Of a DNA stretch of 42,336 nt, positions 1 to 42,336 are shown in pieces. The stretch spans positions 1-42,336 of the forward strand of contig JAICJD010000009.1 in assembly GCA_025928645.1 (NCBI GenBank). Reading direction: 5' to 3'. This stretch comes from Gemmatimonadales bacterium. GTDB lineage: Bacteria; Gemmatimonadota; Gemmatimonadetes; Gemmatimonadales; GWC2-71-9. The notes below the pieces were generated by a model. The model was given only the letters and a program-made list of their open reading frames with translations, had not been told where the DNA came from and did no database searches. Each line of letters begins with the position of its first letter. Position 1 is the stretch's first letter. The position numbers and the translations under genes were made by a program.

Positions 1-1
1 C

Positions 2-436
2 GGCGCCAACGAGGCTGCGCAGTACGTGGACTGGAAGAAGATCCACCTGATCGGGCTCATCTTCTCGGTGTGCGGCGCGTTCTTCGGGTATGTGGCGGGC
101 GGCTGGGCGGCGGCGCGGATCGCCGGGCGGGTCCGGTCGGAGCCGGCGATGCTGCACGGGGCGATCGTCTGGCTGCTCACCATCCCCTTCCTCATGGTGC
201 TCGGTGCGATGGGCGGGGTGGGCCACATCGGCGGCTGGTACGGCGGGCTCGCGGCCATCGCGCCGGGCGCCTCCCCGCTGGGCGACACGGACCTGGCCGC
301 GGCCGTCCGCAATAACGCGCTGGCGACGGCCGTCGCCCTGCTCATCGGCCTCATCGGCGCCGTGCTCGGCGGCTGGCTGGCCTCGGGCGAGCCCATGACG
401 TTCACCCACTACCGCACCCGCGACCGCGCGGCCTGA
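2..436 (+). CDS. Small multi-pass membrane protein, 5'-truncated by window edge
   Basis: Open frame runs upstream of the listed start (GANEAAQYVDWKK...), three hydrophobic Gly/Ala-rich segments, stop at 434-436. Confidence 0.7.
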   Translation, partial: GANEAAQYVDWKKIHLIGLIFSVCGAFFGYVAGGWAAARIAGRVRSEPAMLHGAIVWLLTIPFLMVLGAMGGVGHIGGWYGGLAAIAPGASPLGDTDLAAAVRNNALATAVALLIGLIGAVLGGWLASGEPMTFTHYRTRDRAA

Positions 437-463
437 CCGCCGCGGAGCGAAAGGAGACTTTCG

Positions 464-544
464 ATGGCGCTCATCCTGCTCTGGCTGCTCGGCGTGCCTG
501 GGGTGATCATCCTGATCCTGTTCCTGCTCGGGGTCGGACACTAG
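464..544 (+). CDS. 26-aa hydrophobic small membrane protein (MALILLWLLGVPGVIILILFLLGVGH)
   Basis: ATG preceded by an AAAGGAGA Shine-Dalgarno, single TM helix; too short for the ORF track. Confidence 0.55.
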   Translation: MALILLWLLGVPGVIILILFLLGVGH

Positions 545-695
545 CCGACGGCGAAGGGTCTGGTCCGACGGCCGAGCGTCGCTGGGCGGCGCTCCGCCGT
601 TGTGTCTGGGTCGCGGGCGTGTTCTCCCTATCTCTGTGGTGAGTCCAGGTGCCGTCGCCTGTCCCGACCTCCGCCGGGGGAGATTCGGTACCGAC

Positions 696-989
696 GTTCA
701 CCACGGAACCACGGAAGACACGGACAACGGCCACGGACGGCTTTTTGGGTGAAGGGCACACCGGATCGGGTTCCGTCGCTAGTTCAAAAGCAACCACGGA
801 GGGCACGGAGAACTGCCACGGAGGCAACTTGGTGGTGGTGCCCCGCGCCCCGATGCGCTTCGTTTCCCCAGTGCCCTCCGTGCCTCCGTGGTTGCTTTTT
901 ACTAGGAATCGAACCTCGCGGGTGTGCCGTTGACCCAAAGCTGTTTTCCGTGGCGGTTGTCCGTGCCCCTCCGTGGTTCCGTGGTGAAC
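696..989. repeat. Long imperfect inverted repeat built from CCACGGA-type units
   Basis: Left arm GTTCACCACGGAACCACGGA..CACGGACAACGGCCACGGA...AAAAGCAACCACGGAGG; right arm is its imperfect reverse complement ending ...CCTCCGTGGTTCCGTGGTGAAC. Confidence 0.85.
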
Positions 990-1009
990 TACCGCAGCAG
1001 AAGCCCGCC

Positions 1010-1072
1010 GGTGTGCCGTTGACCCGCGGCTTCCCTCCATGGCTCTCTCTCGCATGCCTCCGCGGTGTACCA
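1010..1072 (-). repeat. Diverged additional copy of the right arm of the CCACGGA element
   Basis: Exact 16-mer GGTGTGCCGTTGACCC at 921-936 and 1010-1025, followed in both by CTCC(G/A)TGG-type units. Confidence 0.6.
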
Positions 1073-1228
1073 TCATGCGCCAGGCATCGCGATGGGCGTC
1101 GTGCCAGCGGATGGCGGATCTCGGGATTAGGTTGGCTCCGGTGCCGGACGCGGCCGGTGAGAAGCCTGCCGGGGTGAGCGCGTCTGACCGGTGTGCGAGC
1201 GGGAGCCCCACCCTCAGAGGAGACCTCG

Positions 1229-1618
1229 ATGAGCAGCAGCAGCAACTGGCAGCAGGACGTCCTGGCACGCGAGGAGGAGAACTGCGCCGCCTTTCTCGCT
1301 GCCGACGTCCCCACGCTCGACCGGCTGTGGACCGACGACTTTGCCGTCAACTCTCCGATCAACGTGGTGAACGACAAGCGTCGCACCATGGCGCTGCTCC
1401 AGGCCGGCCGTATCCGCCACACGTCGATGTCGCAGCAGATCGAGCACATGTCCTGCCACGGCGACGTGGTGGTCGTGATGGGGAGTGACCAGGTCATCGA
1501 CCCGCCGGCCGACACCATCACCCACCGCCGGTTCACCAACCTGTGGCGGCTGGAGCACGGCGAGTGGCGGTGCTTCGCGCGGCACGCGAACGTAGCGAGG
1601 ACCGAGAACCGAGCCTAG
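1229..1618 (+). CDS. NTF2-like (SnoaL/DUF4440-type) protein
   Basis: MSSSSNWQQDVLAREEENCAAFLAADVPTLDRLWTDDFAVNSP...; GAGGAGA upstream of ATG. Confidence 0.75.
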   Translation: MSSSSNWQQDVLAREEENCAAFLAADVPTLDRLWTDDFAVNSPINVVNDKRRTMALLQAGRIRHTSMSQQIEHMSCHGDVVVVMGSDQVIDPPADTITHRRFTNLWRLEHGEWRCFARHANVARTENRA

Positions 1619-1649
1619 AATACGCGTGACCGTTTGCCAGGAGGATTCG

Positions 1650-2168
1650 ATGCCGACGACTGAGCTCGACCGGTTCCGCACCGTGTGGGACACGGAATCC
1701 GGCCTCACCGTGAAATTGCTCGAGGCGCTTCCCGCTGATCAGTACGACTTCCGCCCCGACCCCGGCAACCGCTCCATCGGCGAGATGGCGTGGCATCTCG
1801 GCGAGATCGAGGGTTACATCACCCTGGGGATCGCCAACGGCGCGGTGACATTCCAGGAAGCGCCGCCCAACATGCAGCGCCCCCGCGAGGTGCGGCAGCT
1901 CGCGCCCGGCTACCAGCGGGTGCACCAGGAGGCGATGGCGCGGCTCGCCAACCTCACCGACGCCGACCTCGACCGCGAGATCCCGTTCATCGACCGGCCC
2001 ATGCCCATCAGGGACCTCCTGTGGGGCGCGATCCTGATGCACTCGATCCACCACCGTGGGCAGCTCTCGCTCATGTGCCGGCTGGCGGGGGGCGTCGCGC
2101 CGGGGATTTACGGGCCGAACCGCGAAGAAATGGCGGCCATGCGGGAGCGGATGAAGGCGGGCGTGTAG
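1650..2168 (+). CDS. DinB family protein
   Basis: SIGEMAWHLGEIEGYI...GAILMHSIHHRGQLSLMCRLAG; conserved DinB His positions; AGGAGG RBS. Confidence 0.85.
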   Translation: MPTTELDRFRTVWDTESGLTVKLLEALPADQYDFRPDPGNRSIGEMAWHLGEIEGYITLGIANGAVTFQEAPPNMQRPREVRQLAPGYQRVHQEAMARLANLTDADLDREIPFIDRPMPIRDLLWGAILMHSIHHRGQLSLMCRLAGGVAPGIYGPNREEMAAMRERMKAGV

Positions 2169-2186
2169 CGGGTTCCGGTGCCAGGA

Positions 2187-2230
2187 GTTCACCACGGAAC
2201 CCCGAAAGGCACGGACAACAGCCACGGAAA
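2187..2230 (+). repeat. Solo half-copy of the CCACGGA element
   Basis: GTTCACCACGGAACCCCGAAAGGCACGGACAACAGCCACGGAAA matches the left arm at 696-735, in the gap between convergent genes. Confidence 0.75.
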
Positions 2231-2266
2231 GGCGCGCATTCAGCTCGCACCTCCGCGCTCTCCTCC

Positions 2267-3892
2267 TTACCAGTCAGTCGGCCGGTAGTCCTTGAGGAAC
2301 TTCCCCCACACATGCACACCGGTGTTGAACCCGTCGACGATCGGGTCCACGATGCGCGCGCCGCCGTCCACGACGTCGAGTGGCGGGTGGAACCGATGCT
2401 CGGCGGCCTTCCGGGCCGCGATCGCCGCCGGGTCCTCATCCGTCACCCACCCGGTGTCCACCGCGTTCATGTGGATGCCGTCCTGCTGGTAGTCGGCGGC
2501 GGCGGTGCGGGTCATCATGTTGAGCGCCGCCTTCGCCATGTTGGTGTGCGGGTGGCGCGTGGTCTTGAAGTTCCGGTAGAACTGCCCCTCCATCGCCGAC
2601 ACGTTCACGATGTGCTTCGCGCCGCCGGGCGTCCGGCGCATGACCGGCTTGAGCCGGGCGTTCAGGATGAACGGCGCCACGGCGTTCACCAGGTGCACCT
2701 CGAGCAGCTCGACCGAGGGCACATCCGCCATCAGCATGCGCCACGAGTTCCCCTCCCTCAGGTCTACCTGCTGCCCGTCCTGGTCCAACCGCCCGTCCGG
2801 AAACAGCTCCGCGCCCACGTCGTGCTCGCCGGGCAGGAGTGGCACCTGCGACAGCTCCGCGGCGCCCGCGATGCCGGCGAGGCTCGGGATGCGGCGGTCG
2901 AACGCGGCTGGGCCCGCGTGCGCCACATCGGCCGCGGGGTGCTCGCCGACCCAGGCCTCGTAGCGGCCGAGCAGGCGGCGCGCCGGCGGCGGCAGCGAGG
3001 CGCCGGCCGCGCGCTCCGCCGCCATCATGTGGGCGTAGAAGGCGGGCGGACGGCGGACGGTCTGGCAGGCGTTGTTCACGATGAAGTCGAGTCTGTCCCT
3101 CGTCGGCACGAGCTCGTGGCAGAACGCCTCGACGCTCGGCGTGTGGCGCAGATCGAGCCCGAAGATCTCGAGCCGGTCGCGCCAGTCGGCAAAGTCGGGC
3201 TCGCGGGCGTACCGGGCGGCGGAGTCGCGGGGGAACCGCGTGGTGACGATGAGGTGCGCGCCCGAGCGGAGCAGCTTGAGCCCCGCCTGGTAACCGATCT
3301 TCACCCGGCCGCCGGTGAGCAGCGCCACCGTGCCGCGCAGGTCCGCCAGCTCGGCGCGCTTGCGGAAGTTGAACTCGGCGCACGGCGGGCAGAGCTGGTC
3401 GTAGAAGTCGTGCAGCGCGGTGAAGTGCGCCTTGCAGACGTAGCAGTGCTGCTCGTCGCGCGGCTCGCGGGGCGCCTCGGCGTCGTGCACGTCATCCGGC
3501 GCGAAGGCGTCCGGCGGCACCGGAGGGAAGACGTTGGGCGTGGTGAACACCGGCTGCCGGCGCAGCGTCCGGATGCCGGTGCGCTCGCGCGCCGACTCCT
3601 CGCGGGCCACCCGCTCCGCCTTCCGCTTCCGCGCGGAGGCGCGCACCAGCCGCCGGCGGCTGACCGCGTCGGGCGAGTACACGTGACCCGCGGCCTGGAG
3701 CAGGCGGCGACGGTCGGGCCCGGGAATGTGCGCGAGCACCGTGCGGTCGGCGACGATGCGCTCGAGTACGAGCACGGCGGCGCGCACGTCGTCGAGGAAT
3801 CCCCCTTCCACAGCGGCCAACGGGGGGTCAATGGGGCTCACGATCGGGTCAGGGGCGGGGGCGGGGGTGGGGGTCGGCGCCGGGGAATTCAC
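2267..3892 (-). CDS. SDR family oxidoreductase with long N-terminal extension carrying a CxxC..CxxC zinc-ribbon-like segment
   Basis: [54 protein letters not shown]; extension [26 protein letters not shown] start chosen. Confidence 0.8.
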
Positions 3893-4023
3893 GACGTGCG
3901 CTCCAAAGATATGAGGGGGATGGCAGAATATACACGGCGGGCCGGGTCGCTTCGCGGGCGGCGCGCTGGACACGACGAGCGCCCCGGCCCCACTATGGGG
4001 CAACCTCCGACAAGGGACCTCCC

Positions 4024-4827
4024 ATGACGGAACCCACGCTCCGCCGGAGCCTCGACGCGGCGAGCGGCTACCAGGAGCTGCTGGTGCCAGCGCTGATGGA
4101 GGAGTGGGCGCCGCGCGTCGCCGGGGCCGCCGCGGTCGGCGCGGGCGATCGCGTGCTCGACGTCGCCTGCGGCACCGGCGTGCTCACCCGCGAGGCGGCC
4201 CGCCGTGCCGGCCCCACGGGCGCGGTGGCCGGCCTCGATCTGAGCGCCGAGATGCTGGCGGTGGCGAGGCGGCTGAGCCCGTCGCTCGCATGGCACCAGG
4301 CGAGCGCCCAGGCGCTGCCGTTCCCCGACCGGTCGTTCGACGCCGTGGTGAGCCAGTTCGGGCTCATGTTCTTTCCCGATCGGCCGGCGGCGCTTCGCGA
4401 GATAGTCCGGGTGCTGAGGCCGGGCGGCCGGCTCGCCGTGGCGGTGTGGGGCTCGCTGGACGACACGCCGGCCTACGCCGCCGAGGTGGCGCTGGTGCAG
4501 CGGCTGGCGGGACCGGCGGCCGCGGAAGCGCTCCGCGAGCCGTTCGTGCTCGGGCGTCGGTCGCTCGTGGCGAAGCTGTTCGCCGCGGCCGGCATTCCCG
4601 ACCCGCGGATCGCGCTCGAGCCAGGCCGCGGGCGGTTTCCCAGCATCCGAAGGATGGTCGAGGTGGACGTGCGGGACTGGCTCAGGATCGTCGGGATTGT
4701 CCTGGAGGACGCCCTGATCGAGCGGATCCTGCGCGAAGCGGAGACGGCCCTCGCGCCGTTCGTCAGGGCCGCCGGGCGCGGGGTGGAGTTCGAATCACCC
4801 GCCGTGGTGGCCGCCGCGGTACGATAG
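4024..4827 (+). CDS. Class I SAM-dependent methyltransferase
   Basis: [67 protein letters not shown]. Confidence 0.9.
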
Positions 4828-4836
4828 TGCGGCCGC

Positions 4837-5806
4837 CTACCGACCCTTGAGCGCGAATGCCAGCACATAGTCCCCCTGCGGGCTCCCGAGCTTCCCGTGC
4901 CCACCCGCGCAGATCACCACGTACTGCGTGCCGCCCACGGTGTACCTCATCGGCGTCGCCTGCGCGCCGGCGGGGAGCCGGTAGCTCCAGAGCAGCTTCC
5001 CGGTCTCCGCGTCGAAGGCGCGGAACACCGGGTCGATCGTCGCCGAGGTGAAGACCAGCCCGCCGGCTGTCGCCATCGGGCCGCCCAGGTTCACCGAACC
5101 GGTCTCCTTCCCCTCTACCATCGTGCCGAGCGGCACCCCCCACACCTTGCGGCCGCTCGCGAGGTCCACCGCGATGGTGGTTCCCCAGGGCGGCGCGTTG
5201 CAGCGCGCCTTGCCCGGCGAGAAGACGAAGCTCCGGTAGATGCTGTAGGGCGCGGGCTCCTGCCGCCCGGACTCGCCGAAGATCCGGTTGTCCTGCTCCG
5301 CCTCCGTCTCCCGCGCGTACTCGGCGCGCGGGATCATCCGCACCCACGCGACCAGCCGATTGGCGTTCGCGAACATGAGCCGCCGCACCGGGTCGTAGGC
5401 GGCGCCGCCCCAGTTGACGCCGCCGGCGTTGCTCGCACCTCGACGGTGCCCTTCAGGCTCGGCGGCGTGAAGACGCCCTCCGAGCGCATGGCCCGCACCT
5501 TGTCGGCGCACCAGGCGGAGTCCGCCGGCGGGGGGCCCCACGCGTCCGCAGGACCGAACTTCTCGGGCACCAGCGAGATCGGCGAGAATGGCCGAAGGCC
5601 GCCTTCCGGACCATCTCGGTCTTCGCGTCGAGCGCGTGGGTCCGGTAGGTCCAGGCCACCTCGAGCCGGGCCACGTTGCCGCGGTCGATCTGCCGCGCCG
5701 GAGAGTAGCGGGTCCCCGCGGGGTCGGCGCCGTAGCTGGTCCAAGCGGCGGCGGCGGAGTCAGGAGATCCGGCGGACTGAGCCGCGGCGGCCGAGGCGGA
5801 GCCGAA
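4837..5806 (-). pseudogene. PQQ-dependent quinoprotein dehydrogenase remnant: internal deletion plus frameshift
   Basis: N-terminal WTSYGADPAGTRYSPARQIDRGNVARLEVAWTYRTHALDAKTEMVRKAAF joins directly to FSPISLVPEKFGPADAWGPPPADSAWCADKVRAMRSEGVFTPPSLKGTV in another frame, then to GGVNWGGAAYDPVRRLMFANANRL... in a third. Confidence 0.85.
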
Positions 5807-6000
5807 CGTCAGGCGGTGCTCGTGGGCAGCGGGTTCAGCGGCCTGCGGCCGAGATCGCGGAGCTGGCGGCTGTGCTGTAGCAGTCGGTCGCCGGCGGCGC
5901 GGAGATCATGGCCCATGCGGGGATCGGCGGGCAAGTCGGGCGGCACCGCGCATGCGGCCCGCGATGCCGACGCTCGAGGCCGGCCACGAGAGTCGCCGCG

Positions 6001-6351
6001 TCATGTTCCTCCAGCCAGCCCGCGTCGGTCGAGACACTCCGGGCAATAGGTGTGGCTGAGGCGTTGCCGTTGCTCGAGGTAGGCCTGCAGAGTGGGCGGG
6101 GCCTCGCGCCAGGCGCCGCCCGGGGTGCGCACCCGCCGGCAGTAGGCGCAGGCCGCGACCAGATAGTCCCGATCGCTCCCCAGACGGGCGATCATCTCGA
6201 GCCACGCGATCCACTCGAGACGGCGGCGCTCCCGTTCAACGAAGCGCTCGCCCGGCGCCCCCGCGCGATGCGGCCGCAGGTGCTCGAGCAGCTCCGACAG
6301 GCTCACCCTGAGGCGCAGACGCACGGATTGTGGGGTGGAGGATCCATCCAA
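6001..6351 (-). CDS. Small protein with a CxxC...CPEC putative zinc-binding motif
   Basis: CAYCRRVRTPGGAWREAPPTLQAYLEQRQRLSHTYCPECLD resembles the C-terminal CxxC/CPxC segment of some PAS/receiver signalling proteins. Confidence 0.65.
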   Translation of the reverse strand: MDGSSTPQSVRLRLRVSLSELLEHLRPHRAGAPGERFVERERRRLEWIAWLEMIARLGSDRDYLVAACAYCRRVRTPGGAWREAPPTLQAYLEQRQRLSHTYCPECLDRRGLAGGT

Positions 6352-6471
6352 TCTACCGGCGGTTTCCGGGCGCGGAAGAGGAGCGCGGCGCCTGTTTCGC
6401 CCGGAGCCGTCCGGACGCTATCTTGAGCGTGAACCCCCTGTCGGTTTCTCGCAGCCAGCACAAGGGTTTCG

Positions 6472-6870
6472 ATGGCCACCCCCGCCTCGCGGCCGCCGTC
6501 CCGCACCCTCCTCCTCGTCGATGACGACGCCGCCGTTCGCGCGGTCGCCGGCCGCATGCTGCGCGAGGCCGGTTATGCGGTGCTCGAAGCGTCCGACGGA
6601 CTGCAGGCGTGGACCCACTTCCAGCGGGACCCTTCCCGATACGACGCACTGCTGACGGACGTAGTGATGCCGCGGATGCCGGGCACCGAGCTCGCGGCGC
6701 GCGTCCATTCGGCGCGCCCGTCGCTGCCCGTGCTCATGATGTCGGCGTTCACCCCGGCCGATCTCATGGCCCGGGGGCTCGAGGCGTCCCACGGCGAGGT
6801 CGTGTCGAAACCCTTCAACGCCGACCAACTGCTGGCCGCGGTGGCTCGGATCCTCGATAGAGATGCCTGA
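6472..6870 (+). CDS. Stand-alone response regulator receiver (CheY-like)
   Basis: LLLVDDDAAVRAV, DALLTDVVMPRMPG, VVSKPF. Confidence 0.9.
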   Translation: MATPASRPPSRTLLLVDDDAAVRAVAGRMLREAGYAVLEASDGLQAWTHFQRDPSRYDALLTDVVMPRMPGTELAARVHSARPSLPVLMMSAFTPADLMARGLEASHGEVVSKPFNADQLLAAVARILDRDA

Positions 6871-7093
6871 TATGCGCGCTCGCTCACGGTCGCTGACCTG
6901 GCATGGCCAGACGTTTCGCTTCGAGTACACCCCCGCCCCGCGGGACGCCCGAACATCGCTCTGGGCGGTCTCGCGCCGGGGAGAGTTCATCGGCATGATG
7001 GCCTGCTCGACTGAGGTCACCACCAAGGACTTCGACGTCCGGGGCCTGGGCTGGCTGGACGACTTGCTGGGGGGCGGCAAGCCCGCCCGCTGA
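6863..7093 (+). CDS. Hypothetical 76-aa protein overlapping the receiver gene
   Basis: ORF overlaps the CheY-like stop by 8 bp; plausible coding composition. Confidence 0.55.
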   Translation: MPDMRARSRSLTWHGQTFRFEYTPAPRDARTSLWAVSRRGEFIGMMACSTEVTTKDFDVRGLGWLDDLLGGGKPAR

Positions 7094-7106
7094 CGCGCGG
7101 AGCCGC

Positions 7107-7592
7107 TCAGCTCCCCTGGTGCTGCCCGGAGCCACGGCGCCGCTGGAGGCGCGTCATGGAGGGTGGATCGCCCGGTGCCGCCGCCCGGGCGCCGAGCTGG
7201 TCGTACAGCACCCCGGCCAGCTCGGCGAAGTGGACGGGCTTGGGAACAAACGGCAGGTAGCTGTAGCCCGCGAGCAGATCGTCCACGTGAGCGTCGTCGG
7301 GCGCGGCCATGAGGACAATTCTGAGCCCTGGATCGAGGTCGCGCGCGCGCTCGGCCAGCTCCCCACCGTCCATGCGGCGGAGCGCCAGGTCGGCCAGCAG
7401 GAGCTTGACCTCGCGCGGATGCTCCCGGAGGAATGCCAGCGCTGCGGGACCGCCGGCGCAGCTCCGGACCGGAAAGCCCATGGCCCGGACCATCCGGCTC
7501 ACGATGGAACGGTGGGTGAGCTCGTCGGCCACGACGAGCACCAGGGGTCCGGGCGTGAACGGAAGGAGGGTTGCCTCCTCGTGGTCCGGCAT
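7107..7592 (-). CDS. Response regulator receiver domain protein
   Basis: MPDHEEATLLPFTPGPLVLVVADELTHRSIVSRMVRAMGF...LLLADLALRRMDGGELAERAR...FVPKPVHF. Confidence 0.75.
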   Translation of the reverse strand: MPDHEEATLLPFTPGPLVLVVADELTHRSIVSRMVRAMGFPVRSCAGGPAALAFLREHPREVKLLLADLALRRMDGGELAERARDLDPGLRIVLMAAPDDAHVDDLLAGYSYLPFVPKPVHFAELAGVLYDQLGARAAAPGDPPSMTRLQRRRGSGQHQGS

Positions 7593-7828
7593 GGGGCCTC
7601 CTGGCGGCCGGGTAGCCGTCGGTGGGCCCTCTCCACGAAGAGGGCGGGATGGACCTGTCGAACACCGTCTGGTCGGAGTGTACCGGTCCGGGGTCGAACC
7701 GAGTGTGACGCGCGCCACACGGGACGCCCCGGCGCCGGTCGAGCCCCCGACTGGCCGCCCCAGTGCCGAGCCCGCATACTTGGGGCGTCCACCACCGCCA
7801 TACGCGCGTCCCGCACCCAGGAGCAGGC

Positions 7829-10498
7829 GTGCCCGAGCAGCTCGGACACCTGACCAGCGCGCTCGCCGATCGCTACCGGCTCGAGCGCGAGCTCGGCGCG
7901 GGCGGCATGGCCACGGTGTACCTGGCGCACGATCTCCGGCACGACCGCAAGGTCGCGCTCAAGGTGCTCCGCCCCGAGCTGTCGGCCATCCTCGGCGCGG
8001 CGCGGTTCCTGGGCGAGATCAAGACCACCGCCAACCTGCAGCACCCCCACATCCTCGGCCTGTTCGACTCGGGCGAGGCCGACGGCCTCGTGTTCTACGT
8101 CATGCCCTACGTCGAGGGCGAGAGCCTTCGCGCCCGCCTGCTGCGCGAGAAGCAGCTTCCCGTGGACGATGCGGTGCGGATCGCCCGGGAGGTGGCCGAC
8201 GCGCTCGACTACGCCCACCGCCACGGGGTGATTCACCGCGACATCAAGCCCGAGAACATTCTCCTCCACGACGGCCGCGCGCTGGTGGCCGACTTCGGGA
8301 TCGCGCTCGCCGCCGCGCGGTCGGACGGCGGCAGCCGGATCACCGAGACCGGCATGAGCCTCGGCACGCCGGCTTATATGAGCCCCGAGCAGGCGATGGG
8401 CGAGCGCGAGATTACGGCACGGAGCGACGTGTACGCCCTCGGCTGCGTGCTGTACGAGATGCTCACCGGCGAGCCGCCGTTCACCGGGCCGACGGCGCAG
8501 GCAATCATCGCGCGGGTGATGACCGAGGAGCCGCGCTCGCTCACGCTGCAGCGGCGGACGGTGCCGCCGCACGTCGAGGCGGCGGTAACGGTCGCCCTGT
8601 CGAAGCTGCCAGCCGACCGGTTCGCGACCGCGGCGCAGTTCGCCGAGGCGCTTGGCCGGCCCGGTCTGGCGACCGTGCCGGTGACGGTCGCGCGGCCGGC
8701 CGTGCGCGCCGCCGGGCGAGGCGCCCGCGTCCGCGCGTGGGCGCCGTGGCTCGTCGCGGTGCTTGCGCTCGCCGGTGCGGCGTGGGGCTGGCGCGGCCGC
8801 GCGGGGGCATCCGGCACCAGCTGGCGGTACGTCGAGGTCGGCGACGGGGTGGTTCCCTTCACCGGACTGCCCTCGTTCGCGCTCTCGCCCGACGGCTCGA
8901 GCTTCGTGGTGCGGGACGCGCCCCAGAACGGGCGGCTCTGGCTCAAGCGGCGGAGCGACCTGCACGCGGCTCCTCTTCCCGGCACCGAGGGGGCCGCCTA
9001 TCCTGCCTTCTCGCCTGACGGCGCGTCCCTCGGGTACACCAGCGGCAACAGCCTCAAGAAGATCGGACTCGGGGAGAGCGCGCCCACTGTGCTCGCCGAC
9101 TCGGTGGCCGGCGCCTTCGGGGGCGTGGCCTGGCTGGACGACGCGACCCTGGCGTACGTGGGGCCCGAAATCCACGAGCTGTCGCGGGTGAGCGCGACCG
9201 GCGGCCCGAGGACCCGGATCCTGCGCGACCCGACGATGAAGGGGTTCGGGATCGGCAACCTTGCCGTCGTGCCCCACCGCCGGGGACTCCTGTTCACCCT
9301 GTGCAGCTCCGGCTGCGTGACCATGCGGCTCTACGCGCTGGACTTCCGGAATGGCCGGGCGCACCAGGTCATGAGCGACGTGGTCCCGGCCGGCTTCCTG
9401 CCGACCGGCGAGCTGGTCTACGTCCGCCGAGACGGCACGGCGATGGCGGCGCGGTTCGATCCGGACCGGCTCCGGACCGAGGGGCCCGGCGTGCCGGTCC
9501 TGAATGACGTGCGGCTCTCCCCGGGGGCGGCGTACCTCGCGTGGTCGAGGAGCGGCCGGTTGCTCTACCTCCAGGGGAACGGCGGGGGGGAGACCGAGCC
9601 GGTGCGGGTCACGCGCGCCGGGGTGCAGTCGGCGATCGACTCGGCGTGGCACGGCGGGTTCAACTCGTTCGCGCAGTCGCCCGACGGGCGCCGGCTGGCG
9701 GTGGGGGTGGGCCTCGCGAACGGCGCGCTCGGCATCTGGATCAAGCAGCTCGACCGGGGGCCGTTCAGCCGGCTCACGTACAGCGGGCAGGACCGGCGGC
9801 CGGCCTGGTCGCCGGACGGGCGGACCGTCGCCTTTATCCGGGACTCGCTCAACGGGAGCAGCGTGTACCAGCGGGTGGCGGATGGCAGCGCGCCCGACCG
9901 GCCGTTGGCGCGGCTCGACCGGCAGGTGCAGGAGGTGACCTGGTCGCCGGACGGGCGCTGGCTGGTGCTCCGCACCGACAACGGCGCGCGCGGGCTGGGC
10001 GACATCGTGGGCGTCCGGACCAGCGGCGACACGACCCCGGTGCCGCTGGTGGCGACGGAGTTCACCGAGCTGCATCCGGCGGTCTCGCCGGACGGGCGGT
10101 GGCTGGCCTACACCTCGAACGAGTCGGGCGCGAACGAGGTGTACGTGCGGCCCTTCCCCTCGACCACGGGCGGCCGCTGGCAGGTCTCGAACGGCGGGGG
10201 CATGGAGCCGCGCTGGTCGCCCGACGGGCGGGAGCTGTACTTCGTGAGCGGGGCGGGGCGGCTGGTGGCGGCCAGGATCCGAGCCTCGGCCTTGGGCATC
10301 GAGGTGCCGGAGCTCACGCCGCTGTTCGACACCTCGCCCTACGCGATCGACATCTTCCACACCTCGTACGAGGTGCTGCCGGACGGCACGGGGTTCCTGT
10401 TCACCCGGCAGCGCGACGTGCGGACGTTGGGGTCGCAGACCGGGCTGGTCGAGGCGGAGAACTGGTTCGCGGAGGTGCGGGCGAGGACCAAGCGCTAG
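7829..10498 (+). CDS. Ser/Thr protein kinase with C-terminal TolB/PD40 beta-propeller
   Basis: GAGGMATVYLAHD, VIHRDIKPENILL, VADFGIAL, GTPAYMSPEQ; TM helix; repeated WSPDGR/SPDGRWLAY motifs. GTG start with GGAG upstream preferred over 7763. Confidence 0.93.
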   Translation: MPEQLGHLTSALADRYRLERELGAGGMATVYLAHDLRHDRKVALKVLRPELSAILGAARFLGEIKTTANLQHPHILGLFDSGEADGLVFYVMPYVEGESLRARLLREKQLPVDDAVRIAREVADALDYAHRHGVIHRDIKPENILLHDGRALVADFGIALAAARSDGGSRITETGMSLGTPAYMSPEQAMGEREITARSDVYALGCVLYEMLTGEPPFTGPTAQAIIARVMTEEPRSLTLQRRTVPPHVEAAVTVALSKLPADRFATAAQFAEALGRPGLATVPVTVARPAVRAAGRGARVRAWAPWLVAVLALAGAAWGWRGRAGASGTSWRYVEVGDGVVPFTGLPSFALSPDGSSFVVRDAPQNGRLWLKRRSDLHAAPLPGTEGAAYPAFSPDGASLGYTSGNSLKKIGLGESAPTVLADSVAGAFGGVAWLDDATLAYVGPEIHELSRVSATGGPRTRILRDPTMKGFGIGNLAVVPHRRGLLFTLCSSGCVTMRLYALDFRNGRAHQVMSDVVPAGFLPTGELVYVRRDGTAMAARFDPDRLRTEGPGVPVLNDVRLSPGAAYLAWSRSGRLLYLQGNGGGETEPVRVTRAGVQSAIDSAWHGGFNSFAQSPDGRRLAVGVGLANGALGIWIKQLDRGPFSRLTYSGQDRRPAWSPDGRTVAFIRDSLNGSSVYQRVADGSAPDRPLARLDRQVQEVTWSPDGRWLVLRTDNGARGLGDIVGVRTSGDTTPVPLVATEFTELHPAVSPDGRWLAYTSNESGANEVYVRPFPSTTGGRWQVSNGGGMEPRWSPDGRELYFVSGAGRLVAARIRASALGIEVPELTPLFDTSPYAIDIFHTSYEVLPDGTGFLFTRQRDVRTLGSQTGLVEAENWFAEVRARTKR

Positions 10499-10576
10499 GG
10501 GCGGGCCTCCGTCCCGGAACTTGAGAACCGGCGGCGCTCCGGCGACGTTCTCTAGGTCCCAAGCCCAGAGCGACGC

Positions 10577-11269
10577 ATGTCTGCCCATCACCCGTCTTAC
10601 CCCTCGCGCCTCGCCTCAGGTGTACTCCTCGCCTCGGCGGCGGGCCTGTTCGCCTGCCGCGCCGCGCCCGCCCGGGCGTCACAGACGGCTGCGCTCCCCG
10701 CCGAGCCAGCCCCCGCGGGCGTCGCGGCGTCGGTGGACACCGCGGTGTTCGCCGGCGGATGCTTCTGGGGCGTCGAGGCCGTGTTCGAGCACCTGAACGG
10801 CGTGTCGAATGCCGTGTCGGGGTACGCCGGCGGCAAGGCCCGCGCGCCGTCCTACGAGGAGGTGAGTACCGGCACGACGGGCCACGCCGAATCCGTTCTC
10901 GTGGTCTACGATCCCTCCCGGATCAGCTACGACCAGCTCCTGCAGGTGTTCTTCACCGTAGCGCACGATCCCACCCAGCTCGACCGGCAGGGACCGGACG
11001 TCGGCAGCCAGTACCGCTCGGTGGTCTTCTACCGGAACGATGCGCAGCGCGACGCGGCGCAGCGCTACATCGCGAAGCTCGAGGCGGCCAAGGCCTACCA
11101 CGCCCCGATCGTGACCCAGGTGGTGCCGCTCGCGGCGTTCAACGAGGCCGAGGCGTACCACCAGGACTACCTCGCGCACCATCCTCACCAGCCCTACATC
11201 GTGATCAACGACGCGCCGAAGCTGAAGGCGCTCGAGCGGGAGTTTCCCGCGCTGTACCGCAAGGGCTGA
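10577..11269 (+). CDS. msrA: Peptide methionine sulfoxide reductase A, exported
   Basis: AGGCFWGVEAVFEHLNGV, GYAGG, SYEEVSTGTTGHAE, GSQYRS; N-terminal signal sequence with a possible lipobox (LFAC). Confidence 0.93.
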   Translation: MSAHHPSYPSRLASGVLLASAAGLFACRAAPARASQTAALPAEPAPAGVAASVDTAVFAGGCFWGVEAVFEHLNGVSNAVSGYAGGKARAPSYEEVSTGTTGHAESVLVVYDPSRISYDQLLQVFFTVAHDPTQLDRQGPDVGSQYRSVVFYRNDAQRDAAQRYIAKLEAAKAYHAPIVTQVVPLAAFNEAEAYHQDYLAHHPHQPYIVINDAPKLKALEREFPALYRKG

Positions 11270-11281
11270 CGAGCGGGCCTC

Positions 11282-11917
11282 GTGCCCGGCAAGAAGCTTC
11301 TCGTCCTCGGCGCGTCCGGCGGCACGGGCCGCGAAGTCGTGCGGCAGGCCCTCGAGCAGGGGCACGAGGTGACCGCGCTGGTTCGCCACCCCGAGCGCCT
11401 GCCCGCGGCGGAGGGCGTCCGGGTGATCGTGGGCGACGTCCTGCGCGACCGCGACGCGCTCGAGAGCGCGGTCCGCGCGCAGGACGCCGTCATCAGCGCG
11501 CTCGGCGTGGGAAAATCGCTGCGATCAGGCGGGCTGATCGCGCGGAGCACGCCGGCAATCGTACAGGTCATGCAGCGCCTGGGCGTTCGTCGCCTGATCG
11601 TCACATCGGCCTACGGGGTGGGAGACACCTGGCGCGACGTGCCCGCCGTGCCCCGGTTCTTCATCCGCACGCTCCTGCGCGACCTTTACGTCGACAAGGC
11701 GATCGGCGAGCGACCTCTCCGCGCCAGCGGCCTCGACTGGACGCTGGTGTATCCGGTCACGCTGACCAACGGCCCGCGCACCGGCCGATATCGTGCCGGC
11801 GAGCAGCTGACCCTCCGCGGCTTCCCGACCATCTCCCGCGCCGACGTCGCCGACTTTCTCCTCACGCAGGTCGAGGATCGCCGGTACATTCGGAAAGGCG
11901 TCCTGGTCTCGTACTGA
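11282..11917 (+). CDS. NAD(P)H-binding (NmrA/SDR-like) protein
   Basis: KKLLVLGASGGTGREVVRQALEQGHEVTALVR; RLIVTSAYGVGD. Confidence 0.85.
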   Translation: MPGKKLLVLGASGGTGREVVRQALEQGHEVTALVRHPERLPAAEGVRVIVGDVLRDRDALESAVRAQDAVISALGVGKSLRSGGLIARSTPAIVQVMQRLGVRRLIVTSAYGVGDTWRDVPAVPRFFIRTLLRDLYVDKAIGERPLRASGLDWTLVYPVTLTNGPRTGRYRAGEQLTLRGFPTISRADVADFLLTQVEDRRYIRKGVLVSY

Positions 11918-12018
11918 TTCACGCGCCCGCCATTTCCCTTCCGGCCACCGCGGCGGGGCGCGACTCTCGGACGGCCCTTCGGCATGCTATAGTGATAGAA
12001 GGCCACCCTGGAGGCTCC

Positions 12019-12510
12019 ATGTCCCGTTCGCGACTCGGCCTGGCCGTCGCCGCGCTTCTCACGCTCCTGGTCCAGCCCGCCGCAGGCCAGCAAGCCGCCA
12101 CGCACCGGGACTCGGCCGGGTCGCAGATCCGCGCGGTGCTCCGGGCCTACTACCTGAACTACCAGAGCCAGAACTGGGACGCGCTGTCGGCCTACGTGCT
12201 GTCGCCCAAGCTGCTCGAGCGCCGGGGGCTCCCGGGCGAGCGGCAAATGGCCGATCGGGATCGCAGCCGCGGCCGGGCCGCCTCGCGCTCGGCGGCTCCG
12301 CCGCGGCGGTGCCCGTCGAGCGCCTCGCCGATGATCGAGGACGCCGCCATCACTGTGAAAGGCGACTGGGCGGAGGTCTCGGTTCCGCGCTGCAGCGGCG
12401 CATTCGCCGGCGTGGACGAGTTCCGGATGCTCGACTTCGAGCATCGCTGGCGTTTCATCTATACCGACATGTTCGAGCCGCCCGCGTCGCCGGCAACCGC
12501 CGCGCGCTGA
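12019..12510 (+). CDS. Secreted hypothetical protein, NTF2-like
   Basis: Signal peptide MSRSRLGLAVAALLTLLVQPAAGQ; AVLRAYYLNYQSQNWDALSAYVLSPKLLERR; WRFIYTDMF. Confidence 0.65.
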   Translation: MSRSRLGLAVAALLTLLVQPAAGQQAATHRDSAGSQIRAVLRAYYLNYQSQNWDALSAYVLSPKLLERRGLPGERQMADRDRSRGRAASRSAAPPRRCPSSASPMIEDAAITVKGDWAEVSVPRCSGAFAGVDEFRMLDFEHRWRFIYTDMFEPPASPATAAR

Positions 12511-12550
12511 CGGCCCAGCACACCGGCCGACCAGCCCTAGGGAGCGTCCC

Positions 12551-13000
12551 ATGACGAGCGCACACGATCAGCTCCTCCGCCGGTGGTTCCAGGAAGTGTG
12601 GAACGAAGGCCGCGGCGCGACGATCGACGAACTGTTCGCGCCCGACGCGATCGCGCACGGGCTGGGCGAGCACGGCCGGGATGCGCGGGGGCCAGCCGAG
12701 TTCCGGCCGTTCTTCGAGGTGCTGCGGTCGGCCTTTCCCGATTTCCATATCACGGTGGACGACACCGTGGTCGAAGGCGATCACGCCGCGTGCCGCTGGA
12801 CCGCCGAGGGCACTCACGCGGGCGCCTTCGGCGAGCTTCCGCCGAGCGGCCGGCGCTTCAAGGTGTCCGGCATGTCGTTCGTGCGCATTCGCGGCGGGCA
12901 GATCGTCGAAGGCTGGAACAGCTGGGACCTGCACGGCCTGCTCCAGCAGATCGCACCGGACGCCGGTCGGGCGCCGGTGACGCTCGTGAAGGAACGCTAG
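12551..13000 (+). CDS. SnoaL-like ester cyclase
   Basis: FQEVWNEGRGATIDELFAPDAIAHG...FPDFHITVDDTVVEGDHAACRWTAEGTH...GGQIVEGWNSWD. Confidence 0.85.
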   Translation: MTSAHDQLLRRWFQEVWNEGRGATIDELFAPDAIAHGLGEHGRDARGPAEFRPFFEVLRSAFPDFHITVDDTVVEGDHAACRWTAEGTHAGAFGELPPSGRRFKVSGMSFVRIRGGQIVEGWNSWDLHGLLQQIAPDAGRAPVTLVKER

Positions 13001-13020
13001 CGCATCGTGAGCTCACCCAT

Positions 13021-13500
13021 ATGACGATCTCCGGACGCTTGGCGGCTCTCGCGCTCGCGACCGCCTGCCTGATCGGCGCGCCGGGCGCCGGCCACGCCCA
13101 GGCCAAGCCGCGGTTCCTGAATCCACCGGCGCTCCCGCCGTCGCGCGGCTACACGCACGTGGTCGAGGTTCCCGCCGGGAGCCGCATGCTGTACATCTCG
13201 GGCCAGGTGCCGCTCGATCGGGAGGGGAAACTGGTGGGGGCCGGGGATTTCCGTCGCCAGGCGGAGCAGGTCTTCACCAACATCGGCAGCGCGCTCGCGG
13301 CGGCCGGCGCGAGCTTCGACGACGTCGTCAAGCTCAACTTCTACGTCAGCGACATGTCGCACCTGGCGGACCTGCGCACGGAGCGCGACCGTCACGTCAA
13401 CGCGAGGGCCCCGCCGGCCAGCACGCTGGTCGAGGTGCAGCATCTGTTCCGGGACGACGTGCTGCTCGAGGTCGACGCGGTGGCGGCGGTGAGTCGCTGA
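13021..13500 (+). CDS. RidA/YjgF-family protein with signal peptide
   Basis: MLYISGQVPLDREGKLVGAGDFRRQAEQVFTNIGSALAAAGASFDDVVKLNFYVSD; N-terminal signal sequence. Confidence 0.85.
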   Translation: MTISGRLAALALATACLIGAPGAGHAQAKPRFLNPPALPPSRGYTHVVEVPAGSRMLYISGQVPLDREGKLVGAGDFRRQAEQVFTNIGSALAAAGASFDDVVKLNFYVSDMSHLADLRTERDRHVNARAPPASTLVEVQHLFRDDVLLEVDAVAAVSR

Positions 13501-13502
13501 GC

Positions 13503-13580
13503 ATGCCCATCGAGCTTTCCAACGACGCGACGAAACAGGCGATCGCGTTCGCGCACCGGCACAAGGAACGGAAGCGGTAG
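13503..13580 (+). pseudogene. 25-aa remnant with a DUF2164-like N-terminus
   Basis: MPIELSNDATKQAIAFAHRHKERKR*; the first ~15 residues resemble DUF2164, then the body is missing; 2-bp spacers on both sides. Confidence 0.45.
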
Positions 13581-13582
13581 GC

Positions 13583-14014
13583 GTGCGCGCTGCATGGCTC
13601 GTCCTGATCGTCGCCGGGGCCGCCCGGCCCGCGGCGGCGCAGCGTGCCGCGGTGCCCGACGATTTTCCCGGGATCACGCGCTGCGAGCGCGGCCGGGCGG
13701 TGAGCCGCATCCGGGAGGACGTGCGGGACTCGCTGGACCGCGCGCAGCTCGAGGCCCACGAGGCCGTGCACCGCGCCCAGGCCGCCGCGTTCCCCACCTG
13801 CGAGGCGTTCATGGCGGAGCTCAGGACGGCGCGTCGGATCATCGACGTGGAGCTTCCCGCGTACTGCGCGCAATGGCGCGTCGCGGTGGCGCAGGGCGCC
13901 GATCCGGCGGAGACGCGGCGCGAGTTCGCGTGGCGCATCGCGGCCGAGTCCGGCGCGATGGAGAACCGGCTGGACGTGCTCCAGCGGTTCGAGCGCGAGT
14001 GCGCTCCGGCGTGA
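13583..14014 (+). CDS. Secreted hypothetical protein
   Basis: GTG start, signal peptide MRAAWLVLIVAGAARPAAA. Confidence 0.6.
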   Translation: MRAAWLVLIVAGAARPAAAQRAAVPDDFPGITRCERGRAVSRIREDVRDSLDRAQLEAHEAVHRAQAAAFPTCEAFMAELRTARRIIDVELPAYCAQWRVAVAQGADPAETRREFAWRIAAESGAMENRLDVLQRFERECAPA

Positions 14015-14018
14015 CCGG

Positions 14019-14609
14019 ATGGCGACCGAGATCTGGACCATCGGGCACTCGACGCGGTCGCTCGACGAGCTCCTGGGTCTTCTCGCCGAGCACGGGATCG
14101 AGGCGGTGGCCGACGTCCGGCGGTACCCGGGGTCGCGCCGCTGGCCGCAGTTCGCGCAGGATGCGCTCCGCGGCTCGCTCGAAGCGCGGGAACTCGCCTA
14201 TGTGTGGTTCCCCGAGCTCGGCGGTCGGCGCACGGCGCGCCCGGACTCGCCGAACACCGCCTGGCGAAGCGCCGCCTTCCGCGGCTACGCGGACTACATG
14301 GCGACCGAGGCGTTCGCGGAGGGGCTCGACCGGCTGGTGAGCCTGGCGCTCGGGCTTCGCACGTGTGTCCTGTGCGCCGAGGCGGTCTGGTGGCGCTGCC
14401 ACCGCGGGCTGATCGCCGACGCGCTGCGCTGGATCGGGTTCGAGGTGATCCACATCCTGGGCCCGGGGTCGGCGGTCCGGCACCCGTGGACGCCGGCGGC
14501 GAGGATCGTCTGCGGGCGGCTCACGTACGCGGGCGCCGCCGGCACGAAGCGCGGGCCGGAAGACGCCGCGGGCCGCCCTCGCCGGGGCGCCAGGGCAGCG
14601 CTCCGATAA
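14019..14609 (+). CDS. DUF488 family protein
   Basis: IWTIGHSTRSLDELLGLLAEHGIEAVADVRRYPGSRRWPQF...LCAEAVWWRCHRGLIADAL. Confidence 0.9.
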   Translation: MATEIWTIGHSTRSLDELLGLLAEHGIEAVADVRRYPGSRRWPQFAQDALRGSLEARELAYVWFPELGGRRTARPDSPNTAWRSAAFRGYADYMATEAFAEGLDRLVSLALGLRTCVLCAEAVWWRCHRGLIADALRWIGFEVIHILGPGSAVRHPWTPAARIVCGRLTYAGAAGTKRGPEDAAGRPRRGARAALR

Positions 14610-14623
14610 CCCCGAGAGCATCC

Positions 14624-14899
14624 ATGGCCGCACGTTTTCAGGTGGGCGAATGCGTGAAGGTCCCGGACGGCCGGATCGGCCGGGTTCGCGGGCGCGTGGG
14701 CCGCAAGCTGCGCATCCGGGTGCGGCGGCGCACGAGCGAGACCCACCAGTTCCTGCTGCTGGCCCCGGGCGAGCTTCGCAAGGTGGCGTGTCCGCGTGGG
14801 TGGATGAGCCCCGACGGGTATCGCCGCTACCTTCGCCCGACGCTGGCCAAGATGCGGGCGCGGCAGCGGGCGCGAAAGCGGACCCGGACGAGCGACTGA
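14624..14899 (+). CDS. Small basic conserved hypothetical protein
   Basis: MAARFQVGECVKVPDGRIGRVRGRVGRKLRIRVRRR...; very basic C-terminus. Confidence 0.55.
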   Translation: MAARFQVGECVKVPDGRIGRVRGRVGRKLRIRVRRRTSETHQFLLLAPGELRKVACPRGWMSPDGYRRYLRPTLAKMRARQRARKRTRTSD

Positions 14900-14936
14900 C
14901 GGGAGGACGTGAACTTTTCGTGCAGCGGGAGGGAAC

Positions 14937-15254
14937 ATGTCGGTCGAGCTTCAGCCCGAGGGCGGCAACGCGGTCGATGAGGTGCGAGCCCACCGCACGA
15001 GCCTCGTGCGCGCCGCGGTCGTGTGTGCCGTGTGGGTCGCCACGCTGTCGCTGAGGCCGACGGGGCCGGGCGTGCGGCTCGGCCTCGATCTGGTGCTGGC
15101 GGCGGGCGGGTTGTGGGCCATGGCGCCGGGGCGCCGGGCGGGCGGGCCGGCGTTCGGCGAGCACGGGCACTGGACCAGCCTGGTGATCGCGCTTCCGATC
15201 GGGTTCGGCATTGCGGCGGCCGCCGAGCTGTGGCATCTCATCCGCGGGGGCTGA
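14937..15254 (+). CDS. Small membrane protein, hypothetical
   Basis: Several hydrophobic segments; downstream of GGGAGGGAA. Confidence 0.5.
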   Translation: MSVELQPEGGNAVDEVRAHRTSLVRAAVVCAVWVATLSLRPTGPGVRLGLDLVLAAGGLWAMAPGRRAGGPAFGEHGHWTSLVIALPIGFGIAAAAELWHLIRGG

Positions 15255-15286
15255 GCGCGGAGCGGCCCGGCTCCGGAGACGCCCAC

Positions 15287-15529
15287 ATGGCCGTGATTCC
15301 CGACCTTCGCGAATGCGTCTGCGACGCCTGGCGGACCAACAACCGGGTGACGGTGTACCTGGTGGAGCACCTGTCGCCGCGCCGGACGATCCGCATGGTC
15401 GCGGCGCACGTGCACAAGGCCCGCTGCCGCTGGATCAGGACGCTCGGCGCGGAGCTGGGGATCGCGGAGCCGGCGCGCATGGACCGGCTGCGGGCCGGGG
15501 CCGGGGCCGGGCGGAACACAGGCAGGTGA
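15287..15529 (+). pseudogene. Truncated DinB-like protein (80 aa)
   Basis: LRECVCDAWRTNNRVTVYLVEHLSPRRTIRMVAAHVHKARCRWIRTLG matches the DinB N-terminal region from memory; lost a short segment after VEHL and the C-terminal part. Confidence 0.5.
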
Positions 15530-15531
15530 AG

Positions 15532-15720
15532 ATGTCTCCAAGAGACCGGGCAAGTGCCGACGCGGAGCAGATCCGCGACGCCCTCATTCAGGCGGCGCTC
15601 GACGGCTACGAGCAGGCCGCCATCAGCGGGCTATGCGAAGAAGGGCGGTGGGAAGCCGCCATCTCCGCCATGCGGCGGCTCGATCTCCCGTCGCCGCCGG
15701 CGGACCCGGCCAATCGCTGA
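15532..15720 (+). CDS. Small conserved hypothetical protein (62 aa)
   Basis: IRDALIQAALDGYEQAAISGLCEEGRWEAAISAMRRLDL; ATG 2 bp after previous stop. Confidence 0.6.
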   Translation: MSPRDRASADAEQIRDALIQAALDGYEQAAISGLCEEGRWEAAISAMRRLDLPSPPADPANR

Positions 15721-15858
15721 CCAGGCTGGCGGCCCCGGGGGATTCTTCTGCGCGCTCCACACTGAACAAGGGACGTAACATGCAGGTCGTCAGTCCGGCG
15801 CCCGCGACAACGGGCCCGGCCGCGCGGGGCTGACTTCTGCCGCGCAAGGAGGTGACAG

Positions 15859-16776
15859 ATAAAGGCGATACTGGTGACGGACCAGGCAGCGGGAACGGCC
15901 GGGATGAAGCTGGTGGAGCGGCCCGAGCCGCAGCCATCGACCAACGACGCTGTCGTTCAGGTCTATGCCTCGGGATTCGTGAAGACTGAGCTGGCCTGGT
16001 CTTCGACCTGGACCGATCGCCTCGACCGTGACCGCACGCCCTCGATCCCCGGGCACGAGCTGGCCGGCGTGGTCACCGCCTTCGGTTATGGCGCCACGGG
16101 GCTCTCGGTCGGACAGCGGGTCTTCGGCCTCACGGACTGGTATCGCGACGGCACCCTGGCCGAGTACGCGGCCGTCGAAGCGCGCAACCTCGCGCCGCTG
16201 CCGGGCGACGTCGACTTCACAGTGGGCGCGAGCCTGCCGATCTCGGGCCTGACTGCGTGGCAGGGACTGTTCGAGCACGGCCGCCTTCGGGCAGGGCAGA
16301 GCGTCATCGCGCACGGCGCGGCCGGCGCGGTCGGGGCGATGGTGACGCAACTCGCACGATTGGCGGGCGCCCACGTCATCGGTACCGGACGCGCCGCCGA
16401 CCGTCAGACGGCGCTCGACTTCGGCGCGAACGAGTTCGTCGACCTCGACAACGAGGCCCTCGAAGACGTCGGCCGAGTCGATCTCATTTTCGATCTCATC
16501 GGCGGCGACATCGGGCAGCGGTCCGCGCGCCTGGTTCGAGCCGGAGGAACGGTCGTGTCCATCGTCGGGCCGGTCGAGGCGCGGCCCGCCGACGGCGTGG
16601 CGGTCGACTTCGTCGTCGAATCCGATCGTGCCCAACTGAGCGAGATCGTTCAACGAGTGCGGGATGGACGGCTGCGCACGAACATCGGCACCGTCGCCGG
16701 CCTCGACGATGCCTTCGCCGCATTCAACTCGACCGAACGGCGCCCAGGGAAGACGATTATCCGCGTTCATCCCTGA
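15859..16776 (+). CDS. NADP-dependent zinc-type/quinone oxidoreductase (MDR superfamily)
   Basis: TPSIPGHELAGVVTAFGYGATGLSVGQRVFG, VIAHGAAGAVGAMVTQLA; conserved frame begins at ATA 15859 behind AAGGAGG; the first standard start in frame is GTG 15874. Confidence 0.85.
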   Translation: MKAILVTDQAAGTAGMKLVERPEPQPSTNDAVVQVYASGFVKTELAWSSTWTDRLDRDRTPSIPGHELAGVVTAFGYGATGLSVGQRVFGLTDWYRDGTLAEYAAVEARNLAPLPGDVDFTVGASLPISGLTAWQGLFEHGRLRAGQSVIAHGAAGAVGAMVTQLARLAGAHVIGTGRAADRQTALDFGANEFVDLDNEALEDVGRVDLIFDLIGGDIGQRSARLVRAGGTVVSIVGPVEARPADGVAVDFVVESDRAQLSEIVQRVRDGRLRTNIGTVAGLDDAFAAFNSTERRPGKTIIRVHP

Positions 16777-16911
16777 GGATACAGGGAAGGCGAGCGGCGC
16801 TCCTCGTAGGATTTTTCGTGCGCGAGCGAGTCGCTCGCCGCTGATGCGCGGTGCGCTAGGCCGCATCGATGAGATTCAACCCGCAGCCCGGCAACTCGGA
16901 GACCACCCACG

Positions 16912-17832
16912 GTGAACAGACTGGCCGCTGCGCTAAGCCTCTCGGCCTTCATCCTCTGCCAGGGTGCCGTCGTGGGCGCGGCTCAGGGCGCCCCGACTGG
17001 AGCCGGGCACACTGCGGTGGTGGTGATGCTCGGGACGGGCACCCCCCGGCCACTCCCCGACGTCTGGGGCCCGGCGACCGCGGTCGTCGTGGGAGACCGG
17101 GTCTTTCTGGTCGATGCGGGTGTCGGCGTCGAGCGGCGACTCGCCGCGGCGCGGTTGCCGACCGACGGCGTCACCGCGGTCTTCATCACACACCTCCATA
17201 GCGATCACGTGCTTGGCTTGGCGGACCTCATCTTCACGTCGTGGGTGATGGGGCGCACACGGCCGTTCCCGGTCTACGGGCCGCACGGCCTGGCCGCCAT
17301 GACGCAGCACCTCTACGCGGCGTTCCGCGAGGACATTCAGAATCGCACGGACGGTCTCGAACACGAATCACGAGACGGTTACCGGGTCGAGGTGCGGGAG
17401 ATCGGCCCGAGCGTCGTCTACGACAGTGGCGCCGTGCGCGTCACCGCGTTCCCGGTCAAGCATGGCGAATGGCGGGAAGCGTACGGCTATCGATTTGACA
17501 GTCCGGGCCGAAGCATCGTCATATCGGGCGACACGCGGCCAACTGAGGAGCTCGTGCGGATGGCGACGGGAGTCGACGTGCTCATCCATGAGGTACAACC
17601 CTCAGATTCGACGAAGCACCCTGGCAACCGCTCTTCCGCCGAGTGGGCGACCTATGTCCGTGCCTACCACACGACCGCACTGCAACTCGGCGAACTGGCA
17701 GCGCAAGCACGGCCCAAACTCCTCGTTGTCTATCACAATGGCCGCCGGGTGCCCGACGATCGGATCCTCGCCGACATCCGGCGATCATTCTCGGGACCCG
17801 TGACCATCGCTACCGATCTGCAGCGCTTCTGA
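16912..17832 (+). CDS. Secreted MBL-fold metallo-hydrolase
   Basis: FITHLHSDHVLGLADL, VISGDTRPTEEL, signal peptide. Confidence 0.88.
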   Translation: MNRLAAALSLSAFILCQGAVVGAAQGAPTGAGHTAVVVMLGTGTPRPLPDVWGPATAVVVGDRVFLVDAGVGVERRLAAARLPTDGVTAVFITHLHSDHVLGLADLIFTSWVMGRTRPFPVYGPHGLAAMTQHLYAAFREDIQNRTDGLEHESRDGYRVEVREIGPSVVYDSGAVRVTAFPVKHGEWREAYGYRFDSPGRSIVISGDTRPTEELVRMATGVDVLIHEVQPSDSTKHPGNRSSAEWATYVRAYHTTALQLGELAAQARPKLLVVYHNGRRVPDDRILADIRRSFSGPVTIATDLQRF

Positions 17833-17946
17833 AGCCGGGGTGCATGGCGTGTTGGGCCGGCGTATTCCTCGCGCCGGGTCTGGCTCACGTTGACCCACTG
17901 CTCGTGCCGGTGCCTCCCGCCCATTACGACTCCGCGGCGGGAGCGC

Positions 17947-18288
17947 GTGCAAAAACCGCGGATCACGTCCCTCGAGCGCCGACAACGCTTGCTGCCCGCA
18001 CTGACCGCATTGGCACTGGTCTCGGTGGTCGCGGCCCTTGCAGGCTTCGCCCGCCACGGGCCAGGTGTGGTCCAGGCAGACCGAGTTGAGCTGGTCGACG
18101 GGCAGGGAGCAATTCGGGCAGCCTTGGGCACCGATACAGCAGGGGCAAGCTTTACGCTGTACGACAAGCGCGGCCGGGTCGCCGGGTCGCTACAGCTGAA
18201 TGGAGACCCGCGCCTGACGGTTCGGGACCCCAGCGGACGTGAGGTCGCCGCGCTTGGAGCGCCCCGGGTCCAGCATCTGACGCAATAG
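17947..18288 (+). CDS. Membrane-anchored hypothetical protein with short repeated beta motifs
   Basis: N-terminal TM; VELVDGQGAIRAALGTD...TLYDKRGRVAGSLQLNGDPRLTVRDPSGREVAALGA. Confidence 0.55.
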   Translation: MQKPRITSLERRQRLLPALTALALVSVVAALAGFARHGPGVVQADRVELVDGQGAIRAALGTDTAGASFTLYDKRGRVAGSLQLNGDPRLTVRDPSGREVAALGAPRVQHLTQ

Positions 18289-18502
18289 CACTATCGGGAC
18301 CGTGAGGGAGACTGGCACTGACGATCGGGCCGGATTTGCCCAGCTCGGCCGCCCGCCCGGGGCCCCAGCCTCGCTCGACGTGTCAGTGAAGCGGCGAAGG
18401 ACGTGGCGTTTCAATGCCAAGGCGACGAAGGAATCAATCAGAGGATTTCGGCGATCCGTTTACACCGAACCCGGAGATCGCGAAAGTGACGATCAAGTAG
18501 CC

Positions 18503-18804
18503 ATGCGAAGATCAGGATGGCGGAACACGTCTCGCTGGACGGCATGATCCAGCCCGGCGGACCGAACGAAGACAGCGACTACGCGCTGCTGGTCTGCGGA
18601 AGCGCCACGCTGACGTCGGCGCTGCTCGAGCAGGGACTGGTCGACGAGGCCGTGCTGGCGGTCTATCCGCTCCTGCTGGGGCGGGGCAAACCCTGCTTCC
18701 CGGACGGCGCTGACCCGCGCGACCTAGCCCTCGTCGGCTCGACGGCCACGCCCTCGGGCGTGCTCCTCAACACCTATCGGCGCGTTGAATCCGCGCGAAC
18801 CTGA
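18503..18804 (+). pseudogene. DHFR/RibD C-terminal family protein, internally deleted with a frameshift at the second codon
   Basis: AEHVSLDGMIQPGGPNEDSDYA joined to LLVCGSATLTSALLEQGLVDEAVLAVYPLLLGRGKPCF...TPSGVLLNTYR; inserting one base after ATGCG restores MRKIRMAEHVSLDG. Confidence 0.75.
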
Positions 18805-19191
18805 ATGAGCGATCGACTGGAGCGCAACAAGCGCACCGTCACGGCGTTCTACGACCTGATGTTCAATCAGGCGCGCCCGGCCGAGGCGGTCGAGCACTTC
18901 GTCGGCGCCAGCTACACCCAGCACAATCCCATGGTGGCAGACGGGAAGGCCGCCTTCATCGCATACTTCGAGCGGATGGCGCGCGAGTATCCAGGGAAGC
19001 ACGTGGAGTTCAAGCGTGTGATCGCGGAGGGTGACTACGTGGTCCTGCACTGCTACCAGCAGTGGCCGGGCGACCGTGACTGGGCAGGGATCGACATCTT
19101 CCGGTTGGACGCGGACGGCAAGGTGGTCGAGCACTGGGACGTTCTGCAGCCGGTTCCGGACACGTCGGCGAACGACAACAGCATGTTCTGA
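18805..19191 (+). CDS. NTF2-like / SnoaL-like protein
   Basis: [75 protein letters not shown]. Confidence 0.88.
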
Positions 19192-19194
19192 CGT

Positions 19195-19344
19195 ATGCGA
19201 CCCCTTCGGTACTCCATCAACGTCACCTTGGACGGGTGCTGCGATCGTCGCGCAATGATCCCGGACGAAGACCTGCGCCCTTGTTCGCAGGGCTCTCGAA
19301 GCAATCGGGGCGTGGTGGCGATGCGGTATGAGCCGAGAAGGTGA
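19195..19344 (+). pseudogene. 49-aa remnant of a second DHFR/RibD-family gene retaining N- and C-terminal signatures
   Basis: MRPLRYSINVTLDGCCDRRAMIPDEDLR...GVVAMRYEPRR*; family-like N-terminus (LRYSINVTLDG) and C-terminus, core missing; TGA overlaps the next GTG start. Confidence 0.65.
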
Positions 19345-20240
19345 TCCACAGATCCGAACGGCTCGCGGTGCCGCCGGTCCCGATGATCATCGTCGGGATC
19401 GTGAGCGTGCAGGGCGGCGCGGCACTGGCCAAGGGGCTCTTCCCCGCGCTGGGCCCCGTGGGAACAGTAGGCCTCCGCATCGGGCTGTCCGCCGCCATCC
19501 TGCTTGCGGCCTTCCGTCCCCGGCTCGGCCGATTGACCGCGGCACAGTGGCGCGCCGTGGTCCCGTACGGGCTGGTGTTGGGAATCATGAACCTGGTGTT
19601 CTACTGCTCGCTCGCGCGCATCCCGCTGGGGCTGGCCGTCACGCTGGAGTTCATCGGGCCGCTCGGCGTGGCGGTGTTCGGCTCACGCCGGGCCATCGAC
19701 GTGGTGTGGGGGCTCCTCGCGGCCGCGGGCGTGCTGCTGATCACGCCGTGGACCGGCGGCAGCGTGGACCCCTTGGGCGTGGCGTTCGCGCTGGGCGCGG
19801 GGGCGTGCTGGGCCGCGTACATCCTGCTCGGCGGCCATGTGTCGCGCACGGTTCCGGGCACCGCCGCCGTGTCGGCGGGCATGCTGGTGGCCGCGGCCGC
19901 GATTGTTCCCATCTCCGCGGGGCTGCACGGGTTCGCGCACCTCACGCCGAAGCTGTTCGCGGCCGGGCTTGGCGTGGCGCTGCTCTCGAGCGTCATCCCG
20001 TACACGCTGGAGATGTTCGCACTCGGGGCACTTCCCGCCCGCACCTTCGGCATCCTCATGAGTCTCGAGCCGGCCGTCGGCGCGCTGGTGGGCCTGGTGG
20101 CGCTGAAGGAGATCCTCGCGCCGGCGCAGTGGCTGGCCGTGGCGCTGGTGTGCGCCGCCAGCGCCGGCTCCGCCCTCGCCAGCCGTACGCCTGCTCCAGC
20201 GCGCGAGATGGAGTCGACCGGGGGCTGGACGGCCGGTTAA
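19341..20240 (+). CDS. EamA family transporter (RhtA-like)
   Basis: Ten-TM pattern; GTVGLRIGLSAAILLAAFRP, SLEPAVGALVGLVALKE. Confidence 0.88.
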   Translation: MIHRSERLAVPPVPMIIVGIVSVQGGAALAKGLFPALGPVGTVGLRIGLSAAILLAAFRPRLGRLTAAQWRAVVPYGLVLGIMNLVFYCSLARIPLGLAVTLEFIGPLGVAVFGSRRAIDVVWGLLAAAGVLLITPWTGGSVDPLGVAFALGAGACWAAYILLGGHVSRTVPGTAAVSAGMLVAAAAIVPISAGLHGFAHLTPKLFAAGLGVALLSSVIPYTLEMFALGALPARTFGILMSLEPAVGALVGLVALKEILAPAQWLAVALVCAASAGSALASRTPAPAREMESTGGWTAG

Positions 20241-20324
20241 TCGGCTTCCACCCAAGGGCCCAGCTCACATGGGGCCACGCCACTCCCGCGATGCTGCCGC
20301 CATCATGATCGGGCGGCGCCGGGG

Positions 20325-21470
20325 CTAGCGCGCCACCCCGAACGCGAAGACCGTTCGGGACCGGAGCTCGCGCCCCGGCTCGAGGATCGTGGACGGGAAG
20401 TTCGGATGGTTGGGCGAGTCCGGGAAATGCTGGGTCTCGAGCACGATGGCCGACCGGTGGCCGTAGACGTGGCCGCTCTTTCCCCTGATGGTTCCGTCGA
20501 GAAAATTCCCCGAGTAGAACTGTACGCCCGGCTCGGTGGTGGAGATGTCCAGCGTTCGCCCGGACGCGGGGTCCAGCACGTGCGCCGCGTGCACCAGCCC
20601 GGTCCCGTTCCGGTTCAGCACGAAGTTGTGGTCGTACCCTTTGCCGTAGCGAAGCTGCGTGTCGGGCTGCCCGATCCGGGCCCCGACGGCCGTCGGCTTC
20701 CGGAAGTCGAACGGCGTGCCCGCCACGCTCGCCAGCTCGCCGGTAGGGATCAGCGTGGAGTCCACCGGCGTGTAGCGGTCGGCGTTGATGGTCAGCATGT
20801 GCTTCAGGATGTCACCGCTGCCCTCGCCCGCCAGGTTGAAGTAGCTGTGCTGCGAGAGGTTGACCGGCGTCGGCTGGTCGGTCGTGGCCGTGTAGTCCAC
20901 CACCAGATCGTTCGCCGGGGTGAGCGTGTAGGTCACACTGACCCGGAGCGCGCCGGGGTAGCCCTCGTCGCCGTCGGGACTCGTGTGCTCGAACGTGACT
21001 CCGACGCTGTCCCCCCGCTGGAATGATCGCGCCCGCCAGAGTACCTTATCGAACCCCTTCACACCTCCATGCAGGGAATTCGGGCCGTTGTTCGTCGCGA
21101 GACGATAGGTCCGGCCCTCGAGCGTGAACCGACCGCGGGCGATCCGGTTCGCGTAGCGCCCGACGACCGCGCCGAAGTAGGGCGAGTCGCCGAGGTAGCC
21201 CGGCAGCGAGTCATATCCCAGCGTCACATCGGCGAGCCGCCCGGAACGATCGGGCACCCGGATGGCCTGGATGATCGCGCCGTAGGTGATCGCCCGGACC
21301 TGCATCCCCCTGGCATTGGTGAGCGTGTACACCTCGACGGCCTTTCCGTCCGGCATCAGGCCGAACGGCGCGACCGTCACCGTTTCTGCGTGCTGTGTCG
21401 GTGGAGTCATGGCGGGACGACCGGTCTGCTGAGCGGTGAACGCGAGCGCGAGGACCATGGCGAACGGCAT
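20325..21470 (-). CDS. Aldose 1-epimerase (galactose mutarotase family)
   Basis: VTLGYDSLPGYLGDSPYFGAVVGRYANRIARGRFTLEG, NNGPNSLHGGVKGFDKVLW, NLSQHSYFNLAG, GYDHNFVLN, GVQFYSGNFLDG. Confidence 0.93.
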   Translation of the reverse strand: MPFAMVLALAFTAQQTGRPAMTPPTQHAETVTVAPFGLMPDGKAVEVYTLTNARGMQVRAITYGAIIQAIRVPDRSGRLADVTLGYDSLPGYLGDSPYFGAVVGRYANRIARGRFTLEGRTYRLATNNGPNSLHGGVKGFDKVLWRARSFQRGDSVGVTFEHTSPDGDEGYPGALRVSVTYTLTPANDLVVDYTATTDQPTPVNLSQHSYFNLAGEGSGDILKHMLTINADRYTPVDSTLIPTGELASVAGTPFDFRKPTAVGARIGQPDTQLRYGKGYDHNFVLNRNGTGLVHAAHVLDPASGRTLDISTTEPGVQFYSGNFLDGTIRGKSGHVYGHRSAIVLETQHFPDSPNHPNFPSTILEPGRELRSRTVFAFGVAR

Positions 21471-21498
21471 GGCCGCAATCTCGAAGGGGGGTCCACCG

Positions 21499-22686
21499 GT
21501 GACAAGACTCCGGCTCATCCTCGCCACCGCGCTGCTCGCCGGGTGCGCCTCGGGTACCGTGTCCGCACCGCGGGCCCCGGCGGCGCCGCAGTCCGCGGCC
21601 GCGCCGGTGTCGGCCCGCGGGCCGGCCGAGCGGGCCCGGGCGTGGTACGCCGCCCAGCCGTGGCTCGTGGGCAGCAACTACATCCCGGGGTCGGCGATCA
21701 ACCAGCTCGAGATGTGGCAGGCGGAGACGTTCGACTCGGCGCGAATCGACCAGGAGCTCGGATGGGCCGAGGCGCTGGGCATGAACACGATGCGGGTCTT
21801 CCTCCACGATCTGCCATGGCAGCAGGACTCGGCCGGCTTTCGGGGCCGGATCGACCGGTTCCTCTCCATCGCCGCGCGGCACCACATCCGTCCGATCCTG
21901 GTGCTGTTCGACTCGTGCTGGGACCCGTGGCCTCACCTGGGGGCGCAGCACCCGCCGGTGCCGGGCGTGCACAACTCGGGCTGGGTGCAGAGCCCGGGCG
22001 CGGGCGCGCTCTCGGACGCGAGCCAGGATGCCCGACTGGAGCGCTACGTGAAGGGCGTCGTCGCGGCGTTCGGGAAGGACCCGCGGGTGCTCGCGTGGGA
22101 CGTGTGGAACGAGCCGGGCAACGAGAACACCGACTCGTATGGGCGGCAGGAGCCGCGGGGAAAGGTGGGGCGGGTGACCGCGCTCCTGCCGCGGGTCTTC
22201 GACTGGGCCCGCTCGGTGCATCCCGTGCAGCCGCTCACGAGCGGCGTCTGGTCCATCGAGGACAACCGCGACGGGCGGCACCTGAGCGAGCTGCGGCAGA
22301 TCCAGCTCCGCGAGTCGGACATCGTCACCTTCCACAATTACGGCGACTCGGTGTCGTTCTTCCGCCAGGTCGGCTGGCTGAGGAAGTACGGCCGGCCGGT
22401 CATCTGCACCGAATACATGGCCCGGCCGACCGGGAGCACCTTCGCCCTGCTGCCGAGGGCCAAGCAGGAAGGCGTGGGCATGATCAACTGGGGGTTCGTG
22501 GCGGGGAAGACGCAGACCTATCTGCCGTGGGATTCGTGGCTCCATCCCTACGTCGCGCGCGAGCCGGCGGTGTGGTTCCACGAGGTCCTGCGGGCGGACG
22601 GGACGCCGTACCGCGCGGAGGAGACCGAACTCATCCGGCGACTCACGGGCGCCGAGAAGATGGTGCGCGCGGCGGCCACGAACTGA
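21499..22686 (+). CDS. Cellulase-like (GH5-type) glycoside hydrolase lipoprotein
   Basis: Lipobox LLAGC; GMNTMRVFLHDLPW, LAWDVWNEPGNEN, ICTEYMARP. Confidence 0.85.
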   Translation: MTRLRLILATALLAGCASGTVSAPRAPAAPQSAAAPVSARGPAERARAWYAAQPWLVGSNYIPGSAINQLEMWQAETFDSARIDQELGWAEALGMNTMRVFLHDLPWQQDSAGFRGRIDRFLSIAARHHIRPILVLFDSCWDPWPHLGAQHPPVPGVHNSGWVQSPGAGALSDASQDARLERYVKGVVAAFGKDPRVLAWDVWNEPGNENTDSYGRQEPRGKVGRVTALLPRVFDWARSVHPVQPLTSGVWSIEDNRDGRHLSELRQIQLRESDIVTFHNYGDSVSFFRQVGWLRKYGRPVICTEYMARPTGSTFALLPRAKQEGVGMINWGFVAGKTQTYLPWDSWLHPYVAREPAVWFHEVLRADGTPYRAEETELIRRLTGAEKMVRAAATN

Positions 22687-22710
22687 GCGGGCGCGACTAT
22701 CTTGGCAGGT

Positions 22711-22759
22711 GAAGGGGGCAGACTTCGGGGCATGCCCCCTTCGCTTCGCTCGGGGTGAC
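22711..22759. repeat. Hairpin (GAAGGGGGCA/TGCCCCCTTC) fused to a copy of the CGCTTCGCTCGGG(G/A)TGAC repeat
   Basis: Perfect 10-bp arms 22711-22720 and 22733-22742; CGCTTCGCTCGGGGTGAC at 22742-22759 matches 28914-28931 at 17 of 18 positions. Confidence 0.75.
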
Positions 22760-22788
22760 GCCCAGGTCCCGGTTTGGTGACGTCTCGG

Positions 22789-25167
22789 ATGACAGCCGTC
22801 TTTCGCTTTCTGCTTCTCTCGCTTGCGCTCGCCCCGACCAACCCGCGCGCGCTCGCCTCGCAATCCGCGCCTGCAGCACCCACCCTTCCCGGCATCAGCA
22901 ATCAAGGCCGCACCCCGGACAAACCGTACGTCGCTGCAGGCAGCCGGACCTACCTCATCGGAACCCAGGACGGCGGCTTCCCTGACATGGGCGGCCACCT
23001 GCGGGGCGAGATGGGCGGAGCCTGGCTGCACCCGATCAAGCTGATCGACGGGTTCTGGGCGACGGTCACGGATTCAGCGTCGGGTCGGACCGCCGCGCTC
23101 TCCGCCGGCAAGGAGTTCGTGAACTATCCGTACGGGAATCGGTTCCGGTACGGCGAGGTGCTGAACGGACTCGAGGTCGAGCGGTTCCAGTTCAGCCCGG
23201 ACGGCCGCGAGGGCTTGATCGTCCAGTACGCCTTCAGGAACACCACCGGCCGGAAGCGACGGCTCCGCCTTCAGCTCACGGTCCGAACGGACCTGCTCCC
23301 GGTCTGGTTCTCAGACAGCCTCGGCATCACCGACGCCAGGGACACGGTCGCGTGGGACGGCACCGCGCGGCTGTTCGTCGCGAGGGACGTGAGCCATCCG
23401 TGGTTCTGCGTCTGGGGCGCGGCGGGTGACGCGAGCGCCCAGCCCGTCGCGGATCCGCCCGCGGTCAACACCCAGGGGAAGGGCGTTACCGCCGCCTCCA
23501 GCTACGTCGTTTCGCTCGCGCCTCACGACACGTCCTCCCTGACCTTCGTCATCGCGGGTTCGGCGTCCGGCCGGCAGGCGGCGCTCGACAGCTACCGCTA
23601 TCTGGCCGCGCACCATGCGAGCCTGCTGACCGAGAAGAAGGCGCGCTACGCGGCGCTCCTCGCGCGGGCGCGCGTCACGATCCCCGACCGGCGGTTGCAG
23701 CAGGTCTATGACTGGGTCAGAGTGAACACGGACTGGCTGGTCAGGGAGGTGCCCGGGATGGGGCGCGGCCTCGGCGGCGGCCTCATGGAGTATCCCTGGT
23801 GGTTCGGAACGGACGCGAGCTACTCGCTGCAGGCGGTGCTCGCGATGGGCAACCCGGAGCTGGCGAAGCAGACGCTCAGGCTCCTGCGGGACCAGTCGCG
23901 CAAGGCCAACGGCAACGGTCGGATCATCCACGAGGTGACGACCAACGGCGGCGTGGTCAACCACGGCAACACCCAGGAGACCGCCCAGTTCATCGCGATG
24001 GTGGGCAAGGTGGTGGACTGGACGGGAGACCTCGGCTTCGCCCGCGAGATGTACCCCTCGATGAGGCAGGGTCTCCACTGGCTGCTCGGGGACATGGACC
24101 GGAACCACGACCAGTTTCCCGAGGGCTACGGCATCATGGAGGTGTACGGGCTCAACGCGGAGCTGATCGACGTGGCGGTGTACACCCAGCAGGCGCTGGA
24201 GGCCACGGCACGCGTCGCCCGGGCGCTCGGCGACCCGGAGGCCGCGTCGCACTACGAGCGGCAGGCGGCGGCGCTCAAGGCGAAGATCAACGACCGCTTC
24301 TGGTCCGGGGGCGACAGCTCGTACGTCGACTTCTACGGCTCGCGCGCCCAGGCCATGAGCGCCGCGGAGGGCTCGGTCACCCAGATACGGTTGAAGGGCG
24401 ACAGCGCGCTCACCCCACGCGACCGGGAGCGCATCGCCTACTACGAGGGGCTCCGCCGGCGCTTCTCGACGATGCCGGACAGCAGCAGGGGGTGGATCAC
24501 CAACGAGAACTGGGTCATCGCGACGCCCATGGAGACCGGCATCGCGCCGCGGGGCCGGGCCGTCCGGCTGCTCGACCGGATCCGCCGCGAGAACGTCGGC
24601 GAGTACGGGCCCTATCTTTCGGCCGCGGACCGCGGGGCGATGATGACCATCTCGACCGGCGTGCAGGCCGTCGCCGAAGCGCAGTACGGCCGCATGGATC
24701 AGTCTCTGTGGTACGTGAACCGCATCGCGGAGACGTTCGGGCGGGTGTTGCCGGGCTCCATCTCGGAGATGATGCCCGACTACGGCTGCTTCGCCATCGC
24801 CTGGACCAGCTACGGGATCGTGGTGCCGCTGATCCGGTACGTGTTCGGCATTCAGCCGGACGCCGTGCACCGGACCGTGGTGCTCGACCCGCGCCTACCC
24901 AGCGGCTGGGAGAACATCAGCGTCGAGGGTCTTCCAATCGGGACGAATACGATCGCGTTCTCGCGCAGGAAGACGGGGCGCGGAATCGAGTATCGGATCG
25001 ACGCCACGGAGGACGGCTGGACCTTCGTCCTGCGAGGCGAAGCTGTGCCGGGAGCGAGTTACTATGTGAACGGGAAGCCGGCGTCGTTCACTTCCGACGG
25101 GATCCGGATAAGCGGACGCAGCAATCGGGTGCTGATGGTTACGGGCCCCAGCCGTCGCTGGCCATGA
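22789..25167 (+). CDS. Secreted six-hairpin glycosidase-like protein
   Basis: Signal peptide; WWFGTDASYSLQAVLAMGNPELAKQTLRLLRDQS, IIHEVTTNGGVVNHGNTQETAQFI, SISEMMPDYGCFAIAWTSYGIVVPLIRYVFGIQPDA. Confidence 0.82.
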   Translation: MTAVFRFLLLSLALAPTNPRALASQSAPAAPTLPGISNQGRTPDKPYVAAGSRTYLIGTQDGGFPDMGGHLRGEMGGAWLHPIKLIDGFWATVTDSASGRTAALSAGKEFVNYPYGNRFRYGEVLNGLEVERFQFSPDGREGLIVQYAFRNTTGRKRRLRLQLTVRTDLLPVWFSDSLGITDARDTVAWDGTARLFVARDVSHPWFCVWGAAGDASAQPVADPPAVNTQGKGVTAASSYVVSLAPHDTSSLTFVIAGSASGRQAALDSYRYLAAHHASLLTEKKARYAALLARARVTIPDRRLQQVYDWVRVNTDWLVREVPGMGRGLGGGLMEYPWWFGTDASYSLQAVLAMGNPELAKQTLRLLRDQSRKANGNGRIIHEVTTNGGVVNHGNTQETAQFIAMVGKVVDWTGDLGFAREMYPSMRQGLHWLLGDMDRNHDQFPEGYGIMEVYGLNAELIDVAVYTQQALEATARVARALGDPEAASHYERQAAALKAKINDRFWSGGDSSYVDFYGSRAQAMSAAEGSVTQIRLKGDSALTPRDRERIAYYEGLRRRFSTMPDSSRGWITNENWVIATPMETGIAPRGRAVRLLDRIRRENVGEYGPYLSAADRGAMMTISTGVQAVAEAQYGRMDQSLWYVNRIAETFGRVLPGSISEMMPDYGCFAIAWTSYGIVVPLIRYVFGIQPDAVHRTVVLDPRLPSGWENISVEGLPIGTNTIAFSRRKTGRGIEYRIDATEDGWTFVLRGEAVPGASYYVNGKPASFTSDGIRISGRSNRVLMVTGPSRRWP

Positions 25168-25171
25168 GGCG

Positions 25172-25450
25172 ATGGTCAGCCAGCAGCGTCCGCCCGCGCC
25201 GGCGATCGTTCATGCGCACGTCATCCTGGGCGGACGGGTGATGGATCCTGGATCCCGGCTGGATGCGGTGCGTAATGTCGGCATTGATGGCAGCCGCATC
25301 ACGGCCCTGACGGCCGGCGCGCTGCGCGGGCGGGACACGATCGACGCTCGCGGCCTCGTGGCCACTCCGCGCGCCGACAGCCGCACCATGGCGGTGAATC
25401 CGCCTGGCGGCTGCGTATCGCATCTCTTCCCGGAGCTCTCATGCACCTGA
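25172..25450 (+). pseudogene. Amidohydrolase / D-aminoacylase-like N-terminal fragment
   Basis: VILGGRVMDPGSRLDAVRNVGIDGSRITALTAGALRGRDTIDARGLVATP then unrelated sequence; no metal-binding HxH or catalytic domain follows. Confidence 0.75.
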
Positions 25451-26727
25451 CCCGCCGCAGGTTCGCCACCACCGCGCTCACCGGCCTGGCCGGCGCCGCC
25501 GTCCTCGGCGCCGGGGGCGTCCCGTCCGCCGAGGGCGACGATCCGTGCGACTTCCCGGCGCCGGTGCGCAACCTGACGCCGATGACCGACGGGGTCGCGC
25601 CGATCGCGGACGACGAGCGGCGCGCGCGCCTCGCCAAGGCGCAGCGGCTCATCCAGGAGCAGAAGCTCGGCGCGATCGTGATCGAGCCGGGGACGAGCCT
25701 GGTCTACTACACTGGCGTGCGCTGGCATCCCTCGGAGCGCACCTTCGCGCTGGCCATTCCGGCCCGGGGCGAGGTCGGCTGGGTGTGCCCCGCGTTCGAG
25801 GAAGCCCGCGCCCGCGAGCTGATCCACTTCGGCACCGACGTCCGCGTGTGGCAGGAGGACGAGAGCCCGTTCCGCGTGCTCGCGGGCCTGCTGCGCGACC
25901 GCGGCGCGGCCGGCGGCCCGATCGGCGTGGAGGAGGAGGTCCGGTTCTTCATCGTGGACGGGCTCCGCCACGAGCTGCCCGCGGCCGAGCTCGCGAGCGC
26001 GACGCCGGTCACGGCAGGGTGCCGGATGTACAAGTCGCCGGCCGAGCTGGCCCTGATGCAGCGGGTGAGCGACATGACGATCGCGGCGTTCAAGGCGACG
26101 TTCGCCACCCTGCACGAGGGCATGACGCAGTACGACCTCATGGACACCATGCTGGCCGCGCTCGGGCGCGTGGGCGGCGACGACCCGTGGGCGCTGGTGG
26201 GCCTGGGCAAGTCGTCGGCCTTTCCCCACGGCAGCGTGCAGCCGCAGAAGCTGACGCGGGGCGACATCGTGCTGCTCGATGCCGGATGCGCGCTCCACGG
26301 CTACCAGTCCGACATCACCCGCACCACGGTGTTCGGCACGCCCACCAAGCGGCAGGCGGACGTCTGGGCACTCGAGCGGCGGGCGCAGGACGCGGCGTTC
26401 GCGGCGGCCCGGATCGGGGCGCGGTGCGAGGACGTGGACGCGGCGGCGCGAAAGGTGATCACCGACGCGGGCTTCGGTCCCGGCTACCGGGTGCCCGGGC
26501 TGCCGCACCGCACCGGGCACGGCATCGGGATGGACGGGCACGAGCGGCCGTACATCGTACGGGGGAACGAGCGGCGGATCGCGCCGGGCATGTGCTTCAG
26601 CGACGAGCCGACGATCGCGATCTACGGGGAGTTCGGGATCCGGCTCGAGGACTGCATCTACGTGAGCGACGACGGGCCGCGGTTCTTCAGCCGGCAGAGC
26701 GCGGCGATCGACCAGCCGTTCGCGTAG
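25441..26727 (+). CDS. M24 family Xaa-Pro peptidase with Tat-type signal
   Basis: TRRRFATTALTGLAGAAVL; DAGCALHGYQSDITRTTVFG, HRTGHGIGMDGHE, DEPTIAIYGEFGIRLED. Confidence 0.92.
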   Translation: MHLTRRRFATTALTGLAGAAVLGAGGVPSAEGDDPCDFPAPVRNLTPMTDGVAPIADDERRARLAKAQRLIQEQKLGAIVIEPGTSLVYYTGVRWHPSERTFALAIPARGEVGWVCPAFEEARARELIHFGTDVRVWQEDESPFRVLAGLLRDRGAAGGPIGVEEEVRFFIVDGLRHELPAAELASATPVTAGCRMYKSPAELALMQRVSDMTIAAFKATFATLHEGMTQYDLMDTMLAALGRVGGDDPWALVGLGKSSAFPHGSVQPQKLTRGDIVLLDAGCALHGYQSDITRTTVFGTPTKRQADVWALERRAQDAAFAAARIGARCEDVDAAARKVITDAGFGPGYRVPGLPHRTGHGIGMDGHERPYIVRGNERRIAPGMCFSDEPTIAIYGEFGIRLEDCIYVSDDGPRFFSRQSAAIDQPFA

Positions 26728-26926
26728 CGCGGTCACGGCGCTCCGTGCCGCGTCGGCCACTCTGCGACATTCGTGGCGCTGCGAGCGTCGTCGGTCGGCC
26801 TGCACCGGTACGCTGTGGTTTCCACGCTACCCTGCTCACCCGATTGTGCCACCGCCTGCGGCAGGAGCGTCCCTAACGCAGCCGGACCGATCATCTTCCG
26901 CTTTTCCACGTGCCAACTGGAAGCCC

Positions 26927-27880
26927 ATGTCTACGAACTTCCACCGCTATTGTCGCGCTCGCTTCGGCGGCATTCTGGTCGCACTCCTGTCGGGCGCCGT
27001 CGCGTGCGGCGGTCACGCGCCGAGCTCGGGCGCGCCTCGGGGAGCTTCCGCACCCGCTGACGCCGCCGCCGAGCTGCTCGCGGCCGACCGCTCGTTCGCC
27101 GCGGCTGCGGAGCGCGCGGATCCGGTTGACGGGCTCGCGCCCATGTTTTCAGATCGAGCGGTGATGCCAGTGCGCGGCGGGTTCGCGGTGGGACGCGACA
27201 GTGTGGTGGCCGCGCTCCGCGCCGACACGGCGCTCAGGGGCGGGCGCCTAACGTGGACGCCGGTGCGGGTCGGGATAAGCGGCGACGGGAGGCAGGGGTT
27301 CACCCTGGGGTACGCCACGGTCCGGCGCCCCGGCGGCGACGTCGTGCCGCAGAAGTACCTGACGTACTGGCTGCGGGAATCGGACGGTTGGCACGCCGCG
27401 GTCTACCGGCGGGGACGCGCGTCGGGCGCGGCGCCGCTCGAGCTGCTTCGGCCTCTTCTTCCTGGCGCCGCGGTCGCCCCGTCCGACGACTCCGCTCGCA
27501 TCGCCGCGTACCCCCAGAGCCTCGACTCCGCCGAGCGAGCGTTCTCGGCCGACGCGCAGCAGATCGGGCTTCGGGCGGCGTTCGTGCGCTACGGCAGCCC
27601 GGACGCGATGAACATGGGCGGAGGCGGGCACGCGTCGTTCGTGTCGGGGCCCGACTCGATCGGCGCGGTGGTCGCCGAAGGCGAGCCGCCGACCGGCAGC
27701 TCGGTCTCGTGGGCGCCGGACCGCGGCGTCATCGTCGCCTCGAGCGGCGACCTCGGCGTCACCATCGGCACCATCGTCGTGAACGAGCCCGACTCCGCGG
27801 GCAACCGCGCGTCGTTTCCCTTCTTTACCGTCTGGCGCCGCTCGGGTCCGGGTCAGCCCTGGCGCTACGTCGCCGAATAG
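26927..27880 (+). CDS. Lipoprotein with DUF4440/NTF2-like domain(s)
   Basis: Lipobox-like GAVACGG; AAELLAADRSFAAAAERADPVDGLAPMFSDRAVMPVRGGFAVGRDSV...; second related region in the C-terminal half. Confidence 0.75.
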   Translation: MSTNFHRYCRARFGGILVALLSGAVACGGHAPSSGAPRGASAPADAAAELLAADRSFAAAAERADPVDGLAPMFSDRAVMPVRGGFAVGRDSVVAALRADTALRGGRLTWTPVRVGISGDGRQGFTLGYATVRRPGGDVVPQKYLTYWLRESDGWHAAVYRRGRASGAAPLELLRPLLPGAAVAPSDDSARIAAYPQSLDSAERAFSADAQQIGLRAAFVRYGSPDAMNMGGGGHASFVSGPDSIGAVVAEGEPPTGSSVSWAPDRGVIVASSGDLGVTIGTIVVNEPDSAGNRASFPFFTVWRRSGPGQPWRYVAE

Positions 27881-27889
27881 AGCGCCGTA

Positions 27890-28936
27890 TCAGGGCTTGA
27901 ACTTCTCCGCCCCCGGAGCCGGCCTCCATGGATGGCCGGGCTCGAAGTAGCGCCAGAGCAGCGCCGACACCCGGCGCAGCAGTAGGTAGCCCTCGTTGCC
28001 CGGCGCGCCCGTCGTGTCTTCCTGTTCCTTGGTGATGAGGCAGAAGACGTAGTCGCCGGACGGCGCGTTGGCCAGCACCACCTCGGAGCGCGACTGGTCC
28101 ACCGCGCCCTGCTTCGACGCCGCCTGGACCGTGGGCGGGATCTGCGAGAGCGCCTCGCCGGTCCAGAAGCTCCGGGTCATCGTGCGGTACATCTCCTGGC
28201 TCGCCGCCGCGCTCACCACCCTGCCCTTCCGGATCTCCGTCACCAGCCGCGCCATCTCGCGCGGCGTCGTCTGTCCCCAGCCCCAGCGGTCGTAGGCGGC
28301 CTCGCGGCCGGGCGTGCGGGCGTTGACGCGGGTGACGGCGAACCCGTGGCGCTCGAGCCACGCGTTGACGGCGGTACCGGTGCCGGCGAGTCGCTGGAGA
28401 TAGAGCGACGCCGAGTTGTCGCTGAAGCTGAGGCTCAGCGTGAGCAGCCGGCTCACGGTGAGGCGCGCGGTGTCGCTCAGCCCCGCCGAAATGTCGTCCT
28501 CGGGGTACTTCGCCAGCTCGCGCGGCAGCGGCGCGGTATCGGTGAACGCGAACTCGCCGCGTGACATCGCGTCGAACACGCCGACCATGATCGGCACCTT
28601 GATCATGCTGGCGGTGGGGAAGGTATCGTCGGCGGCGACGGCCGCGGAGGCGCCGGTGCGGAGGTGCTCGACGTAGATGCCGACGCCGCCGTGGAAGCCG
28701 TGGACCGCGGCCTCGATCTCGCGCTGCAGACGCGGGTCGGGATGGGGACGGGTCTCGGGAGCAGTGGGAGACGCGGCGCCGTGAGCGCAGCCGGCCAGGA
28801 GCAGGAGGGCGAGGGCGGTGGCGCTGGTACGAATTTCATCCCGAGCGAAGCGAGGGACCTTGGCCGCCGTTCCGGAACCTTGCCGCGGTCCGGGATGTCC
28901 CACCAAGATCCCACGCTTCGCTCGGGATGACATCAT
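27890..28936 (-). CDS. Class A beta-lactamase-like serine hydrolase, lipoprotein
   Basis: TASMIKVPI (SxxK), SFSDNSA (SDN), KQGAVD (KTG-like); LLLLAGC lipobox; start region lies in a palindromic repeat. Confidence 0.85.
   Translation of the reverse strand: MMSSRAKRGILVGHPGPRQGSGTAAKVPRFARDEIRTSATALALLLLAGCAHGAASPTAPETRPHPDPRLQREIEAAVHGFHGGVGIYVEHLRTGASAAVAADDTFPTASMIKVPIMVGVFDAMSRGEFAFTDTAPLPRELAKYPEDDISAGLSDTARLTVSRLLTLSLSFSDNSASLYLQRLAGTGTAVNAWLERHGFAVTRVNARTPGREAAYDRWGWGQTTPREMARLVTEIRKGRVVSAAASQEMYRTMTRSFWTGEALSQIPPTVQAASKQGAVDQSRSEVVLANAPSGDYVFCLITKEQEDTTGAPGNEGYLLLRRVSALLWRYFEPGHPWRPAPGAEKFKP
28836..28930. repeat. Palindromic dispersed repeat with TCATCCCGAGCGAAGCG(A/T)GGGA(C/T)CTTGG arms
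   Basis: Arms 28836-28863 and 28903-28930 match as inverted repeats at 26 of 28 positions. Confidence 0.92.
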
Positions 28937-29916
28937 TGGCCGCCGAGCTCGATCTTTCCGAGCCGCCCGGTGCCGCTCAGCGCGAGCCACAGCCGATGGC
29001 GCGTGCTGTCCGTCTCCATGTGACGCACGACGGCGCCAGCGGTCGGGATCTTGACCGTCTCCATTTTCTCCGTGCGCGGGTCGAAGGCGACCATGGTGCC
29101 CGTCCGCGACTCGCAATACCAGATCCTTCCATCGGTGCCGATAGCGATGCCGTACGGGCCCGCGTTCGACGAGGGCGACACCCACTCGCGCACCTTGCCG
29201 GTGGCCGGGTCGAGCGCGCCGAGATAGCCGCGGCCGTAGTCGGTGTACCAGACGGTGCCGTTGTTGCCGACCTGCAGCCGGCGCGGCCGCGCCTCCTCGG
29301 CGGGGAGCACGAACTCCTTCATCTTCCCCGTCGCCGGATCCACCCGGCCAAGCTTGTTGGTGCCGAGCATCGCGATCCAGATGGCGCCGTCTTTCGCCGG
29401 GACGATGCCGTAGGGCACCGCGTTCGGCGTCGGCGTGGCATAGACGGTCGCCTTGCCGGTGGCCGGGTCGAGGCTTCCGTACGTGCTGTTGTTGGCGTCG
29501 GTGAACCAGACACGGCCGGCGTGATAGATGGGCGTGTGCGGGTTCCGCGCATTGCCGGGCAGCGGGAACTCGTCGATGTGCCCGGTCGCGGGATCGACTC
29601 TGCCGAGCCGCCCGGCCGCCTGCCCGGTGTACCAGACGTGGCCGTCGGGCGCGACGGTGAGCCCGTGCGGCCCCGAGCGCGGCGTCGGCGTCGGATAGTC
29701 GACCACCTTCCCGCTGGCCGGATCGAGGTGGCCGATGTAGCTGTTGCTCTGGTCGGTGAACCAGACGCTCCCGTCCTTTGCGACGGCCGGATCGTGGGGG
29801 AAGTTGTCCGGGCGCGGCAACGGGTACTCGACGATCTTCGGGGGCGCGGGGCGGGCGGGCGGAGCGGCCGCGCCGGCGATCGCCGCGAGGGCGAGCACGA
29901 TCAGTGAACGGCGCAT
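28933..29916 (-). CDS. Virginiamycin B lyase-like (Vgb) beta-propeller, secreted
   Basis: Repeated GSVWFTDQSNSYIGHLDPASGKVVDYPTPTP / GHVWYTGQAAGRLGRVDPATGHIDEFPLP motifs; signal peptide. Confidence 0.9.
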   Translation of the reverse strand: MRRSLIVLALAAIAGAAAPPARPAPPKIVEYPLPRPDNFPHDPAVAKDGSVWFTDQSNSYIGHLDPASGKVVDYPTPTPRSGPHGLTVAPDGHVWYTGQAAGRLGRVDPATGHIDEFPLPGNARNPHTPIYHAGRVWFTDANNSTYGSLDPATGKATVYATPTPNAVPYGIVPAKDGAIWIAMLGTNKLGRVDPATGKMKEFVLPAEEARPRRLQVGNNGTVWYTDYGRGYLGALDPATGKVREWVSPSSNAGPYGIAIGTDGRIWYCESRTGTMVAFDPRTEKMETVKIPTAGAVVRHMETDSTRHRLWLALSGTGRLGKIELGGQ

Positions 29917-30017
29917 GGGTCGGATCCTCGGCGAGTGGGGGTCGCTATCTGGCCGGCGCGCGGCGCAGGCCGGCGCTCACACCAACGACGGACGCGCTCG
30001 GCCTCGGGTTTCCCCGC

Positions 30018-31112
30018 TCACCAACCCTCGGCGATCGCCCCGACGAGCTGGGCCAGCGCCGCGACGTCGCGAAGATCCACCAGCTCCGCGGGCGAGTGCG
30101 AGTAGCGGAGCGGCCAGCCGATCGCCACGTCGGGCACGCCCCAGTCGCCGAAGGCGGAGCCGTCGTTGCCGCCATTGGTGGCGCCGAGCTGAAGCGGGAT
30201 GCGGCGGGCGCGGGCGAACCGCACCAGGGAGTCCACGTAGGCCGGTGGCGTCACGGCGCTGTTGTCCACCGCCCGGCTCACCGGCCCGCGACCGACCGGC
30301 GCCACGGCGAAGTTCCGGCGCTCGAGCGGTGAATCGGCGGAGACGAAGGTGTCGATCGCGTGCACCCGCGCCGGGCGGGTGCCGAGCGCCATGGCCGCGG
30401 CTTCGGCGCCCTCGAGGCCGATCTCCTCGCGCACGCTCCAGATGAAGATCACCGTGTGTCGGAGTCTGGCGGGATCGAGCCGCCGGGCCGCGAGGACGAG
30501 CGCGGTTGACCCGACGCGGTCGTCGAACGAGCGCGCCGTGGCACGGCTGCCGAGCAGCCGCACGTAGCGCTTGGGGCTCGTCACCGTGGCGCCGGCCCGG
30601 ACGCCGAGCGCCTCGGTTGCGGCGCGGTCGGCAGCGCCCACGTCCACCCGGACCACCGCCGGCGTGCCCGGGGCCGGCGGCGCCGCCGCCGTAACGCGAG
30701 GCAAGAAGACGCCGGGCACGGTGCGCGCCCCGGTGTGCACCAGGGCCGGCTGACCTTGCCAGAGGGAGGGGAAGAATCCGCCCTGCGCGACGGCGTCGAG
30801 CGTGCCGTCGTCGCGCACCGCGGTCACTCGAAATCCGATCTCGTCCATGTGCGCGACGAAGACCACGGTGGGCTCGCCGCGGCCCATCGTGAGCCAGAGG
30901 TTGCCGGCCGTATCGGTCTCGGTGCGCGCCCAATCCGGCAGGAGCCGCTGGACCGTCTCGCGCACCGGCCCCTCCATGCCGCTCACGCCGTAGCGCTCGA
31001 CCAGCGGGCCGAGCACGGAGTCCACCGCGGCGAGCGATGGCGGGCCCTGCGCCGCCACCGAGGCCGGCGCCCAGCAGAGGATCAGCAGGAGCAGGGCGCG
31101 CGCCGGCTTCAT
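30018..31112 (-). CDS. M42-family metallo-aminopeptidase, secreted
   Basis: VAHMDEIGFRV, SFDDRVGS, REEIGLEGAEAAA, HAIDTFVSADSP, RYSHSPAELVD. Confidence 0.88.
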   Translation of the reverse strand: MKPARALLLLILCWAPASVAAQGPPSLAAVDSVLGPLVERYGVSGMEGPVRETVQRLLPDWARTETDTAGNLWLTMGRGEPTVVFVAHMDEIGFRVTAVRDDGTLDAVAQGGFFPSLWQGQPALVHTGARTVPGVFLPRVTAAAPPAPGTPAVVRVDVGAADRAATEALGVRAGATVTSPKRYVRLLGSRATARSFDDRVGSTALVLAARRLDPARLRHTVIFIWSVREEIGLEGAEAAAMALGTRPARVHAIDTFVSADSPLERRNFAVAPVGRGPVSRAVDNSAVTPPAYVDSLVRFARARRIPLQLGATNGGNDGSAFGDWGVPDVAIGWPLRYSHSPAELVDLRDVAALAQLVGAIAEGW

Positions 31113-32077
31113 CGGGCGCCTCGGATCCAGCGCACGAGCGCCTCGCGCAGCGAGTCCGCGCCGGTGAACGACGTGGTTTCGACCGGCGTGCCCGCGTAGC
31201 GAGCCCCGAGCGTCCATCGCGTGACCGAGCCGAGCGCGGGAATCCGCATCCCGAGGCTGTCCGGGGTTCGCGCGACCGCGCCCGGTGCGCCTTCGCCGCC
31301 GTCGACCAGCACCGTCCCGGCGAAGGGCCCACGGGTGTTCGCGAGCGTCGTGAGCCCGCGGGCTTCCAGCTCCTGCTCGACCACGAATGCGACCACGACA
31401 CTCTCGCCGCGCGGGACCATGCCCTGCTCCGCCACGGCGCGCCGCGCGGCCAGCACGAGCGAGGCGCACGCCGTGCGCCGGCCCGCGACCGGCGCGGCCA
31501 CGAGATCCGCGCCGTAGCGCTGCGGCCGCTTGGCGATGGCGAGCGGATCGGTGACCGCCACACCGGCGGCAGCCACCTCGGCGGCCGACGCGGCGCCGAT
31601 GTCCACGTACCCGCTGTCCACCGTGAAGGCATCCTGTCCCGCGAGCCCGCGGCCGCGGGTGAGATGGACCGAACGCACCGCTACGACGCCGGGGATCGTC
31701 CGTGAGCGAGCAAACACCGTCACCCGCTGCCCTTGCACCTGGGCATCGCTGCCGGGCGGCACGCGGCCGGGCGCCCGGCGAAGCGTGAGCCAGCCGTCGT
31801 CACGCACGCTCCCGACCACGAACCCGGGCTCGCTCACCGGGCACGCCACCAGCCGGCGGCGCGCTCCGGCTCCCAGGACGAGCACCGTATTGCCGGCGCG
31901 GTCGCGCGCGGCGCCGGGGATCAGGGCTCGGAGCGAGTCCAGCATCGGCTGCTCGAAGCCCGTCACCGCGGTCATTCCCGCGAGCCGGACCGCCAGCTCG
32001 GACAGGCCCTGCTCGGCCTGCTGGGACGATGCGGCGCGACTACCGAGGACCGTGAACAGCAAGGCGAGCGCGGCCAC
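31109..32077 (-). CDS. M42-like paralogue lacking metal ligands (putative pseudoenzyme), secreted
   Basis: Collinear with the downstream M42 protein (SVRDDGWL, SLVLAARRAV, VEQELEARGL) but ligand motifs substituted; ATGA overlap. Confidence 0.75.
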   Translation of the reverse strand: MAALALLFTVLGSRAASSQQAEQGLSELAVRLAGMTAVTGFEQPMLDSLRALIPGAARDRAGNTVLVLGAGARRRLVACPVSEPGFVVGSVRDDGWLTLRRAPGRVPPGSDAQVQGQRVTVFARSRTIPGVVAVRSVHLTRGRGLAGQDAFTVDSGYVDIGAASAAEVAAAGVAVTDPLAIAKRPQRYGADLVAAPVAGRRTACASLVLAARRAVAEQGMVPRGESVVVAFVVEQELEARGLTTLANTRGPFAGTVLVDGGEGAPGAVARTPDSLGMRIPALGSVTRWTLGARYAGTPVETTSFTGADSLREALVRWIRGAR

Positions 32078-32121
32078 GACAGGGACGCGCTCGCCCGTGA
32101 GCGTTCGCGGAACGGGAAGGG

Positions 32122-32451
32122 TCAGTTGAGCTCCCGTGTGTCCGCGGTGACGCCGGTGTCCAGGTCGTGCACGTAGATGGCGGAACCGTTGCCCTCGGCG
32201 GACTCGCGCACGACCTCTCGGAGGAGACCAAGCGCGCCGGTCAACGTGCCGGCGAAGGCGTACTCGATGCTCTGGGGCGCCGGCTCACCGTCCCGGGTCT
32301 CGGGAAGGTAGACGGCGAGGAAGCGATCCATGATGACCGGGTGAAGCTGGCGTTGATTCGGGTGCGGCAGGCCATGGCGGCGTTCGATCTCGGAGAGGAG
32401 GCGTTCGGCGATGAGGAGGCGCTCCTGTTCAAGGGCGATCGAGAGCATCAC
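32122..32451 (-). CDS. Hypothetical 109-aa protein
   Basis: MMLSIALEQERLLIAERLLSEIERRHGLPHPNQRQLHPVIMDRFLAVYLPE...; ORF on the same strand as neighbours. Confidence 0.55.
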   Translation of the reverse strand: MMLSIALEQERLLIAERLLSEIERRHGLPHPNQRQLHPVIMDRFLAVYLPETRDGEPAPQSIEYAFAGTLTGALGLLREVVRESAEGNGSAIYVHDLDTGVTADTRELN

Positions 32452-32623
32452 ATAGGTCCTCAGAGCGACGGGCCGGCCCGGCTGGCGAGGGCCGGCGAGC
32501 GAGGGAGGGGCGGCGCCAGACGCCCGTGGGAATCCGCGCGGATAGCGGTTGGTTACGAATGCGACGCGCCGGGCTCACGCGAAAGAGAAGAAAAGCCGAA
32601 CGAGGATCGAATCACCGTTTCCC

Positions 32624-34906
32624 TCATTGGACGCTCACCCGCACGCTGGCCGAGTCACCCCGGCCGTCCACGGCGCGGATCCGATGGGCGCCAGGCTCGA
32701 GCGCCCAGCGCGAGCCCGCATGCGGCTGGCCATCCACGAACCAGCGAAGGCCCCGCGCCGATGTGCCGCCCGCGGCCCGGAGCGCGACGGTGGCGTACCG
32801 CGCATCCACGCCTGCAGGAACCCGATAGACGTCGCCGTCCAGCGGTGAGAGGATGCGAAAGCGGGCGTCGGTCGCGGTGGTTGCGGCCGTTGCGATGGCC
32901 CGCGGATCGGGATCGGGCGCGACGACGCCCGCGGTCGCTTCCTGCTCCGCCCATTCGGCGTACTCGGCGGGCAGCGCGACGCCGCCGGGCTGGTGCCAGT
33001 CGCAGTCGCGCCCGGGCACGACACCGGGCGCGAACCATTCCACGGCCGAGGGACAGCGTGCTGTGGCGCGAAGGCCGGAGAGCCGGCAGATCCTCACCGG
33101 CACCGCGCCGGCGGCGCCGGGCGTCGGCAGCGCGCCGGGCGAGTGGCGCCGCGCGACCGCGAGCACGGCACGATGCAGGAGCGGCCCCGCACCGCTCACG
33201 CCGCTCACCCCGTCCATCGGCCGGCCGTTGAAGTTCCCGACCCACACCGCGACCGTGAAGCTGCCGGTGGCGCCGACCGCCCAGTTGTCGGTGAAGTGCC
33301 GGCTGGTGCCGGTCTTCACGGCGACAGGGAAAGGAAAGTCGAACGGCGTCTCGATCCCGAACCCCGGGATCCGCGCCACCGGATCCTCCAGCACGTCGAG
33401 CACGAGCGCGGCCGAGCGGGCGCTGACGATGCGTCGGCCGGGCTCGACCGGCTCGTCCGGCGCGGCCGCGCGCCAGCGCCACGGCCGCCAGACGCCACCG
33501 GCCGCGAGGGCGCGGTACCCGTTCGCCAGCTCGAGCAGCGTCACGTCCCCGTTGCCGAGCGACAGGCCGAGACCGTAGTACTCCGCGCTTCGCCGAAGCG
33601 AGGTGAAGCCCGCCTCGTGCAGGACGTGGAGCAAGCTTTCCACGCCGAGCGCGTCGGCCAGGCCCACGGCGGGCAGATTGTAGCTGCTCGCGAGCGCCTC
33701 GCGCGCGCGAACGGGCCCGTGGAAGCGGCGGTCGTAGTTGCGCGGCCGATAGGGACCGGTCGAGGTCTCGTAGACCCGCGCGATGTCGGGCAGGATCGAG
33801 GCGGCCGTATACCCGCGGTCGAAGGCGAGGGCGTAGAGAAACGGTTTGAGCGCGGAGCCCGGCTGCCGGGGCGAGATCACCATGTCCACCTGGCCCGCGG
33901 TGTCCGCCCAGAAATCGGGCGAGCCGACCCATGCGAGCACTTCGCCGGTCGCGTTGTCGAGCACGACGGCCGCGGCCTGGCCGGCGCCCTGCCGCGCCAG
34001 GGTCTCGACCGTGTGGCGGACCTCCGCCTCGAGCGCGAGCTGGAGCGGCAGATCGAGCGAGGTGCGGATGGTGCCGCGTGGGGAGTCCTCCTGCCACTCG
34101 GCGGCGAGCGTCGTGAAGTGCGGAGCGCGGAAGCCGCGCGCCTCTCCGGAAGCGAGCACCGGTTCCGCGCGGGCCCGCCCGGCCTCCCGCGGCGATGCGT
34201 ACCCGTCCGCCACGAGGCGCGCGAGCGCCTCGTAGCGCCTGGTCGCGGCGCGGCCGGGGGACACGAACGCGTTGTCCGCCGAGGGAGCGCGGGCGAGGCC
34301 GGCGAGGAGCGCGGCCTGTCCGAGACTCACGTCGGTCGCGTGGGCGCCGAAGTAGAGCGCGGCGGCGGCCTCGACGCCGACCGCGCCCTGACCCAGCGGC
34401 ACGCGGTTGAGGTACTGCTCGAGAATCGCCTGCTTGGAGAGTCGGCGCTCGAGCCGCATCGCCCACCAGACCTGCTCGGCCTTGCCGAGCCAGGTGCGGC
34501 CGGACGGATGCACGAGGCGGGCGAGCTGCATGGTGACCGTCGAGCCGCCGGCCACGACCCGGCGGGCGCGCAGGTCGGACAGGGCGGCGCGAGCAAGGGC
34601 GCGCAGGTCCACGCCAGGGTGGCGGTAGAAGCGCCGGTCCTCGACCGCGAGGAACGCGGCGAGGAGGTCGGGGTCGATTTCGGCCAGCGGGATCCACCGC
34701 CGCAGCGTGCCGTCGGCGGCGCGGGTGCTTCGGAGCGGAAGGCCGGCACGGTCGAGCAGGACCAGGCCGGGGGCCGGCATGCGCAGGAGGCCCGGCGGAA
34801 GTGGCGCGGAGAGCGCGGTGAACGCGAGGGCGGCGGCCAGGAGGATTAGCGAGGCGGCTGCGCCAACTGCCGCTGCGCTCCCGCCCCCATCGCTTCCCCG
34901 CGGCAT
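32624..34906 (-). CDS. pbpC: Penicillin-binding protein 1C
   Basis: EDRRFYRHPGVD, GGSTVTMQLARL, SALKPFLYALAF, SSYNLPA, KTGTS; C-terminal PBP1C-type domain. Confidence 0.95.
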   Translation of the reverse strand: MPRGSDGGGSAAAVGAAASLILLAAALAFTALSAPLPPGLLRMPAPGLVLLDRAGLPLRSTRAADGTLRRWIPLAEIDPDLLAAFLAVEDRRFYRHPGVDLRALARAALSDLRARRVVAGGSTVTMQLARLVHPSGRTWLGKAEQVWWAMRLERRLSKQAILEQYLNRVPLGQGAVGVEAAAALYFGAHATDVSLGQAALLAGLARAPSADNAFVSPGRAATRRYEALARLVADGYASPREAGRARAEPVLASGEARGFRAPHFTTLAAEWQEDSPRGTIRTSLDLPLQLALEAEVRHTVETLARQGAGQAAAVVLDNATGEVLAWVGSPDFWADTAGQVDMVISPRQPGSALKPFLYALAFDRGYTAASILPDIARVYETSTGPYRPRNYDRRFHGPVRAREALASSYNLPAVGLADALGVESLLHVLHEAGFTSLRRSAEYYGLGLSLGNGDVTLLELANGYRALAAGGVWRPWRWRAAAPDEPVEPGRRIVSARSAALVLDVLEDPVARIPGFGIETPFDFPFPVAVKTGTSRHFTDNWAVGATGSFTVAVWVGNFNGRPMDGVSGVSGAGPLLHRAVLAVARRHSPGALPTPGAAGAVPVRICRLSGLRATARCPSAVEWFAPGVVPGRDCDWHQPGGVALPAEYAEWAEQEATAGVVAPDPDPRAIATAATTATDARFRILSPLDGDVYRVPAGVDARYATVALRAAGGTSARGLRWFVDGQPHAGSRWALEPGAHRIRAVDGRGDSASVRVSVQ

Positions 34907-37900
34907 CACTTCCCCTTCGCCTTCACGGTAAACACCCCGCCGTCGCTTTCGCCGAAGACGGCCGGGTTGTACATCTCCTCGGCATGCACGGGCGGCCGCA
35001 CGAAGGTGCCCGGTGTCGTGGCGCGCGCGACATAAGATGCGGTGTACGCGCCGGGCCAGAGCAGCGTCGCGACGTAGACGACCTTGTCGTCCCGCATCTC
35101 GCGGTGGTCGAACGGCGACCACCACCCGCCGTCCCAGCTCCCGTAGGCCCAGCGGCCGTCGCCGTTCTCGTCGTCGGGCTCGCGCGCGCTGGTGTCGGCC
35201 GCACCCGGGCCGGGCAATCCACCCGACGTGAGCAGGCTCAGATCCACCGCCTCGAGGCCGGCCGGCAACGCATCGTCCAGCACCACGAAGTGCCGCTCGC
35301 TCGGCACCGTGACCCGGAGCCGCACGCGGACGAGATCGCCCTCGGCGACCTCGGTGACGGGCCGGCCGTCCTCGTATCGCTCGTACCAGCGCTCGACGGT
35401 GACGCCGCGGATGTCGGGGCGGACCGGCGCGCCGCGCGGCACGGCGTTGACCGTGAGGTAGTAGAACACCGGCGCACCCGGCCCCGCCGCCTCGAGGTGG
35501 ACCCGCAGGCGCAGGCTGTCCTTGCCCCGCTCGACCAGGCCGTGGAGCGATACGCTCGAGTCCCGCGCGCCGCCGACTCGATCGGACGAGAGCAGCCGGC
35601 GTCCGCCTATCGTCACCCGAACATCGCGGGCGGCAGCCGCCTGCTGCTGACCCGCGAACTGGGCGAGCGCCTGCACCGCCGTGCCGTAGTCCTGCGTGTT
35701 CCACACATAGGCGAGCCCGCGCCCCTGCGCGACCAGCGTCTCGACCAGCGGTCCGACCAGCGGGTGGGCCGGCGCGATGGCGAGGGTGGCGCTCAGCAGA
35801 TAGGCCGCGGGCCGGAGCGGGGAATCGAAGTAGAAGCTCCGGCGCGACTCCCTGGGCAGCGTGGCCGAGCGCCCCTCGACCGCGACCGAGCGCCAGAGCG
35901 GCTCGAGCAGCCCGCGCGCCGCGGCCTGATCCCCGTCACGCGCGAGCACCAGCGCGAGCCGGGCACGGTCTTCCCACGCGAGCTGCGCGGACAGCCGAAG
36001 CAGCTCGTTCTCGGCGGCGCGGTCGCGCAGCCCCGCGCGGCTCAGGTAATCCACCGCCATCACCCGGTCGCTCAGCCGCACGGCATTGTCGGCGTACCAC
36101 CGCGCCGCCGGCGACACGATCGGCCGCCCCTCCGCGAGCGACTTGCGGAGGTAGGCGCCGAGCCGGGCGAGCACCGAGTCGTTCACCGCGAGTCCGGCGG
36201 TGTGGGCGTCGAGCAGCACGGCGCCGGCGTACGCGGTGAGCCACGGCGTGGTCCAGTCGTCCGCGCCCCAGAGGCCGATGCCGCCGTCGGACCGCTGGCG
36301 CCGGCTCAGCGTCGCGACCGCCCGCTCGAGCTCGCCGCGGGCCCTTCGCGCAAGCGCCGTGTCGCCGAGCGCGGGCGCCGACTGCGTCAGCGCGATCAGC
36401 GGCTGGGCGGCGCTTGCGAGCTGCTCGGAGCACCAGTACGGATAGATGCGCAGCCAGAGGTGAGCGCCCTGGATCATCGCCACCGGCGAGGTCCCGAGGC
36501 TGAGCGACAACGTGGATCGCTCCGGGTCGACGTCCGCCGGGAGCACCAGCTCGGCGGACGCGGTGTCGTGCAGGACGCCGGCCACGGTATAACCCCGCGG
36601 GTGGGAAACCGGCTCCAGCGGCAGTGACAAGGCGATTGCGTCGGCGTCCGGGCCGCTGGTGGCGTCGAACCGGAACGTGGCGCTGTCGGCCGCGCGCGCC
36701 TGGAAGTCGAAGCGCACCTCGCGCCCGCGCCCCGGCTCGAGCTCGGCGGTGCGGGTGCGCTTGCCTTTGAGCTCGGTGCCCCCGCCCTTTACTCGCGCCG
36801 TCACCTTCGCTTGCCGGGCCGCGCCGTCCCGGCTGTTGACGACCACGCCGGCCGCGAACCGATCGCCGGCACGGAGGAAGCGCGGGAGCGCGGGCCGGGC
36901 GACGAGCGGGCGGGTCACCAGGAGCGACGACTGGCCGCTTCCGTACCGGTCGCCGGCCGTCACGGCGACGGCCATCAGGCGGAACGTGGTGAGATTGTCG
37001 GGAAGGCGGGCGCGGGCCTCGCCCTTGCCGGCCGCGTCGGTGGTGACCGAGCCGAGAAAGAACGCGGTGCTCTGGAAGCGGCTGCGCAGGATGTCGGCGC
37101 CCTCGCGCCCGCCGCCGCCGCCGGGCGCGCGCTTTCCCTTCTCGCCCTCGGCGATCTGGGGCGCGACCGTCGTGAGCGTGCTCGCGAGCCGCATGCCGAG
37201 CCCGCGCGGCTGGTAGATGAGGTCGATGGGATCGGGCGTGCGGTAGCCGGTGAGCGCGAGCACACCCTCGTCCACGGCCCAAAGCGTCACCTCGCTCCGC
37301 TGGCCCGCGCCGGCGGCGTTGCGCACCTGGAGCGCGACGCGGGCGGTGTCGCCCGGGCGATATTCCCTTGCCAGCGGGGTAACCTCGACTGCAAGCCGCT
37401 TGCGCTCAGGCGTCACGCGGAGCTCGGCGTAGCCCACGCGTATGGTGGGGCGGCCCGGGTCGTCGAGCGGGCCGGGAGGGGCGCTCCGTCCGCGCGCGAC
37501 CACGATCGAGACGTAGGCATTCGGGGCGAGCGCCTCGGTGATCGGCAGCTTGAGCGTGGTGGTGCCGCTCCGGATCGTGAGCCGCCGCTGCTGGAGCAGG
37601 CCCTCACGCTCGACGGTGATCCAGGCCTCCGCGTCGGTGAACGGCGAGGCGAACAGCACGGTGGCCGTGTCGCCCACGGCGTACTTCGCGCGGTCGGCGA
37701 TGACGTCCATCTTGAACTGGCTTTCGTCGTTCCAGGGCACCCAGTCCTTGCCCGTGGCCCAGCGGACGAAGGTCGTGCGGACCGCGCGGCCGTTCGCATC
37801 GCGCGCGTCGAGGCTCACGAAGTAGGTGCCGCCGGCCGGCGGCGTGAACCCGCACCGCGCCGCCTGGGCCGCGGTCGTGAGTGCGCAGCGCGCGACGGTA

Positions 37901-40653
37901 TCCGAGACCCACTCGCCCACGAGCTCGCCGTAGCCGTCCCGGTCGCGCTGAACCGAGTGCCACTCGCGCCGCACGACGGTCCCCCGCACCTGGACGGCGG
38001 GAATGCGGGTGCCGTCCGGACCCACGGCCAGGACCGACACGGTGACCGGGGTGCCGGCGGTCCAGAAGTACCCGTCGCCCCCGGGTTTCGCCGCGATGTA
38101 GAAGTCGGCGGGGTGTACCACCGCGGAGGCCGAAGACGAGACCGTCTGGCGGTTGACGTCCACCACGGTCGCCTCGAGCGTGGCCCGCGACGGCCGGCCA
38201 CGCCGCGTGTCGGCGAGACGCACGCGAAGCGGCAGCCGGCCCGCCGCGTCGAGCGTGTCCACGCCGCTGGCCGCGACCTGGACCGCCGGCTCGGTCTCTC
38301 CGGTCTCGTCGTCCCACCAGCCCGTGTCGCCTACATAGAAGTCGTCGGTTCCGGGGATCTCGATCTCGCCGGGCCACGTGCTCTGCTGGCGCAGCGTCCA
38401 GCGCACGGCCGCGCGCCCCATCGGCGCGCCGAACAGGTAACGCGCCTCGACCGCCGCGGCGAGCGAGTCGCCCGGGTAGTACCGCCCGCTGTCGGCGGTC
38501 ACGTCCACCAGAAATTCGGGTGGCCGATATTCGGCGACCCGGTAGCCCGTGGACGCCACCTCGGTCCAGCGTCCGGCGCGGCGGAGCCGAAGGGTTACGC
38601 GGTACGCGCCGAGCGGCGCCGTGGCCGGCACCAGGAAGCGCTGGTCGGCCGTGCCGAAGGAAGACAGGGCGACGACCGTATCGCGCAGCGCCGCGGGAGG
38701 ACCGTTGTCGTCCGCCCGCGCCTCGAAGATCCAGCGGAGCGAATCGCCCGCCGCAGGCGCGGCGAGCGCGCCGAGCGGGCCGGTACGGACGATCGCCTTG
38801 GCGAAGAGCGGCTCGCCGGGGCGGTAGATGCCGCGCTCGGTGAACACCGCGGCGGCTACCGGCAGCCGGGTCGCGCCCCAGGCCTCGGAGACGTTGAAGC
38901 GCCACGGGCCGAGATCGGGGTCGTAGTCGTTGATGCCGACCAGGGCGCGGTCGGCGCCGAGCACGACGCTCACGTAGCCCTGAAAGCCCGACGGCGTCGA
39001 CTCGTCGGCTTCGCCGTTTTCCGCGTTCGGCGGCGGGGAGCGGTAGCCGGTGAGCCGGGCCAGGCCGCTCGTGTCGGTCGTCGTCCGCGCAAGGACTCTG
39101 CCCTCGGCATCGTGCAATTCGACCGAGGCGCCCGCGCGGGGGCTGCCGTCGCTCGCTCCGGTCACCCAGACGACGCCGTCCTCGCTCCCGATGCGCGCGT
39201 GCACGCCGAGGTCGGTCACCTGCAGGAGGGCGATCGGACGGTTGCGCCGGCTCAGGCTGTCGAGCCGCGGGCTCGTGACCTGCAGCGCGACGAGCGTCGG
39301 CGTGCGCGCACTTCTGTAGGCCGGAGCGGGAAGGCCCACACCGTAGATTCGCACCCGGTCGCGCGGGCCGGTCACCGGGATGCGCCGGAGGCGCGCGCCG
39401 GGCAGCAGCGCCGGCCAGAGATCGTTCCAGCTCCACTCGCTGCGGGAAAGGAATGCTGCCTCGAGCGTGTCCGGCACCGGCGCGGTCACGACCTCGAGCG
39501 TATCCACGTTCACGAACGAGAGCGCGAAGGTGCCCGGGCCCTTCCGCTCCACGACCGCTCGCCCCGATGCGTAGTTCACGGCCGGCGCGTAGCCGGTACT
39601 CACGGCCGTAGCGACGGGGTTCCCGGTGAGCGGCTGGCCGAAGCGGTCGGTGAGGCGGCGGTCGGCCACCACGGCGTAGGCGGTGCGCGGGGCGAGCCGC
39701 GCGTCCAGCGTCCACTCGGCGCGCACCTCGCTGGTGTCGCCGATGTCGAACGGGACCGCGGGGCGGATGGATAGAAAGCGGCGGAGCTCGGCGCCGCGGA
39801 CCGGCGTACTGAAGCGCACCACCAGCGGGCCGGTCGGGCAGGCGGCGCGGCTCCAGCCGCAGGTGGCGGCGGTGAGACGGAAGTCGCCGTAGGTCGCGAA
39901 GGTCCACCGTCGAGGGGCGCCATCCCGCTCGTCGAACGCGGCGGGCACGACCAGCTCGCCCGCGCAGCCGCGCGGAAGGGGCGCGCGGGGGGCAAGGCGC
40001 ACGACCCGGCGCAGCGGATCGGCCGCGCGGTCGCGGTCCCAGCCGCCCGCCTCGCGAAAGTCCCACCGGTCGTCGGCCGTGACCGCCTGCTGCGTTTCCA
40101 GGCGGAGCCGGACGACGCCCGGCGCGGAGCAGCTCTGCCCAAAATCGAGGTACGCCGAGCGCGCGACCGCCGCCGAATCCACCGGCGCGTCGACCACCAG
40201 ATCGAACCGCGCGTTCGGCGGGAGGTAGCGGGAGCCTCCATTCGGGCCCACCGGCCAGCCGGCGAGGACGCGCGGCCCGCGCACCCGGAACGAGAACCGG
40301 TACGGCCGCGAGAGGCGGCTTCCATCCATCGCGGCGAAGTCCTTCGCCACCGTGACGGTGTAGACGGTGTTCGACGCCAGCGGCGCGGCGGGCCGGAAGC
40401 GGATCGTCACGGGATCGCGCCAGTCGAGCGTGCCCGCGACGGCGGGCGCGATCGTGAGCACCTTGCGCGGGTCCACCGTCCGGTCGAGCGACCCCGCCAC
40501 CGGACGGTCGAACGTCACCGTCACCGACGCCGTGGGAGACGCCTCGCCGGACGGCGTGGCGCGAAGCACGCGGAGGTCCGTGGCCTGATCGGCCGCGACT
40601 CCGGCCGCGGCGGCGACCAGCAGGCGAAGCGCGAGCGATTGTGGGGGAAACAT
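34906..40653 (-). CDS. Bacterial alpha-2-macroglobulin family protein (1915 aa)
   Basis: MG-type domains (SVELHDAEGRVLARTTTDTSG; FTERGIYRPGEPLFAKAIVR), thioester motif CSEQ at 36421-36432, terpenoid-cyclase-like repeats; stop overlaps pbpC start (TGATG). Confidence 0.95.
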   Translation of the reverse strand: MFPPQSLALRLLVAAAAGVAADQATDLRVLRATPSGEASPTASVTVTFDRPVAGSLDRTVDPRKVLTIAPAVAGTLDWRDPVTIRFRPAAPLASNTVYTVTVAKDFAAMDGSRLSRPYRFSFRVRGPRVLAGWPVGPNGGSRYLPPNARFDLVVDAPVDSAAVARSAYLDFGQSCSAPGVVRLRLETQQAVTADDRWDFREAGGWDRDRAADPLRRVVRLAPRAPLPRGCAGELVVPAAFDERDGAPRRWTFATYGDFRLTAATCGWSRAACPTGPLVVRFSTPVRGAELRRFLSIRPAVPFDIGDTSEVRAEWTLDARLAPRTAYAVVADRRLTDRFGQPLTGNPVATAVSTGYAPAVNYASGRAVVERKGPGTFALSFVNVDTLEVVTAPVPDTLEAAFLSRSEWSWNDLWPALLPGARLRRIPVTGPRDRVRIYGVGLPAPAYRSARTPTLVALQVTSPRLDSLSRRNRPIALLQVTDLGVHARIGSEDGVVWVTGASDGSPRAGASVELHDAEGRVLARTTTDTSGLARLTGYRSPPPNAENGEADESTPSGFQGYVSVVLGADRALVGINDYDPDLGPWRFNVSEAWGATRLPVAAAVFTERGIYRPGEPLFAKAIVRTGPLGALAAPAAGDSLRWIFEARADDNGPPAALRDTVVALSSFGTADQRFLVPATAPLGAYRVTLRLRRAGRWTEVASTGYRVAEYRPPEFLVDVTADSGRYYPGDSLAAAVEARYLFGAPMGRAAVRWTLRQQSTWPGEIEIPGTDDFYVGDTGWWDDETGETEPAVQVAASGVDTLDAAGRLPLRVRLADTRRGRPSRATLEATVVDVNRQTVSSSASAVVHPADFYIAAKPGGDGYFWTAGTPVTVSVLAVGPDGTRIPAVQVRGTVVRREWHSVQRDRDGYGELVGEWVSDTVARCALTTAAQAARCGFTPPAGGTYFVSLDARDANGRAVRTTFVRWATGKDWVPWNDESQFKMDVIADRAKYAVGDTATVLFASPFTDAEAWITVEREGLLQQRRLTIRSGTTTLKLPITEALAPNAYVSIVVARGRSAPPGPLDDPGRPTIRVGYAELRVTPERKRLAVEVTPLAREYRPGDTARVALQVRNAAGAGQRSEVTLWAVDEGVLALTGYRTPDPIDLIYQPRGLGMRLASTLTTVAPQIAEGEKGKRAPGGGGGREGADILRSRFQSTAFFLGSVTTDAAGKGEARARLPDNLTTFRLMAVAVTAGDRYGSGQSSLLVTRPLVARPALPRFLRAGDRFAAGVVVNSRDGAARQAKVTARVKGGGTELKGKRTRTAELEPGRGREVRFDFQARAADSATFRFDATSGPDADAIALSLPLEPVSHPRGYTVAGVLHDTASAELVLPADVDPERSTLSLSLGTSPVAMIQGAHLWLRIYPYWCSEQLASAAQPLIALTQSAPALGDTALARRARGELERAVATLSRRQRSDGGIGLWGADDWTTPWLTAYAGAVLLDAHTAGLAVNDSVLARLGAYLRKSLAEGRPIVSPAARWYADNAVRLSDRVMAVDYLSRAGLRDRAAENELLRLSAQLAWEDRARLALVLARDGDQAAARGLLEPLWRSVAVEGRSATLPRESRRSFYFDSPLRPAAYLLSATLAIAPAHPLVGPLVETLVAQGRGLAYVWNTQDYGTAVQALAQFAGQQQAAAARDVRVTIGGRRLLSSDRVGGARDSSVSLHGLVERGKDSLRLRVHLEAAGPGAPVFYYLTVNAVPRGAPVRPDIRGVTVERWYERYEDGRPVTEVAEGDLVRVRLRVTVPSERHFVVLDDALPAGLEAVDLSLLTSGGLPGPGAADTSAREPDDENGDGRWAYGSWDGGWWSPFDHREMRDDKVVYVATLLWPGAYTASYVARATTPGTFVRPPVHAEEMYNPAVFGESDGGVFTVKAKGK

Positions 40654-40747
40654 GCTCCAAGATAGGGGACAGTCTTCCTATATTCGAAGCGCCATCGTTC
40701 CAACGTGCACAGGCAGTTCCCCGCAGGTCTACCGCCGGAGAACCTAC

Positions 40748-42115
40748 ATGCGCAGCTCTCTCCTCTCGCTGCTCGCGGCCGTTGTGGCGCTGTCTCGGGC
40801 CGCCGCCCAGCAGGCGGGCACCCTGGAAGTCGGTCTCTTTCCCAACGTCAGCTACTTCGATGCCTCGCTCGGGATGACGCAGGGCCGCACCGGCCCGGGC
40901 GCTCGGCTCGGATATTTCCTGACCGATCATCTCGCGGTCGAAGGCGAAGGCGCGTGGGTGCCGGCGGAGGGCCGGTTCGGCGCCGGCGTGCGCTACATCC
41001 CCCTCCGCGCGCGCCTGGCCTACAACTTCCCCATCACCGAGCACACCGCGCTGCTGCTCGGCGCCGGGTTCGTGGAGTCGCTCTACCGCAAGGATTACCA
41101 CCTGTCCGACGCCGGCGCGACGGCGGGCGCGGGCATCCGGCTCGGCCTGGGCGGCGTGACGTCCATCCGGATCGACACCTACGTCGACTACATGCCGTCG
41201 CCGGACAACGGGGTGGGCGACAACTGGAACTGGGGCATTCAGCCGGGCCTGAGCTTCCTGTTCGGCGGGCGCGCGGCGGGCGTGCGCGACAAGGACGGCG
41301 ACGGCGTGCCGGACGCGGTGGACGAGTGCAAGGACACGGCCCCGGGCGAGAAGGTGGACGCGAAGGGCTGCACCGTGAAGGACGCCGATCAGGACGGCGT
41401 CGCCGACGACGTGGACCAGTGCAAGGACACCCCGGCCGGCGACCAGGTCGACGCCAAGGGCTGCTCGCTGCCCAAGGACGCCGACAATGACGGCGTGCTC
41501 GACAACGTCGACCAGTGCAAGGATACGCCCGCGGGCGACAAGGTGGACGCGAAGGGCTGCTCGCTGCCGAAGGACGCGGATGGCGACGGCGTGAACGACG
41601 ACGTGGACCAGTGCAAGGACACGCCGGCGGGCGATCAGGTGGATGCCAAGGGCTGCTCCCTGCCCAAGGATGCGGACGGGGACGGCGTCAACGACGACAA
41701 GGATCGCTGCCCGCACACGCCGGCCGGCGTCAAGGTGGACGAGGAGGGCTGCCAGATCCTGTTCGAGCAGGCGAAGAAGAGCCTGGTGCTCGAGGGCGTG
41801 AACTTCGCGACCGGCAAGTCGGAGCTCACGCCGGAGTCGCAGACGATCCTCGATGGGGTGGCCGAGTCGCTCGTCGCCAACGACAGCATCAAGGTCCAGG
41901 TCGGCGGCCACACCGACAACACCGGCTCCGCCGCGGTCAACCGGCGGCTGTCGGCGGCGCGCGCCGAGGCGGTGCGCCAGTATCTGATCACGAAGGGCGT
42001 CGCGGCGGACCGGCTCACCGCGAAGGGCTATGGCCCGAGCAAGCCGATCGCGTCGAACAAGACCGCCGAAGGCCGGGCGCAGAACCGGCGGGTGGAGCTG
42101 ACGAGAGTGCGGTAG
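40748..42115 (+). CDS. OmpA family outer-membrane protein with TSP3 repeats
   Basis: N-terminal beta-barrel, five D-x-D-x-DG-x-x-D..C repeats, C-terminal OmpA domain VGGHTDNTGSAAVNRRLSAARAEAVRQYLI. Confidence 0.94.
   Translation: MRSSLLSLLAAVVALSRAAAQQAGTLEVGLFPNVSYFDASLGMTQGRTGPGARLGYFLTDHLAVEGEGAWVPAEGRFGAGVRYIPLRARLAYNFPITEHTALLLGAGFVESLYRKDYHLSDAGATAGAGIRLGLGGVTSIRIDTYVDYMPSPDNGVGDNWNWGIQPGLSFLFGGRAAGVRDKDGDGVPDAVDECKDTAPGEKVDAKGCTVKDADQDGVADDVDQCKDTPAGDQVDAKGCSLPKDADNDGVLDNVDQCKDTPAGDKVDAKGCSLPKDADGDGVNDDVDQCKDTPAGDQVDAKGCSLPKDADGDGVNDDKDRCPHTPAGVKVDEEGCQILFEQAKKSLVLEGVNFATGKSELTPESQTILDGVAESLVANDSIKVQVGGHTDNTGSAAVNRRLSAARAEAVRQYLITKGVAADRLTAKGYGPSKPIASNKTAEGRAQNRRVELTRVR
41288..41757 (+). 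repeat. Tandem coding repeats (about 28 codons each) encoding thrombospondin type-3 units
   Basis: KDADGDGVNDDVDQCKDTPAGDQVDAKGCSLP units repeated nearly identically. Confidence 0.88.
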
Positions 42116-42135
42116 GAGGAAAGCAGGAAGAGGTA

Positions 42136-42191
42136 AAGCGAGGGACCTTGCCCGGAAAGGTTCGAACCTTTCCGGGCAAGGTCCCTCGCTT
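42136..42191. repeat. Perfect 56-bp palindrome (28-bp arms, no spacer)
   Basis: AAGCGAGGGACCTTGCCCGGAAAGGTTC|GAACCTTTCCGGGCAAGGTCCCTCGCTT, no mismatches. Confidence 0.97.
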
Positions 42192-42230
42192 CCTTCCCCG
42201 ATGCCGCCCGGGCATCTTCCACCGTATCCA

Positions 42231-42336
42231 ATGACCGATCCTGCTCCCGTCGATCCGGCCGCGCTCGCGCGGCTCGACCAGCTCGGCGGCCCCGGCTTCG
42301 CCCGCCGGATCATCGGCATCTTCCTGGCCGAGGGGC
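42231..42336 (+). CDS. N-terminal start of a probable Hpt-domain protein, truncated by window end
   Basis: MTDPAPVDPAALARLDQLGGPGFARRIIGIFLAEG resembles the Hpt domain N-terminal helix. Confidence 0.55.
   Translation, partial: MTDPAPVDPAALARLDQLGGPGFARRIIGIFLAEG

Follow-up and report, generated by a model that had tools for sequence, protein, structure and literature searches.

Reciprocal loss of metal ligands and a loop histidine in the paired halves of an apparently exported M42-type peptidase of Gemmatimonadota and Acidobacteriota

The window analyzed here comprises a complete stretch of 42,336 nucleotides of a Gemmatimonadales bacterium, whose genome is a 3.9-Mb draft with 294 contigs. 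It harbors two adjacent genes that encode proteins of the peptidase family M42 with 34% identity over 179 residues. Both are located on the minus strand, a detail that the first-pass annotation had not given. The upstream gene encodes a degenerate protein, which is designated as pseudo-subunit below, and the downstream gene encodes the active subunit.

31109..32077, minus strand: gene of the pseudo-M42 subunit, 322 aa, GTG start; signal peptide, most metal ligands lost, loop histidine kept
30018..31112, minus strand: gene of the active M42 subunit, 364 aa; signal peptide, all metal ligands kept, loop histidine lost
31109..31112, minus strand: ATGA overlap (-4) of the pseudo-subunit and active-subunit genes

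Just upstream of the pair (32624-40653, minus strand), Pfam matches identify a gene for a bacterial alpha-2-macroglobulin (1915 aa) that overlaps the gene of a PBP1C-like transglycosylase/transpeptidase, and the neighborhood therefore encodes envelope or exported proteins. The PBP gene and the pseudo-M42 gene are separated by a 109-aa ORF (32122-32451, minus strand) that has no Pfam match at E 0.001. The genes just downstream of the pair (27890-29916, minus strand) encode a class A-type beta-lactamase-family protein and a virginiamycin B lyase-like propeller protein according to Pfam.

The Pfam profile Peptidase_M42 covers the whole active protein (positions 1-292, E 6.6e-56, 190 bits vs. a cut-off of 23.2). 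Site comparisons were based on a reference set of 16 complete M42 enzymes from related genomes. Their alignment with the active subunit documents that all six ligand and base positions are kept, together with Asp90, and that the loop histidine conserved in M42 enzymes (H123 of TET2) is replaced by Ala142.

30843..30851, minus strand: active subunit His88 (ligand) and Asp90, from the alignment
30687..30689, minus strand: active subunit Ala142 at the loop-histidine position, from the alignment
30522..30524, minus strand: active subunit Asp197, bridging ligand, from the alignment
30423..30428, minus strand: active subunit Glu229 (base) and Glu230 (ligand), from the alignment
30351..30353, minus strand: active subunit Asp254, ligand, from the alignment
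30096..30098, minus strand: active subunit His339, C-terminal ligand, from the alignment

The family assignment is specific in that Peptidase_M42, M20 and M28 are the only Pfam matches above the cut-off and the Foldseek matches represent M42; the fold and the HxxEH motif of family M16 were not found. A search of NCBIfam provided no more specific family, and every match fell far below its own cut-off.

The pseudo-protein is matched by the same Pfam profile only at positions 2-179 of 292, thus over its first 60% (E 2.1e-15, 57 bits). The equivalent sites are listed below in P0001 numbering, which is 7 higher than the numbering of the 322-aa protein.

31832..31840, minus strand: pseudo-subunit Pro87 and Ser89 at the place of the ligand His and the neighboring Asp of active enzymes, from the alignment
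31661..31672, minus strand: pseudo-subunit loop Ser143-Val-His145-Leu146, motif S-x-H-L, equivalent of the TET2 H123 loop; His codon at 31664-31666
31481..31483, minus strand: pseudo-subunit Gly206 at the bridging-Asp position, from the alignment
31370..31375, minus strand: pseudo-subunit Gln242-Glu243 at the Glu-Glu (base and ligand) position, from the alignment
31190..31192, minus strand: pseudo-subunit Gly303 at the position of the C-terminal ligand His, from the alignment

In the alignment with the 16 complete enzymes, the first ligand histidine and the neighboring aspartate are substituted by Pro87 and Ser89, the bridging aspartate by Gly206, the base glutamate by Gln242 and the C-terminal histidine by Gly303. 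The pseudo-protein accordingly lacks a complete metal-binding site, with two of the six positions being kept (Glu243, Asp266), and no ligands at shifted positions were seen in the sequence alignment. The first-pass annotation had claimed that the His/Asp, bridging Asp and C-terminal His ligands are replaced in the upstream protein, which holds for these main ligands; its motif VEQELEARG represents a partial loss only, because Glu243 and Asp266 are still acidic. Three of its other claims, namely the ATGA overlap (31112-31109), the persistence of the M42 motifs in the downstream protein and the retention of the M42 fold in the upstream one, proved correct. The AlphaFold2 model of the pseudo-protein, which is based on an alignment of 33 rows, has a mean pLDDT of 91.6, and its best PDB matches in Foldseek are TET-type M42 aminopeptidases with a query-normalised TM-score of up to 0.84 (PhTET1). 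According to the predicted secondary structure, the model lacks the helix-strand-helix segment by which the active half connects its Asp ligand to the C-terminal His.

The conservation of the pair was investigated in 84,980 species genomes with the active half as query; of the 269 hits, the best 80 were retained. These 80 loci originate from Gemmatimonadota, Acidobacteriota and one planctomycete, and they comprise 42 fused and 35 tandem forms as well as three that are cut by a contig end. Pseudo and active halves are present together in 77 of the 77 assessable loci among the best 80 of 269 hits, a count obtained with an active-half query that could miss stand-alone pseudo-proteins. A search with the pseudo-protein in 61 genomes revealed none that is clearly apart from an active half. 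Moreover, 18 of 60 relatives, in addition to the window's own genome, harbor a close pseudo-M42 as a separate gene, and in six relatives of family f2 a single open frame of 695-797 codons spans both halves. The relatives and the species-genome scan both rule out that the pair is unique to the window's genome. Matches of the active half with an E value of 1.4e-96 or better are present in 107 of 395 sampled Gemmatimonadota genomes, among the matches listed. Searches of G001-G004 and G006, which belong to the same genus and are all incomplete drafts, did not recover the pair, which is therefore accessory.

These distributions bear on two alternative explanations of the degenerate gene. The source genome is a draft of 294 contigs, as would suit gene decay or an assembly artefact, but the reading frame is intact over many families and several phyla and ten columns of the pseudo half are invariant, a conservation that rules out both. 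It is also quite improbable that the pseudo-protein acts on its own, for instance in binding peptides or in sensing, and is merely co-expressed with the peptidase. Its own signal peptide and the loss of most ligands would be compatible with such a role, but the protein never occurs apart from the active half in the 77 assessable loci from the best 80 of 269 hits, is fused to it in 42 of them, and was not clearly separate in any of the 61 genomes searched with it.

In a quick tree, all pseudo halves form one branch and all active halves another. Since each half represents one clade, a single old duplication would explain both of them. The fused or tandem state has changed at least three times, and two of these changes are forced by well-supported branches. 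One seemingly fused form with a 743-codon frame is located in the window's own family f1 (G076:C168), and one of the f2 genomes (G211) contains two fused copies; fusion state and copy number therefore vary within families.

Of the 35 tandem homologues (best 80 of 269 hits), 33 offer a start at the -4 overlap. Translation from this start gives the active protein a hydrophobic, signal-like N-terminal segment, which is absent from the linkers of the fused chains. Both proteins of the window have signal-like segments, in agreement with the signal peptides that had been proposed for them. Because such a start segment is present in the tandem active proteins and absent from the fused linkers, both halves appear to be exported in the fused and the tandem form alike. 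The active subunit of the tandem pair from Planctomycetota (L079) starts with a lipobox-like IVASGCAS and may therefore be a lipoprotein instead of a soluble exported protein.

The most conspicuous feature of the pseudo half is its loop. In the sequence comparison, SVHLTRGR of the window lines up with the loop PPHLRRGQ from a TET enzyme of Pyrococcus, and by the residue numbering of the alignment H123 of TET2 falls in this loop. The loop motif of TET2 has been reported as Pro-Pro-His121-123; H123 may be located near the site of the adjacent subunit, and its mutants exhibit weaker substrate binding (PMC8993905). The cryo-EM structure of TET2 places the loop histidine more than 20 Å from the active site (PMC8993905), and its action in trans is thus not settled for M42 itself. 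The situation is clearer in the M18 enzyme DNPEP, where the loop histidine of the opposing subunit (hDNPEP His170) binds the ligand and completes the active site, and where the His170Phe mutant is inactive; loop swapping of this type was proposed by the authors for M42 dodecamers, too (PMC3472314).

Our comparison of the two halves showed that the loop histidine is present in all 76 pseudo halves that cover the position and in all 16 stand-alone M42 enzymes, and at the aligned position in none of the 81 active halves. Ten of these 81 contain a histidine elsewhere in or near the loop, including L035 (APHD) and the modelled L077. The six ligands are complete in 79 active halves; the remaining two have one position missing or altered each, and one of them is truncated at the end of a contig. 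Among the pseudo halves, the maximum is three of the six. The losses are reciprocal: the metal ligands are intact in the active halves and mostly lost in the pseudo halves, and the loop histidine shows the reverse. This reciprocal change seems to go back to one old event, which descent has maintained, and not to many independent ones, and its weight therefore results from maintenance over deep divergence instead of independent repeats. A third M42 gene of the window's genome encodes a stand-alone protein of 359 aa without an evident signal peptide, in which the metal ligands and the loop histidine are both present.

Only 10 of the 277 columns are invariant in the pseudo half, and three of them are S, H and L of the loop. 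The other invariant positions are structural Gly, Asp and Glu residues common to the active enzymes, as would be expected if the pseudo-subunit were a purely structural or regulatory partner that stabilises or gates an M42 oligomer, with its loop histidine conserved for folding or assembly. Co-occurrence, fusion and gene coupling likewise suit any obligate partner. We nevertheless consider this explanation rather unlikely: it does not account for the fact that exactly the histidine catalytic in trans persists in the half without metals and has disappeared from the half that bears them. Furthermore, the tip of the loop is the only segment with a pLDDT below 50 in the model of the isolated pseudo-protein, and this speaks against a contribution of the loop to the protein's own fold.

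Two cysteines of the pseudo-protein, located in the motifs ACP and RTAC, were evaluated as a new metal or disulphide site. Both of them are conserved in the 24 Gemmatimonadota sequences that were first aligned, but acidobacterial pseudo halves, for example L103 (VAAPIDEPG, GDRFGAAVL), lack them, and the site can therefore not be a shared function. This very improbable candidate was rejected, given that the cysteines are not conserved beyond Gemmatimonadota. The aspartate beside the lost ligand histidine is kept in 74 of 75 pseudo halves despite the loss of the metals from this site, with the window protein (Ser89) as the sole exception.

The invariance of the loop histidine in the pseudo half and its loss from the active half indicate a catalytic contribution in trans. 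It is our favored conclusion, held with good though incomplete confidence, that the window encodes an M42-type aminopeptidase that is exported, probably forms an obligate heterodimer and has a single composite active site, to which the pseudo half lends its loop histidine. The downstream subunit would bind two metals and hold the catalytic base. The site of the upstream pseudo-subunit itself would be vestigial, and the histidine of its S-x-H-L loop would reach the metal site of the partner, stabilise the substrate and possibly help to activate water, as in human DNPEP (M18) and probably TET2 (M42). The halves would pair as a pseudo-symmetric M42 dimer with one working composite site and a dead reverse site, whose loop has diverged. 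Such an arrangement would have evolved from a duplicated homodimer with two equivalent sites that became a heterodimer by reciprocal losses. The model of the fused protein L077 has a pLDDT of 89.8 and a pTM of 0.89 over both domains, a value that suggests a defined arrangement of the two. The pairing is well supported, and the trans-histidine mechanism is likely.

On a broader scale, there is a reasonable probability that the pair exemplifies a class of exported M42 peptidases that is widespread in Gemmatimonadota and Acidobacteriota and arose when a loop-swapped homodimer was turned into an obligate heterodimer with one composite site, encoded by overlapping genes or as fused chains. The core idea of the first-pass annotation, namely that the degenerate copy is a subunit of an exported hetero-oligomeric M42 peptidase, finds good support in the strict co-occurrence, the conserved gene overlap, the signal-like segments of both proteins and the fused chains of other lineages. 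The regulatory or scaffolding function that it suggested for the degenerate copy leaves the pattern of the loop histidine unexplained and is probably not the main one; the composite-site proposal is also the more specific of the two.

The known M42 TET aminopeptidases (PhTET1/2/3, TmPep1050, PepA) share the M42 fold with both halves and the full set of ligands with the active half. They are homo-oligomers or mixtures of active paralogues that carry the metals and the loop histidine in one chain, whereas the present pair distributes them between different chains or halves, and its proteins are apparently exported. Co-assembly of M42 paralogues is known from the PhTET2-PhTET3 heterododecamers that were reconstituted in vitro and from YtoP-YsdC of B. 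subtilis, which was detected by crosslinking (PMC4220976, PMC10090944). In the parts of these sources consulted here, they are not described as enzyme/pseudoenzyme pairs, and there is no mention of overlapping, coupled genes or of a fused form. The completion of an active site by the loop histidine of the opposing subunit, which is proposed here, has its precedent in hDNPEP (PMC3472314); that enzyme is a homo-oligomer with equivalent sites, whereas only one of two sites would work in the M42 pair.

The closest analogue in design is family M16, where MPP alpha/beta, bacterial M16B pairs and fused M16A/M16C enzymes require a metal-less homologous half that is encoded by a neighboring gene or within the same chain (PMC11266112, PMC12731061). 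The M42 pair likewise consists of homologous metal-bearing and metal-less halves in split or fused form, and we infer from the invariant loop histidine that its metal-less half may supply residues needed for catalysis, as in the M16 design. Fold and family of M16 are unrelated, so the M42 case would be convergent, and M42 would gain a counterpart of the active/inactive-half design. No description of a pseudo/active pair or fusion of M42 was found in the open-licence literature, and M42 goes unmentioned in a 2024 review of inactive metallopeptidase homologues. By the measure of this literature, an active-site arrangement that is split between two homologous M42 halves would be new within the family.

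The pair would represent a common exported peptidase of major soil bacteria, whose proteins are classified by current profiles as ordinary M42 only. It also provides a natural separation-of-function experiment, since evolution has placed the loop histidine and the metal site in different chains; the role of this histidine in its own site versus the neighboring site is therefore directly testable.

Two further loci deserve attention. L119 (G052:C44) encodes a separate, apparently exported stand-alone M42 protein in an open frame of 411 codons, with the ligands and the loop histidine both present. The tandem pair L072 from Acidobacteria gp22 contains a pseudo half that has kept AHMDE and DDR and lost the Glu pair and the C-terminal His, and which might represent a possible evolutionary intermediate.
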